NCBI GenBank assembly: GCA_903926075.1
Contig: CAIYHQ010000091.1
Span: forward strand, 1 to 53,188
Reading direction: 5' to 3'
Length of the DNA stretch: 53,188 nucleotides
Source of the DNA: an uncultured Methanomicrobiales archaeon
Lineage (GTDB): Archaea > Halobacteriota > Methanomicrobia > Methanomicrobiales > Methanospirillaceae
A program made the translations under genes and the position numbers. The notes under the pieces were generated by a model. The model made no database searches. It was not told the DNA's origin and saw only the letters and a list, made by a program, of their open reading frames with translations. Positions 1-53,188 of this stretch are shown piece after piece; the first letter of the stretch is position 1; the number at the start of each line of letters is the position of its first letter.

Positions 1-1
1 C

Positions 2-430
2 AAACCACTCCCCGTGTATGGCGATGGCCTCCAGGTCCGTGACTGGCTCTATGTAATGGACCATTGTAACGCAATCTGCTGTGTCTTCGAAAAGGGACTC
101 TCCGGTGAGGTATACAACATCGGCGGTAACAATGAGATGGAAAATATCAGGATTGTGAAGATTATCATCCGGATACTTAATGAAATGACAGCCGACCCTG
201 AAATTAATGAGTCACTTATAACCTATGTAACTGACAGGCCGGGTCACGACAGGCGCTATGCAATTGACGCACGAAAGATTCACAATGCACTGGGCTGGAA
301 ACCTGAGACAAAATTTGAAGATGGTATCCGGATGACAATCCAGTGGTATCTTAATAATAAGGACTGGATGAAACGTATAATATCAGGGCAATATCGGGAG
401 TGGATTGAAAAAAATTATGAAAAGCGGTAA
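2..430 (+). CDS. rfbB: dTDP-glucose 4,6-dehydratase, C-terminal part (5' truncated by window)
   Basis: This is the last 142 codons of an extended short-chain dehydrogenase/reductase that converts dTDP-glucose to dTDP-4-keto-6-deoxyglucose, the second step of the dTDP-rhamnose type pathway. The reading frame is open from base 2, and the first visible residues (KPLPVYGDGLQVRDWLYV) are the well-known C-terminal substrate-binding segment of RmlB/RfbB. They are followed by the YNIGG motif and a DRPGHDRRYAID segment, also typical of the family. The N-terminal Rossmann domain lies outside the window, so the GTG at 14 is not a real start. The gene ends with TAA. The accessory block that follows is on the opposite strand, so this is the end of a plus-strand unit. 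Confidence 0.93.
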   Translation, partial: KPLPVYGDGLQVRDWLYVMDHCNAICCVFEKGLSGEVYNIGGNNEMENIRIVKIIIRILNEMTADPEINESLITYVTDRPGHDRRYAIDARKIHNALGWKPETKFEDGIRMTIQWYLNNKDWMKRIISGQYREWIEKNYEKR

Positions 431-574
431 TTGAGGTACGAATAATCGGGTCTGTTTTACCAATAGAACACATGTATCTCAGTTTAGCGGCGGCGAATAT
501 CTGATAGTAACACAAATCCTTGAATATTTTCGATTTCAATTCAAAGTATTGGTTGTCCTTTTGGAAAATATTGT

Positions 575-1504
575 TTATATCATGTGTTTTATCTCGTCTT
601 CTGAAAGACCCGTAACCTGAGCTATATCCGCAATAGACATCCCGGTTTGTTTCATCCGGCGGAGTATAGTAACTCTCTCTTCAAATCTTCCTTCGGCCAT
701 TCCTTCGGCTTTCCCTTCAGCTTTCCCTTCAGCTTTCCCTTCAGCTTTCCCTTCAGCTTTGTATTCAGCAATCCATCGATTAACTTTCTCTGCTAACATG
801 GTTCCTCCACGAAATGGATTTGGTATAAGTATCTCTTCATCCCTCTTTAAACTGCTCTCAAAAAATAAAGAAAAGTCCCTGCGCATTGACTGCAGAGTTG
901 GTTCAGTTTCCATCCATTCATTCAGTTTTGCTCCCAGTTCATTCAATTCTTTACTCCCTGATGATTGTTCCAGGGCAAATAGACACGCTGCAAGGTTGCG
1001 CACCTCAATAAGATGATGCAGAGAAAGCCTCAGTTCGTCTATCAGCAGATATGGCACAGATGGCCTGAAATGGATAACTGGTTCCGGCATCATGATAGTA
1101 TCCCTGATATCATGTGGTACAGTCCATGGAGTCTCACCATTATAGAGCACCACTGGAATAATGCCAGGCAGTGGCCCGGTAGGTACAATTACTCCAGTCC
1201 GGATAAGATCCTGCCAGAGAAGTGCCATATATGACATTATCCTGACGGGCATTGTAGGATCAGGTTGATTCTGAAATTCGATAAGCAGATAGAGTACCAG
1301 AGTCCTGTCTCCCCAGCGCAGTCGCCATATCAGGTCATCCTCGCGTTCTCTGAGGTCATCAGTCACATAACTCCCGTTACATCGCTCAAGGGTATTAAGG
1401 TCACAGATTTCTGTAAGCTCGGAATTGAGAAATCCTCGAATAAAATCAGCCATCATCTTCTGATGACTGAACAGGCGTTTATAGGGGTGGTCAAAGTCTG
1501 GCAT
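575..1504 (-). CDS. Rpn family recombination-promoting nuclease / putative transposase (YhgA-like)
   Basis: A 309-residue protein of the Rpn/YhgA-like family, PD-(D/E)XK nucleases linked to RecA-independent recombination in bacteria. Visible family features are an N-terminal DHPYKRLFSH segment, an acidic pair in REREDDLIW, and the strand LYLLIEFQNQ, whose E-x-Q would supply the remaining catalytic positions. The C-terminus has six AEG tetrapeptide units (five KAEG, one MAEG), then a helix-turn-helix-like tail (MSIADIAQVTGLSEDEIK). I chose the ATG at 1504, which precedes the conserved segment and has a weak GGGA upstream. A TTG at 1579 would add 25 residues with no ribosome binding site. A truncated second copy of its 3' end lies just upstream at 1646-1906. 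The function in this archaeon is inferred. Confidence 0.82.
   Translation of the reverse strand: MPDFDHPYKRLFSHQKMMADFIRGFLNSELTEICDLNTLERCNGSYVTDDLREREDDLIWRLRWGDRTLVLYLLIEFQNQPDPTMPVRIMSYMALLWQDLIRTGVIVPTGPLPGIIPVVLYNGETPWTVPHDIRDTIMMPEPVIHFRPSVPYLLIDELRLSLHHLIEVRNLAACLFALEQSSGSKELNELGAKLNEWMETEPTLQSMRRDFSLFFESSLKRDEEILIPNPFRGGTMLAEKVNRWIAEYKAEGKAEGKAEGKAEGKAEGMAEGRFEERVTILRRMKQTGMSIADIAQVTGLSEDEIKHMI
690..761. repeat. 12-bp in-frame tandem repeat (6 units) inside the Rpn gene
   Basis: Six head-to-tail 12-bp units, core CCTTCAGCTTTC on the plus strand, encode KAEG/MAEG tetrapeptides on the minus strand. The three central units are identical and the outer ones carry point changes. The decayed copy at 1749-1772 has only two units, so unit number has changed since the duplication. 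Unit gain or loss keeps the frame and only alters the length of the charged linker. Confidence 0.9.
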
Positions 1505-1645
1505 ATTATGAAAATCCCTGTCACTTGGAGGATATGAATATGCGGTTAATGCTGGTGTATTTTTCGATCCCTTAAACAAACAACGGATTAGATAAAAGAC
1601 TCTTAAATTTTACGTGAACCGCGTGATAAAAAAGTGATATGAAAT

Positions 1646-1906
1646 TTATATCAGATGTTTTATCTCGTCTTCTGAAAGACCCGTAACCTGAGCTATATCA
1701 GCAATAGACATTCCGGTTTGTTTCATCCGGCGGAGTATACTAACTCTTCCTTCGGCTTTCCCTTCAGCTTTATATTCAGCAATCCATCGATTAACTTTCT
1801 CTGCTAACATGGTTCCTCCACGAAATGGATTCGGTATAGGTATATTATCATCCCTCTTTAAACGGTTCTTAAAAAATAAAGAAAAAACCCTATGCATTGA
1901 CTGCAG
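1646..1906 (-). pseudogene. 3' remnant of a second Rpn-family nuclease gene
   Basis: This encodes only the last ~85 residues of an Rpn protein. Over the shared part it is nearly identical to the intact copy at 575-1504: VFSLFF, then NPFRGGTMLAEKVNRWIAEY, two KAEG units and the same GLSEDEIKHLI tail. The nuclease domain is absent. Homology stops at a CTGCAG hexamer (1901-1906), where the sequence switches to the 3' end of a DUF4143 gene copy. An open frame crosses the junction, but its N-terminal residues are out-of-frame DUF4143 sequence. A translated product would lack the catalytic residues. Confidence 0.8.
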
Positions 1907-2483
1907 CGAAGTGCCATCAGTATCCATACTTCCATGCCGGTGTGATGAGTATCTTTCTACCCTCCACAATTATTTCATCTTCCTGCTGAAATGTCAGGAT
2001 AAAGCCCTCATTAAGTCCGAAAAACTCCATAGCCCTCAGAATCCCGTTAATCTCCCTCTCTTTATTCCTGCTTGTAACCTCATAACAGACCTGAATTGCC
2101 TTTGTTATCTTTGTTTTTTCTTTCACCAGAAAATCGCATTCGCCTCTCTCTCTGAAATAGAATATCCCTTGCAATAATGTCCAGCAACAGATTCTGAAGA
2201 ACTTCATCCATCCCGGTTCTGAGGTATTCGGTAAAACCGCCTGCCAGGAGATAATCATGAAATGAATCAGGTAAATTTTTTTTTTCGAAATACTCCAAAT
2301 ACTCCAGGTATGAAAAAGGGAACAGCTCCATTCTCAGGTTTCTTCCGGTAAGTTTGGTTCCAAGTTCCCTGCTTAAGAGAGAGGCATTAGACCCTGTGAT
2401 TATCACTTTTTTATTATTATCCAGAAGATATCTCACATAAGATTCCCAACCCGGGAGATTTTGAATCTCATCAAAGTAATAGA
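1907..2483 (-). pseudogene. Decayed copy of DUF4143-type ATPase gene (5' truncated, internal 350-bp deletion)
   Basis: This is a broken second copy of the gene at 4398-5609. It starts abruptly at the Walker B segment (YYFDEIQNL) and lacks the N-terminal third with the P-loop. It then follows the intact copy to LLLDIIARDILF, where 350 bp are missing relative to the intact gene. The resumed homology (IFYFRERGECDFLVKEK to the terminal AWKYGY) is in another frame. The deletion joins two 9-bp GAAATAGAA repeats that flank the corresponding segment in the intact gene (4635-4643 and 4985-4993). The remaining identity is high, so the duplication looks recent. No functional ATPase can be made. Confidence 0.85.
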
Positions 2484-2542
2484 AAATGATAAGGTCATCT
2501 GGAGCCACTCTCCGTTCAGTTTATGTATCTGCTAACATTATA

Positions 2543-4234
2543 TCAGTCCGTTGCAGCCCTGACAAGTACTTTCTTCCCCTGCAGAATTATAGCGAGTTTT
2601 CGTATTTTATCCCGCGGAACACCTGCATTCAGAAGTCCTGACCCATATTTTCTCTCATCAATCTGCAGGAGTGCGTCCATTACCGCTTTATGAGCATCAG
2701 TTTTCTCACCCGTGGTTTTAAATTCAATTATATAACCCTGGTTATACTGATGAGTTTTAGGTCTCATGATAACATCAGCTCTGCCAAATCCGGTCTCGTG
2801 ATTTGATAGTATCTCATATATATCACGGAGATTTGCAAGAAGGCCAAGAACAAATGCATGGAAGACCGCTTCAGGAAGTCTGCCAGGATCATAAAAGCTC
2901 ACAAGACTGAGGACCAGATTCTGAAGAGACTGTTCTAATGACGTTGTTTGCGCATCTTCAAGAAAAAAGGAGAGAAATTCGGAGATCCCGGTTACTGTGT
3001 TATTTTGACCAAACAATCGATTGATGAATTGTTCATAGACGATTGAAATTTCAAGATTTGGAATAGAGATTGAGTATGTGGTCTCTGTTTTTTTAAGGGG
3101 GCTCGCTCTTGGTGCCTCTGCCCGTAAGTACCCGGAATAAAATAAAAAACTCCATATATTCTCAGAATCCCTTCCAATATCCTCAAAGATAATATCTTCA
3201 CGTATTGGATATCTCAGTTCTTTTCCTGAAAGTAACCGTTTTAGATCCCGTTGGATAGTTAGTCCTCCGGTTGAAAGTTCTTTATAGATCAAAGCATTCG
3301 AGCCGGTATTAAGCCATTTAGGGGCAGGAGTATTTGGAAGTGCCCGGATATACCCTGTTACAGACCAGGGGTTGTATATCGTCTGCCCACCAAATACGTA
3401 TCCATTATACCAGTCACGAATGATATCTGCCTTATCAGGTATGTTAAAATCATCAAGAATCTTATCCACTTCAGGTTGAGTGAAACCGAATTTATCTGAG
3501 AAGGGACCGATCATCAATGGACTAGCAACATCAAGATTATTTAATTCTGAGAAGATCGATTCTTTTGCGATTCGTAAGATCCCGGTAACTACTGCGCGAT
3601 AGAGTGCAAGTCCGTTCTCATGTTTCAGGCCTGCGCCCAGCCATGAGCGCATGAATGTTGTCATTTCATCATGGTACCCATTCTGCCATGCCTCAATCAT
3701 GGGGGTGTCATACTCATCGATAAGGATGATTGCGGATTTTTTGTGGTAATCATACAACCAGGTGACCAGGTTTTTCAGGCTTGCTTTGAGTATGGCATCA
3801 TCAGCAACACCTGTCGCGAGAGCTTCAAATCCGGTTCGATAGAACACTGGGAGTGTCTTCTCAACATACTGAAATTCCAGCATGAGTTCACTGATCTTCT
3901 CACTCAGCCTTTTCCTGCATTCATACCAGGTGGTACCCTTCACATCTTTCAGAGTGATATAGATCACCGGGTACTGCCCCTGATGAGCCAGGAACTCAGC
4001 ATGTTCTGATATTGCAAGGTCTCTGAACAGATCTTTTCGGTCTTCTGAATTTTTTTCAAAAAAATACCGAAGCATGGTCATATTCAACGTCTTTCCAAAC
4101 CTTCGTGGCCTGGGGATGAGTGTTACTTTATTTCCAAGAATTATCTCTCGAATGAAGAGGGATTTGTCAACAAAGTAACCTCCCTCACTTATTAACTCTT
4201 TAAAGTCATCAGTTCCAATCCTGAATGCTGGCAT
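2543..4234 (-). CDS. AAA-ATPase-like protein with C-terminal PD-(D/E)XK nuclease domain (AAA-ATPase_like / PDDEXK_9)
   Basis: A 563-residue protein of the large, poorly characterised family once called DUF1703, common in methanogens and Bacteroidetes. The N-terminus carries the family hallmark around YFVDKSLFI, then a P-loop variant PRPRRFGKT (41-49) and Walker B LIDEYDTPM (171-179). The C-terminal nuclease fold shows GRADVIMRP (484-492) and IIEFKTTGE (502-510). D487, E504 and K506 fit the D-x(n)-E-x-K active site, so the nuclease looks intact. The ATG at 4234 starts the canonical N-terminus. The protein is likely cytoplasmic. Its biological role is not established; mobile or defence-related functions have been suggested for such multicopy families. 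It sits between an intact and a decayed DUF4143 gene. Confidence 0.88.
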   Translation of the reverse strand: MPAFRIGTDDFKELISEGGYFVDKSLFIREIILGNKVTLIPRPRRFGKTLNMTMLRYFFEKNSEDRKDLFRDLAISEHAEFLAHQGQYPVIYITLKDVKGTTWYECRKRLSEKISELMLEFQYVEKTLPVFYRTGFEALATGVADDAILKASLKNLVTWLYDYHKKSAIILIDEYDTPMIEAWQNGYHDEMTTFMRSWLGAGLKHENGLALYRAVVTGILRIAKESIFSELNNLDVASPLMIGPFSDKFGFTQPEVDKILDDFNIPDKADIIRDWYNGYVFGGQTIYNPWSVTGYIRALPNTPAPKWLNTGSNALIYKELSTGGLTIQRDLKRLLSGKELRYPIREDIIFEDIGRDSENIWSFLFYSGYLRAEAPRASPLKKTETTYSISIPNLEISIVYEQFINRLFGQNNTVTGISEFLSFFLEDAQTTSLEQSLQNLVLSLVSFYDPGRLPEAVFHAFVLGLLANLRDIYEILSNHETGFGRADVIMRPKTHQYNQGYIIEFKTTGEKTDAHKAVMDALLQIDERKYGSGLLNAGVPRDKIRKLAIILQGKKVLVRAATD

Positions 4235-4397
4235 TAGATCCCTCCTCTGTATCGTTGTATTATGTATCAGTTAGTTGATATCAGTTGTTTCGTAGAGAAT
4301 TTCCCGACGAGCTCAAGATTACTCCTGTCTGCAGGATATAATCTTTCAATATTAAAGGTAAGCCACTTTGACAGGAATCTGCTGCAGAGAAGTGCCA

Positions 4398-5609
4398 TCA
4401 GTATTCATACTTCCATGCCGGAATGATGAGTATCTTTCTACCCTCCAGAATTATTTCATCATCCTGCTGAAATGTCAGGATAAAGCCCTCATTAAGTTCG
4501 AAGAACTTCATTGCCTCCAGAAGCCCGTTTATCTCTCTCTCCTTATTTCTGCTCGTAATCTCATAACAGACCTGAATTGCCTTTGTTATCTTTGCTTTTT
4601 CCTTCACCAGAAAATCGCATTCGCCTCTCTCTCTGAAATAGAAGATATTTCGATATTTTTTGCGCAATTCAATAAAGACATAATTTTCCAGAAGCCTGCC
4701 ATAATCATCTGAAAATCCGTTGGAATTTGCCCGGATAAATCCGTTATCAACGCCATACACTTTTTTTGGGTTTATCTGCCTGCTTTTTTGAGAATAACTA
4801 TGTCGTGGCAGAGTAAAGATGATGTAGGCATCTTCAAGGAATTCCATATAGGATGCAATAGTCGTCACAGATCCAATTGCATTGAAAGTTTTTTGGAGGT
4901 TTGTGAGCGTAAATTCTCTAGATATGTTCCCAAGCAGATAGACTGCAATTTCAGTTATTACACGAGAATTTTTGAGAGTATGCCGAAATAGAATATCCCT
5001 TGCAATAATGTCCAGCAACAGATTCTGAAGAACTTCATCCATCCCGGTTCTAAGGTATTCTGGAAAACCGCCTTTAAGGAGATAATCATGAAATGAATCA
5101 GATGAACCTTCTTTTCCAAAATACTCCAAATATTCCAGGTATGAGAAAGGGAACAGCTCCATTCTCAGGTTTCTTCCGGTAAGTTTGGTCCCAAGTTCCC
5201 TGCTTAAGAGAGAGGCATTCGATCCTGTGATTATCACTTTTTTATTATTGTCCAGAAGATATCTCACATAAGATTCCCAACCCAGGAGATTCTGAATCTC
5301 ATCAAAGTAATAGATCTTGCTCTCGCCATAATCCGTGAGAAAAACCTCCTCAAGAATCTCAAAATCTCTTAGCACAAACTCGGTTAGGCGAGGATCTTCA
5401 AAATTCAGATAATTGAATTCTTCTTCTCTGTTCATCGATTGCAAAAGGAGAGTACTTTTACCGCATCGTCTGATGCCGGATATGACAATGGCAAAATTAA
5501 CCAATGGTTGAATTTTCTCAAGATCCTGACGCAATGTACCCAGTTTGCGATATTCGATACCCTTTCTCTGTGATCTGAGAATCTTTGAAAGTTCATCCTT
5601 CAGGATCAT
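4398..5609 (-). CDS. ATP-binding protein, AAA_14 + DUF4143
   Basis: A 403-residue P-loop ATPase with an N-terminal AAA_14 domain and a C-terminal DUF4143 domain. Walker A is GIRRCGKST (about 45-53), Walker B is IYYFDEIQN (about 99-107), and the sensor strand reads VIITGSNASLLS. The C-terminal half has the family segment YFRERGECDFLV, resembling a degenerate nuclease-like core, and ends AWKYEY. I start at the ATG at 5609; a TTG two codons upstream is less likely, and neither has a clear ribosome binding site. The family occurs in many copies in archaea and anaerobic bacteria, often next to mobile DNA, and its function is unknown. It is the intact parent-type copy of the broken gene at 1907-2483. 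Confidence 0.86.
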   Translation of the reverse strand: MILKDELSKILRSQRKGIEYRKLGTLRQDLEKIQPLVNFAIVISGIRRCGKSTLLLQSMNREEEFNYLNFEDPRLTEFVLRDFEILEEVFLTDYGESKIYYFDEIQNLLGWESYVRYLLDNNKKVIITGSNASLLSRELGTKLTGRNLRMELFPFSYLEYLEYFGKEGSSDSFHDYLLKGGFPEYLRTGMDEVLQNLLLDIIARDILFRHTLKNSRVITEIAVYLLGNISREFTLTNLQKTFNAIGSVTTIASYMEFLEDAYIIFTLPRHSYSQKSRQINPKKVYGVDNGFIRANSNGFSDDYGRLLENYVFIELRKKYRNIFYFRERGECDFLVKEKAKITKAIQVCYEITSRNKEREINGLLEAMKFFELNEGFILTFQQDDEIILEGRKILIIPAWKYEY

Positions 5610-5733
5610 GTACAAGAATGATGCATATGCATGACCATTAATCTATCCATTTCAAATGGACAATATTGATCAATTTAAATGACCCGCTTATCCTGGCAGC
5701 CCGACTAACTGAAGATTAGCGAGATCAACAGAT

Positions 5734-6426
5734 TTATCGTTGTATTATATCGGTTGTTGACTCTCCGGTTGGACATCCCTTTATCTGGTTTATTTTCAGG
5801 TCGAGAAAATTGTTATTAGTCTCATCTCTGAACTTTTCGAGAGTACCGGTGATATTATCGAGTTTTCCGATACTGACATCCATCTTATCATTCAATGAGT
5901 CGAGTTTCTGGTTACTGATATCGACTTTATCTATGATGGTATCGAGTTTTCCGATACTTACGTCCATCTTATCATTCAATGAGTCGAGTTTCTGGTTACT
6001 GATATCGACTTTATCTATGATGGTATCAAGTTTTCCAATACTTGTGTCCATCTTATCATTCAGTGTGTCGAGTTTTGAGTCCATGGAATAGAGAATACCA
6101 ACGGCAACATCGAAACGCTCACCCAATTCCTCGTCAGGTAGACCTCTTATAATCCTGAATGTACTGAATTCACCGTGATATTCTGAGAACTCTGTCTCAA
6201 TTGATTCTACATTGATGACACGCTCATGAATGTTTATCTCTGAAATAAATTGCCCGACTTTTTCACGGTCGCCTTCTACGGTAACCATAACATCATCGTA
6301 ATCATCGATGTTTCTTACAGAACCTGCAAGTCCCATTTGCCGTGCTATTTCCTTTACTCTATCACGATACCCTACACGTTGAACCCTTCCCTTTACTAGG
6401 ACGGTTGCCCTGACCTGTTCAGACAT
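5734..6426 (-). CDS. Acylphosphatase-domain protein with C-terminal tandem-repeat coiled coil
   Basis: A 230-residue protein. Residues 1-90 are an acylphosphatase fold: VKGRVQRVGYRDRV holds the conserved arginine and phosphate loop, and GSVRNIDD supplies the conserved asparagine. Acylphosphatases hydrolyse acyl phosphates. The family normally stops near 90 residues; here about 120 residues of heptad-like sequence follow, built on the unit SNQKLDSLNDKMDVSIGKLD, predicted to form a long coiled coil and so an oligomer. I prefer the ATG at 6426, which begins the domain. An upstream ATG at 6498 would add 24 residues and lie two bases from the divergent gene start. The role of the coiled coil is unknown; a scaffold or oligomerisation role is inference. 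Confidence 0.8.
   Translation of the reverse strand: MSEQVRATVLVKGRVQRVGYRDRVKEIARQMGLAGSVRNIDDYDDVMVTVEGDREKVGQFISEINIHERVINVESIETEFSEYHGEFSTFRIIRGLPDEELGERFDVAVGILYSMDSKLDTLNDKMDTSIGKLDTIIDKVDISNQKLDSLNDKMDVSIGKLDTIIDKVDISNQKLDSLNDKMDVSIGKLDNITGTLEKFRDETNNNFLDLKINQIKGCPTGESTTDIIQR
5860..6075. repeat. 84-bp tandem repeat encoding the coiled coil
   Basis: Two nearly identical 84-bp units (5860-5943 and 5944-6027) are followed by a partial, more diverged third unit. Each encodes 28 residues, four heptads, so unit gain or loss preserves both the reading frame and the heptad register. The two full units differ at only a few bases, which points to recent duplication or homogenisation. Confidence 0.85.
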
Positions 6427-6500
6427 GCTTAATACTAGAACTCCTTTCTCCACCTTAAGGGTATCTTGATTTTTCCATAACACCAATATCTCCTTCACAA

Positions 6501-6872
6501 ATGAAGATAACCGGCATCGATAAAGAACTCCTTACACTTCTGCGCGCAGTAGCAAAGGACAGTCATCCCAGGGAATTTATCGGGATTCTCACCGCTGAAA
6601 AAGGTATTTTAAATGAACTCCAGATAATCCCGGGAACACAGACTGGTGTCAGCAGTGCAAAACTAGCTCTCGATATGGTCCCGATTGGGTATAATATTGC
6701 AGGAAGTGCTCACAGCCACCCGAACGGAGTTCTTTCTCCCTCTGATGCAGACCGTCTCTTCTTCTCAAAATACGGGAGTTGTCATCTCATTATTGGAAGT
6801 CCTTACCTGGAACATAACTGGAGGGCGTTCACTGCTAATGGTGAGGTTCTCTCGATAGAGGTGATCGGTTGA
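6501..6872 (+). CDS. JAMM/MPN+ metalloprotease (Mov34/Prok-JAB family)
   Basis: A 123-residue single-domain JAB protein. The full zinc-protease motif is present: E25 in REFIGIL and H71-S-H73-P ending in S81 and D84, matching H-x-H-x7-S-x2-D. Archaeal members cleave isopeptide or linear bonds of ubiquitin-like SAMP modifiers (desampylases) or act in sulfur-carrier metabolism. Which applies here is not visible. It is the first gene of a plus-strand run; its TGA overlaps the TTG start of the next gene by two bases, so co-translation is likely. Its neighbours make Fe-S clusters and a flavin-type nucleotide, so a link to sulfur-carrier proteins is a reasonable inference. Confidence 0.85.
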   Translation: MKITGIDKELLTLLRAVAKDSHPREFIGILTAEKGILNELQIIPGTQTGVSSAKLALDMVPIGYNIAGSAHSHPNGVLSPSDADRLFFSKYGSCHLIIGSPYLEHNWRAFTANGEVLSIEVIG

Positions 6873-7306
6873 CCCGTGTCCTAGCGACGGGTACTTTTGA
6901 TATCCTTCACCCGGGTCACATCTTCTACCTGGAAGAGTCGGCAAAACTGGGAGATGAACTCTGGGTCATTGTAGCTAGGGATGGAAATGTGCGCCATAAG
7001 CCTAAACCAATCCTCCCTGAAACGCAGAGACTTATGATGGTCTCTGCACTCAAAGCAGTCGACCACGCAGTGCTAGGCGATGAAGTTGACATGTGGCGGC
7101 CTATCAGGGAGATTCGCCCGGATATTATCACACTTGGTTTTAATCAGCATTTCAGCGAAGAAAACCTGATAACAGGTCTTTCAGAACAGGGACTTACCTC
7201 TGAAATTAAGAGGATAGCAGAATATTCCAGCGCGCCCTATTCAGGTTCACGGATAATTGTTGCACGAATCAGGGAGCTTCCAAATAATTTAATGGATATG
7301 GGCTAA
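6869..7306 (+). CDS. ribL: FAD synthetase-like cytidylyltransferase-family protein (RibL type)
   Basis: A 145-residue nucleotidyltransferase. GTFDILHPGH has the H14-x-x-H17 motif of the cytidylyltransferase superfamily, VVARD-type and LGFNQ motifs follow, and the length matches archaeal RibL, which adenylylates FMN to FAD. The TTG at 6869 is supported as start by GAGGTGA four bases upstream, inside the preceding gene, and by overlap with that gene's TGA. Related small nucleotidyltransferases such as glycerol-3-phosphate cytidylyltransferase share the fold. RibL is preferred because of the archaeal context and the LG(F/Y)(N/D)Q segment. Confidence 0.78.
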   Translation: MTRVLATGTFDILHPGHIFYLEESAKLGDELWVIVARDGNVRHKPKPILPETQRLMMVSALKAVDHAVLGDEVDMWRPIREIRPDIITLGFNQHFSEENLITGLSEQGLTSEIKRIAEYSSAPYSGSRIIVARIRELPNNLMDMG

Positions 7307-7321
7307 AAAGTCTCTGTTACA

Positions 7322-8047
7322 ATGCTTGAGGTACAGAACCTGAACGTTCAGGTTGGAGACCGTGAGGTTCTTCATGATATCAATCTTGAAATCCCGGATG
7401 GCGAGACTCACGTCCTTATGGGCCCGAATGGGACCGGAAAGAGTACTCTTCTCTCGACAATCATGGGTTTTGGAAATTACACTGTAACAAAAGGAACGAT
7501 TCTTTTTCGTGGTAAGGATATTACAGGACTTTCTGTTCATGAAAGGGCTGAACTAGGTATCGGACTTATGTTTCAGAGACCACCGACGATATCAGGCCTT
7601 AAACTTGGAACTCTCCTTAAGGCGACATCAAAGAAAACTCCTGAAGAGGTAAGGAAGTATGCGGAAAAGGTCAACATGGGACAATTTCTTGAGAGAGATG
7701 TCAACAAGGGCTTTTCAGGTGGAGAGATAAAACGAAGCGAAGTTCTGCAGCTTATGGTCCAGAACCCGGATTTTATCATGCTTGATGAGCCAGAGAGCGG
7801 GGTTGATATGGAGAATATATCGGTTATGGGAGCAGCTATAGGTGGCCTCCTCGAGAAAGATCAGAATATTGTCCGCAGAAAGAAGAGCGGGCTTATTATT
7901 ACCCATACCGGTTTCATCCTTGACTTTATTGATGCAGATAAAGGGCATATGATGTGTGACGGCACAATCAAATGCCACGGAAATGCGCGCGAGATTTTAA
8001 AAGAGATCAAGGAACGTGGCTATAGGGAGTGTATGCAATGCCATTAG
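7322..8047 (+). CDS. sufC: SufC, Fe-S cluster assembly ATPase
   Basis: A 241-residue soluble ABC ATPase of the SUF system. Walker A GPNGTGKST is at 34-42, the ABC signature FSGGE at 131-135 and Walker B FIMLDEPESG at 151-160. The GxxMFQRPP Q-loop region and the SGGEIKRSE form are typical of SufC. It powers the SufBC scaffold for Fe-S cluster assembly in the cytoplasm. It overlaps the next gene, sufB, by ten bases. This is the minimal archaeal SufBC pair with no SufS, SufE or SufD nearby, as is usual in methanogens, where sulfur may come from other donors. Confidence 0.96.
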   Translation: MLEVQNLNVQVGDREVLHDINLEIPDGETHVLMGPNGTGKSTLLSTIMGFGNYTVTKGTILFRGKDITGLSVHERAELGIGLMFQRPPTISGLKLGTLLKATSKKTPEEVRKYAEKVNMGQFLERDVNKGFSGGEIKRSEVLQLMVQNPDFIMLDEPESGVDMENISVMGAAIGGLLEKDQNIVRRKKSGLIITHTGFILDFIDADKGHMMCDGTIKCHGNAREILKEIKERGYRECMQCH

Positions 8048-9156
8048 GGAATAATCTTGCAAGTGAACTTTCAGAAGATGACACAGAGCGCATATCACAG
8101 TCCGGGATCGATCTCTCAAGGGTTAGTTCATGCGCGACATATGTTCAGAAGGATGAGGATGTCCTTCATTCCGGGTGTGTTGATAATGGCATCGAGGTAC
8201 TACCAGTACAAAAGGCACTTGAGATGTATGACTGGCTCAGGGAATATTGTTGGAATGTTGTTCCAAAGGACAAAGATGACATAACAAAATATGTTGCTGC
8301 ACAAAAAAATCCTGCAGGATATGTCATAATTGCAAAAAAGGGGAGTAAAAATATCTTTCCAATTCAGGCCTGTGTTTACCTTGGTCGCAATCAGATTCAG
8401 CATGTTCACAATATCATAATCGCAGAAGAGGGAGCTGAACTGCACATCATTTCCGGTTGTGCAAGTGCCCACCATGTTGGAAAAGGCGGGGCACATTATG
8501 GTGTATCAGAATTCTATGTGAAGAAGGACGCCAAAGTCAGTTTTACCATGATCCATACATGGGGTGAAGAAATTGATGTATTCCCCAGAAGTGCAAGCAT
8601 TATTGAAGAGAACGGTGTTTTTCTCTCAAATTATGTCTGCATGAAACCAGTCCACAAAGTGCAGATGTATCCTACCGCCTATCTCAAGGGAAAAAATTCT
8701 GTCGCGCGCTTCAGTAGTGTTGTTATCGCAACACCTGAATCGACAATGGACCTGGGTTCGCGCGCGGTCCTTGAAGCAGAAGGTGCAAGTGCTGAGTTGA
8801 TCACGCGCGCTATAACCCTGGGAGGCACTATCATCTCACGTGGTCATGTCCTCGGAAAAGTCAGTGGTACGCGCGGCCACCTCGAATGCAAAGGACTGAT
8901 CTTAAAAGATGGAATTATCTATGCAATCCCTGAGATTGAGGGTTCTGTCGTTGGTACCGAGTTATCTCATGAAGCTGCAGTCGGTAAAATTGCAAAAGAA
9001 GAGATTGAATACCTCATGGCGCGCGGTCTTTCGGAAGAAGTTGCAACTGCAACAATTATCAGAGGTTTTCTCGATGTCAAGATTGCAGGTCTCCCTGAAG
9101 CACTTCAGTCCCAGATCGATTCCGCAATTGACTCCGCAGAAAAAGCAGGTTTTTAA
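8038..9156 (+). CDS. sufB: SufB/SufD-family Fe-S cluster scaffold protein
   Basis: A 372-residue SufBD-core protein that assembles Fe-S clusters with SufC. Visible hallmarks are the HYGVSEFYV strand, the RGHLECKGLILKDG segment with the cysteine typical of SufB, and the C-terminal LSHEAAVGKIA and RGLSEEVATATIIRGF helices. I start at the ATG at 8038, which has GGAG eight bases upstream; the GTG at 8029 in the same frame would overlap that site. The protein is shorter than bacterial SufB, as expected for the archaeal form. Translational coupling to sufC is indicated by the overlap. Confidence 0.94.
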   Translation: MPLGNNLASELSEDDTERISQSGIDLSRVSSCATYVQKDEDVLHSGCVDNGIEVLPVQKALEMYDWLREYCWNVVPKDKDDITKYVAAQKNPAGYVIIAKKGSKNIFPIQACVYLGRNQIQHVHNIIIAEEGAELHIISGCASAHHVGKGGAHYGVSEFYVKKDAKVSFTMIHTWGEEIDVFPRSASIIEENGVFLSNYVCMKPVHKVQMYPTAYLKGKNSVARFSSVVIATPESTMDLGSRAVLEAEGASAELITRAITLGGTIISRGHVLGKVSGTRGHLECKGLILKDGIIYAIPEIEGSVVGTELSHEAAVGKIAKEEIEYLMARGLSEEVATATIIRGFLDVKIAGLPEALQSQIDSAIDSAEKAGF

Positions 9157-9162
9157 TATACC

Positions 9163-9855
9163 ATGAATCTGCCGCAGGAACGTTATACTGAGCGTGAAGA
9201 GATGGTGAAAATGCAGATTGCGTCGCGCGGTGTAGTGGACCCGCGGGTCCTCACTGCAATGCTTGAAATCCCCCGCCACCTTTTTGTCCCTGAAAATCTT
9301 TCGAGTTCTGCATATGATGACCGCCCCCTCCCTATAGGGCATGAACAAACTATCTCACAACCATATATTGTTGCAGTTATGACTGAACTGCTGGAACTCA
9401 AACGTAATTCAAGAGTGCTTGAGATTGGAACAGGAAGCGGATACCAGGCAGCAATTCTTTCACTGTTAGCAGAGGAAGTCATAACTATAGAGCGTATACC
9501 GGACGTTGCAGACAGTGCAGAAAGATTGCTAAAGAAATTAGATATCACCAATATCACTGTTATAACCGGGGATGGCTCCCTCGGGTACTCACCGCGCGCT
9601 CAATACGATTCAATTCTTGTTACTGCCGGTGCACCTTCGCTTTCTTGCGCCCTCATCAAGCAACTGTCCGATGATGCACGCATTGTAGCGCCGGTCGGAG
9701 GGCGGGAAGTCCAGGAACTTGTTGTGATTGAGAAGAAAGATGGAGTAATCCGGGAATTTAAGCATGGAGCAGTATGCTTTGTCCCACTTATCGGCAGGTA
9801 TGGCTGGGGTGGCATAGAAGGATGCTACCATATAGATTCAAAAAAAAATAATTGA
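9163..9855 (+). CDS. pcm: Protein-L-isoaspartate O-methyltransferase
   Basis: A 230-residue SAM-dependent methyltransferase that repairs isoaspartyl residues in aged proteins. The N-terminal region (MVKMQIASRGVVDPRVL, then IPRHLFVP and the IGHEQTISQPYIVA active-site loop) and the SAM motif VLEIGTGSGYQAAIL are diagnostic. The C-terminal RYGWGG is also typical. The start lies six bases after the sufB stop, so it is probably in the same transcript. Pcm is widespread in archaea and its position here need not imply a link to Fe-S assembly. Confidence 0.95.
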   Translation: MNLPQERYTEREEMVKMQIASRGVVDPRVLTAMLEIPRHLFVPENLSSSAYDDRPLPIGHEQTISQPYIVAVMTELLELKRNSRVLEIGTGSGYQAAILSLLAEEVITIERIPDVADSAERLLKKLDITNITVITGDGSLGYSPRAQYDSILVTAGAPSLSCALIKQLSDDARIVAPVGGREVQELVVIEKKDGVIREFKHGAVCFVPLIGRYGWGGIEGCYHIDSKKNN

Positions 9856-9871
9856 GGTCTTGTGATTTTTC

Positions 9872-10453
9872 ATGAATAGTTCAATAGATAATGCGGTTTT
9901 ACGCTTTCAGGACCTTGTGCGGGATGGTGAATGTGAAGATGGAATTGTGCGCTTAACTGTAAATCCTGATATTGTTCCCTGCCAGTTTGAGAGAGGTGCC
10001 TGCATGGAAGCAGAATATGGTGGCAGAGTTGCGCATTTTGTGACAAATGACCCGGTCCGTGCCACAACGAAGATAGGATTCCTTATCGATGCAGTTCTTG
10101 ATAACCCGGCAAAAAGAAGTGCTGCATGCGCTATTATGAATGTTGTAAGTGCGTTTTTCTGCACTGCGCGCAGAGTCAGAGCATGCCCTAAAGAATGTCA
10201 TGTCCCCTGCCTTGAAGCACTGTCACGTGAATATTGTGGAAAGACGGTTTTTCTATCAGGTGACCGGAAAATACCCGGACTAATACATGCAACTAGAGAG
10301 TCAGCAGATATCCTCTTTATAAATGGGGAGGGTCTTATTAACGAAGCGCCGACCCCTAACCCAGGCCGGAAAATTATCTTTATCGGTCCCTCGGTTTCAG
10401 GAACTGCAACTCTCAACTGTAGCGAGCGTTGGTGTCCTCATGGTTCAGGATAA
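9872..10453 (+). CDS. Uncharacterised cysteine-rich protein
   Basis: A 193-residue protein that I do not recognise. It has 11 cysteines. Seven of them fall between residues 83 and 122, in AACAIM, FFC, RACPKECHVPC and REYCGK, a spacing that could bind a metal or an Fe-S cluster. The C-terminus reads KIIFIGPSVSGTATLNCSERWCPHGSG, with a glycine/serine-rich strand-loop followed by two cysteines. There is no signal peptide or membrane segment, so it is likely cytoplasmic. It lies 16 bases after pcm and 31 bases before glmM in a same-strand run that includes sufBC. A redox or metal-binding role is inference from composition only. Confidence 0.7.
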   Translation: MNSSIDNAVLRFQDLVRDGECEDGIVRLTVNPDIVPCQFERGACMEAEYGGRVAHFVTNDPVRATTKIGFLIDAVLDNPAKRSAACAIMNVVSAFFCTARRVRACPKECHVPCLEALSREYCGKTVFLSGDRKIPGLIHATRESADILFINGEGLINEAPTPNPGRKIIFIGPSVSGTATLNCSERWCPHGSG

Positions 10454-10484
10454 ACCTATCTCATAGCGCGCTGAGGTCTTTCTC

Positions 10485-11756
10485 ATGCTTTTTGGGTCTT
10501 CCGGTATAAGACAGAAGTTTAGCGGGGCCCTACTCTCACTAGGGTATAAAATTGGCAATGCACTTGGCGGGCCCGGGATGAGGACCTTTCTTGGTCGGGA
10601 TACAAGGACAAGTTCTCAACTTCTCTCTGAAGCAGTGATATCCGGTCTCATTGAGACAGGAACCGAAGTAATTGACCTCGGCGTCTGTCCGACTCCTATG
10701 GTTGCCTATTCCGCGCGGAAAGGAAACTATGGCTGTATGATAACCGCGTCACATAACCCACCTGAATATAATGGCTTCAAATTTTTTCTCCCAGACGGAT
10801 CGTCATTCACAGATGACGCGCAGAATGATTTGGAAAAAAGGTTAACAGAAACAAAACCCGGGTCCTGGGACGGACAAGGCGCTCTGACTCAAGGTAATTA
10901 TGCTGGACAATATATCAGATCTATTCTGAATAATAGGACGATCAGGAAAGGGCTGCCAGTTATTGCAGAATGTGGCAATGGTGCAGGGAGTGTTATCACT
11001 CCGGGAGTTCTCTCCCGCGCAGGAGTCCGCGTCCTGTCTGTCAATGCAAATCCTGCTGGCATTTTTTCCCGTCCATCAGAACCTGTCCCAGGGAATCTCA
11101 TGCATATTCCACCACTTCTACTGGGAACCGGTTCAAAATGTGCTGTAGTGCATGATGGAGATGCAGACCGGATGATGGCGTTTGATAATAAAGGACGTTA
11201 TATTGGAGGAGATGATCTTTTAGTCCTCTTTTCGCGCTATACCGGGGCAAAAAAAGTGGTAACAACCTATGATGCATCAATGGCAATTGAAGATCTTATC
11301 CCTCAGGTAAGACGGACTCCGGTTGGAGACACCTATGTTTCAGGAGAACTGCGAAGCTGGGGGGACATAGGAGGTGAACCTTCCGGGGCCTGGATATTTC
11401 CGAATCATTCCTTATGTCCTGACGGCCCGTATGCTGCTTTACTCTTCTGCGAAATGTCTTCTGAATGGAATATAGCCGATGAGGTTGACACAATCCCGCA
11501 CTATCCATTAATGCGTGTATCAATTCCCTCAGAATATGCGCGCAGTGTTCTGTCTGAACTAGGCACAGAATCTCCTACCGATGGTATAAGGGTAACTTCT
11601 GACTCAGGGTGGTATCTTATCCGCGCAAGCGGGACTGAACCAGTGATAAGGATAACGGCTGAAGGCAGGACAGAAGATGAGACCAAAACACTCATGGAAG
11701 AGGCGAAGCAGAAGGTTATCCAGTCAGGTAAAGAGGTAAAGCGAAATGGTTCGTGA
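10485..11756 (+). CDS. glmM: Phosphoglucosamine mutase / phosphomannomutase family (GlmM-like)
   Basis: A 423-residue alpha-D-phosphohexomutase. All four active-site loops are visible: the phosphoserine loop TASHNPPEYNG with S89, the metal loop DGDADRM (224-230), the sugar loop GEPSG (297-301) and the phosphate loop RASGTEPVIRI near the C-terminus. The likely reaction is glucosamine-6-P to glucosamine-1-P, because two GlmU-like genes and glmS follow directly. Mannose or glucose phosphates are possible alternatives. GAGGT seven bases upstream supports the ATG start. The gene overlaps the next by 11 bases. Confidence 0.88.
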   Translation: MLFGSSGIRQKFSGALLSLGYKIGNALGGPGMRTFLGRDTRTSSQLLSEAVISGLIETGTEVIDLGVCPTPMVAYSARKGNYGCMITASHNPPEYNGFKFFLPDGSSFTDDAQNDLEKRLTETKPGSWDGQGALTQGNYAGQYIRSILNNRTIRKGLPVIAECGNGAGSVITPGVLSRAGVRVLSVNANPAGIFSRPSEPVPGNLMHIPPLLLGTGSKCAVVHDGDADRMMAFDNKGRYIGGDDLLVLFSRYTGAKKVVTTYDASMAIEDLIPQVRRTPVGDTYVSGELRSWGDIGGEPSGAWIFPNHSLCPDGPYAALLFCEMSSEWNIADEVDTIPHYPLMRVSIPSEYARSVLSELGTESPTDGIRVTSDSGWYLIRASGTEPVIRITAEGRTEDETKTLMEEAKQKVIQSGKEVKRNGS

Positions 11757-12951
11757 ATGTGTGATACTTGCAGCAGGTGAAGGGAAGCGTATGCGTCCAC
11801 TTACAACTAACAGGCCAAAAGTAATGCTGCCTGTAGGAAATAAGCCTATGCTTGAGCACCTCATTGAGGCAGTCCGTGACTCTGGCATTGAAAAGATTGT
11901 ACTCGTAGTAGGTTATGGAGAACGTTCCATCCGGGATTATTTCCACGACGGTGAATGCCTTGGTGTGAAGTTGCATTATGTTGTCCAGCGTCGTCAACTG
12001 GGAACCGGAGATGCACTCCTTTCAGCACGTTCATTTGTAAGAGAGGACTTCATTCTCCTGAATGGTGATATGATAATTAGTTCCTCTGATATCAGCGCTC
12101 TCTCGCACATTGAGGCTCCTGCAATGGCAGTCACTACCTCCACACATCCCCAGGATTTTGGGGTAGTTACACTTGACGGCCTGTACGTCACCGGACTAAA
12201 AGAGAAGAGTGAGCATCCGGAAAGTGATTTTATAAATGCCGGAGCATATCACCTCACGTCCGGGATATTTACAACCCTTACTACCCTCGGTTGTTCTCCA
12301 CGTGGAGAGTATGAACTTACGGACGCTCTCACTGCATTCATCAGTAATGGGTCCCTCTCTTCTCACACCCTGTCCTCCTGGCTGGATATAGGGTATCCCT
12401 GGGATCTTCTGTCGGCAAATGAAAACTTTCTTCCTGGATTGAACAAAGAAATCCTTGGTGAAGTAGAAGATGGAGTAGTGCTTAAAGGGATAGTCAGACT
12501 TGGTGAAGGGTCGGTCATTCGGTCAGGGACATACATCGAAGGGCCTTGTATAATAGGGAAAAATTGTATAATCGGGCCACATGCCTTTATCAGAGGTTCA
12601 ACAGCAATCGGTAACAACTGTCACATCGGTCACTCGGTAGAACTGAAAAACTCGGTAGTTATGGACGGAACAAAGATTCCCCACTTTAATTATGTCGGTG
12701 ACAGCGTAATTGGAAAAGACTGTAATTTTGGGGCAGGGACAAAGATAGCAAACTTAAGGCATGATCATTCCGAGGTCATAATATGCGGCCAACGGACAAT
12801 GCGAAGAAAGATGGGGGCTATAATAGGCGACAATGTCCTTTTTGGGATAAACTGCTCGGTAAATGTGGGCGCTGTTATCGGAAGTAATGTCAGGATTTCA
12901 CCACATTCATATGTTGAAGGCTGGATTGAAGAAGGTTCGGTGGTTCTGTGA
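11746..12951 (+). CDS. glmU: Bifunctional sugar-1-phosphate nucleotidylyltransferase / acetyltransferase (GlmU-like, copy 1)
   Basis: A 401-residue two-domain enzyme. The N-terminal nucleotidyltransferase has the signature LAAGEGKRMRPLT, the LGTGDAL loop and a GDM metal motif. The C-terminal half is a left-handed beta-helix of hexapeptide repeats (IIGKNCIIGP, IGNNCHIGH, VIGKDCNFGAGT). The architecture matches archaeal enzymes that acetylate glucosamine-1-P and then uridylylate it to UDP-GlcNAc. The helix includes the NFGAGTKIANLRHD segment near the acetyltransferase site, so this copy is the better candidate for the acetyltransferase step. GAGGT lies about nine bases upstream, inside glmM. 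Confidence 0.88.
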   Translation: MVRECVILAAGEGKRMRPLTTNRPKVMLPVGNKPMLEHLIEAVRDSGIEKIVLVVGYGERSIRDYFHDGECLGVKLHYVVQRRQLGTGDALLSARSFVREDFILLNGDMIISSSDISALSHIEAPAMAVTTSTHPQDFGVVTLDGLYVTGLKEKSEHPESDFINAGAYHLTSGIFTTLTTLGCSPRGEYELTDALTAFISNGSLSSHTLSSWLDIGYPWDLLSANENFLPGLNKEILGEVEDGVVLKGIVRLGEGSVIRSGTYIEGPCIIGKNCIIGPHAFIRGSTAIGNNCHIGHSVELKNSVVMDGTKIPHFNYVGDSVIGKDCNFGAGTKIANLRHDHSEVIICGQRTMRRKMGAIIGDNVLFGINCSVNVGAVIGSNVRISPHSYVEGWIEEGSVVL

Positions 12952-14108
12952 CACAGGCCGTGGTTCTTGCAGCAGGTGAAGGTCGCAGGCTTCGGCCTCT
13001 TACACACGCGCGTCCCAAAGCGCTTATTCCTGTCGCGAACCGTCCGATAATTGAATATGTGATAGAATCTCTTGTTAAAAATGGTATAAGGGATATTACA
13101 GTAGTAGTCGGGTACCGCAAAGAACAGGTGATGAGATATCTTAATACTCTCGATATCTCCCTCAATATTGTCATCCAGGACAAACAGTTAGGAACTGCAC
13201 ATGCACTTGGCTGCGCTGCATCATCGATTAATGACCGTTTCCTCCTCCTACCTGGTGATAACTACATCGATTACGACTCAATAGCACGGATTAAATCAGA
13301 AAATAATGCAGTTTTAGTAAAAGAGAATCCTCAACCTTCAAATTTCGGGGTTGTTATTCAAAAAGGTGAATATATAGAGAGGATAGATGAAAAACCAGAA
13401 ATTGCTGAGTCTTTCATAGTAAGTACCGGTATATTTTCATTAATGCCATCTTTCCTGGACGCAATAAGGTGTGGGACTGATATTCCTGAAGCAATATCCT
13501 GTTTTATTGATGGTGGTGCAAGTATACGTGCAATTCCAGCAAAAGACTGGATGGATGCGGTTTATCCCTGGGATCTTCTCACAATGAACGAGAAGCTGAT
13601 CACAAAAGTCAGCCCTTCCAGGGCAGGCATTTTTCACAGGACATCAATAATCCAGGGACAAGTCAGGGTCGGTAAAAGGACAAAAATTGGTCCTGGTGCA
13701 GTTATCAGAGGCCCGGTTATAATTGGTGAAGACTGTAATATTGGACCCTACTGCTGCATTGAACCCGGTACGAGCATTGGAGACCGTGTTTCGATTGAAC
13801 CATATACTTTTGTAAAGGATGCAATAATTATGGATTCAGTCTCAATCGGTTCTCATTCAAGGATTGTCAGGAGCATTATTGGTGAAGGTTGCATCCTTCT
13901 TGACCATACGAGTACTGTTTCAAGGGCAAACATGATTGAAATTGAAGGCAAGCTCCTGAAGCCTGAATTTGGAACAATATTAGGAGATTCAGTCTGCTCT
14001 GCTCCATTCACCACTTTTCATAACTGCATCATCGGAAACAGGACAGTTGTGGAAGTGCCTGGAAGATCACTATATCATATGGTTCCTGATGACTCCAGGG
14101 TGGTATAA
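12948..14108 (+). CDS. Sugar-1-phosphate nucleotidylyltransferase with left-handed beta-helix (GlmU-like, copy 2)
   Basis: A 386-residue paralogue of the preceding protein with the same layout: LAAGEGRRLRPLT signature, LGTAHAL loop, GDN metal motif and hexapeptide repeats (KIGPGAVIRG, IGEDCNIGPY). It starts with GTG in a four-base GTGA overlap with copy 1. The end of its helix differs from copy 1: the segment around 315-345 (EGCILLDHTSTVSRANMIEIEG) lacks the GAGTKIANLRHD sequence. It may therefore act only as a uridylyl- or thymidylyltransferase, or accept a different sugar. That division of labour is inference. Confidence 0.85.
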   Translation: MTQAVVLAAGEGRRLRPLTHARPKALIPVANRPIIEYVIESLVKNGIRDITVVVGYRKEQVMRYLNTLDISLNIVIQDKQLGTAHALGCAASSINDRFLLLPGDNYIDYDSIARIKSENNAVLVKENPQPSNFGVVIQKGEYIERIDEKPEIAESFIVSTGIFSLMPSFLDAIRCGTDIPEAISCFIDGGASIRAIPAKDWMDAVYPWDLLTMNEKLITKVSPSRAGIFHRTSIIQGQVRVGKRTKIGPGAVIRGPVIIGEDCNIGPYCCIEPGTSIGDRVSIEPYTFVKDAIIMDSVSIGSHSRIVRSIIGEGCILLDHTSTVSRANMIEIEGKLLKPEFGTILGDSVCSAPFTTFHNCIIGNRTVVEVPGRSLYHMVPDDSRVV

Positions 14109-14111
14109 TCC

Positions 14112-15854
14112 GTGTGCGGAATTGTAGGGTATATCGGACCCAGAAATGCAGCAGAAGTAGTGATTAAAGGCCTTAAAAAGTTAGAATACCGGGGTTATGA
14201 CTCATTTGGGATAGCTGTTTCGTCAGACCAGATATCAATACTAAAAAAAGGTGGGAGGATCCAGGAATCATTCTTTAATCTGAATGAACTGAATTCTGGT
14301 CTGGTCATAGGTCATACCCGCTGGGCCACCCATGGGATACCAAATGATACGAATGCCCATCCCCATTCTGATTGTTCAAATAACATTGCTCTTGTTCACA
14401 ATGGAATAATTGAAAATTTTCTCAGTTTGAGAGAAGACCTTCTAATCCGTGGCCATATTTTCAAGTCTGATACTGATACAGAGGTAATTGTACATTTAAT
14501 TGAAGAATTTTATAACGGAGACCTCCTGTATGCAGTCAGAGACGTAATTCCGCTGCTTCAGGGGAGTTTTGCCATACTTGTCATTGCAAAAGGCGAGAAG
14601 AGAATTATTGCTGCACGGTACAAAAGCCCATTAGTCCTCGGAATTGGAGATGGTGAAGTCATTGCAGGTTCAGATGTAACTCCAATCCTGGATTATACTC
14701 CCGACGTCATCTTTCTTGAAGATGGTGACCTTGTCTCAATCCGTGCCGAAGGTGTCGTTATTGAGAACAGCCATGTCATAATCGAACGCCTGGTAACCTG
14801 CGTTGACTGGTCAAGGGAGGATGCACGAAAAGGCGGTTTTGACCACTTCATGCAGAAAGAGATCTTTGAACAGGCGTCTGTTTTCTCTCAGGCAATACGC
14901 TCTGTTGACTATGAAGCACTTAAGACCATACTATCAGGTGTCAAAGAGATAACAGTTGTCGGGTGCGGCACATCTTACCACGCAGGGATGATCTTCAGGT
15001 ATCTGACAGAAGAGTTTGCACGGATCCCGGTCAGAGTCGAATTTGCTTCAGAGTTCAAATATTCACCCCCTCCTCTGCATGGACTCCTCATAGCCCTGAC
15101 GCAGTCGGGTGAGACTGCAGATACCCTTGCAGCGGTTGAAATAGCAAAAAATTACGAATGCACAACTCTGGCAATTACAAATGTGTTAGGGAGTTCAATT
15201 ACACGCGTTGCTAAAAACACCCTCTTTATGCGCGCAGGCCCTGAAGTCAGTGTAGCAGCAACTAAATCTTTTATTGCTGAACTTGCGGTCCTCTTTTGTA
15301 TAACAGACTGTCTGAGTGAAGGGGAGCTCAGAACTCAATCTTTGGATTCTGCACATAAGGCCATAGAAGATGCCCTGCTCATTGACATCGACCCTGCTGT
15401 TGACCTTCTGAAAAATGCAGGGACTGTATTTTTTGTAGGCAGAGGATGGTATTATCCTGTATCCCTTGAAGGTGCATTAAAGCTCAAGGAGATCTCCTAC
15501 ATCCATGCAGAATCCTATGCAGCTGGCGAGATGAAACACGGTCCGTTCGCACTTCTTTCAGAAGAAACACCAGTGGTTGCAATATGCGTTGAGGGCCCTA
15601 CCTATTCTGTCATGATATCCAATATAAAAGAGGTGAAAGCCCGCAGAGCTCCTGTAATAGCAATAGGCAATAAAGGGGATACTGATCTCTGTGCTGTTGC
15701 GGATGTTGTCGTTACTATTCCGGACACTCCCCGGGTGATTCAGATACTGACTATAACTGTTATACTTCAGCTCCTTGCTTACCGTACCGCAGTTGCATTG
15801 GGAAGGGATATCGATAGGCCCAGAAACCTTGCAAAGAGTGTAACTGTGGAGTAA
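14112..15854 (+). CDS. glmS: Glutamine--fructose-6-phosphate aminotransferase (isomerizing)
   Basis: A 580-residue enzyme that makes glucosamine-6-P from fructose-6-P and glutamine, the entry to amino-sugar synthesis. The GTG start at 14112 puts the catalytic cysteine at position 2 (after processing, Cys1 of CGIVGYIG). GHTRWATHG and the HNGIIEN loop of the class II glutamine amidotransferase domain follow. Two SIS domains occupy the second half, with GCGTSYHAG, TQSGETADT and the C-terminal RPRNLAKSVTVE. The start codon is three bases after the preceding stop. Together with the three upstream genes it completes the route to UDP-GlcNAc. Confidence 0.96.
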   Translation: MCGIVGYIGPRNAAEVVIKGLKKLEYRGYDSFGIAVSSDQISILKKGGRIQESFFNLNELNSGLVIGHTRWATHGIPNDTNAHPHSDCSNNIALVHNGIIENFLSLREDLLIRGHIFKSDTDTEVIVHLIEEFYNGDLLYAVRDVIPLLQGSFAILVIAKGEKRIIAARYKSPLVLGIGDGEVIAGSDVTPILDYTPDVIFLEDGDLVSIRAEGVVIENSHVIIERLVTCVDWSREDARKGGFDHFMQKEIFEQASVFSQAIRSVDYEALKTILSGVKEITVVGCGTSYHAGMIFRYLTEEFARIPVRVEFASEFKYSPPPLHGLLIALTQSGETADTLAAVEIAKNYECTTLAITNVLGSSITRVAKNTLFMRAGPEVSVAATKSFIAELAVLFCITDCLSEGELRTQSLDSAHKAIEDALLIDIDPAVDLLKNAGTVFFVGRGWYYPVSLEGALKLKEISYIHAESYAAGEMKHGPFALLSEETPVVAICVEGPTYSVMISNIKEVKARRAPVIAIGNKGDTDLCAVADVVVTIPDTPRVIQILTITVILQLLAYRTAVALGRDIDRPRNLAKSVTVE

Positions 15855-15862
15855 ACTGGTGG

Positions 15863-17011
15863 ATGAAACCTAAAATATCTTTATTTGGCCCTTCTCCGAG
15901 GTTTCTCTCGGGCATCAGTTATTATACAATCAGACTTGCAAATTCTCTCTCTTTACACACAAACCTGACTGCAATACTATTTCGAGAGATGCTCCCAAGA
16001 CTGATATTTCCTGGAGGAAAGCGTGTGGGAAATGAACTCACATCACTGCAATATTCAAACCAGGTATCAGTACGAGAGGTTATTGACTGGTACAATCCGG
16101 CAAGCTGGTTTAGGGCGGCAAGAATAGCTAAAAAATCTGATCTTATCCTCCTTCAGTGGTGGACCTCTTCTGTTGCCCATATGTACCTTCTGATTATTCT
16201 CATTAACAGGAGGAGGTGCAAAATCGTTACAGAATTCCATGAGGTGCTGGACCCTCTGGAGCATAGCATATTACCACTCCGGTTCTATTCACGAATGGTG
16301 GCATGGGTTATCAGGAAAAATGTAACACATTTTGTTGTTCATTCTGAGCATGATAAAAAACTGGTTTCGCATGAATACAGAATAAAAGAGTCACGGATTA
16401 CAGTTATACCTCACGGCCTCTATGATCACTACTGTCCTGTTGAGTGTGAAAGTGTCAGGGATCAATTACAGATATATGAACAATTTATCATTCTTTTTTT
16501 CGGCCTGATACGTCCATATAAAGGATTGAAATATCTTATACAGGCGTTCGAAAGTATGGGGCATGAGGAACTTTTAAATGCCCGTCTTCTCGTTGTTGGT
16601 GAATTATGGGAGGACACAGAATCAGTTTCTGCAATTACAGGGTCCAGGGTTCAGGAGAAGATAACATTTGTCAACCGCTACGTTGATGATGCTGAAATAT
16701 GCAGTTACTTCTCGCTGGCATCCGTTGTGGCGCTGCCTTATACTCGCGCCTCTCAGAGTGGTGTTGCACATATCGCAATCTCTTTTGGTCTTCCTGTTGT
16801 TGCCTCCGATGTCGGCGGACTGAAAGAAGCTCTCCAGGGGTACAAGGGTGCAACATTTGTCCCACCATGCGATAGTGACGCACTTAAATTGGCACTGCTC
16901 TCATGGAAGGGATCACATGAGAGGTTCACTCCGCCTGAACACCTTTCATGGGAAATTATTGCAGAGAGTTGGATAAACCTGTGGAACACGTTTTCAGAGG
17001 TGAGCCCATGA
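15863..17011 (+). CDS. Glycosyltransferase family 4 protein (first of pair)
   Basis: A 382-residue GT-B fold glycosyltransferase. The N-terminal acceptor domain begins ISLFGPSPRFLSGISYYTIRLA. The C-terminal nucleotide-sugar domain shows FFGLIRPYKGLKYLIQAF and a PYTRASQSGVAHIAISFGLPVVASDVGG segment, the donor-binding region of GT4. It lacks a signal peptide and probably acts on a lipid-linked glycan at the cytoplasmic membrane face. Its place between glmS and aglB suggests it extends the N-glycan precursor. Sugar donor and acceptor cannot be read from the sequence. Confidence 0.87.
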   Translation: MKPKISLFGPSPRFLSGISYYTIRLANSLSLHTNLTAILFREMLPRLIFPGGKRVGNELTSLQYSNQVSVREVIDWYNPASWFRAARIAKKSDLILLQWWTSSVAHMYLLIILINRRRCKIVTEFHEVLDPLEHSILPLRFYSRMVAWVIRKNVTHFVVHSEHDKKLVSHEYRIKESRITVIPHGLYDHYCPVECESVRDQLQIYEQFIILFFGLIRPYKGLKYLIQAFESMGHEELLNARLLVVGELWEDTESVSAITGSRVQEKITFVNRYVDDAEICSYFSLASVVALPYTRASQSGVAHIAISFGLPVVASDVGGLKEALQGYKGATFVPPCDSDALKLALLSWKGSHERFTPPEHLSWEIIAESWINLWNTFSEVSP

Positions 17012-18084
17012 GGATAGCAATTCTGACTGCCCTTGACTTTGCAAAACCCGGTGGAGCTGAGCGTCACATTGCCGATATGGCCATGGCCCTTCGCGCAGAT
17101 ATTGTCTCTCCCTACATCGGACCTGAAGCCGAAATTCGCTTAAAAAAGGCCGGAATCCAGAATATTATCTCGTTTCAGTCACCGCTACCGTCTGAACCTA
17201 TGCGTCAGGTATTAGGGATGCTGTTTTTCAGGAAGCTTAGGATTTCTTATGATTTTGTCATTCCAACAGATGACATGGCGGTCAGGTTCCTTGTAAAGAA
17301 AGTGCCACATCTCTATTACATGTTTACTCCAAGGCGGGCACTTTATGATATGTATTACCCCTTCATCGGACAGAAACGAGGTCTTAAAAAATATATTTAT
17401 ATTGCTGCATTCGCTGTGATGCGGTCGCTTGACCGCTCTTTTGTAAATAAACATGTTAGTGAAATTGCCTGCAATTCCCATAATGTACGTAACAGGATTT
17501 ACAAGGTATATCAGAAAGAAGCAACAGTTGTCTATGCACCAGTCCATACGTCAACATATCAGTATATACCCTCGCAGGGTTTCTGGTTGTCAGTAGGAAG
17601 GGTTGACAAATGGAAAAGGATTGAATTACAGGTTGAAGCGTTTCGTGGCATGCCGAACGAAAAACTCATTATTGCCGGACCGGTTTATCCTGGATGCCAG
17701 AAACTTGTCGAAAACGCACCTGATAATGTAAAATTTCTCGGGTCCCGGGACGAGGCCACATTAATTTCGCTTTATTCCGGTTGTACAGGGGTTATTACAA
17801 CCTCAGTAGATGAAGACTTTGGTCTCACTCCTGTGGAATCAATGGCAAGTGGAAAACCTGTTATTGCAACAAAAGAAGGAGGACACATGGAAAGTGTGCT
17901 CGATGGCATTACAGGAATACTTATAGCCCCGACGATTAACGAACTCCAAAAAGCTGTAACTAAAATATCTTCCTCTCCTGAATCATACAAGGATGCCTGT
18001 ATTTCACGCGCTAAACTTTTTGACAGAGAAAAAATAGCAGATGAGATGAGGAACCTCATCCAGTCAATTGTATCAGGAGGATAG
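17008..18084 (+). CDS. Glycosyltransferase family 4 protein (second of pair)
   Basis: A 358-residue GT-B glycosyltransferase. The C-terminal domain has the SVGRVDKWKRIELQVEAFRG strand-helix and EDFGLTPVESMASGKPVIA, with the E-x7-E type donor motif. I start at the ATG at 17008 because AGGTGA lies five bases upstream and the ATGA overlaps the preceding stop. A longer reading from 16948 would overlap the previous gene by 64 bases with no support. With the preceding GT4 gene it forms a translationally coupled pair leading into aglB. It probably adds a sugar to the same lipid-linked glycan. Confidence 0.87.
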   Translation: MRIAILTALDFAKPGGAERHIADMAMALRADIVSPYIGPEAEIRLKKAGIQNIISFQSPLPSEPMRQVLGMLFFRKLRISYDFVIPTDDMAVRFLVKKVPHLYYMFTPRRALYDMYYPFIGQKRGLKKYIYIAAFAVMRSLDRSFVNKHVSEIACNSHNVRNRIYKVYQKEATVVYAPVHTSTYQYIPSQGFWLSVGRVDKWKRIELQVEAFRGMPNEKLIIAGPVYPGCQKLVENAPDNVKFLGSRDEATLISLYSGCTGVITTSVDEDFGLTPVESMASGKPVIATKEGGHMESVLDGITGILIAPTINELQKAVTKISSSPESYKDACISRAKLFDREKIADEMRNLIQSIVSGG

Positions 18085-18210
18085 CCGGGATCATCCGGAG
18101 AAAAAAAATCTTTTAGCCATATTCTACGGATAGTGTTATTATTATCATTTGAGAAACCTATTGCCAAGAACTTATCCTGAAACGATTCGGGAGAAAAGGT
18201 TGAAAAAAAA

Positions 18211-20799
18211 ATGGCAGATTACCCGGTTGAGCGTTACAGAAACGTTATTATTGTAATTATTCTCATTGCTCTTGCACTATTTGCTTTTTATGTGAGAGTC
18301 ATTCCGTTTCTGAATCTTGGATCAAATGATATTCTAAATATAGTAGGGAGCGATGACCCACTCTATAATTTAAGACAAACAGAACAATTTCTCCATAACT
18401 TCCCGACATATGGGTGGTTTGAAGCAATGACAAAGTACCCGACAGGTACTGTAATACATTGGGGGCCACTTTTTATCTATCTGACTGGTATATTATGCAT
18501 TTTGACAGGGGCTGTAAGCAGGCCTGAGATTATTGCTACTTCCTGTATGCTGCCTCCCATAATGGCAGCATTTATGGTCCCTGTAATTTATCTCCTTGTT
18601 TCCAGGCTCTCTAACTGGAAAGGGGGTTTAATCGGGGCATTGTTTATCGCGGTTGTGACAGGCCAGTACTTTTTCAGGTCATTATTTGGATATCTGGACC
18701 ACCATATTGCAGAAGTCTTATTTTCGACTCTGTTCTGCCTTGTGTATATTATAGCTTTGATCCATTTAAAGGAGCAAAAGATAAACTGGAGCGAATGGCG
18801 GGACCTGAAAGTTTTCAAAGTACCGCTGCTCTATGGCCTTTTATCTGGTGTGACCTATGTACTGGGTTATGCAATAATGCCGACCATGATCCTTTTTGCG
18901 CTCATTGTCGCGGTTTTTACAGCAATACAATTCATCTGGGAATTTTACCAGAAGAAGGATACAAAATATCTTGTCTTTCTAAATACAGTAACATTTCTTG
19001 TCGCAATCGCCGGTGTATTTATCCTGGGAATTCAAAAATCAGGCTGGGATCTTGATTACTATACAATCACTCATCCTCTATCGTATCTCCTTATTATCTT
19101 CGGCACTTTTGTTTTCTACTGGATAGAAAGGAAGCTGACCCACAGACATCCGTATTACTATCCACTCTCCATTATCGGGATTCTTGCAGCATCACTGATT
19201 ATCTTCAACCTGATTTCACCAGTGCTGTTTGACTCATTTGTCCAGAACTTCTGGGCATTCTTCGGTCAGAACTCATATTATCTGACTGTGCAGGAGGCCA
19301 GGTCCTGGACTATTGGTGAAGCAGTTTACACGTTCGGATATGGCCTTATAATGATGGCAGCGGGTCTCGTTGTCCTTCTTTGGCGTATCATTAAAGAAAG
19401 ACGCCCTGAACACCTTTTTGTAATCGTATGGTCAGTTTTTATCACGTATGCCGCATGGCAGCATATCAGGTATGAATATTACTTTGCAGTTCCCCTCGCG
19501 ATTATTTCTGCTCTTTTAGGTGCCTACATCATTGAATTGTATTTGAACACTCCGTTGAAAAAAACCGAACCGAAGGCCGAACCTGTCAAGGTTGCAAAAG
19601 GAAAAGAGAAGGGACAAAAGCAAAAAGAGGTAAAACCATTAAAATCGTCTATCATATCCGGGAATTACCCTGTTCTCGTTGGCCTCTTTATTTTCATCCT
19701 GCTTGCAGCTTTCTTCTGTAAAGGGCAGGTTTCATTTGCATTTACTGTTGCAAATGAGCCGGTGCTTGATATGAACCAGGACTGGCGGGAGAGCCTTGAA
19801 TGGATGAATATAAGCACCCCTGACCCGGGTGTAGATTACTACGCGATTTATGACAGAAACACGTTCAAATACCCACCACAGTCGTATGGCGTGATGTCAT
19901 GGTGGGACTATGGACACATGATAACTTATATCGCAAAAAGGATACCAAATGCAAATCCATTCCAGCAGGGTGTCGAAGGTGAATTTGGCTCAGCCCGGTT
20001 CTTTATGTCGCAGAATGAAAATGACACTGCAACAATAGCAGATAAACTCGGGACCAGGTATGTGATGACCGATTATGAAATGGCAACCGGAAAGTTCTGG
20101 GCCATGGCGACCTGGTTTAATACTTTAAAGGGAGCGGGCCCCTATCAGAGCATCTTTGCAGCAGTTTCTCCTGACGACCCTAACCATGCAGTGCCAATTA
20201 GCCTCAATACAGGACTATATTATCATACAACTATAGCAAGGCTCCATAATTTTGATGGGTCCATGGTAACTCCTGATAAGGGTTTCTATATTGAGTATAT
20301 GGACCCGGACGTAGCCGGGATATCAGTACCACTTGTAACCAATTCACAATTAATGGTATTAAAAGACGCGGAAAAGAAGGTCAGTGAATATAATGCCAAT
20401 GCACAACCTGGGAGGCATGCGGTTGTGATGAACCCAAGCATTGTATTACCACTGGATACAATCCCTGCAATGAAGCACTTCAGGCTTGTGCATGAGTCTC
20501 CAACAAATGCAGCAGTAGATGACCCACTGTCGCCTGATATCAAATATGTCAAGACTTTTGAATATGTAAAAGGTGCGACAATTCACGGGAATGGAATAAT
20601 TGAAGTTCAGATTGTAACAAATACAGGGAGAAATTTCACATACCAACAAGAGAGCGAAAGAGGAGCTTTTATTGTTCCATATTCAACTGCAGGAAATCCA
20701 TATTCTGTAAGAACTATCGGAAAATATCATATTAACGGGACAAATCAGGAATTTGATGTGCCTGAAGCATCAGTTATGCAGGGCCTCTCTGTGAACTGA
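18211..20799 (+). CDS. aglB: Dolichyl-monophosphooligosaccharide--protein glycosyltransferase AglB (STT3)
   Basis: An 862-residue archaeal oligosaccharyltransferase that transfers lipid-linked glycans to Asn in N-x-S/T sequons on the outer membrane face. The first external loop has the acidic D-D motif GSDDPLYNLRQ (D48, D49). About a dozen hydrophobic segments span roughly 12-440. A very basic linker rich in K and E (about 449-485) precedes one more membrane segment. The soluble domain carries the sequon-binding motif WWDYG at 564-568. A 126-base gap separates it from the glycosyltransferase pair, so it may have its own promoter, though none is obvious. The upstream genes supply activated amino sugar and glycan assembly. 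Confidence 0.96.
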   Translation: MADYPVERYRNVIIVIILIALALFAFYVRVIPFLNLGSNDILNIVGSDDPLYNLRQTEQFLHNFPTYGWFEAMTKYPTGTVIHWGPLFIYLTGILCILTGAVSRPEIIATSCMLPPIMAAFMVPVIYLLVSRLSNWKGGLIGALFIAVVTGQYFFRSLFGYLDHHIAEVLFSTLFCLVYIIALIHLKEQKINWSEWRDLKVFKVPLLYGLLSGVTYVLGYAIMPTMILFALIVAVFTAIQFIWEFYQKKDTKYLVFLNTVTFLVAIAGVFILGIQKSGWDLDYYTITHPLSYLLIIFGTFVFYWIERKLTHRHPYYYPLSIIGILAASLIIFNLISPVLFDSFVQNFWAFFGQNSYYLTVQEARSWTIGEAVYTFGYGLIMMAAGLVVLLWRIIKERRPEHLFVIVWSVFITYAAWQHIRYEYYFAVPLAIISALLGAYIIELYLNTPLKKTEPKAEPVKVAKGKEKGQKQKEVKPLKSSIISGNYPVLVGLFIFILLAAFFCKGQVSFAFTVANEPVLDMNQDWRESLEWMNISTPDPGVDYYAIYDRNTFKYPPQSYGVMSWWDYGHMITYIAKRIPNANPFQQGVEGEFGSARFFMSQNENDTATIADKLGTRYVMTDYEMATGKFWAMATWFNTLKGAGPYQSIFAAVSPDDPNHAVPISLNTGLYYHTTIARLHNFDGSMVTPDKGFYIEYMDPDVAGISVPLVTNSQLMVLKDAEKKVSEYNANAQPGRHAVVMNPSIVLPLDTIPAMKHFRLVHESPTNAAVDDPLSPDIKYVKTFEYVKGATIHGNGIIEVQIVTNTGRNFTYQQESERGAFIVPYSTAGNPYSVRTIGKYHINGTNQEFDVPEASVMQGLSVN

Positions 20800-20810
20800 T
20801 CATTAACTTT

Positions 20811-20819
20811 TTTTATATG
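20811..20819 (+). promoter_or_regulatory. Probable TATA box for the DUF2098 gene
   Basis: TTTTATATG ends 20 bases before the ATG at 20840. The usual archaeal spacing of about 25 bases from TATA centre to start site would put transcription at or next to the ATG, so the message is probably leaderless. It also follows the T-rich end of aglB. Confidence 0.45.
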
Positions 20820-20839
20820 ATTGTCCTATTAGCCAATAC

Positions 20840-21118
20840 ATGTCCAAAAGCATCAGTCCGGGTATGTGGGTAAGATATGGAGGAACAGGGACTTCGGGCA
20901 CGGTCACGAGGATTGTTGAGATAAGTAGAGACCGATATGCAGAAATTGATACAACCGGTCTCCTCTATCAGATAAACCAACTCACCGAAACGGGAGCAGG
21001 AGAAAAGAAAGAAGTGGAAGCCACTTCCAGTGATATTATCCTTGAACATGACATCTTCAAAGGTAATGAATTTCAGGAATCTCTTAATCTTGATAATAGT
21101 TGTGAAGGTGGAGGTTAG
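20840..21118 (+). CDS. DUF2098 family protein
   Basis: A 92-residue protein matching the methanogen-restricted DUF2098 family: an N-terminal beta-rich segment ISPGMWVRYGGTGTSGTVTRI, then EIDTTGLLYQINQL, resembling a small SH3-like or KOW-like barrel. The C-terminus is acidic and probably disordered. No function is established. The gene ends four bases into the 3' end of nikR on the other strand, so the two are convergent. There is no signal peptide, so it is cytoplasmic. Confidence 0.8.
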   Translation: MSKSISPGMWVRYGGTGTSGTVTRIVEISRDRYAEIDTTGLLYQINQLTETGAGEKKEVEATSSDIILEHDIFKGNEFQESLNLDNSCEGGG

Positions 21119-21540
21119 TCCGAATCAAGTGGGATTGTAGTTAATTTTACAGATTCCACACCTTTTTGTGCCATTAAACGTTCTGCAAGCCCCTTTATCA
21201 CTTCCCCTTCTCCCCTTAACAATATTATTTCCAGGCAGCGGTCTTTGGTAATATGAGAATGAAGTGAGGCCTGAATTGTTGTAGAAAATTCATGCTGAAT
21301 ATCAGTAAGAGTCTGCAGGAGCCCTCTCTGTTCATGGTCATAGATCATCGTTATGACTCCCTGCCTTTCTCCTTTAACATCCGCCATCCAGCGGTAATAG
21401 GTGATATAACTCCTTATCGCATCGCGAATGCCCTCTGAACGCGATGAGTATCCCCTTGCGCTTATGATATTGTCAAACATCTCGAGGAGATGTGATGGAA
21501 GTGAAATTCCTATCCTTGAAAGGTCATTATCCAGTGTCAT
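21115..21540 (-). CDS. nikR: Nickel-responsive transcriptional regulator NikR
   Basis: A 141-residue ribbon-helix-helix regulator. The N-terminal RHH DNA-binding domain reads RIGISLPSHLLEMFDNII. The C-terminal ACT-like domain carries the square-planar nickel site. H83, H94, H96 and C102 (IQHEF, ASLHSHITKDRCLE) keep exactly the spacing of E. coli H76, H87, H89 and C95. Nickel is central to methanogens (methyl-CoM reductase F430, hydrogenases, CODH), so it probably represses nickel uptake when nickel is plentiful. No nickel transporter lies in the window, so its targets are elsewhere. Confidence 0.95.
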   Translation of the reverse strand: MTLDNDLSRIGISLPSHLLEMFDNIISARGYSSRSEGIRDAIRSYITYYRWMADVKGERQGVITMIYDHEQRGLLQTLTDIQHEFSTTIQASLHSHITKDRCLEIILLRGEGEVIKGLAERLMAQKGVESVKLTTIPLDSD

Positions 21541-21555
21541 AGTGTGCCTTCGAAA

Positions 21556-21581
21556 ATTATTTTAATGTATTTTGTAATAAT
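21556..21581. promoter_or_regulatory. Imperfect palindrome upstream of nikR, possible NikR operator
   Basis: ATTATT and AATAAT form a 6-bp inverted repeat separated by 14 bases, 16 bases upstream of the nikR ATG. NikR operators have a half-site - long spacer - half-site form, so this is a candidate autoregulatory site. AT-rich archaeal promoter DNA readily gives such repeats by chance. Confidence 0.3.
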
Positions 21582-21700
21582 GAGCTTTTTATAGTATTAT
21601 TTTTTATGAAAAGTTTTTAGTTTTATCTCAATATTAATCCGGAAAACTGGTGAGGTATAAGTAGCTTCATTATAGATAATGTAGGGAGGTTCGATACCCA

Positions 21701-22936
21701 GTGCAGGATATGACGGTTCCGTCAGTTAATATAGGTGTTGTAGGCCATGTAGACCATGGAAAGACCACACTGGTCAATACAATTACCGGAATCTGGACTG
21801 ACAAGCATAGCGAAGAGATCAAAAGGGGCATATCAATCCGCCTCGGCTATGCAGACGCTGTCTTTTACCGGTGCGAAAAGTGCAAGGAAACTGATGCATT
21901 CAGTTCAAATCCGGTCTGTCCGAATTGTGGTGGGAAAGCGATTCCATTCAGGGCAATATCATTTGTTGATGCGCCAGGCCACGAGACGCTCATGGCTACA
22001 ATGTTATCCGGTTCTGCTCTCATGGATGGCGCAATGCTTGTAATAGCAGCTAACGAGCATTGTCCCCAGCCCCAGACAAAAGAACATCTTATGGCACTTG
22101 AACTAGTGGGTATCAGGAATATCGTTATTGTCCAGAACAAGATTGATGTTGTACGTGAGAAGGATGCGATAGCACATTATCAGCAGATAAAGGCATTTGT
22201 AAAAGGGACAATTGCCGAGGATGCACCAATTATACCTATATCAGCGCAGAAAAACATCAACATGGGCGCCCTTATTGAGGCCCTTCATGAGAAGATCCCG
22301 GAACCCGCAAGGGACCCGGATGCGAATCCGATACTCCTTATTGCCCGCTCGTTTGATGTAAATAAACCAGGTTGCAACTGGCGCGAAATAAAAGGAGGAG
22401 TTATAGGAGGTTCGTTAACTAAAGGGGTTCTCCATGATACAGACGAGATAGAGATAAGACCGGGTCTGCAGGTTCATGCCGAGAACAAAACAAAATGGGT
22501 TCCTATCACAACGAAGATTACTTCAATTAATAAAGGGTCCAAGAAAGTATCAGAAGCAACTCCGGGTGGCCTTCTTGGTGTCGGGACGAAACTTGATCCC
22601 GCTTTAACGAAAAGCGATGCATTGGTAGGCCAGTTAGCTGGAAGGGTAGGGTCGCTCCCCCCTGTATGGGAAAAGCTGAAATTTCAGGTTCGACTAATGG
22701 AGAGGGTGGTAGGTGCAAGTAATGAACTTGTTATTGAACCACTAAAATTCCATGAACCCTTAATGCTCTCTGTAGGGACTGGTGTAACAGTTGGAATTGT
22801 AAACAGCACAAAAAAAGACCTTGTAGAGGTCATTCTGAAGAGGCCTGTCTGTGCTGAGTTAGGGGCACGGATAGCCATAAGCAGACAGGTGGGAGGCCGC
22901 TGGAGACTGATAGGCATGGGGACCCTGACCGAGTGA
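21701..22936 (+). CDS. eif2g: Translation initiation factor aIF2 subunit gamma
   Basis: A 411-residue GTPase that carries initiator Met-tRNA to the small ribosomal subunit. G1 motif GHVDHGKT is at 15-22, and DAPGH (G3) and NKID (G4) follow. The archaeal/eukaryotic zinc knuckle is present with C58, C61, C73 and C76. The C-terminal domains II and III are complete. GTG at 21701 is preferred because GGAGGT lies ten bases upstream; an in-frame ATG at 21710 is farther away. It heads a run of overlapping genes for translation and transcription. Confidence 0.97.
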
Positions 22937-23313
22937 GAGTCCTCCTTGATGCTAATGCATTTATGATGGCATATCAATTCCGAGTTGACATCTTTACTGG
23001 AATCAATGAATTAATAGGAAGTTTTCAGCCGATTACGCTGCCGTCAGTTGAGAAAGAACTTAAAAATCTGGCGAAAAAAAGAGGGTCAGCAGGATCCGCA
23101 GCGCGTTATGGGCTTCTTTTCCTCCCAGAAACAGATATATGCGAGGAAGAACCGGATCTTGGGACTGTTGATGAAAAGATCCTGAAGTATGCAACTGATA
23201 ACCAGTGTCTGGTAGTAACAAATGACAGGTTATTAAAGAACCGGCTTCTGGAGAGGGGAATTGGTGTGATTTCTTTGAAAAATAAAAAGATACTTGAATT
23301 GTTCAGACGGTGA
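22933..23313 (+). CDS. PIN-domain protein, archaeal Fcf1/Utp24-like putative rRNA-processing nuclease
   Basis: A 126-residue PIN domain. It opens with [13 protein letters not shown], giving the first conserved aspartate. The further acidic positions appear in [19 protein letters not shown] and VVTNDRLLK. Archaeal proteins of this type beside aIF2 gamma are grouped with Fcf1/Utp24, endonucleases acting on pre-rRNA. It starts with GTG in a GTGA overlap with the preceding stop. A toxin (VapC) role is less likely because there is no antitoxin gene and the context is conserved housekeeping. Confidence 0.85.
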
Positions 23314-23320
23314 GGCCGCT

Positions 23321-23908
23321 ATGTATTATAGGATGAGATTATCAGATAAAGTCCGTGTTCCGCCGCACAGGTTGGGGGAAGACCTTGAGCGGGTTATTCT
23401 CGATGTTCTGCAGGAGCAGTTTGAAGGGTGCATAGATAAGGAAATTGGTGTTTTTATTGCAGTAACGAGAGTCCTCCTTATCGGAGAAGGTGAGATAATA
23501 CCTGGTGATGGTGCTGTATATTATGATGTTGAATTTGAAGCGCTTGTCCTTAGAATCTCTCTTCAGGAAGTAGTCGAAGGGATTGTGGTAGAGACAACAA
23601 GTTTTGGTGCGTTTGTAAGCCTTGGCCCTATCGATGCAATGCTCCATGTCAGCCAGATATCTGACGAATATCTTAGTTACGATGAAAAAAATGCGCGTCT
23701 GACCTGCCAGGAGTCCAAACGGTTTATTGCAGTCGGCGAGGTTGTAAGGGCACGAATAGTCACACTTTCCCTAAATGAGAGAGAACCCAGGGATTCGAAG
23801 ATCGGACTGACCATGCGTCAGGCAGGACTTGGGACCGCGCTATGGCTTGAGGAAGAACTGAAACGAGAAAAAGAGCAGGAGAAAAAGATAACTCATGGCG
23901 ACAGGTAG
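23321..23908 (+). CDS. rpo7: DNA-directed RNA polymerase subunit Rpo7 (E')
   Basis: A 195-residue stalk subunit of archaeal RNA polymerase, equivalent to eukaryotic Rpb7. The N-terminal RNP-like domain reads MYYRMRLSDKVRVPPHRLG. The C-terminal S1/OB domain has VEGIVVETTSFGAFVSLGPIDAMLHVSQI, which binds emerging RNA. I start at the ATG at 23321 with GGTGAGG five bases upstream; a TTG at 23294 in the same frame lacks support. It overlaps spt4 by 14 bases, the usual archaeal order. Confidence 0.96.
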   Translation: MYYRMRLSDKVRVPPHRLGEDLERVILDVLQEQFEGCIDKEIGVFIAVTRVLLIGEGEIIPGDGAVYYDVEFEALVLRISLQEVVEGIVVETTSFGAFVSLGPIDAMLHVSQISDEYLSYDEKNARLTCQESKRFIAVGEVVRARIVTLSLNEREPRDSKIGLTMRQAGLGTALWLEEELKREKEQEKKITHGDR

Positions 23909-24098
23909 GAAGAAGCAGGGTTCAGTTTGCCGTGAATGTCATAGAGTTGTTGACGGAGAGCAGTGCATTATCTGTGGGACATCAAATCTTTCAAATGACT
24001 GGGGTGGTTACCTAGTCATTATCGACCCTGAGCGTTCATTAGTAGCAAAAAGAATGAATATCAGGCTTCCGGGAAGGTATGCATTAAAGGTCCGTTAA
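23895..24098 (+). CDS. spt4: Transcription elongation factor Spt4 (RpoE'')
   Basis: A 67-residue zinc-ribbon protein that pairs with Spt5 to raise RNA polymerase processivity. Two CxxC knuckles are visible (CRECHR and CIICGTSN). They are followed by LSNDWGGYLVIIDPERS, the Spt5-binding strand typical of archaeal Spt4, and LPGRYALKV at the C-terminus. It overlaps rpo7 upstream and shares one base with the next gene, so it sits within a tight operon. Confidence 0.94.
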   Translation: MATGRKKQGSVCRECHRVVDGEQCIICGTSNLSNDWGGYLVIIDPERSLVAKRMNIRLPGRYALKVR

Positions 24099-24586
24099 TG
24101 TGGTATCTCCTGCCTGAGCACAGGAATGAATTCAGTAAACCTTTTGGAACACTTTACAAGGATTTCAACAAAGTTCTGGACAAGTTACAGGGAAAAATTC
24201 TCTGCAGTGTTGGTGACATCGTCACAAAGAACCTCATAACAGAGGGTATTATACCTGATATTGCAATAATCGATGGTTTTACAAGACGCGCCCCTGTTAC
24301 TGATAAATTTGTTATCGGTTCCAGGCTTATAAATGTAAAAAATCCGGCAGGCACACTCACCCAGGAACTTTTGGATGCTATACTTGATGGTATAAATTCT
24401 CCCCCTGTCCTGATTTGTGTTGATGGTGAGGAGGATCTTGCTGTTATCCCTCTTGTGATTAAATCAAAAGAAGGAACTATCATACTTTATGGTCAACCTG
24501 GAGAAGGTGTAGTTTTAAGGGTCGTTGATGAGGGTGCAAAAATAAGGGCCAGGCAGCTCTTTGACCTTTTCGAAAGTTCAAAGTGA
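24098..24586 (+). CDS. GTP-dependent dephospho-CoA kinase (DUF359 family)
   Basis: A 162-residue enzyme of the archaeal family that phosphorylates dephospho-CoA with GTP, the last step of coenzyme A synthesis, replacing bacterial CoaE. Conserved stretches are SVGDIVTKNL, IIDGFTRR, VKNPAGTLTQEL, VDGEEDLAVIPL and ILYGQPGEGVVL. It starts one base into the spt4 stop, with AAGGT seven bases upstream. Its place between spt4 and rps24e is the common archaeal arrangement. Confidence 0.92.
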   Translation: MWYLLPEHRNEFSKPFGTLYKDFNKVLDKLQGKILCSVGDIVTKNLITEGIIPDIAIIDGFTRRAPVTDKFVIGSRLINVKNPAGTLTQELLDAILDGINSPPVLICVDGEEDLAVIPLVIKSKEGTIILYGQPGEGVVLRVVDEGAKIRARQLFDLFESSK

Positions 24587-24600
24587 AGGTTGGGATAATC

Positions 24601-24609
24601 TATTAAAGG
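24601..24609 (+). promoter_or_regulatory. Possible TATA box for rps24e
   Basis: TATTAAAGG lies 29-37 bases before the rps24e ATG in the only real gap (51 bases) of this cluster. It may give an internal promoter for the ribosomal protein genes. The match to the archaeal box is moderate and there is no other support. Confidence 0.35.
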
Positions 24610-24637
24610 TCACAACTCGTAACATGTAGAGATATCA

Positions 24638-24931
24638 ATGGACATTGAGATAATAGGTGATACCAGAAATGAACTCCTCTCACGTCGTGAGGTGAGTATT
24701 ATCGTTAAGTATGACGGTCCCACCCCCTCAAGGCTTCAGATCATTGGAAAAATCTGCGGACTCCTGAATGTGAGTGAAGAACAGATTGTCCTTGACAGCC
24801 TTGAACAGACCTTTGGAAAAATGGAATTCCGCGCAAATGTTCGGATCTATGACGACCAAAAGTCCAGGGAGAAGACTGAAAGACCCTATATAATAAGCCG
24901 TGGTAAGCCCAAACCGAAGGAGGAGGCATAA
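24638..24931 (+). CDS. rps24e: 30S ribosomal protein S24e
   Basis: A 97-residue ribosomal protein. [30 protein letters not shown] and the C-terminal basic strand VRIYDDQKS are typical of archaeal S24e. The stop overlaps the rps27ae start by one base (TAATG), and this pair order is conserved in archaea. Length matches the family. Confidence 0.96.
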
Positions 24932-25122
24932 TGGCGGCAAAGAAAGCAAAAAAAGAGAAGAAGATAGGAGCCTCTTCGTACTTTAAAATTGAGGGTTCGG
25001 CCATTACACCCCTAAAGCGTTTCTGCCCGCGTTGCGGACCCGGGGTGCATATGGCTGAACATAAGGACAGGTCAACCTGCGGGAAATGCGGTTATACTGA
25101 ATTTAAAAAGTCAGATGCCTGA
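24931..25122 (+). CDS. rps27ae: 30S ribosomal protein S27ae
   Basis: A 63-residue zinc-ribbon ribosomal protein. The four cysteines are in RFCPRCGPG and [11 protein letters not shown]. The N-terminus is lysine-rich. Its stop overlaps the start of the Kae1-Bud32 gene by eight bases. GGAGGAGG lies six bases upstream of the ATG, at the end of rps24e. Confidence 0.96.
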
Positions 25123-26692
25123 CCTGTCACGCATACTTGGGATCGAAGGAACTGCATGGAATTTAAGTGCTGCAGTTTTCGACGATGACCTGGTCTCTCT
25201 TTTTTCACATCCATATTCCCCACTGAAAGGTGGAATTCACCCTCGTGATGCTGCACAGCACCATGCTTCAATGATGGCACAGGTAATAGCGGAAGCTCTT
25301 CCTGATCCTGGAACAATAGAAGGTGTTGCATTTTCTCAGGGGCCCGGTCTGGGTCCATGTCTCCGGACAGTTGCAACAGCGGCACGAATTCTTTCTCTTT
25401 CACTCAAAATACCGTTAATAGGAGTTAACCACTGTATTGCACATATAGAAATCGGGAGATTCGATACAGGTCTTACTGACCCGGTTGTCCTGTATGTAAG
25501 TGGTGCAAACACCCAGGTGATCGGCTATTTAAATAAGCGGTACAGGATTTTTGGAGAAACGCTTGATATCGGCCTTGGAAATGCACTCGATAAATTTGCA
25601 AGGAGCAAGGAATTCCCCCACCCGGGCGGTCCGGTCATTGAAGACCTGGCAAAATCAGGCAGTTGGATCCCACTTCCATACACTGTGAAAGGGATGGACC
25701 TTGCATTTTCAGGGCTTGTAAGTGCTGCAAAAGAGAGCCCTTCAGAAATTGAGGATGTATGTTACAGCCTTCAGGAGACCGCCTTTGCTATGTGTACTGA
25801 GGTTGTGGAACGTGCCCTGTCTCTCTCTGGAAAAGAGGAGGTCTTACTTGTTGGAGGTGTCGCATTAAACAGGCGTCTCCAGAAAATGCTCTCTACCATG
25901 TGTGATGAGCGTGGAGCGAGACTTGCGGTACCGAAGCGTGAATACCTCGGAGACAATGGTGCGATGATAGCTTATACAGGGAAGCTTATGCTTAATGCAG
26001 GGGTTGAAACAAAAATGTCTGAATCCGCCATCAACCCTTCATACCGTGTCGACCAGGTCGCAGTCAGCTGGAGAGATGAATATAATTTGAAGCTACAACA
26101 TGCGGGTCGTTATAGTGAATCCAGTCAGATCAGGGGAGCAGAGGCACTGATAAGTTTTTATAAGGACGATATCCTGAAAAGGAGAGAGAGAAAGAGTTAT
26201 AGGATTGTTGAACTTGATGAACGCCTGATTAGGGAACGTACTCGTTCTGAAGCACGACTGCTTGTATCCGCAAGGCGTGATGGTGTCCCGACACCGGTTA
26301 TCCGCGATATTACACGGGATACAATCAGGATGGAATGCATTCGCGGGATTCTACTTAAAAATTCACTCAATTCAGAAAACGTAAGAGAAGCAGGCAGGGT
26401 AACGGGTCTCCTCCATTCTTCCGGAATAATCCATGGTGATCTTACCACAAGTAATATGATAATGCGAAAAGATCGATGTGTGTTTATTGATTTTGGGCTT
26501 GCAAGCGCATCAGACGAGGTAGAATCAAGGGGCGTCGATATTCACATATTTTTCCAGACTCTTGAAAGTAGTTCATCGCGTGTAAAAGAGTTAAAAGAAG
26601 CTTTTATTGAGGGATATAAGGAAACATTCGTAGATGCTGGCGAGGTGCTTGAACGCGAGCATGAAATTGTTTTAAGGGGGAGATATCTATGA
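25115..26692 (+). CDS. Bifunctional tRNA threonylcarbamoyladenosine biosynthesis protein Kae1-Bud32 fusion
   Basis: A 525-residue fusion of two KEOPS subunits that make t6A at tRNA position 37. The Kae1 part spans about 1-325, with the metal motif H106-x3-H110 ([12 protein letters not shown]), the phosphate loop region SGANTQV and [12 protein letters not shown]. The Bud32 kinase/ATPase part runs from about 340 to the end, with [10 protein letters not shown] (D442 catalytic) and IDFGLA (D459). This fusion is standard in many euryarchaea. The ATG at 25115 overlaps rps27ae. Its last four bases overlap the next gene (ATGA). Confidence 0.96.
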
Positions 26693-27255
26693 AAATCACA
26701 GTTGTGACGAGCAACAGCAACAAAGTTGCCGAAACAAAAAATTTATTTCAGCCTGAAATTGAGGTTGATCATATTTCACTGGACTGCCCAGAATTTCGCA
26801 ATTCTGATGTCAATATTATTGCAAAAGGAAAGGCCGAGTATGCATATGAAAAACTACATATACCCCTCATTGTTGATGATACTGCATTCTGTATTGAGGC
26901 ACTGGGTGGTTTTCCCGGACCATATGCGGCATATGTATCTGATACCCTGGGAAACTCAGGAATATTAAAACTTCTTGAAGGCATTGAAAACCTTAACGCT
27001 TCATTTACGACTGCAATAGCATACATTGATAAAACAGGGGTCAGGATTTTTTCAGGTACCCTCAACGGATGGATAGGCCCGGCGTCTGGAATCAATGGTT
27101 TTGGTTATGACCCGATATTCTATCCGGGTGAGCGTTCCCTTGCAGCTCTGGAATTACCGGAAAAAAACCGGATTTCGCATAGGGCAAAGGCTTTGCTTGC
27201 ATTCAGGGACTGGCTTGTGAAAAACAGGGTTCTCGTTTGTGAGGACAACCGTTAA
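26689..27255 (+). CDS. XTP/dITP diphosphatase (RdgB/HAM1 family)
   Basis: A 188-residue house-cleaning pyrophosphatase that hydrolyses XTP, ITP and dITP to monophosphates. The family motifs are [11 protein letters not shown] at the N-terminus, [22 protein letters not shown] and GFGYDPIF. It is coupled to the Kae1-Bud32 gene by an ATGA overlap. Length is normal and nothing is missing. Confidence 0.95.
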
Positions 27256-27299
27256 GTGAATGTAGAACCCTTATATTAAGGGAGATCCGGAGCGATTCA

Positions 27300-27446
27300 A
27301 TGGCAAAATTTCCTGAAGCTGAAGCACGCCTTCTTAATGTGAAGATATGTATGCACTGCAACTCAAGAAATGCTATAAGAGCAACAAGTTGCAGAAAATG
27401 TGGGTATAAAAATTTACGACCAAAGAATAAGGAAAGAAAAGCGTAG
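27300..27446 (+). CDS. rpl40e: 50S ribosomal protein L40e
   Basis: A 48-residue zinc-finger ribosomal protein. It begins [20 protein letters not shown], has a second pair in SCRKCGY, and ends in a lysine/arginine-rich tail. GGAG lies about seven bases upstream of the ATG. The gene sits 44 bases after the XTP pyrophosphatase gene and converges with the next gene, whose stop begins at the next base. Confidence 0.93.
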
Positions 27447-28097
27447 TCAGGCTACGTAATAAGTAACACGCTTTCCTTTTTTACTATATTCTCCTGCAAA
27501 AGTTTCGATGTTTCTTTTGTAGCCCAGGCGGTCGACAAACCCGATATGCCGTAAGTGTTCCCTTACCCTCATGACGTCTGTTTCATCACGCCAGTCTCTT
27601 GTATAAACGTAGATTACTTTCTTGTCTCCACTTGATTCGGGATTTGGCTTTGCAGTGCTGACTTTTGATGATGTTCCAAGCTGTCCCTGCCATGTAGCGT
27701 TCCTTACAATTACCCATTTCGAATCAACTTCGTCCGGCATGACAAATATCAGCCATTTTCCAGCATTCTCATCTTCAGTTGAACCAGGGCCGGTTGATGG
27801 CGCATCCTGTATTATCCAGTACATCTGTGTCGTAAGGCTTGGAATAACTCCCTCACCATTGCATATCATATCATAGATAGTTTCGGCAGAACTGAACTGC
27901 TGTATAAGGGCAAGGGCGAGCGAATTGTACTCACCCATAAATTTTTCAAAAATCAGGTTGAATTTTTCATGAAAATCCGCGCCCTGTTCAAGGATAAGGA
28001 ACAGGGGGATCCCTTCCCTAACCAGCATTTTTGTGAGATAGTGCTCAAATATCCCGTATGCAATATCGTTAATGGGATCTGTACACTTCTCATCCAT
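27447..28097 (-). CDS. Bles03/DUF1917-like protein (putative phosphothreonine lyase domain)
   Basis: A 216-residue protein. The C-terminal half (about 112-216) resembles the Bles03/DUF1917 family: GKWLIFVMPDEVDSKWVIV, LGTSSKVSTAKPN, VIYVYTRDWRDETDVMRVRE and YKRNIETFAGEY. This family is annotated by similarity as having a phosphothreonine-lyase fold, but no activity is proven in archaea. The N-terminal half (about 1-100) is helical and I do not recognise it; it could be a partner-binding domain. There is no signal peptide. It converges with rpl40e with no intervening bases and has its own promoter region upstream. Confidence 0.68.
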   Translation of the reverse strand: MDEKCTDPINDIAYGIFEHYLTKMLVREGIPLFLILEQGADFHEKFNLIFEKFMGEYNSLALALIQQFSSAETIYDMICNGEGVIPSLTTQMYWIIQDAPSTGPGSTEDENAGKWLIFVMPDEVDSKWVIVRNATWQGQLGTSSKVSTAKPNPESSGDKKVIYVYTRDWRDETDVMRVREHLRHIGFVDRLGYKRNIETFAGEYSKKGKRVTYYVA

Positions 28098-28150
28098 ACA
28101 TAGAATTGAATGAAATTGTTACTAAAATGTATTCATTGTCCCGATTGAAG

Positions 28151-28160
28151 CTTATTTATT
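28151..28160 (+). promoter_or_regulatory. Probable TATA box for htpX
   Basis: CTTATTTATT lies 26-35 bases before the htpX ATG, the spacing expected for a short leader. The 88-base gap to the divergent gene leaves room for two promoters. Confidence 0.4.
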
Positions 28161-28185
28161 CTGGATGGAATAATAGCTAGAAGTT

Positions 28186-29064
28186 ATGAAAATATGGAAA
28201 CGTGACTGGGGCCTTTTCGGCCGGATGGCAGTCACGATGTTTCTCCTCCTCATTGTTTACCTGATCTTTATCGGGGTCCTTGCGATGCTGGGAGTTGGAA
28301 TTATATGGCTCGTAATATTTGCAGTAGGAATGGGTTTCTTTCAGTATTTCTTCTCTGATAAGATTGTCCTCTGGAGTACAGGTTCCCAGTTAATCCAGGA
28401 AGATGAATTTCCCGAGCTTCACCACATGGTTGAAAGGCTCTGTGCTGAAGCAGACCTGCCTAAACCCAAAATCGCGATAATGCGCACACCAGTACCAAAT
28501 GCATTTGCAACAGGACGTAGTCCGCGACATGCTGTTGTTGCAGTTACTGACTCAATTATGAAGGTCCTCTCTCCTGCTGAACTTGAAGCGGTTATTGCCC
28601 ATGAGTTATCCCATGTAAAAAACAGGGACATGCTTACCCTTACCTTTGCAAGTTTTGTTTCAATGATAGCAGCAATAATCATGCAGAACTTTCTCTTTGC
28701 TAGTCTTTTTGGTCGTCGGGATGCAGGGGGATGGATTATTGCAGGAATTGTTGCAGCAGTCGTGTATTTTATCAGTAGAATTCTGATAATGGCAATATCA
28801 CGATACAGGGAATTTGCAGCTGATCGTGGGAGTGCCTATATCACAGGAAGACCAAGGGACCTGATCTCGGCACTTCAGAAGATAAGTGGGCGAATGGACC
28901 GAGTACCTCCGGAAAAGAAGCGGGAGGTAGAAAGTGCGAATGCTTTCTTCATTATCCCGGCTCTGTCAGGAAACACATTTCTCGAGCTCTTTGCAACTCA
29001 CCCGAGTCTTGAAAAGCGGATACGCAATCTTGAGATGGTCGAGGAAGAGATTCGCGGGTATTAG
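28186..29064 (+). CDS. htpX: Membrane zinc metalloprotease HtpX (M48 family)
   Basis: A 292-residue membrane protease for quality control of membrane proteins. Hydrophobic segments occur near 14-35 and 38-58, and two more near 155-205. The zinc motif is H139-E140-x2-H143 (IAHELSHVKNRD). The third ligand region is SRYREFAADRGSAYI, and the active site faces the cytoplasm in this family. Length matches HtpX. It is monocistronic, with about 1 kb of gene-poor DNA downstream. Confidence 0.95.
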   Translation: MKIWKRDWGLFGRMAVTMFLLLIVYLIFIGVLAMLGVGIIWLVIFAVGMGFFQYFFSDKIVLWSTGSQLIQEDEFPELHHMVERLCAEADLPKPKIAIMRTPVPNAFATGRSPRHAVVAVTDSIMKVLSPAELEAVIAHELSHVKNRDMLTLTFASFVSMIAAIIMQNFLFASLFGRRDAGGWIIAGIVAAVVYFISRILIMAISRYREFAADRGSAYITGRPRDLISALQKISGRMDRVPPEKKREVESANAFFIIPALSGNTFLELFATHPSLEKRIRNLEMVEEEIRGY

Positions 29065-30064
29065 GGTAGATTATAATTTTCGCATAGGGTGGTTAAATAG
29101 TAAATAACATAATTTATTGTAAGTAGTCAGTCATCAGAAACATTATTAATTCCCTAAATTTTAAGATCAACTTTTTTTACAATAATGCAGAAAGTTAGTT
29201 GAAGAGCCAATCTATTCGGCACTACCCAATGCAAAATTGGGATTAAACGTCATGCTCATTGTGGTCTGGCTAAAAATTGGAATGCGATTGACAGAAGAAG
29301 TCAGACAAGCTTATGCACGATATATCGATGAAAAAATCCTAATGGTGTTGATGTAAACGAACAACCGGGCGAAAAGAGCTATTTGGCCTAATGTTGTTTA
29401 TCGGAAAATGTCTGGAGGTACGAAATCAGAAGTAGGAATAAAAAGATATGCCTTAACTGGTTTCGGTCTTCCAAATACTAAAATTAAATGGTTGCAATTT
29501 TTTAGGGAAAGGACTCGAAATTATTCAAAATGGAATAATTCCTCGATTTATTGGAGGGGCTCCCGCAAAATTAACTGAAGATCAAAAAAATGGAATTATA
29601 TGGACATCTTGATTCCGGTGCATTATTCACAATCAAGAGTGTTAAACAATATATAAATGAAAAATTTGGCATTGTATACTCAAAAATGCAGATTTCAAGG
29701 ATATTAAATCAGCATAAACTTAATAAAATCCGAAATTTCATTTAGCAATTTCGTTTAGAAATTCTTGTCGCACTGATGCTTTCCACTCCATTGATAATAT
29801 GTCATTTCAATCTATTTTTCTATTTCATTCACTGTACATCAACCATGTTTTTCACCTACTCATACCCCTCTTCATACACACGGAGGGAATTGAATCTTAG
29901 CTTTAAATATAACGGTCAGAAACAAATGAACGAAACATTATAAGCACCCAGTCAGGATTGAATGCCCTTTTACAAATGCATAAACAAAATAAATTGTTCA
30001 ACAGTTTCAATGAAAAAAATGGAAAATTGTTTTAGTTATCATGGAGTAGTTTGGATTACTACCA
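29065..30064. other. Gene-poor, AT-rich kilobase with mobile-element debris
   Basis: No intact gene is seen here. The middle (29437-29727) is a degraded IS630-type transposase fragment, listed separately. Just before it, 29283-29390 has short open stretches in two frames (RLTEEVRQAYARYIDEK, then NGVDVNEQPGEKSYLA) that could be one frameshifted remnant. I cannot name its family. The rest, 29728-30064, shows no coding pattern on either strand. Confidence 0.6.
29437..29727 (+). pseudogene. IS630-family transposase N-terminal remnant, frameshifted
   Basis: Conceptual translation in two frames gives LEIIQNGIIPRFIGGAPAKL plus TEDQK, then after a frameshift in an A7 tract (29584-29590) ELYGHLDSGALFTIKSVKQY and INEKFGIVYSKMQISRILNQ. 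This is the helix-turn-helix / winged-helix pattern at the start of IS630/Tc1-type transposases. The DDE catalytic domain is absent, and the sequence ends abruptly after NQHKL. I found no clear terminal inverted repeats. It is a dead fragment. Confidence 0.55.
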
Positions 30065-30382
30065 TTATACGATTGAGCTACCCCATTTGAATGGAGTGGA
30101 GCCATATAAGGTGTTAAGCCATGACCAAGGTGACCAGTAAAAGGATCCTACAGTGTTTGTGGCATTCATACCCCATGGTACGAACATACCATTGGTTGTA
30201 TGCCATCCAGTAATACCGTTCGTTGCTGTCGCATATCCACTTTGATTGTAACTATTCCCGGCATATCCTAACCATGGGAGTCCCGCTCCTTGCACAACCG
30301 TTGTTCCTACTCCTATCAATAGCAGAACAACTGCTATTGCCATGATCCCCAAAGTAGAGATCTTTCTGCCTTCAAGAGACAT
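30065..30382 (-). CDS. Small Trp/Gly/Tyr/Asn-rich secreted or membrane-anchored protein
   Basis: A 105-residue protein I do not recognise. It has a short charged N-terminus (SLEGRK), one hydrophobic segment (about 9-31, IMAIAVVLLLIGVGTTVV) and then about 75 residues outside. That tail is rich in Trp (7), Gly, Tyr, Asn and Thr, with little charge. Two N-x-S/T sequons (NQS, NAT) are visible. I use the ATG at 30382, which gives a normal signal segment; an upstream in-frame ATG at 30403 adds seven residues. Neither has a Shine-Dalgarno site. A TATA-like AATTTAAAT at 30431-30439 would fit a short leader. Isolation between mobile debris and a lipoprotein gene suggests accessory status. Confidence 0.5.
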   Translation of the reverse strand: MSLEGRKISTLGIMAIAVVLLLIGVGTTVVQGAGLPWLGYAGNSYNQSGYATATNGITGWHTTNGMFVPWGMNATNTVGSFYWSPWSWLNTLYGSTPFKWGSSIV

Positions 30383-30408
30383 ATCTAATAATAATACAGG
30401 CATCCATA

Positions 30409-30573
30409 TTAAGTTTGTGTTCTGCTCTTGAATTTAAATCGAGCCTTTTCTATCAGGTTCAGATAATTCCGGACTACAGTTGTTTTAGAATTAAGATAAT
30501 CCCTTTTTAACAGAATCATAAAATGTCGATTCATACGTGCAATCTGCCTTTGACCAGTAATAAGATCAGCCAT
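30409..30573 (-). CDS. Possible small basic protein (54 residues)
   Basis: An ATG-initiated frame of 54 codons ends 26 bases before the secreted-protein start (five bases if that gene starts at 30403). The product is basic and helix-prone (IARMNRHFMILLKRDYLN, VVRNYLNLIEKARF) with no cysteines. It could be a small regulator or a peptide co-expressed with the downstream gene. The TATA-like box of the downstream gene falls inside it and no ribosome binding site is visible, so it may be fortuitous. Confidence 0.22.
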   Translation of the reverse strand: MADLITGQRQIARMNRHFMILLKRDYLNSKTTVVRNYLNLIEKARFKFKSRTQT

Positions 30574-30760
30574 ATAAGAAACGATAGATAATTCTCACGT
30601 TAGCCACAGACATTTCAAAAACCGGTCTCTTTTCTATTGATAATACTGATTAAATCCCCTGTTATCTTGTTTACGTGCGATTCAGCGCGTGTTATCCGTA
30701 TAGAATTCCCGACTTCTGCATCGGATACACTTTCTAAAACTGATATACATGAAATGCACT

Positions 30761-30770
30761 AATATATAAT
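30761..30770 (+). promoter_or_regulatory. Strong TATA box for the TPR lipoprotein gene
   Basis: AATATATAAT is a near-perfect archaeal box. With about 25 bases to the start site, transcription would begin near 30790, leaving leaders of about 6 bases to the ATG at 30797 or 33 bases to the ATG at 30824. Confidence 0.6.
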
Positions 30771-30823
30771 ATTCATACTGTAAAAAAAGAGCATTTATGA
30801 GCTCTCGGGATGAAAAAGTTATA

Positions 30824-32812
30824 ATGAAAAATGAATTGATTATATTAATCCTGATTCTTTCGATATCAATTGCATTGTCAGGATGCACAACATTGCCTCC
30901 TATAAAAAATCCGGTGAGCAGCACTAAGTTATCCGGCGATCAGCTGGACCAGCAGGGAAAATATGCAGAAGCCCTCGAAGCTTATAATGAGTCGCTCGCA
31001 ATGGATCAGAATAATTCAATTCTGTGGGCTAAAAAAGGTAATGAATTAAGAAAGCTCGGTCGTTTCGATGAAGCTATGGCTGCTTATGATGCTGCTCTCA
31101 ATATCACTCCAATGCTTGATGTACTATATGGATATAAAGGAAATGTATACCAGGACACAGGCCGCTATGAAGACGCGATAAAGGAATATGACAAGGCTAT
31201 TAATATCACGCCTAATCTTTCAGTAGCTTGGGGATACAAAGGTCTTGCTCTGGGAAGCCTGGGTCGTTTTGATGATGCAATGAAAGCGTTTGACACTGCT
31301 GTTGCAATAAATCCAAACCTGACAATTGCCTGGTTCTACCGGGGAAACCTTGAAGCACTTTCAGGGAAGAGAGAGAATGCACTCCACTCTTTTGATAATG
31401 CCATCAGAATTGAACCAAACTATACTCTTGCGCTGCGGGCAAAAGCTGACCTTCTCGCTGCAATGAACAACAATACAGGGGCATTGGAATACTATAACCG
31501 GATACTTGCACAAAATGCAGAAGACCCTATAACTCTGACAAAGAAAGGAGACCTTCTTTCTGATATGGGCGATTACAATGAATCACTGATATCATATGAT
31601 GCCTCACTTGCGATTCTCCCAAACAGTGCCTATACTATTCAGAAAAAAGGTTATGCCCTCGACAAGCTAGGAAGGTATGACGAGGCTATACAGGTTGAGA
31701 ACCTTGCCCTTAACCTGAACCCGAATTCCACCCTTGCACTAAATACTATAGGAGAATCCTATAACAACATGGGAATGTATTCTGAAGGTCTGGATGCCTT
31801 CCAGCGTGCCAATGACTTAAATCCAACCGATCTTATCTCTCTCTCAAATATCGGGTTTTCACAATTTTATCTGGGAAAATACAACGAATCAGTCCTGACA
31901 ATGAAGAAGGTTATTGCAGTAAACCCGCAGATCTCCAATATTTGGGCTTACGATGGAAAGGCATTATATGAGATGGGTAATTACAAGGAAGCTATCAATG
32001 CCTCAGACAAAGCCATAACCTTAAAACCAGATAATCTCATGGCCCTCACTACGAAAGGAGCTTCGTTAAACAAACTGCAGCAGTTTACGGAGGCTGGACC
32101 GGTTATCGACAAAGCAATTGCCCTTCAGTCAAATAACTCTGAGTTATGGACATACAAGGGGGTCTCTCTATATGGAACCGGTAAAAACGATGATGCACTA
32201 GCTGCTTTAGACAAAGCCCTCTCAATAAACCCGGATAATATGATCGCGTGGGTCCAGAAACTGGATGTTATGAATAAAATGGGCCGCTCTGAGGAGACGG
32301 TTCTTGAGTACGACCAGGTCCTTGCAAAAGATCCTCAAAACTGGAATGCGTGGTTTAGAAAAGGCTATGCACAACATGTTCTTGGCCGGTTTGACGATGC
32401 AATAGCTTCTTACAACAATGCTCTTGCTGTTGTACCAAACAATACGTATATAATTTTAACAAAAGGGAATGCTGAGATACTTGGTGGAAGGTACAATGAC
32501 TCCACAAAAACGTTTGACCGGCTCCTCGCTATAGATCCCAACAATATTGAAGCACTTCTCTCAAAAGGGACTGCATATACATATATGAACGAGTATTCTA
32601 CAGCCATCGATTACTTTGACAGAGTCCTTGCAATGAATCCGCAAAATCCTGCAGCTTTAATTTACAAAGCCGACACACTGGTCCAGTTAGGCAGGCTTTC
32701 TGAAGCCACAGATTACTACAATAAAGTACTCGTAATTGACCCGAATAACTGGGCTGCAATGAATGGAAAGGCCTATATCGACAATCTAATCCATCCAAAC
32801 AAATATTCCTGA
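30824..32812 (+). CDS. Tetratricopeptide-repeat lipoprotein
   Basis: A 662-residue exported protein. The N-terminus is a lipoprotein signal peptide (ILILILSISIALSGC, lipid-modified Cys21). The rest is about 18 consecutive 34-residue TPR units with the usual A-[IL]-x-x-[YF]-[DN] helix signature (for example GRFDEAMAAYDAALNITP). TPR superhelices bind peptides or partner proteins, so this is a long extracytoplasmic scaffold. About 15 N-x-S/T sequons (NES, NNS, NIT, NLT and others) are present, fitting N-glycosylation by the AglB encoded upstream. I start at the ATG at 30824 because it gives a clean signal peptide; ATG 30797 adds nine polar residues. Partners are unknown. Confidence 0.88.
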   Translation: MKNELIILILILSISIALSGCTTLPPIKNPVSSTKLSGDQLDQQGKYAEALEAYNESLAMDQNNSILWAKKGNELRKLGRFDEAMAAYDAALNITPMLDVLYGYKGNVYQDTGRYEDAIKEYDKAINITPNLSVAWGYKGLALGSLGRFDDAMKAFDTAVAINPNLTIAWFYRGNLEALSGKRENALHSFDNAIRIEPNYTLALRAKADLLAAMNNNTGALEYYNRILAQNAEDPITLTKKGDLLSDMGDYNESLISYDASLAILPNSAYTIQKKGYALDKLGRYDEAIQVENLALNLNPNSTLALNTIGESYNNMGMYSEGLDAFQRANDLNPTDLISLSNIGFSQFYLGKYNESVLTMKKVIAVNPQISNIWAYDGKALYEMGNYKEAINASDKAITLKPDNLMALTTKGASLNKLQQFTEAGPVIDKAIALQSNNSELWTYKGVSLYGTGKNDDALAALDKALSINPDNMIAWVQKLDVMNKMGRSEETVLEYDQVLAKDPQNWNAWFRKGYAQHVLGRFDDAIASYNNALAVVPNNTYIILTKGNAEILGGRYNDSTKTFDRLLAIDPNNIEALLSKGTAYTYMNEYSTAIDYFDRVLAMNPQNPAALIYKADTLVQLGRLSEATDYYNKVLVIDPNNWAAMNGKAYIDNLIHPNKYS

Positions 32813-32820
32813 TTTTTTTT
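32813..32820 (+). terminator. T-tract terminator candidate after the TPR gene
   Basis: An uninterrupted run of eight T directly follows the stop codon of the TPR gene and overlaps the convergent thiL stop. Archaeal RNA polymerase can terminate at T-runs without a hairpin. Confidence 0.45.
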
Positions 32821-33679
32821 ACCAGTGATGCTCATATCCTTTAACAGGGATAGGAGTATCATCAAGAAATACACCTTTTTTAGGAATAACTTCGCCGATA
32901 ATGTAAAATGGGAGTATTATCTCGTTTTTTAAGAAATCAGGAATTGTAAATACAAGTTCAAAATCGCCGCCTCCATATAATATCCAGCCAACTGATCGTT
33001 CTTTTGAATCAAAAGGATGCACCGGAAGCTTCTGACTATCAATCCTGAACCCTGTGTCGGATACCTCACACATGGAATAAAGTGATGACACTAGGCCGTC
33101 GCTAAGGTCCATCATCGAAGTGACTCCGGTTTCAGCAAGGATTCTCGCTTCATGAATACGTGGAACCGGTTCGAGGAGTGAATTTTCATACCTTTTAAAT
33201 CCGGCAAGAGCTGCTTCTGCACGGCCAGGCAGTCCGCTTATACATATCAGGTCCCCTGGAACTGCTCCTGACCTAAGAGTAAGGTTTCTTGTCTTAACGA
33301 CTCCAAGACCAGTACTTACTATTGTCAGTTCTTCATGATGGTCGAGGTCACCTCCTGCTATGTGTGTACCTGCGTACCTGCAACACGCAGATGCACCATT
33401 CATGATATCTTTCAGCCTTTCTGTTTTGTCAAGGCCTATTGCAAGTAACATTGCACAAGGCTTTGCACCCATCGATGCAATATCACTTAATGTCACTGCA
33501 GCAGCCATCCAGCCTATCTGCCAGTTAGTCATGTGTTCGGGAAAATCTGTGGCAGTATGCAGCATATCGGTTGATATTACAAGTGAATTTTCCCCAATTG
33601 GGATAACGTAACAGTCATCGCGGCAATTCTCTTCCCCTACGACAGATCTGACAATCGAGAGGAGGCTCTTTTCATCCAG
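32819..33679 (-). CDS. thiL: Thiamine-monophosphate kinase (apparent CTG start)
   Basis: A 286-residue kinase that converts thiamine-P to thiamine-PP. Motifs are RDDCYVIP (D21, D22, the GDDAAV position), LVISTDML, VTLSDIASMGAKP, GGDLDHHEE, LMDLSDGLVSSL and GGDFELVF. The first in-frame ATG is at 33565, but starting there would delete the catalytic acidic pair. The homologous N-terminus runs back to a DEKSLLSIVRSVVG segment. No ATG, GTG or TTG occurs in that stretch before the upstream in-frame TGA. A CTG at 33679-33677 sits where methionine is expected, with GGAGGTGA six bases before it, so CTG initiation is likely. It overlaps the DUF460 gene by eight bases. Confidence 0.85.
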   Translation of the reverse strand: MDEKSLLSIVRSVVGEENCRDDCYVIPIGENSLVISTDMLHTATDFPEHMTNWQIGWMAAAVTLSDIASMGAKPCAMLLAIGLDKTERLKDIMNGASACCRYAGTHIAGGDLDHHEELTIVSTGLGVVKTRNLTLRSGAVPGDLICISGLPGRAEAALAGFKRYENSLLEPVPRIHEARILAETGVTSMMDLSDGLVSSLYSMCEVSDTGFRIDSQKLPVHPFDSKERSVGWILYGGGDFELVFTIPDFLKNEIILPFYIIGEVIPKKGVFLDDTPIPVKGYEHHW

Positions 33680-35639
33680 TCTTCTTCACCTCCTTTCCTC
33701 GTTCAGCCTGGTATTCTTTGAAGAGGTGCTCCATCATCTCATTCTTTTTTGACTTATCGTATTCATCCTGTTCAATCTCCCATTCACGTAAAGCCCTTGC
33801 AAAAAGTTTACGGTCCACTGATCCTATCTGACCTTTCCTATCATACCGAAGGTCCGTTACCCCAAGTAAAGGGACCCTGTTTTCATGAGCTAATTCGATA
33901 AGTGAATTAGGAATCGTTGATTTATCTCCCTTTGAAATGATAATTGCCCTGACTTTCCATTGCGAGAGGTCCCGAAAACTGTTCCGGCCCCAACCAGCCT
34001 TATCCTGTATGTAAAGGATCTCTCCCTCCCTGACAGGAGATTTAGTTGAAATCTCTTTCAGGCATTCATGAGTTAGGTTAGGTAATAATTTTACAGGATC
34101 TCTTTCCTCAGATGAGTCGACTAAAAGAGAATCATTTATAGCCTTGAGTTTTTTTTGCAATCTGCGATTCTCCTTCTCTTTCTCTTTAACTCTCTCTTTT
34201 AGTCCGCGAATTGTAGATTCTTTCTTCACAATTTCAGAGTCCCTTTTAATACGGGTATCCCTTTCAGAGTGGACTCTCCGGAGCCTTCCCTGAAGCCGGG
34301 TTATCTCATAATCCTTTAGACGGTTCTCCTGTTTTAGTTCATCAATAAATCCGCGTAGTTGCTTTACTATCCCGTCGAGTACCCTCACTTTCTCATCGTT
34401 CTCCGTAAGGGTGGCAGGAGGAGTTGCGTTGAAAGTCTCAATAGTTCCGGTTTTTTGTGTAACTCCATGCAGGACCTGTTCAAGCGGGATCCCTTTGACA
34501 ATCCCTGCCTTAACTTCTTCGAGGTCATGCCCTGGTGGGACCCTCCGTAAGAGGCTTTGAAATTTCTGTCTGTAATGACGAAACGCATTAACTGCAGCCG
34601 AAAGTGCATCACGCTCATGGTCATTTTTATATGTAAATTCCGATGTCAACTCAAACTTTACAGGGACATTGATATCCTGGCGAGGGGAGTAACCTACGGC
34701 ATTGAAGGCCCTTCTGATCTTCTCGACTGAATATGGCATGGTCTGGACATCTGAAGCAATGATGAGTGGTTTTCCCACTTTATAGAGGGATTCAATTACA
34801 CCTGCGAGTGAGGTCATCCGTGAACTGTTGAGTATTACAAGATTGCCATCAAGGTCGAGAGCTGCAATTGCAGTAGTGGTACCAGGGTCCACTCCCACTA
34901 TGAGATATTTTGGTTTTGCCTTTAACGGTCTGAACTGGATCCGGTCAAGCCTCTTTCCGTCAATTCTGACCTGAACGTCAGCTTTTCTGACATTATTAAC
35001 CGGAATTTCATCCCTTAACGCAGCGACTTCAAATATGACACGGCTGCACCCACCAAAAGCCTTAACTTCCCTTTTCCTGTACCTGAGTCCGGCAGCAATT
35101 ATTGCCATCTCAATTTCGCGTGACTGCTGGAGTACGGCACCGTGGATTTTTCTAGTATACCTATTCTGGCTCCATCCGCCTTTTCCAGGGGAACGGTGCC
35201 TGCTCACAATGATTGTTGTCTCATTTTCGAACGCGACAACCTCGTATCCTGCTCCTAGCGACGCAAGGTGGGCAGTTGTCCTTGCCTCCTCAAAAGGGTT
35301 GAATTTATTAAAATGTATATTATAACGTGCTGCAATCTTCCCAAGAGATTCGAGGCGGTCTCCACCGGTAACCTGGACGAGTTTAGTACTCGTTGGAAGT
35401 GACTGCAGAAAAGAAAAAAGTTCCTTTTTCTCTGTCGAGATCTCCTGCAGACTGTCGACAGCAAGAATTTGTGGCTTTTTTGAGGTAATGAGCCTGATAA
35501 GCCGGAAAAGGGATATTTGTGACTCTTCAATAATTTCCGAATCCAGCATCTGTATCAGTGCATAGACCGGCCTTTTCGTCTTTGACCTGACCGAGCCACT
35601 GATTATATCTATTCCAAATACAAGTTTTTGGTTTTCCAT
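33672..35639 (-). CDS. DUF460 domain-containing protein (RNase H-like fold, coiled coil)
   Basis: A 655-residue archaeal protein of the DUF460/COG2433 family. An N-terminal segment (GIDIISGSVRSKTKRPVYAL) and a central RuvC/RNase H-like strand (LIVGVDPGTTTAIAALD, D251) suggest a nuclease-like core. A long charged coiled coil spans about 410-505, and the C-terminus has another domain (WKVRAIIISKGDKSTIP). The family is conserved in euryarchaea without an assigned function; a role in nucleic-acid processing is inference from the fold. It is co-oriented with rio2 upstream and thiL downstream, probably one transcript. Confidence 0.88.
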   Translation of the reverse strand: MENQKLVFGIDIISGSVRSKTKRPVYALIQMLDSEIIEESQISLFRLIRLITSKKPQILAVDSLQEISTEKKELFSFLQSLPTSTKLVQVTGGDRLESLGKIAARYNIHFNKFNPFEEARTTAHLASLGAGYEVVAFENETTIIVSRHRSPGKGGWSQNRYTRKIHGAVLQQSREIEMAIIAAGLRYRKREVKAFGGCSRVIFEVAALRDEIPVNNVRKADVQVRIDGKRLDRIQFRPLKAKPKYLIVGVDPGTTTAIAALDLDGNLVILNSSRMTSLAGVIESLYKVGKPLIIASDVQTMPYSVEKIRRAFNAVGYSPRQDINVPVKFELTSEFTYKNDHERDALSAAVNAFRHYRQKFQSLLRRVPPGHDLEEVKAGIVKGIPLEQVLHGVTQKTGTIETFNATPPATLTENDEKVRVLDGIVKQLRGFIDELKQENRLKDYEITRLQGRLRRVHSERDTRIKRDSEIVKKESTIRGLKERVKEKEKENRRLQKKLKAINDSLLVDSSEERDPVKLLPNLTHECLKEISTKSPVREGEILYIQDKAGWGRNSFRDLSQWKVRAIIISKGDKSTIPNSLIELAHENRVPLLGVTDLRYDRKGQIGSVDRKLFARALREWEIEQDEYDKSKKNEMMEHLFKEYQAERGKEVKKTG

Positions 35640-35679
35640 GGTAAGAAAAGAGGTAGAGAAAAATAAGGCTTTTTACGGC

Positions 35680-36540
35680 TTATTTTCCCTGCACCCTCTT
35701 TTTTACAGTTTCAGGGTCTTTAGTTATTAAATATTTTTTTCTGAAAAAGTTTAAGAGGTTTCTGATATCTGCCGTTAATACATCATCTGCATTTGGGTGT
35801 GATGTCTCTATCCATTGTGGCCAGTCAATTATCACAGGACCCTTTTCATCGATCATAATATTGTATTCACTTAAATCGCCGTGTATTACTCCTTTTCCAA
35901 ATGCGCAGGCAATATTCTCTATTAAAAATTCAAGGGCTCCCTCTGGTTCGAGAAGGATTACCGAGTTCATGGTCCTTCCAAATACCTGGGACATCACAAT
36001 TGTATTTCGTGAAATATCAATAGGAATTGGAACTCGTACCTCTGGGTGAAGTCTCTTTAATGCATTATATTCCCTTTCAGCTGAAAATTTTGAAGCGATG
36101 ACCCATGGGAGGTGGCCGCTTTCCGGAAGATAATCCCTGACAAGACGCACGTTATGGAAAGACCTATTTCCGATGTGATGAAATTTCAGAATTACCGGGC
36201 CAAAACCGAATGCCTCGTATACAACAGACTCCTTACCCTCTCCAATAATATCTCCCAGGGACTGGACTGTTCCATGGCGCACAATAGTCGAAAGTGCAAG
36301 CGTGTCATATCCTGTATAAAGAAGAGAACAACCTTCGTATGGAGTCGTGTTCAGTTTGACAAGCCCTTTCTCTGCAAGAAGTTCCAGTCTGAACCAGGTC
36401 TTGACTTTTGATTCATGAGTAAGCCGGATAAGTTCTTTCACAGGGACCCATTCGTGATAGTGCATCAGCTCTTCAGTGATACGCAGGAGTTTCATCTCAC
36501 CAGATTTCAGGTTTTTTACAATCCCCGGATTAACAGCCAT
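35680..36540 (-). CDS. rio2: RIO2-type serine/threonine protein kinase
   Basis: A 286-residue atypical kinase/ATPase for late small-subunit ribosome maturation. The N-terminal winged helix (about 1-80) is specific to RIO2. The kinase part has the flexible P-loop IGEGKESVVYEA (99-110), K119, catalytic D222 in VIHGDLSEYNIMI and metal-binding D239 in VIIDWPQWI. It is the first gene of the rio2-DUF460-thiL unit. It is divergent from the gene at 36593 with 52 bases between them. Confidence 0.95.
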   Translation of the reverse strand: MAVNPGIVKNLKSGEMKLLRITEELMHYHEWVPVKELIRLTHESKVKTWFRLELLAEKGLVKLNTTPYEGCSLLYTGYDTLALSTIVRHGTVQSLGDIIGEGKESVVYEAFGFGPVILKFHHIGNRSFHNVRLVRDYLPESGHLPWVIASKFSAEREYNALKRLHPEVRVPIPIDISRNTIVMSQVFGRTMNSVILLEPEGALEFLIENIACAFGKGVIHGDLSEYNIMIDEKGPVIIDWPQWIETSHPNADDVLTADIRNLLNFFRKKYLITKDPETVKKRVQGK

Positions 36541-36592
36541 CTCTTCTACACATTTTATGAGTTACAGTGATAAAGATTAACTGAACAACTGA

Positions 36593-37360
36593 ATGCAGTG
36601 CAGCAGGTGTAAGAGAGAAGCCATTTTGACTCAGAAATACTCTGGAGTTTCATTGTGCGGGCAACACCTGATTTCAGATATTGAAATGAAGGGAAAGTAC
36701 TGCATAAGGCAGGAAAAAGGGATAGTTCCACGAAGTACGATCGCGCTTGCAACTGGTGGAGGAGTAGCAAGTCTGTCACTTCTCGTTCTTCTCTCAAAAA
36801 TTCTTTTAAAGAGAAATGATATCCGCTTTATCGTAATCTCTATCGTTGGGCAGGTTTTAGAGAATTCAGAGAAATCCTGGTTAAACGACTATTGCGGAAA
36901 AAATGCAATTGAAATCTTTTTTCATAAAAGAGATGATATAAAATATTCTCTGTTATCAGAATTGACTCATTTTGCTGAAATCCATAACGCCCGTAAAGTT
37001 GCGCTTGGCCTCACTCTTGACGATTTCGCGTTTGACATGCTGAAAGAAACCTTTTTATTAGAACCTGAGTATTTTGGATTTAAAGAAAAAAATTCTCTTT
37101 TTATAGCACCTTTCCAGGCGATACCATTTGAAGAAATCAGTATTTATAACTCAATAATGGAAATAAACCCCGATTCATTTCAAAAAAGGAATAAAGCCGA
37201 ATTAATGGAGTCAGATGAGTTCATCAGAGACATTGAATCTTTGCTCAATCAATATTCAGAGAAACACCCGTCTACACCATTTGCCCTGCTTGGATTACGC
37301 AGGTCTTTATCCTTGCTTGCCGGAAATAAGATTAAACCAGAGAATCCGAATAATAACTAA
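36593..37360 (+). CDS. TtuA/NcsA-like protein with zinc finger but degenerate PP-loop
   Basis: A 255-residue relative of the TtuA/NcsA/Ncs6 tRNA-thiolation ATPases. The N-terminal zinc finger is intact (C3, C6, C22, H25). The P-loop position reads TGGGVASL at 54-61 instead of SGGKDS, with the Asp and Ser lost. The helix where the family has GHNLDD reads LGLTLDDFAFDML. It is also shorter than active members (about 300 residues) and lacks the usual C-terminal CxxC zinc finger. A nucleotide-binding enzyme role is therefore doubtful; it may be a partner or regulator of a true thiolase encoded elsewhere. It starts 52 bases from rio2 on the other strand, with AACTG spacing but no clear Shine-Dalgarno site. 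Confidence 0.7.
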   Translation: MQCSRCKREAILTQKYSGVSLCGQHLISDIEMKGKYCIRQEKGIVPRSTIALATGGGVASLSLLVLLSKILLKRNDIRFIVISIVGQVLENSEKSWLNDYCGKNAIEIFFHKRDDIKYSLLSELTHFAEIHNARKVALGLTLDDFAFDMLKETFLLEPEYFGFKEKNSLFIAPFQAIPFEEISIYNSIMEINPDSFQKRNKAELMESDEFIRDIESLLNQYSEKHPSTPFALLGLRRSLSLLAGNKIKPENPNNN

Positions 37361-37395
37361 TATCCAGTTATGTGACTGGCAGGGTGGACTGAATA

Positions 37396-39102
37396 ATGGG
37401 TGACAGAAAAGGGCTTATCTGGCGGCAGATTAAAAGTTCTCCTGCAGTCAGGTTTGGTATTTATATCGCAGTATTCTGCTTTTTCATCCTCTTTTACACA
37501 ACCCTGTTCTTTGATCTCTATCCAATACTGGAAAATAAACCAATAACATTGGTTCAGGCACTCCTTTTTGTGATAGAGTCTGTATCAACGACCGGGTACG
37601 GTGAGATCCTTCCGTTTCATAACGAACTGACGAATATCTTTGCGATAACAATGGTCATAACCGGGGTTATTCTCATCTTCATGATAATTCCCCTGCTGCT
37701 CGCTCCATACCTGAAATCCTTAATTGAATCAAATGCCCCGAAGCGGACTCCGCATAAACTCTTCCAGCACCTGATTATTGTCGGGTTCTCAGAGTTCACC
37801 CTGTCCCTCATAGAGAGTATGATGATTTCAGACCATGAGATTGTCATTGTCGTTGAATCTGAACAGACTGCAGTAGCCCTTGCGCGCCGTTACTGGAAGA
37901 GGGCATACGTTATCTGGGGAGACTTTAATGATATCCAGACCTGGCGGAATGCCTGGATTGAAACTGCAGGGACTATTGTTGTTTCACTTGAAGAGCGGAT
38001 TGCCGCAAAATTGATTCTCGGAATTAAAAATGAGACTGCAGGCAAAGTAATTGCAGTCGTCGATAAAATTGCCTATGAGCGGTATCTCAGGTATGCAGGG
38101 TGCGAATATGTCCTGTCTCCTAAAAATCTTACAGGAAAAATTATTGCAAGACACGCAGTCCTGACCTCACATATTGAGAACTCCCTCCCCTCATCAGCAA
38201 TTGATGATATACCGGTCAGATATGAGATGGATGCAGGGAGTTCTCTTCGGCTTATTCACATACCTATCATGCCTGGATGCAGGGCTGCAGGAAAGACCCT
38301 GGGTGAACTCTCTTTGTTTCAAAAATATGGATATCACCCCCTGTTTCTCACAAGACTGGGCGATTTCAATTTTTTTCCAAAAGAGAGTGAAGAACTTGAC
38401 CCCTCCACTCTCCTGTTTCTCATTGGAAAAGCTGAGTCTCTTAAAGATCTTGTTGACAATGAATTTGTATGCACCCAGACAGAAAAATTTCTCGCGGTCA
38501 TTGCAGGATTTGGGGATGTTGGTCAGGCCGCATACCAGGAACTTTCACATCTTGGTATAAGTTGTGTAGTTATTGATAGAAAGCCCCACCCTGTTACTGA
38601 AATTATTGGAAACGCAGAGGACGAGGCAGTTTTAAAGCAGGCGCATATTGAAGAGGCAATGTTTCTTGTTGTCGCACTAAATGATGACACTTTGAATATA
38701 TTCACTACTCTAATTGCGAGGGACTTAAACCCGTCATTAAGGATACTTGCCCGGGCTAATGAACCTTCATCAGTGGATAAATTATACAGGGCGGGTGCTG
38801 ACTATGTGGCGCTTCTCCCAAAAATAGGCGGCCAGGTTGTAGGGGGTGTCATTCTCGCTGATACTGCCCGTGTAATCCTTGACCTTCCTCTCGGAAAGAA
38901 GGTGGTTATGAAACGTATGATGTATAGGAGCGGTGTTAATGTCGGGTGGCTTGAAAAAAAGGCTGGAATAAAAGTTATTGGTATTGAAGGAGGCTTAAGA
39001 TCTACAGTAATGCCCAATCCCGAAGAACAACTTTTCGAAGGTTCACTGATACTTGGTATAGGGGATGCACCCTCAATAAAAAAATTTATTCGTCTGATCT
39101 AA
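37396..39102 (+). CDS. Potassium channel / TrkA-domain protein
   Basis: A 568-residue membrane protein with two transmembrane helices (about 21-43 and 80-103) flanking a pore loop. The selectivity filter is TTGYGE (65-70). Two cytoplasmic RCK (TrkA-N plus TrkA-C) units follow, at about 120-330 and 345-568 (IIVGFSEF and VIAGFGDVG dinucleotide-binding loops). This is the MthK-like two-RCK layout for ligand-gated K+ flux. GGTGG about eight bases upstream supports the ATG. It lies 35 bases after the TtuA-like gene, so the two may be co-transcribed. Confidence 0.9.
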   Translation: MGDRKGLIWRQIKSSPAVRFGIYIAVFCFFILFYTTLFFDLYPILENKPITLVQALLFVIESVSTTGYGEILPFHNELTNIFAITMVITGVILIFMIIPLLLAPYLKSLIESNAPKRTPHKLFQHLIIVGFSEFTLSLIESMMISDHEIVIVVESEQTAVALARRYWKRAYVIWGDFNDIQTWRNAWIETAGTIVVSLEERIAAKLILGIKNETAGKVIAVVDKIAYERYLRYAGCEYVLSPKNLTGKIIARHAVLTSHIENSLPSSAIDDIPVRYEMDAGSSLRLIHIPIMPGCRAAGKTLGELSLFQKYGYHPLFLTRLGDFNFFPKESEELDPSTLLFLIGKAESLKDLVDNEFVCTQTEKFLAVIAGFGDVGQAAYQELSHLGISCVVIDRKPHPVTEIIGNAEDEAVLKQAHIEEAMFLVVALNDDTLNIFTTLIARDLNPSLRILARANEPSSVDKLYRAGADYVALLPKIGGQVVGGVILADTARVILDLPLGKKVVMKRMMYRSGVNVGWLEKKAGIKVIGIEGGLRSTVMPNPEEQLFEGSLILGIGDAPSIKKFIRLI

Positions 39103-39104
39103 AA

Positions 39105-39809
39105 TCAGCCTTTAATCAAATCAACCATTAAACTAAGGTAATCCCGTGGGTGGTTGAGAAACCTGTAATAATCTGGTTTTCTGATTTGATAGTAAATGTC
39201 TGATCCAATCCAATCTTTGTGCCTCTCAACCATTTCCTTTGACAGGGTCCTGATATTGGGGAGAACAGGATAATTTTTATTCTGAATCATCTTTCCACTG
39301 GTTTCCTCAAAATACCCGGCGCCATGATATGTTAGAAAAGGCCCATAATCGCTCTCAAACCTATCAGAAACAACATTTGCCATGCAAAGAGAGTCTACGC
39401 CGGGATTTATTGTAACGTGACCATATCCAGGAGGGATAACTACTATATCCCCTTCCCCTGCCGTGATTAGAAGAATGTCGGAAAGATCACTTTTTTGGAG
39501 AAGATAATGGGCTTTCCCCTTAAGGACCTGGTATACTTCAGGATAACTGACTCCATCCGGACTTGCAGGGTGATAATGCCCAAGTGTCTTGATATATTCA
39601 GAATTTAGAAATCCGGGCGGAATTTCTGTGATGTCATATCGTATTCCCTGACTTTTAAGTAGATTCCTGTCTTCTGCATTAATTGCAATATCCCGGAACA
39701 TATAATAGGCAGGTTCCTCACCATTACTTAATTCTCCCCGGGATACAGGAGATAGGTCTTTTCTTTGTCTTATCTGTGGTATAGGGAGTATATCCTTTGA
39801 AGGCCTCAT
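39105..39809 (-). CDS. Glucose-6-phosphate isomerase, cupin type
   Basis: A 234-residue archaeal-type phosphoglucose isomerase (cupin superfamily) interconverting glucose-6-P and fructose-6-P. The cupin motif is visible: GHYHPASPDGVSYPEVYQVL with H78, H80 and E91, then IPPGYGHVTIN with H131 as metal ligands. It converges with the K+ channel gene with two bases between the stops. Its product, fructose-6-P, is the substrate of glmS in this window, but it is not linked to that operon. Confidence 0.9.
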   Translation of the reverse strand: MRPSKDILPIPQIRQRKDLSPVSRGELSNGEEPAYYMFRDIAINAEDRNLLKSQGIRYDITEIPPGFLNSEYIKTLGHYHPASPDGVSYPEVYQVLKGKAHYLLQKSDLSDILLITAGEGDIVVIPPGYGHVTINPGVDSLCMANVVSDRFESDYGPFLTYHGAGYFEETSGKMIQNKNYPVLPNIRTLSKEMVERHKDWIGSDIYYQIRKPDYYRFLNHPRDYLSLMVDLIKG

Positions 39810-39950
39810 ACTTTTCTTTTAATCCTCTCAATTGATAAATTATTTAGTTCAGGGCTAATCAAATGTCTTAAACCTATTAAAGTGATTGCAGATCCATAAA
39901 GGAAATTGAACTGGAATTCATGTTCAATTACAACACTATAACGAATGTTT

Positions 39951-40685
39951 CTAAAAATCCTCTATCCAGTCCATGCTCTTTACATCAACAAGACCTTTCA
40001 TGGCCTGTGTCTCAAGCCACATACCTTTCTCCTTTATTGCAGCCATTGGATTTGTCCCGCCTGCTGCAACCACACCAAGGAAATCGGTTGATATAGAAAC
40101 CCCGAGGAGCGGAGTATTTGGTGCACCCAGTTCAATAATTCCTGGAAAACCCGAATCAGACATCTCTTCAAGAGTCTGTGTTATTTGTGGTTCTGCTTCC
40201 ATGTGACATTCGCGGATGTTTGCGAGGATGTTTCCATTTGAGGTATACATTACATCAAGGATTCGTGTAACTCCCTGCGCTGTCAGGACCTGTAAAGGAT
40301 CAATTGTTGTTGCCTTATATAAAATCATATGAATAAAACGGGTGGGCTTGCGTTTTTCAACTTCAAGAACACCACCACCTATTGGTGTCAGGGGAATCCC
40401 TTTCCTGACAAGCACGCCATCGAGAGTTGTACTACAAATACTAAAATATCCGGTACATCCCTGGCGTATCTTATGGCCACAAAATTGCTCCCCGGATTCG
40501 ACAAATTTTACATACCCGCTGAATGTAATCCCTGATTTAAATGCGTCCTTTACAAGGGCTGTGACAGTATCGAGATCTTCGTTTCGTATAAGTGACAGGT
40601 TGTAGACCACAAGACCTTCTTCGGTATCAGGGTTAAGACTCACCTGCATTGCTAAGTCTTCGATTACGTTATTGACAAACTTCAT
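39951..40685 (-). CDS. Stand-alone NrpR regulatory-domain (DUF128) protein, NrpRII-like
   Basis: A 244-residue protein consisting only of the NrpR effector-binding domain. In methanogens NrpR represses nitrogen-fixation and assimilation genes and releases DNA when 2-oxoglutarate is high. Family segments include GIPLTPIGGGVLEV, VLTAQGVTRILDVMY, GIIELGAPNTPLLGVSIST and VVAAGGTNPMAAIKEKG. The winged-helix DNA-binding domain is absent. Methanosarcina NrpRII has this layout and acts with a separate NrpRI. I use the ATG at 40685, with GGAG five bases upstream; a longer frame to 40784 would overlap the divergent gene. No NrpRI lies in the window. Confidence 0.85.
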   Translation of the reverse strand: MKFVNNVIEDLAMQVSLNPDTEEGLVVYNLSLIRNEDLDTVTALVKDAFKSGITFSGYVKFVESGEQFCGHKIRQGCTGYFSICSTTLDGVLVRKGIPLTPIGGGVLEVEKRKPTRFIHMILYKATTIDPLQVLTAQGVTRILDVMYTSNGNILANIRECHMEAEPQITQTLEEMSDSGFPGIIELGAPNTPLLGVSISTDFLGVVAAGGTNPMAAIKEKGMWLETQAMKGLVDVKSMDWIEDF

Positions 40686-40756
40686 TAATTCTCCACATTT
40701 ATCTCGCACATGAAAACAGAAAAATTGTTCTGTATGAATAGGAAATAATTTAACAA

Positions 40757-41677
40757 ATGGATAGCGAGCAGCACGAAAGGGCAAAAAAATCGATACGCTT
40801 CATCCTTGAAAAAGCGGGATATCATGTGCGCAACGAGGTTGATAATTTTGATCTATCTGCATCAAAATCAGGTTTGTTTATAGTATTATTGTGTTCAGAT
40901 GACAAGGAAGCGCTAAATCATTTTAATGATACCGAGTTCCGTATGGAGGATGAAATAAACCCGTGTAAAAAACTTGTTTTTACTCTCCTTGAAGACATCA
41001 GACTAAATAAGGCGATAGTTATCGGCCCACAGGAATTTTCGTCTCTTATCGGGAAACTTATGCTATCTGAAGTTATAGGAAAAGAATTTTCACTTGATAA
41101 TCTTTTTTCATCCACGACTGCGGTCGCGGCTGCAACAGATGAAAAATCTCCATCCTCCCTGCCTATAGAGGTCAGCGAGGAAAAAGCATTCCGGATTGCA
41201 GGGATAAAGGGTGAAATACGTTTAAAGATGATTCCGTTCTGGTCTTATAAATACTCATGTGAGGGGGAAAAGAAATTCAAAGAAAAAAGTGTACCCTTTC
41301 AGGGTGAAGGGGCCGGTTCAATTAATGCCATCAATGGTGCAATGTCAGATTTTAATAGTGATCTGCTAAAACACTTAAAAATTCCAGGTTCAGCTGAGAT
41401 GGTACGTCCCAGACTAAAAATGGAGGATGCAAAGAAAAAAATTATCGAAAGTGCCGTTTCAGACCTTACAAAGCGTATAAAGTTTAAGCAGGAATCTGGA
41501 CAGACTATCGCATATGAGGATAAAGTCCTTTCACCGGACCCTGAATTTTTTACAATAGAACTGTTACTCTTCTATACTCCTGTCTGGCAGGTACGCGGGA
41601 AGAGAATTGTTGAGATTAATTCCTATAACGGTAATATTCTGTCTGAACCAATGGATGATGGAGTAGAGGTCTTTTGA
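40757..41677 (+). CDS. Uncharacterised protein, 306 residues
   Basis: I do not recognise this protein. The N-terminal part (about 1-115) reads like an alpha/beta domain: EKAGYHVRNEVDNFDLSASK, then FIVLLCSDDKEAL, and later IVIGPQEFSSLIG. A low-complexity linker (VAAATDEKSPSSLP, near 120-135) follows. The second half (about 145-300) ends with LLLFYTPVWQVRGKRIVEIN and SYNGNILSEPMD, which resembles a PepSY-like strand-turn. There is no signal peptide. It is followed by an oxidoreductase gene four bases downstream, so the two are probably co-transcribed. It is divergent from the NrpR-domain gene with 71 bases between the starts. Confidence 0.72.
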   Translation: MDSEQHERAKKSIRFILEKAGYHVRNEVDNFDLSASKSGLFIVLLCSDDKEALNHFNDTEFRMEDEINPCKKLVFTLLEDIRLNKAIVIGPQEFSSLIGKLMLSEVIGKEFSLDNLFSSTTAVAAATDEKSPSSLPIEVSEEKAFRIAGIKGEIRLKMIPFWSYKYSCEGEKKFKEKSVPFQGEGAGSINAINGAMSDFNSDLLKHLKIPGSAEMVRPRLKMEDAKKKIIESAVSDLTKRIKFKQESGQTIAYEDKVLSPDPEFFTIELLLFYTPVWQVRGKRIVEINSYNGNILSEPMDDGVEVF

Positions 41678-41681
41678 ATTT

Positions 41682-43019
41682 ATGATAACAATTGTAGGTG
41701 GCGGACCTGGTGGCCGCACTGCAGCAGTTATCCTTGGATTGAATGGTGAAGATGTTACTCTTATAGAGCAGAAATCTCTTGGTGGACAGTGTCTTAGATC
41801 TGGGTGCATGTTTGTATGCGGCCTCATCGATGCAGCCCGCATAATAAAAAGTAACCAGAAATTTAAAGATCTTGAGATATTTGAATCAGTCCCGGTGCTG
41901 AACTTTCCAAAAATGATGAAAGAAATTGCCGGGATTCAGAAAACGATCACATCCGTCTTAAAAAAAGAGACTCATGACGCAGGTGTCGAGGTAATATATG
42001 GTGAGGCATTAGTAGATGGGAATACCGTCAGCGTCAATGGAGAGAATATAGAGTCCGAAAATATAATTCTCTCCACTGGATCAAAACCAGTCGTACCAGA
42101 AATTCCTGGAATTTCACATAAGTCTGTCTATACCACTCAAAGTCTTCCTTCTATTCAGGAACTCCCGGAGAGACTTGTTATTCTTGGCGGTGGAGTAACT
42201 GCAGCAGAATTTGCTTTCGCATTCAGCGCATTTGGAAGTGAAGTTACAATAATCACACGGAGTCGTTTTCTCTCCCGTATTGATGGAAAATTACAGAAAC
42301 AGGCACTGTCAGATCTTGTTGATATCAATATCAGGCAGTTTTCAAAGATTTCACTTATAAAAGAAAATCCTCTCGGGCTCGCTATAACGGTTTCAGGGGT
42401 GAATGGAGATAATGTGATAGAAGCAGATGCGGTTATACTTGCAGCAGGCCTTTTGCCGAATAGCGAACCGATACAGAACGTTCCAAAGGGGCTAAAAGGA
42501 GAAATAATAGTCAATAAAAGGATGCAGACCCAGATTCCGGGGGTGTACGCATGTGGAGACGTAATCGGCCCGCCGTGTCTTACCCCGGTAGCACGAAAAG
42601 AAGGATACGTGGCTGCACAAAATATTCTGAATAACCCTTGTGAAATAGACTATTCATGCATTCCGCAGTCTATAAGTCTCTCCTATGATCTTGCATTTTG
42701 TTCAGAGGAAACAAAAAAAGGGAAAACTTTATGGATTCCTGGTCCTGCCGGTCCTGGAACTTTCTTTGGTGTCAGATCTGGTTCCACTGGTTGTGCAAGC
42801 ATAACCTATGATAATGAAGATGGCACGTTAAAGTCGGTTGAATCGGTCTCTCCCGGATCGGCTGTTCCTGTCAGTTACCTGGGTCATCTTATCAAAAAAG
42901 GGATATCAGTACAAGACTTTCTTGGTTTTAATGAAGTTCATCCCATAGCTGATGGTCTTTACGGCCTGCTTAAGTGGTCTGCAAATTCCTATATTAAGGA
43001 AAAAAAGGGCAGGAAATAA
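41682..43019 (+). CDS. FAD-dependent pyridine nucleotide-disulfide oxidoreductase (dihydrolipoyl dehydrogenase-like)
   Basis: A 445-residue flavoprotein disulfide reductase. The FAD motif IVGGGPGG is at the N-terminus. The redox-active pair is GGQCLRSGC with C37 and C42, the CxxxxC spacing of the dihydrolipoamide dehydrogenase/glutathione reductase class. The second dinucleotide motif is LVILGGGVTAAEFAFAF, then VYACGDVIGP. The C-terminal dimerisation domain is present but divergent, with NEVHPIADG where the class has the catalytic HPTxxE. The substrate is therefore uncertain. The gene lies four bases after the unknown 306-residue gene, and GAGGT is about 12 bases upstream. Confidence 0.88.
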   Translation: MITIVGGGPGGRTAAVILGLNGEDVTLIEQKSLGGQCLRSGCMFVCGLIDAARIIKSNQKFKDLEIFESVPVLNFPKMMKEIAGIQKTITSVLKKETHDAGVEVIYGEALVDGNTVSVNGENIESENIILSTGSKPVVPEIPGISHKSVYTTQSLPSIQELPERLVILGGGVTAAEFAFAFSAFGSEVTIITRSRFLSRIDGKLQKQALSDLVDINIRQFSKISLIKENPLGLAITVSGVNGDNVIEADAVILAAGLLPNSEPIQNVPKGLKGEIIVNKRMQTQIPGVYACGDVIGPPCLTPVARKEGYVAAQNILNNPCEIDYSCIPQSISLSYDLAFCSEETKKGKTLWIPGPAGPGTFFGVRSGSTGCASITYDNEDGTLKSVESVSPGSAVPVSYLGHLIKKGISVQDFLGFNEVHPIADGLYGLLKWSANSYIKEKKGRK

Positions 43020-43023
43020 ATTT

Positions 43024-44592
43024 TCAACTCCTGATTGCTGTTGATACAGTCTCTACAGAATCAAAGTTGTCCCCATACAGGATTGTCTGTATCTGTACCT
43101 CCTGAGAACGTGGGATTGAAAGAGTCAGGTCTGCTTGATCCTCTCCTCCGGGTGCCATCTCCTTCATTGCAACTGAACTAACAGGTGGCCATATCAGTCC
43201 TTGCGCCGAAGAATTCGCCTTTACCTCGGATATAATATTTGGATTTAGTGCTGATGCGGTTCCCTTGTTTTTTATCTCACAGTGCATCCGGTAAAACGCA
43301 TTGTTATCATCTGAATTTTCAAGGATAGGTGTGCAGTTCATATCCAGGAGCGGCTCTCCGTCATACGGGCTTATTGTCCCTGGTAACTCTTTTCTCCATT
43401 GGGCAGGTACTTCACCGATTCCATAGTTTCCAGGTGCCGGTTCAACATAATAATATTTCATCCCTGCAAACTCGATGTAAGTGCCATTGCAACTGGAACA
43501 AGGCACACCTATTGCGGTGTGTGACTTTGTCTTTATCAGGACCGGAGGATAACCGGTAATTCTATAGAGTTCAAGAGCGACGTTTGAAAGTTCCCTGATA
43601 TCTGCGTCCCTTGTAGTGAGGACATCGAGGAGGTACTTTTGAGGTTTCCCACTGTTTTCAATTAATGTTGTATTGTTTTCAGGTATTGAGCGCACAAAAT
43701 TTATGATGTTTGTCAGTTCCTGGATTTCATCATAGCCCTGATCTGCAGCTTCATTCTGGAGTTCATTTGTGATGTTCTCGATATAGATCTGGTCTTCAGG
43801 TTGTAATTTCTGGATGTTGTCACCGGTGGTGTTTAAAGAAAGACTATGGAATTCAGTTGCTTTCGTTTTAGGAACCGTGAATGTATAACTCCAATCTTTA
43901 AGAGGGCCGGACCATTTGAAAACCTCTGACAAAGTCTCTTTAAAGCTCGCAGAGTTATCATTTCTCGCACCAGTAATAATAAAACTGGAAGTGCTGTATT
44001 CTCCTCCTGGAAGTTCTGCAAAAACACTATAATTTCCAGGTTTCAGTAGGTTTTTGTCGACATTCCAGAGAAATACCCCGCCATTCTGCGTTACAATCTT
44101 CTTTATCGGAATACTGTAAACATCTTTTTCGGCAGGTATTATTGAGAGTATTACATCATCGCCACCGTTTGCAGAACTCCCTTTTACTGATAACTGGTTT
44201 GATGTCGTATTGATACCCTCAACTGTCACTGATATTATCGGACGGACCGGCGTTGCATTGGGTGAGGAGTTTGTGATGTTCTTTTCTATCTCCTTTGTCG
44301 GTCCAGCTGCAACCTGCAAAGTGTAATGGATGTAAGTTATTCCTGTCGCAGGTACAAACACAGTTGTTGTCCAGACCGGATTATCAGGATATTTGAGGGA
44401 AAGAGTGTGATTTCCTTTGATAACCCCATCAATTGTTGCAGGAGTTGCTCCATGGGCAGTGTCATCAAGGGTGATTGACGCACCAGGTGGTTCTGAGGTT
44501 ATTACAAGGCTCCCGGTAGAAGGTGTATTTGAGACACAACCTGAAATAACTGCAATGAGAACCAGTACTAAAATAATTAAGATAGCTTTCAT
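43024..44592 (-). CDS. PEGA-domain lipoprotein with transglutaminase-like region
   Basis: A 522-residue exported protein. A lipoprotein signal (LVLIAVISGC) is followed by one PEGA domain (about 28-95; LVITSEPPGASITLDDTAHG). Next comes an Ig-like surface module (about 115-210; VEGINTTSNQLSVKGSS). A transglutaminase-like region (about 260-395) has the late histidine motif KTKSHTAIGV, but where a catalytic GDCxD is expected it reads TTRDADIRELSNV, with no cysteine. It is therefore probably a non-catalytic fold. The C-terminus is another beta-rich domain. TAATATA about 33-40 bases upstream could be its TATA box. It faces the outside of the membrane. Confidence 0.75.
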   Translation of the reverse strand: MKAILIILVLVLIAVISGCVSNTPSTGSLVITSEPPGASITLDDTAHGATPATIDGVIKGNHTLSLKYPDNPVWTTTVFVPATGITYIHYTLQVAAGPTKEIEKNITNSSPNATPVRPIISVTVEGINTTSNQLSVKGSSANGGDDVILSIIPAEKDVYSIPIKKIVTQNGGVFLWNVDKNLLKPGNYSVFAELPGGEYSTSSFIITGARNDNSASFKETLSEVFKWSGPLKDWSYTFTVPKTKATEFHSLSLNTTGDNIQKLQPEDQIYIENITNELQNEAADQGYDEIQELTNIINFVRSIPENNTTLIENSGKPQKYLLDVLTTRDADIRELSNVALELYRITGYPPVLIKTKSHTAIGVPCSSCNGTYIEFAGMKYYYVEPAPGNYGIGEVPAQWRKELPGTISPYDGEPLLDMNCTPILENSDDNNAFYRMHCEIKNKGTASALNPNIISEVKANSSAQGLIWPPVSSVAMKEMAPGGEDQADLTLSIPRSQEVQIQTILYGDNFDSVETVSTAIRS

Positions 44593-44659
44593 TGTCTTAA
44601 TTATTATTTAGAATATGAGTATATTAGGCTCTTATCCTTTTTTCAAAAAATATTGGAAG

Positions 44660-46327
44660 TTACCTATTTTTTTTCTTTCTTGTTACGAAGATTAGTCCAA
44701 TACTGCAAATTGCAGCAATTATCGGAATTATAGACAATCGGGATTTAGTAGTGGGGATTTCACTTGTAGCTGTGGATTGTCCGCTTACCTGCATTTTGGC
44801 ATTTATCTGCGCAATCTGGCCGCCAGATATCTTCATTGTCCCTGACCAGTCTGTATATCCCTCCATCTTTAAAACTACTGTGCGGTCCCCGGCCTCCACG
44901 TTCTGGAGTGTTAATGGAGTAATTCCCTTATATGCATTATCCAGGTAAATATCCGCACCCGACGGATCTGATCCTATATCAATCTGGCCTGTAGTTGGAG
45001 ATGTAGCTGATTTCACCAGTTCTGCTTTAATTGCACTGACCTGATCTGCAGCAATATTTACGTTTGAGGTATAATCGTTGTAACCTGTCAGTTTCAAAAG
45101 CAATGTATAAGTGCCGGTATTCAGCCCAACAATATCAAGACCGTCATTCAATTGCGTATCCCCTTTGTAGTTCCCATTCAGGTAAACTGATGCTCCTGCT
45201 GGGTTTGAATTAACTGAAATATCGCCGGTTGTCGATTTCTGCGGGTTCTTTGTCATTGTGACAGATAATGTGTTAGTCCCACCTGGAGTTACTGTTGAAG
45301 TGCTCTTCCATGTCTGGTATCCTGAAAGTCTCAGTTCAACTGTATGATCTCCTGGTGCGAGATCTCCAGTTGTCAGAGCTGTATATCCTCTGTATGAGCC
45401 GTCAATATAAACATCTGCACCGGAAGGGATGGAATTAACAGATATCCACCCGTTTTTCGGACCGATTCTGATGAGGCTTGCAGTTAAAGTTTTGGTTTCA
45501 CCTGGGTTTACGTATATATCATTGCTCCAGACCTGGTATCCAGAGAGCATTACCCGTATGGTATGGTAATACGGACTGACTCCTACAAAAGAAGTGGGAG
45601 CTATCTGACCACTACCTCCATCAAGAGTGACAACCCCACCACTTGGGATGGATTTGACAAAAATACTACTAGTTAACGATGTCGGGTTTGTGGTCACAGG
45701 TGGGATGGGTACAAGAACAGCGACGAGACTTACAGTCTCTCCATCCATTGGGTTTCCGGGTTCTCTAGTCGACCATGTCTGATATCCGTCCTTTGATATC
45801 GATATCAGGTGCCCTGGTGCCCCGTCTGTGCTTACAGAGACTGTGATTGGAGTCTGTCCTTTAACCGTCCCGTCAAATTTTACATCAGCACCCGGAGGGG
45901 TTGAAGCGATGTAATAGTAACCGGTCCCCCCGCCGATTATCTTTGTTTTTGTCGGATAAGATGTCCTTGTTGGTCTTTGGGGTGTTGTAGGATAAAGTGA
46001 GACCAGTTTTGCATTGATATGGATAGTCATTCCGTTGCCGGGGCTTCTTCCCTCATATTGCTCCCATGTTTCATACCCGTCTTTCTCAACCTTTATCGTG
46101 TGACCCGGGGGTGCATCTACACTTATCGGGAGGCTTATAGGTGTTGTGCCCTGGTAATAACCATCGAGACTCACTGAAGCACCAGGTGGAGCGGAAGTAA
46201 CCTGGTAGTATCCCCAGCCTGAGCCAAGAGACTCGGCGCCGACTGAAAGTGTCATTAGCAAAAAAAAAGCGAGGATAGCAATGCTCACTATTGATAAATA
46301 TTTAATTTGTCTCATAATTCTTCCCAT
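44660..46327 (-). CDS. Surface protein with six PEGA domains and C-terminal membrane anchor
   Basis: A 555-residue protein. An N-terminal signal peptide (IVSIAILAFFLLMTLSVGA) is followed by six PEGA repeats of about 70-80 residues, each opening with a pattern such as YYQVTSAPPGASVSLDGYYQ, SIFVKSIPSGGVVTLDG or WISVNSIPSGADVYIDGSYR. A Thr/Ser-rich stretch then leads to a final membrane helix with a KKKNR tail (LSIIPIIAAICSIGLIFVTR). It is likely displayed on the cell surface and anchored by the C-terminus. PEGA domains occur in surface proteins, often in binding or scaffold roles. The start at 46327 or 46315 cannot be separated. It is a close paralogue of the next gene. Confidence 0.85.
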   Translation of the reverse strand: MGRIMRQIKYLSIVSIAILAFFLLMTLSVGAESLGSGWGYYQVTSAPPGASVSLDGYYQGTTPISLPISVDAPPGHTIKVEKDGYETWEQYEGRSPGNGMTIHINAKLVSLYPTTPQRPTRTSYPTKTKIIGGGTGYYYIASTPPGADVKFDGTVKGQTPITVSVSTDGAPGHLISISKDGYQTWSTREPGNPMDGETVSLVAVLVPIPPVTTNPTSLTSSIFVKSIPSGGVVTLDGGSGQIAPTSFVGVSPYYHTIRVMLSGYQVWSNDIYVNPGETKTLTASLIRIGPKNGWISVNSIPSGADVYIDGSYRGYTALTTGDLAPGDHTVELRLSGYQTWKSTSTVTPGGTNTLSVTMTKNPQKSTTGDISVNSNPAGASVYLNGNYKGDTQLNDGLDIVGLNTGTYTLLLKLTGYNDYTSNVNIAADQVSAIKAELVKSATSPTTGQIDIGSDPSGADIYLDNAYKGITPLTLQNVEAGDRTVVLKMEGYTDWSGTMKISGGQIAQINAKMQVSGQSTATSEIPTTKSRLSIIPIIAAICSIGLIFVTRKKKNR

Positions 46328-46340
46328 CGTTCAGTTTAGA

Positions 46341-46366
46341 AAAGAGTGAATTGGAAAGTATTTAAT
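46341..46366 (-). promoter_or_regulatory. Promoter element of the six-PEGA gene, shared with its paralogue
   Basis: Read on the minus strand it is ATTAAATACTTTCC followed by AATTCACTCTTT. The TATA-like core (46358-46366) lies 31-39 bases before the ATG at 46327. Nearly the same 26 bases occur before the seven-PEGA gene at 48303-48330. Confidence 0.5.
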
Positions 46367-46410
46367 CTCAGTTGTTTCAATGTTTGAAAAAAAGAAAGAT
46401 GGAATGAGAA

Positions 46411-48279
46411 TTAACGCAATCTTCCTCTGGAAATGAAATATAAACTCCCAAAGAGAAGAGCCCCAATGACAAAAATCGGTTGAACCGGTGACTTTTTCGT
46501 TGGAACCTCGGTTGCAGTCTGGGTTGTGGTTACTGCAGTTGGCTGCATTGTTGCACTTAATTGAGCAGTATCTCCACCTTTTATGGTTACAGTGGTTGTC
46601 CAGTCGGTATAGCCGTTCATCTTTAATATTACATTGTGGTCACCAGCAGGAATATTTGATAGAGTTAAAGGCGTTATCCCTTTGTATGCATTGTCAAGAT
46701 AGATATCCGCACCCGTTGGTTGCGAATTAATATCAATAACCCCGGTACTGGAAGGTGTACTTGACTTAACAAGGGCTGCATTTATGGTTGCCACCTGATC
46801 TGCAACGACATTGACTGTGGTTGTGTAGTCATTATAACCAGTCTTTTTCAGGAGCATTGTATAAGACCCTGGGTTCAAACCGACAATATCAAGTCCGTCT
46901 ACTAATTTGGTGTCCCCCTGGTAGTTCCCGTTAAGGGAGACGGATGCTCCACCCGGGTTTGAAATTACAGAAATATCGCCGGTTTTTGTTTGAGGCTGAT
47001 TTTTAGTTAATGTGACCGTAACGGTGTTTGTCCCTCCGGCTGTGACTGTAGAGGTTCCTTTCCAGGTCTGGTATCCCGCGAGCCTAAGTTCCACATTGTG
47101 GTCACCAGGGCTTAATCCGCCTATTGTACTTGGAGTATACCCGCGGTAGGAATTATCGATATAGATGTCAGCCCCTGAAGGGATTGAATTTATAGATATC
47201 CATCCGTTCTTCGGACCAACCGGGACAAGGTTTGCAGTAATGGTCTTAGTTTCACCCTGGTTCACATAGACAGTATTCGTCCAGACCTGGTAGCCTGGAA
47301 GCATTACCTGGACCGTGTGGTAGTATGGGTTTACCCCGACAAACGATGTTGGAGTAATTTGTCCATAGCCTCCGTCCAGGGTCGCAACAGCGCCACTGGG
47401 GACGGATTGAACAAAAATGCTCCCTGTAGTCTGTGTAGGGACAGTTGTAACCGGAACAAGTTCTGCATAAACCGGGACAGTCTCATCACGCTTGGGATTA
47501 CCCGGGTCAGTCCACTTCCAGGTCTGGTAACCCGCTTTAGTAACAGTAAATGTATGTCCTGGCGCTCCATCTGTGCTTACTTCAATTACAACTGGTGACA
47601 ATCCTTCGTTTTGTCCGTCCATAATCACTGATGAACCTGCTGGCAGCGAAGTAACAGAATAGTATCCTTTCCCGGACCCCGGTGGAGGTGTAATCGGGCT
47701 TACAGGCTGCATGTCTGCGACAACGTAGACCGTTTCACCCTGCATAGGGTTTCCGGTTTCTGACTGTTGCCACGGGAGATACCCGCTCTTTGAAGCAGCT
47801 ATCACATGACCTGGTGTTCCATCAGTGCTGACTTCAACAACAACAGGTGCTGTTCCTTTGGGTACGCCATCAAAAGAGATATCTGCGCCACTTGGACTTG
47901 ATGAGATAGAATAGTAACCCTTTCCCCCTCCTATTGTCGGGGGTAATGTCACAGGTTTAAACGAAGACACAAGTTGGGCATATATATTAACTGTATCCCC
48001 TTCTCCAGGGTTTCCACTTTGGTACTGCTCCCAGGTTTCATAACCATCTTTCTCTACTTTAATTGTATGACCCGGGGTTGCATCAACGTGAATTGGAAGA
48101 TTAATCGGACTTAAACCCTGGAAAGAGCCGTCAAGGCTCACAGATGCGCCGGATGGCGAAGAAGTTACATAGTAATACCCAAAGCCTCCGCCAACCTCAG
48201 CACAGTTAACCGGGCTTGTAATTATCAGAACGAGACAGGCTGATATTAAAATCAGCAAATTTAACAGTTTGTTTTTCAT
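46411..48279 (-). CDS. Surface protein with seven PEGA domains and C-terminal membrane anchor
   Basis: A 622-residue paralogue of the protein at 44660-46327, with the same layout. A signal peptide (LLNLLILISACLVLIITSPV) precedes seven PEGA repeats, and a Thr-rich stretch leads to a final membrane helix with an RGRLR tail (IFVIGALLFGSLYFIS). The additional repeat is the third (YYSVTSLPAGSSVIMDGQNE), inserted relative to the paralogue. I use the ATG at 48279, with GAGGTG five bases upstream; a GTG two codons earlier is less likely. The two genes are tandem and in the same direction but 83 bases apart, each with its own promoter element. Function is unknown; surface structure or adhesion is inference. 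Confidence 0.86.
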   Translation of the reverse strand: MKNKLLNLLILISACLVLIITSPVNCAEVGGGFGYYYVTSSPSGASVSLDGSFQGLSPINLPIHVDATPGHTIKVEKDGYETWEQYQSGNPGEGDTVNIYAQLVSSFKPVTLPPTIGGGKGYYSISSSPSGADISFDGVPKGTAPVVVEVSTDGTPGHVIAASKSGYLPWQQSETGNPMQGETVYVVADMQPVSPITPPPGSGKGYYSVTSLPAGSSVIMDGQNEGLSPVVIEVSTDGAPGHTFTVTKAGYQTWKWTDPGNPKRDETVPVYAELVPVTTVPTQTTGSIFVQSVPSGAVATLDGGYGQITPTSFVGVNPYYHTVQVMLPGYQVWTNTVYVNQGETKTITANLVPVGPKNGWISINSIPSGADIYIDNSYRGYTPSTIGGLSPGDHNVELRLAGYQTWKGTSTVTAGGTNTVTVTLTKNQPQTKTGDISVISNPGGASVSLNGNYQGDTKLVDGLDIVGLNPGSYTMLLKKTGYNDYTTTVNVVADQVATINAALVKSSTPSSTGVIDINSQPTGADIYLDNAYKGITPLTLSNIPAGDHNVILKMNGYTDWTTTVTIKGGDTAQLSATMQPTAVTTTQTATEVPTKKSPVQPIFVIGALLFGSLYFISRGRLR

Positions 48280-48302
48280 TTTCACACCTCTTTTGTCGGA
48301 TT

Positions 48303-48330
48303 AAAGAGAATGAATGGGGAAGTATTTATT
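48303..48330 (-). promoter_or_regulatory. Promoter element of the seven-PEGA gene, shared with its paralogue
   Basis: On the minus strand it reads AATAAATACTTCCCC then ATTCATTCTCTTT. It matches the element upstream of the six-PEGA gene at all but a few positions and has the TATA-like core at 48322-48330, 43-51 bases before the ATG. Confidence 0.5.
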
Positions 48331-48379
48331 CCCTGTTATTTTTAATTTTCACATAAATGAAATTATTTTACTGCGATAC

Positions 48380-49165
48380 TCAAAAATCATATCGTACAAA
48401 ATCAGAATCAGTCTCTTCCTTTCTTCTGGCGAGCAGAATTCTGATCTCGTCCTTCTGGAGCATCAGCGCATTTTGCGCACTTTTCATGGCTTTATCGGGT
48501 GTATTGTTGTCTTTACTTCTATGGGAGAGAATTACTGCAGAGATGTCGCAGGAAAGTGACTGCAGCACGCGAGCTGCATCATCATTTGACAGGTGTCCAT
48601 GTTCGGAACGGATTCTGCGTTTGAGGTGTTCCGGGTAATATGGATTTTTCTTCAGCATTTCCGGACAGTAATTACTCTCAAGAAGAAGTAAATCGGATTT
48701 TTTTAAATATGAAAAAGTACGTTCAGTGACAATTCCAGTGTCAGTGCAGATAGTAACAGTACCTTCGTTCCCTTCTATACAAAAGCCGCATGGTTCACGA
48801 GCGTCATGAGAGATCTTAAATGGTGTAATTTTAAGTTCATTTTGTATAATCTGGGTGTAAACGGTAATTTTTCTCTTATCTACCTGTCGTTTTCCTTTCC
48901 CCTCTGGTATATCCTTTAATGTCCCTTCAGTCCCGAATATCGGTATCCCAAGTCTTCGTGCAATTGGAGCGGCACCAGTTATATGATCACCGTGTTCATG
49001 GGTCAGGAAAATGGCTTTTAATAGGTGAGGGTCCGCTCCTGCAAGCGATATCCTTCTTAATATCTCTTTTCCTGATAACCCGGCATCAATAAGGACCGCT
49101 TCATGACCTGCCTCAAGATAAATACTGTTACCACTGCTTCCACTAGCAAGGACGATGCAACGCAT
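48380..49165 (-). CDS. MBL-fold metallo-hydrolase (YycJ/WalJ-like)
   Basis: A 261-residue metallo-beta-lactamase fold hydrolase. The metal motif THEHGDH is at 55-61, and SHDAREPCGFCI, TICTDTGIVTE and a late LSHRSKDNN give the other ligand regions. Proteins starting with LASGSSGNS are of the YycJ/WalJ type, implicated in DNA or RNA processing in bacteria and found widely in archaea. No signal peptide is seen, so it is cytoplasmic. It is divergent from the M6 protease gene. Confidence 0.88.
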   Translation of the reverse strand: MRCIVLASGSSGNSIYLEAGHEAVLIDAGLSGKEILRRISLAGADPHLLKAIFLTHEHGDHITGAAPIARRLGIPIFGTEGTLKDIPEGKGKRQVDKRKITVYTQIIQNELKITPFKISHDAREPCGFCIEGNEGTVTICTDTGIVTERTFSYLKKSDLLLLESNYCPEMLKKNPYYPEHLKRRIRSEHGHLSNDDAARVLQSLSCDISAVILSHRSKDNNTPDKAMKSAQNALMLQKDEIRILLARRKEETDSDFVRYDF

Positions 49166-49236
49166 TCTTTCAAACTTGTCTGGTTTATCCGAATAAACCC
49201 TTGGATCATATTGCTAAAATTATGACATGGCACAAA

Positions 49237-49245
49237 CTATATATG
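49237..49245 (+). promoter_or_regulatory. TATA box for the M6 protease gene
   Basis: CTATATATG has the archaeal box consensus. Transcription would start near 49265-49270, downstream of the ATG at 49227 and upstream of the ATG at 49305, so it decides the start codon of the protease. Confidence 0.55.
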
Positions 49246-49304
49246 CTCATCTGACAGTTTACGTAATACCTGCCCAAACTTTCCAGGAAAAGAGAGAGAA
49301 ACCT

Positions 49305-51305
49305 ATGAATTCTCTCAACGAAATTCACAAGACCAGAAAAAGTCTAGTACTGGTATTCATAATTATCAGTTTCTTAGCTTATACTCTCTCTCTTCTGACG
49401 ATACCCCTTGTCTCCTCCTCTCAAATCCCTGGAAAGGCCAATTTAACCGGTTCATTGCCTGTCAATTCTACCCCTCTAAATAACAGTAGTAAGTCAGGAT
49501 ACTTGAGTGATAGAAATGGCACTAATGTTCAGGAACCAGTCGTTCCGAGGGGAACAGTTCTGGAACCTTCTTCAAACCTTATCAGGGCTCACCAAAATGA
49601 GACCGTGAACCTGAGTTCATTACCTCAGATAAGTAAATTTCTCGAGCAGATAACCTCACCGACACTCTACCGGAAAGGTATTCCGTCAAAGGGCAATGTT
49701 GCAGTCCCTGTTATCCTTGTGGATTTTCCAGATTATCCACACACTTCAGAACAGAACACATTAGACGTAGCAGAGAAATTCTTTGGTTCCGGAAATCCAG
49801 CTCTCGCGCCTTATGAAAGTGTCAACCGTTATTATTCCCGTTCTTCATATGGAGCACTAAATATTACAGGCGATGTTTATGGCTGGTTTACAGCGCCGCA
49901 CCCAAGAGAATATTATAAAAATTTTGTTGATTCGAATGGAAAGAGGATAGGTGACGCAGAACTAGTACGAGAGGCAGTTCTTTGGGCTGATTCAACTGGT
50001 GTCGATTTTTCGCGGTACGATAATGACAATGATGGCAATATTGACGGTGTAATTGTGAAGTGGACCGGGCCGCGCGATGATGGGTCATTCTGGTGGCCAT
50101 ATACAATGCTCGACTGGGGAACTATCACCACTGTTGACGGTAAGTTGGTACGCAGTTACATCTGGTCGCCATATACTGCATCACTTTACGCAACAGATCC
50201 ACAACTGACGGATGATATTTACCGCCCGATTACAGATCTCCACGAGATGGGGCACCTCCTTGGCCTGCCTGATTATTATGATACTGAGCCATCATCACCA
50301 CCATTTGGCGGACTTGGCGGATGGGATATGATGGATGGTAGTTGGGGAGACGAGAATGCATTCTCAAAATCTTTACTCGGGTGGGTAGACCCCGTTGTTG
50401 TATCCGGCGGGTCGCAGACGATTCTTTTGAGACCTTCAGGAACATATCCGGATGCTGTTATTATTGGGCCTGACCTTACTAATTCGACTTATGGTGAGTA
50501 TTTTTTAGTGGAGTACCGTGAACCCGGGAACGGAAATGATCCGGTCAAGGCAGGAAATCCAACACTGCTGTCTGAAAATACTGCAAGAGATGCATTTACC
50601 ACAGATGGTCTTTGGATATATCATGTGAATTCGGCACTGAACTCAGAAAACTCCAATTTCCTTTATAATAATGGAAATACCCCTCTGAAGCTTCTCTCAA
50701 TTGTCCAGGCAGACGGACAGGGCCAGATAGAGCGGAAAAGAGGAAACTGGGGCGGTAAATGGGACCAAAACGACTTTTTCGTGCCTGGTATGGCCTTCGG
50801 CCCCTTCACAAATCCGGGTTCAGCTACATACAATGGCAATTATACCGGGGTGAAAATTGATAATATCGAAAAGGTGCCGGAAGGGATTAGTGCAAGGTTC
50901 AGTATAATTTCACAGGCTGAAGCTGAACTTGAAGAACGAAATACAAGCCAGGTGGTCACAGAAAATCAAAACATGACCCAGACTTTTCTCAATACGACTG
51001 AAGTCGTAGTCCCTGCTGAAAACACGACTTTATTGCCCCCGGAAAACCCTGAGGTGCGTTCGGTTGTGCTTGCAAAAGGCTGGAATATTCTGGAGGTTCC
51101 AGAGAAACTGGAGGGTGAGACAGGAAATGATATTTCATATACTCTCATTGATCCAAATGGAGAACTGGCCCTTATATACAACCCTTTCAATAACCAGATA
51201 ATACCTACAGAGGACAATTCTCCAATTCCTATTTCAAACGGGTTCTGGGTTTATTCGAATGGTGCGACTGAAATATTTCTAAATAGTGCAAAAACAAACG
51301 TCTGA
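49305..51305 (+). CDS. M6-family metalloprotease domain protein (immune inhibitor A-like), secreted
   Basis: A 666-residue secreted zinc protease. A signal/membrane segment (about 15-37; [20 protein letters not shown]) comes first. The pro-region holds several sequons (NST, NNS, NGT, NLS). The M6 domain has [18 protein letters not shown], a [10 protein letters not shown] calcium-binding type loop and the zinc motif H313-E314-x2-H317-x5-D323 ([11 protein letters not shown]). Near the C-terminus is a domain starting [10 protein letters not shown] and ending GFWVYSNGA, which also occurs in the next gene. The TATA box at 49237 supports the ATG at 49305; an in-frame ATG at 49227 lies upstream of the likely transcript. 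Confidence 0.87.
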
Positions 51306-51372
51306 AAAGGAAAAAATTGATATCCATACAAGAGGAGTCTTCTATGCTATGTATTGTCACCGTGGGGGTAGA

Positions 51373-53188
51373 ATGAGTGAGATACAGACTATTCCTGGAA
51401 TTTTATCAAATTCGCGTTTAATTTTCCTTTCGATTATAGTATTATTAACTTTTGGGATTTTATGTTGTATCCCGGTATATGCGGATGAACTCACTCCAGG
51501 CGCGCTCTCAGGTTCAGCGCGTATTAGTTCAAATCCGTCCAGTGCGGAAATATCAATCGATGGTATCTACCGTGGCAATACTCCGAGCTTTGTAGCTGGG
51601 CTATCACCGGGTTTTCATACTCTTCTCATAAAGCACCCGTTTTTCAGGGACTGGCAGCAGCAGATTACGATAAATCCCGGTGAAACTCTTGTTGTACCTA
51701 CAATAAATCTGATTCCTGCAACTCCGCCCACTCCCCCCACAACAACAAATACCCCCCCGACTACGGCGACAACATCACCAACAACCCAGCCGACTTTAAC
51801 TCCGACTATAACCGGGACTATCACGCCTACTTCGACACCAACATGGAGGCCTGATGCAATATGGCTTTTCCCGGGCTGGAATCTGATTTCAATACCACGA
51901 AATCTTGTGCCAGGGTCTGATACTGTAGCTATTTTTGATTCTGTAGACACAGGTGGGAACCCGGTCTGGAAATATGATAATCTGGGGAAAGTATGGTTGC
52001 CAATGAGTAGAAATGAAAATCTGCTGCCACTTGAGGGTTACTGGATCTACACGAAAGGAGTATACTCGATACCAATCTCAATGTCAGGTGGTAACCTGGT
52101 TCCACCCGCCAAACAACTCTATGTCGGATGGAATGCTATTGGACTTACATCCCTCTCTCCATTGTCTGCAAATAACACACTTATCTCATTAGGGAATAAT
52201 TGGGCGATAGCAAATGGCTGGTCGCCACCCCTTCAGACTTATGAAGTTCCTATCATTCACGGGGCCACAGATCCGCTGTACTCGGATAATCGTCTTTTAT
52301 TCCCTACCAGGGGATACTGGGTTTTTGTAACTCAGAATTGTGTTCTTGTCGGAATAAATCCCGGACCTACACCAACACTGACTGTTACACCTACTTCAAC
52401 TGCAACAATCACTGTGACACCCACAACACCCGTGCCAACCCTCACACCCCCTACACCACCTACGATACTTCCAACAATAACTTCAACTTTAACACCCACT
52501 ACAACACCGACTGGGACCATTACAGGGACCGTTACGCCCACTAATTCGCCCACCGTAACCACTACAATTACTTCGACAGTAAGTCCCACAATAACTCCTA
52601 CTGTAAGTCCAACCCTTACTCAAACCGGAACAATCACGAATACTCCGACAGCAACACCAACTGCAACTATTACAGGGACAACTACGATAACACCAACTTC
52701 TACCGTGACCATTACTCCAACTACAACTGGCACAATCACACCGACACCCACAGGGACAATAACTGGTACTCCAACGGTTACACCAACTGCAACTCCCACA
52801 TCGACAGTAACACCGACCGTCACTCCTACTTTACCGCCTGGATGTAACTGGACAGGAACCTGGCAGGTTACAACATGGGGAACAATGACCCTGCGGCAGG
52901 TGGATGGATTTGTAACGGGTGATTACACTGTAAACAATGGCCATCTTATCGCAGCGGTATCAGGAAATAAGATAATAGGAATATGGAATGAGTCTCCAAC
53001 CTACCTGCCGCCTGATGATGCCGGGGAACTTATCTTTCAGATGACAGACTGTAACAGGTTTATAGCACTCTGGCGTTACGATAGCGAGGGAGAATGGTTT
53101 ACAGATATAGGTGTCAGGGTAATACCTACTCCAACAATAACTACAACAGGAACTACTACTACCGGAACTGCAACAATAACTCAGACTG
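51373..53188 (+). CDS. PEGA-domain surface protein with Thr/Pro-rich stalks (3' end outside window)
   Basis: An open frame of at least 605 codons without a stop before the window ends. Order of parts: signal peptide ([20 protein letters not shown]), PEGA domain (about 50-115; [18 protein letters not shown]) and a Thr/Pro linker. Then come two copies of a GWN...GYW domain ([10 protein letters not shown] to EGYWIYTKG, and [10 protein letters not shown] to RGYWVFVTQ). A stalk of about 155 residues made almost only of T, P, I, S and G (52360-52835) follows. A Trp-rich domain ([20 protein letters not shown]) and a second Thr-rich tract end the visible part. Thr/Ser-rich tracts suggest an O-glycosylated extracellular spacer. 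An in-frame ATG at 51349 is an alternative start. It lies 67 bases after the M6 protease gene. Confidence 0.85.

Follow-up and report, generated by a model that had tools for sequence, protein, structure and literature searches.

How does a gene outlast the enzyme that it once encoded? This question is raised by a gene, here called A, in the window, that is, the whole stretch of 53,188 nucleotides of DNA from an uncultured Methanomicrobiales archaeon that was analysed. The original prediction assigned A to the family of the tRNA thiolases NcsA and TtuA, held that it has lost its PP-loop and other parts of its active site while keeping an intact zinc finger and an undamaged frame, and proposed that it may have become a partner or regulator in tRNA thiolation. 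The follow-up compares A with a second NcsA-type gene, B, and leads to the reading that A serves B without catalysing anything itself, as an adaptor or a subunit like Ctu2/Ncs2, and that such proteins would have evolved repeatedly in archaea. The probability of this reading is put at about one half.

The open reading frame of A starts with ATG, has zero internal stops and encodes 255 aa, as foreseen for a maintained gene, and the intact zinc finger at the N-terminus is confirmed at residues 3–25. The PP-loop SGGKDS is lost, reading GGGVAS (residues 55–60; S55G, K58V and D59A) within TGGGVASL. Other active-site segments are likewise changed or gapped in the family alignment, with V-G-Q at D85-E86-G87, S at R92, a gap at C134/C137, K at C223 and I at R231. 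All three [4Fe-4S] cysteines (CxxC and CPY) are consequently missing. The C-terminal zinc finger is also absent, since the protein ends at residue 255 without CxxC pairs.

The family assignment is borne out, for NcsA rather than TtuA. Among Pfam models, TtuA_LIM_N matches A above its cut-off (33.2 vs 27 bits) and ATP_bind_3 only below it (E 0.14). The NCBIfam models are weak tests, as the tested canonical A also falls short of them: A scores 39.2 bits for NcsA (NF047749, cut-off 500; canonical 204) and 22.3 bits for TtuA (NF049949, cut-off 450; canonical 132). The AlphaFold model of A (pLDDT 83.5, pTM 0.82) has the NcsA fold, with Methanococcus maripaludis NcsA as its best structural match (6scy_B, Z 24.2, 2.6 Å, 234 residues), and this rejects the possibility that A bears no structural similarity to the family. 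TtuA chains match less well (Z 19.0–20.2), which, together with the low NCBIfam TtuA score, rejects A as a TtuA orthologue. A is therefore of the NcsA lineage by descent and, judged by its residues, a non-enzyme.

The genomic setting agrees with this descent. The gene is part of a conserved series, DUF460–RIO2–A–TrkA–GPI (Table 1), and RIO2 or DUF460 is found near 28/30 canonical and 27/28 degenerate loci examined. The gene in the window is therefore the positional orthologue of the canonical NcsA of its relatives. An NcsA-family match is present in 60 of 61 genomes (its own and 60 relatives). One genome, G368, carries two degenerate A copies (L380 and L381) besides B.

Table 1. Coordinates in the window of A, its motifs and its neighbours
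Feature	Position	Strand	Pfam
Degenerate NcsA orthologue A, 255 aa, PP-loop and Fe-S cysteines lost	36593..37360	+	
N-terminal zinc finger C3-C6...C22-H25 (CSRC...LCGQH), residues 3-25	36599..36667	+	
Q-x-Y-S-G motif inside the zinc finger, Q14-G18	36632-36646	+	
TGGGVASL, remnant of PP-loop SGGKDS, residues 54-61	36752..36775	+	
PFxxIPxxE segment, kept; P173 and E181 invariant in 26 degenerate A	37109..37135	+	
C-terminal HP motif, kept; H225-P226 invariant in 26 degenerate A	37259..37288	+	
RIO2 kinase, divergent neighbour, conserved A neighbourhood	35680..36540	-	RIO1, Rio2_N
DUF460 protein, conserved A neighbourhood	33672..35639	-	DUF460
TrkA/ion-channel protein downstream of A, adjoining A in many other genomes	37396..39102	+	TrkA_N, TrkA_C

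A canonical relative does exist elsewhere in the same genome. This paralogue, B, lies on contig C69 (G000:C69; 603-1415 of L103, minus strand) and has SGGKDS, ACAIC and CPY. It matches ATP_bind_3 and not TtuA_LIM_N in Pfam, while one canonical A matches both. With 271 aa, this copy of B is short. Nearly all other B have a C-terminal zinc finger, which it lacks, so that neither paralogue of the window's genome carries one.

Orthologues that share the loss exist in quantity, and their state follows the presence of B. Here, A is called degenerate when it lacks the exact string SGGKDS, so that the early loss of the PP-loop is to some extent a consequence of the definition; independently of it, none of the 66 A with an intact PP-loop has lost C134 or C137. 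Among genomes of the order that are at least 90% complete, B is present in 77/135. A is degenerate in 69 of these 77, canonical in 7 and not found in one (G406), while in the 58 genomes without B, it is canonical in 56 and degenerate in 2 (G053 and G369). The scripted count gave 68 degenerate and 7 canonical with B, 2 degenerate and 55 canonical without B, and 3 unread (Fisher p 1e-26); counting G388 after inspection by eye, and G364 because the canonical L193 comes from it, gives the totals of 69, 7, 2 and 56. Order-wide, B is found in 69/71 genomes with degenerate A, the window's genome included. These surveys located A by its zinc-finger motif in 131/135 genomes, a procedure that favours copies keeping that motif; of the four genomes missed, three have A by profile and G406 has none.

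A second set, of 107 genomes with readable A, gives 36 degenerate and 9 canonical with B, and 3 degenerate and 59 canonical without. It combines named, unnamed and less complete genomes with duplicates removed. Two outgroup MAGs (L216 and L221) are counted among its canonical rows without B, its canonical rows include G029 (partial) and L194 (truncated), and L161 is counted as having B from a fragment at a contig end. Left out were G009 (a contig without the PP-loop region), G017 and G058 (A not found) and 16 named loci with A in a genome of the first set. A partly independent scan covering 80 of 120 relatives found B in the genomes of 11/13 named loci with degenerate A, once as a fragment, and in those of 5/37 canonical named loci tested, once with an in-frame stop. 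The two degenerate loci without B, L143 and L148, belong to close relatives of the B-bearing L145. Since canonical A stands beside B in 9/107, B does not force the loss of A. The presence of the paralogue predicts, in many lineages, the change of a resident enzyme into a retained pseudoenzyme.

The same association is seen when kinship is taken into account. A quick tree built from two genes (RIO2 and DUF460, 105 rows), in which some rows, including that of the window, are long, needs a minimum of 16 changes in the state of A and of 22 in that of B when unsupported branches are counted; G001 and L182 have no marker genes for this tree. Eleven independent pairs on supported branches differ in A; on average, B differs in the same direction in 7.6 of them and in the opposite direction in 0.2, and is alike in both members in 3.2 (median p 0.016, range 0.002–0.125). 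With B as the first trait, 16 pairs give 6.7, 0.0 and 9.3, respectively (median p 0.016). Several of the changes look recent, with canonical sister genomes within Methanoculleus and Methanoregulaceae.

Degenerate A and B have each kept a different one of two sets of conserved residues. The alignment examined comprises 66 canonical and 39 degenerate A together with 45 B and 17 outgroup NcsA, and in it canonical A and the outgroups possess both sets. All 39 degenerate A keep C3, C6, Q14, Y16, S17, G18, C22, H25, R39, P173, E181, H225 and P226; the retention of those from C3 to R39 in 39/39 aligned orthologues excludes chance. Thirteen columns are invariant across 26 divergent degenerate copies. 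The Q-x-Y-S-G motif, present in A and outgroup NcsA, is mostly gone from B: the fractions kept in degenerate A and B are 1.0 and 0.04 for Q14, 1.0 and 0 for Y16, 1.0 and 0.29 for S17, 1.0 and 0.42 for G18, 1.0 and 0.20 for R39, and 0.92 and 0.18 for R74. All six of these residues stand in 36/39 degenerate A and five in the other 3/39, while no B (45/45) has more than three. The reverse holds for K58 (0.13 in degenerate A, 1.0 in B), D59 (0.08, 1.0), C134 (0.41, 1.0), C137 (0.33, 1.0) and R231 (0.13, 1.0). B keeps SGGKDS, DEGI, R92, CxxC, CPY and R231 at 100%, and K35 at only 4%; degenerate A keeps N173 in 15% and R195 in 18% (both, like R231, in canonical numbering).

Summed over columns, degenerate A has on average lost 49% of the 39 columns that B keeps and 18% of the 15 that B has lost and that are conserved in canonical A and outgroups. 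Both column sets are defined on B, whose own losses of 1% and 73% thus arise by construction, and only degenerate A provides a test. The split is not perfect: degenerate A, too, has drifted at five of the 15 B-lost columns (F26 0.62, T120 0.38, V207 0.64, A208 0.41 and L209 0.72), and both proteins retain the zinc ligands and a few prolines.

The surface retained by A is widespread in the phylum. Among NcsA of other families, YSG stands in 39 of 45 read, all 39 of which also have R39, and the remaining six read YNG, HSG (two), YAG, HAN and HSN. Q14 and YSG occur together in 25/45; sequences of the haloarchaeal type do not have this combination. YSG is absent from three second copies in other families, which score low and are taken to be TtuA-type. 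The residue split points to a second NcsA surface (Q-x-Y-S-G, R39 and R74) that is apart from catalysis; the passages available from the cited NcsA and CTU2 literature contain no description of it.

The best explanation for these patterns is a split thiolase. The ancestral NcsA of the lineage, the tRNA U34 thiolase, would have turned into a non-catalytic subunit or adaptor, A, with adenylation and sulfur transfer taken over by B. A and B would together form one enzyme, since B has lost most of the NcsA-typical zinc-finger and helix residues that A retains. To this enzyme, B would contribute the PP-loop, the [4Fe-4S] cysteines and a U34-type pocket, while A would provide the HP motif and, together with R39/R74, the zinc-finger surface that carries Q-x-Y-S-G, to place the tRNA or to dock partners. 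The simplest architecture, one also proposed for Ctu1/Ctu2, would be an A–B heterodimer on the plan of the NcsA homodimer, which it would probably replace. The pair would be an independent and repeated counterpart of eukaryotic Ctu1/Ctu2. Matched by motif, E86, R92 and R231 of B are three of the four NcsA-like residues named in the available part of PMC10067955, and because B keeps these U34-type residues, a chemistry like the former one of A is plausible for it. Most of the NcsA-type zinc-finger surface is lacking from every aligned copy of B, even those in genomes with canonical A, so that an A-type protein may always have been needed for B to work. The available text of the plant CTU2 paper, in which only CTU1 binds tRNA (PMC4014090), does not favour a tRNA-placing A.

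The complementary residue pattern strengthens the proposed partnership in tRNA thiolation. The partnership itself, together with the binding of A to B, the thiolation of U34 by the pair and the role of the retained surface, is what we infer from the orthology of A, its losses and retentions, its NcsA fold, the presence of B in the same genome, the co-occurrence and the complementarity, all of which come from sequence. More generally, there is a slightly less than even chance that a two-subunit U34 thiolase, catalytic subunit plus pseudoenzyme, arose many times in this one order, an acquired B turning the resident NcsA Ctu2-like and the ancestral functions being divided between the two.

An unlikely alternative, which accounts for the co-occurrence, complementarity and retention about equally well, is that A has a separate, non-thiolating role and forms no complex with B. 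A single-copy NcsA would then do both jobs, only thiolation would shift to an incoming B, and A would persist through its zinc finger and YSG/R39 surface, for instance by scaffolding a sulfur carrier or a protein of translation or RNA processing. The associations of Haloferax NcsA with UbaA, SAMP2, PAN-A/1, aEF-1alpha and aCPSF1, given in the available part of PMC4048286, fit such a role, as does the fact that A stays beside RIO2/DUF460 and B sits elsewhere, away from the A block. However, if B reaches the same substrate alone, the loss of most of its NcsA-type surface in 45/45 copies is left unexplained.

Selection on A bears on a further possibility, namely that A is a redundant gene in slow decay, its catalytic part drifting and the gene eroding after the arrival of B. 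The dN/dS comparison recommended by the original prediction gives a divided result. Omega (NG86) is relaxed overall, at 0.21–0.54 in 11 degenerate pairs vs 0.06–0.19 in 10 full-length canonical pairs, with RIO2 at 0.05–0.20 for the same pairs where computable and a partial eleventh canonical pair at 0.50 (dS 0.018); the degenerate pairs share some members, and several have an unreliable dS >1. Residues 1–42 of the degenerate pairs are clearly under purifying selection (omega about 0–0.26, against about 0.19–0.56 for the remainder). Thus, the zinc-finger part of A is still constrained, and the former catalytic part is relaxed. Erosion runs from one changed site (L181) to 30/39 B-conserved sites (G026 and G027), early PP-loop stages reading SGGEES and SGGKNS, and YSG is altered in three degenerate A (YAG in G342 and G345, SSG in G388). 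A is not strictly indispensable, because G406 (96% complete, 2 contigs) has none by motif or profile and the A of G405 (L354, G405:C1:1020700-1022150) has a frame that breaks after 118 aa; these two genomes, of genus g5, possibly represent the first steps towards total loss of A.

The relaxed omega, the variable C-termini, the erosion gradient and the two genomes of genus g5 are all as slow decay would have it. Yet A is found in 76/77 B-bearing genomes at least 90% complete, including 19/19 in family f6, and invariant columns, constraint on residues 1–42 and non-random losses that spare one residue set all speak against decay, which is improbable as the general account. An isolated decaying copy is rejected, given the 76/77 and a loss common to orthologues. 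Orthologues with canonical PP-loops, which the original prediction had named as a sign of decay, do occur in nearly all genomes without B; most genomes with B retain the degenerate copy, and therefore simple decay is not the best reading.

The history of B appears to involve transfer between lineages within the order. B forms a single clade (45/45 rows, 100*), with no supported position in the tree relative to A and the outgroups. Its branching departs from that of the species. G048 belongs to family f3, but its B groups with the one from the Methanoregulaceae record L190, and in family f6 (L205, Methanocalculus) B adjoins Methanoculleus B. Methanocalculus chunghsingensis strain K1F9705b carries a B (L232) as well as a degenerate A (L205). 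As an alternative, B may be an older duplicate that was repeatedly lost. In 246 genomes of the phylum, no gene outside the order scores above 380.4 bits for the B profile; the cut is not clean, as most B score 391–471 bits and three within the order 359–381. Family f8, presumably Methanosarcinaceae and not of this order, does contain one B-like gene (L295, G138:C1:957900-961000). It has an in-frame TAG ahead of the C-terminal zinc finger, which could mark a broken gene or a pyrrolysine codon. Single in-frame stops in three copies of B (L224 on G094:C65, G390:C724 and G340:C175) are either assembly errors or broken genes. Outside the order, G157 (family f14) has two NcsA-type genes with intact PP-loops, L298 (G157:C122:5630-6532), which reads YNG where YSG is expected, and L292 (G157:C187); this pair is perhaps a similar split at an early stage.

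The surroundings of B differ from those of A. At least one of NadA, FdhD, a class-V aminotransferase (which we take to be of the desulfurase type), ThiF, NifU_N, YcaO and TfuA lies within about 5 kb of 27/32 B loci (L103–L134) and of 0/58 A loci. NadA, an Fe-S enzyme of NAD synthesis, is not strictly a sulfur gene. B may draw on a sulfur supply derived from cysteine, or be transferred together with one. NifU_N was detected in 28/32 genomes with B and 14/29 without (61 searched), which is suggestive but confounded by kinship, and the arrival of a NifU-type sulfur/Fe-S system as the sole cause is rejected. It is very improbable that B thiolates another tRNA position or molecule and that the inactivation of A means a loss of U34 thiolation in lineages happening to carry B: the missing YSG motif, as in the three presumed TtuA-type second copies, and the frequent sulfur-related neighbours would suit such a target, but B keeps the NcsA- rather than TtuA-like residues noted above (PMC10067955, available part), the tested B scores 206 bits for the NcsA model vs 137 for the TtuA model, and the tie to the state of A would lack an explanation.

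If the split-thiolase reading is true, these lineages constitute a replicated natural experiment on the origin of Ctu1/Ctu2. If A and B do form a complex, biochemistry would also have small archaeal proteins to work with that span all stages of the conversion, some with a single PP-loop change and others with the active site fully lost. Among the titles and abstract beginnings covered, which mostly exclude subscription papers, none describes a degenerate NcsA, or a second one, in Methanomicrobiales.

Among known systems, TtuA, the tRNA m5U54 thiolase, shares with A the fold and a LIM-type zinc finger (Pfam TtuA_LIM_N), but the TtuA sequences compared have no YSG and are structurally further from the A model. 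NcsA (M. maripaludis 6scy, Haloferax HVO_0580) shares the fold, the N-terminal zinc finger and YSG/R39, and A occupies the locus orthologous to that of canonical NcsA. Unlike NcsA, A lacks the PP-loop, the [4Fe-4S] cysteines and the C-terminal zinc finger, and by its sequence, it cannot be catalytic. In its available part, PMC10067955 describes archaeal U34 thiolation as the work of a single dimeric NcsA, reports that a Ctu1/Ctu2 model superposes on the NcsA homodimer, and states that the human complex had, as of 2023, neither been purified nor had its stoichiometry confirmed. Ctu2/Ncs2, the eukaryotic partner of Ctu1/Ncs6, offers a parallel. Like A, it is a degenerate NcsA-family paralogue beside a catalytic one, and it has lost the Fe-S cysteines and kept the zinc-finger sites (PMC10067955, same part); a Pfam scan of A at E up to 10, covering Pfam models only, gave no Ctu2 family match. 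CTU2 is called a scaffold in the accessible text of PMC11661634, and the loosening of the plant CTU2 PP-loop to SGGXXS, described in the passages available from PMC4014090, is reminiscent of the early archaeal stages SGGEES and SGGKNS. In contrast to Ctu2/Ncs2, A is archaeal and recurrent, and its putative catalytic partner has apparently been passed between lineages.
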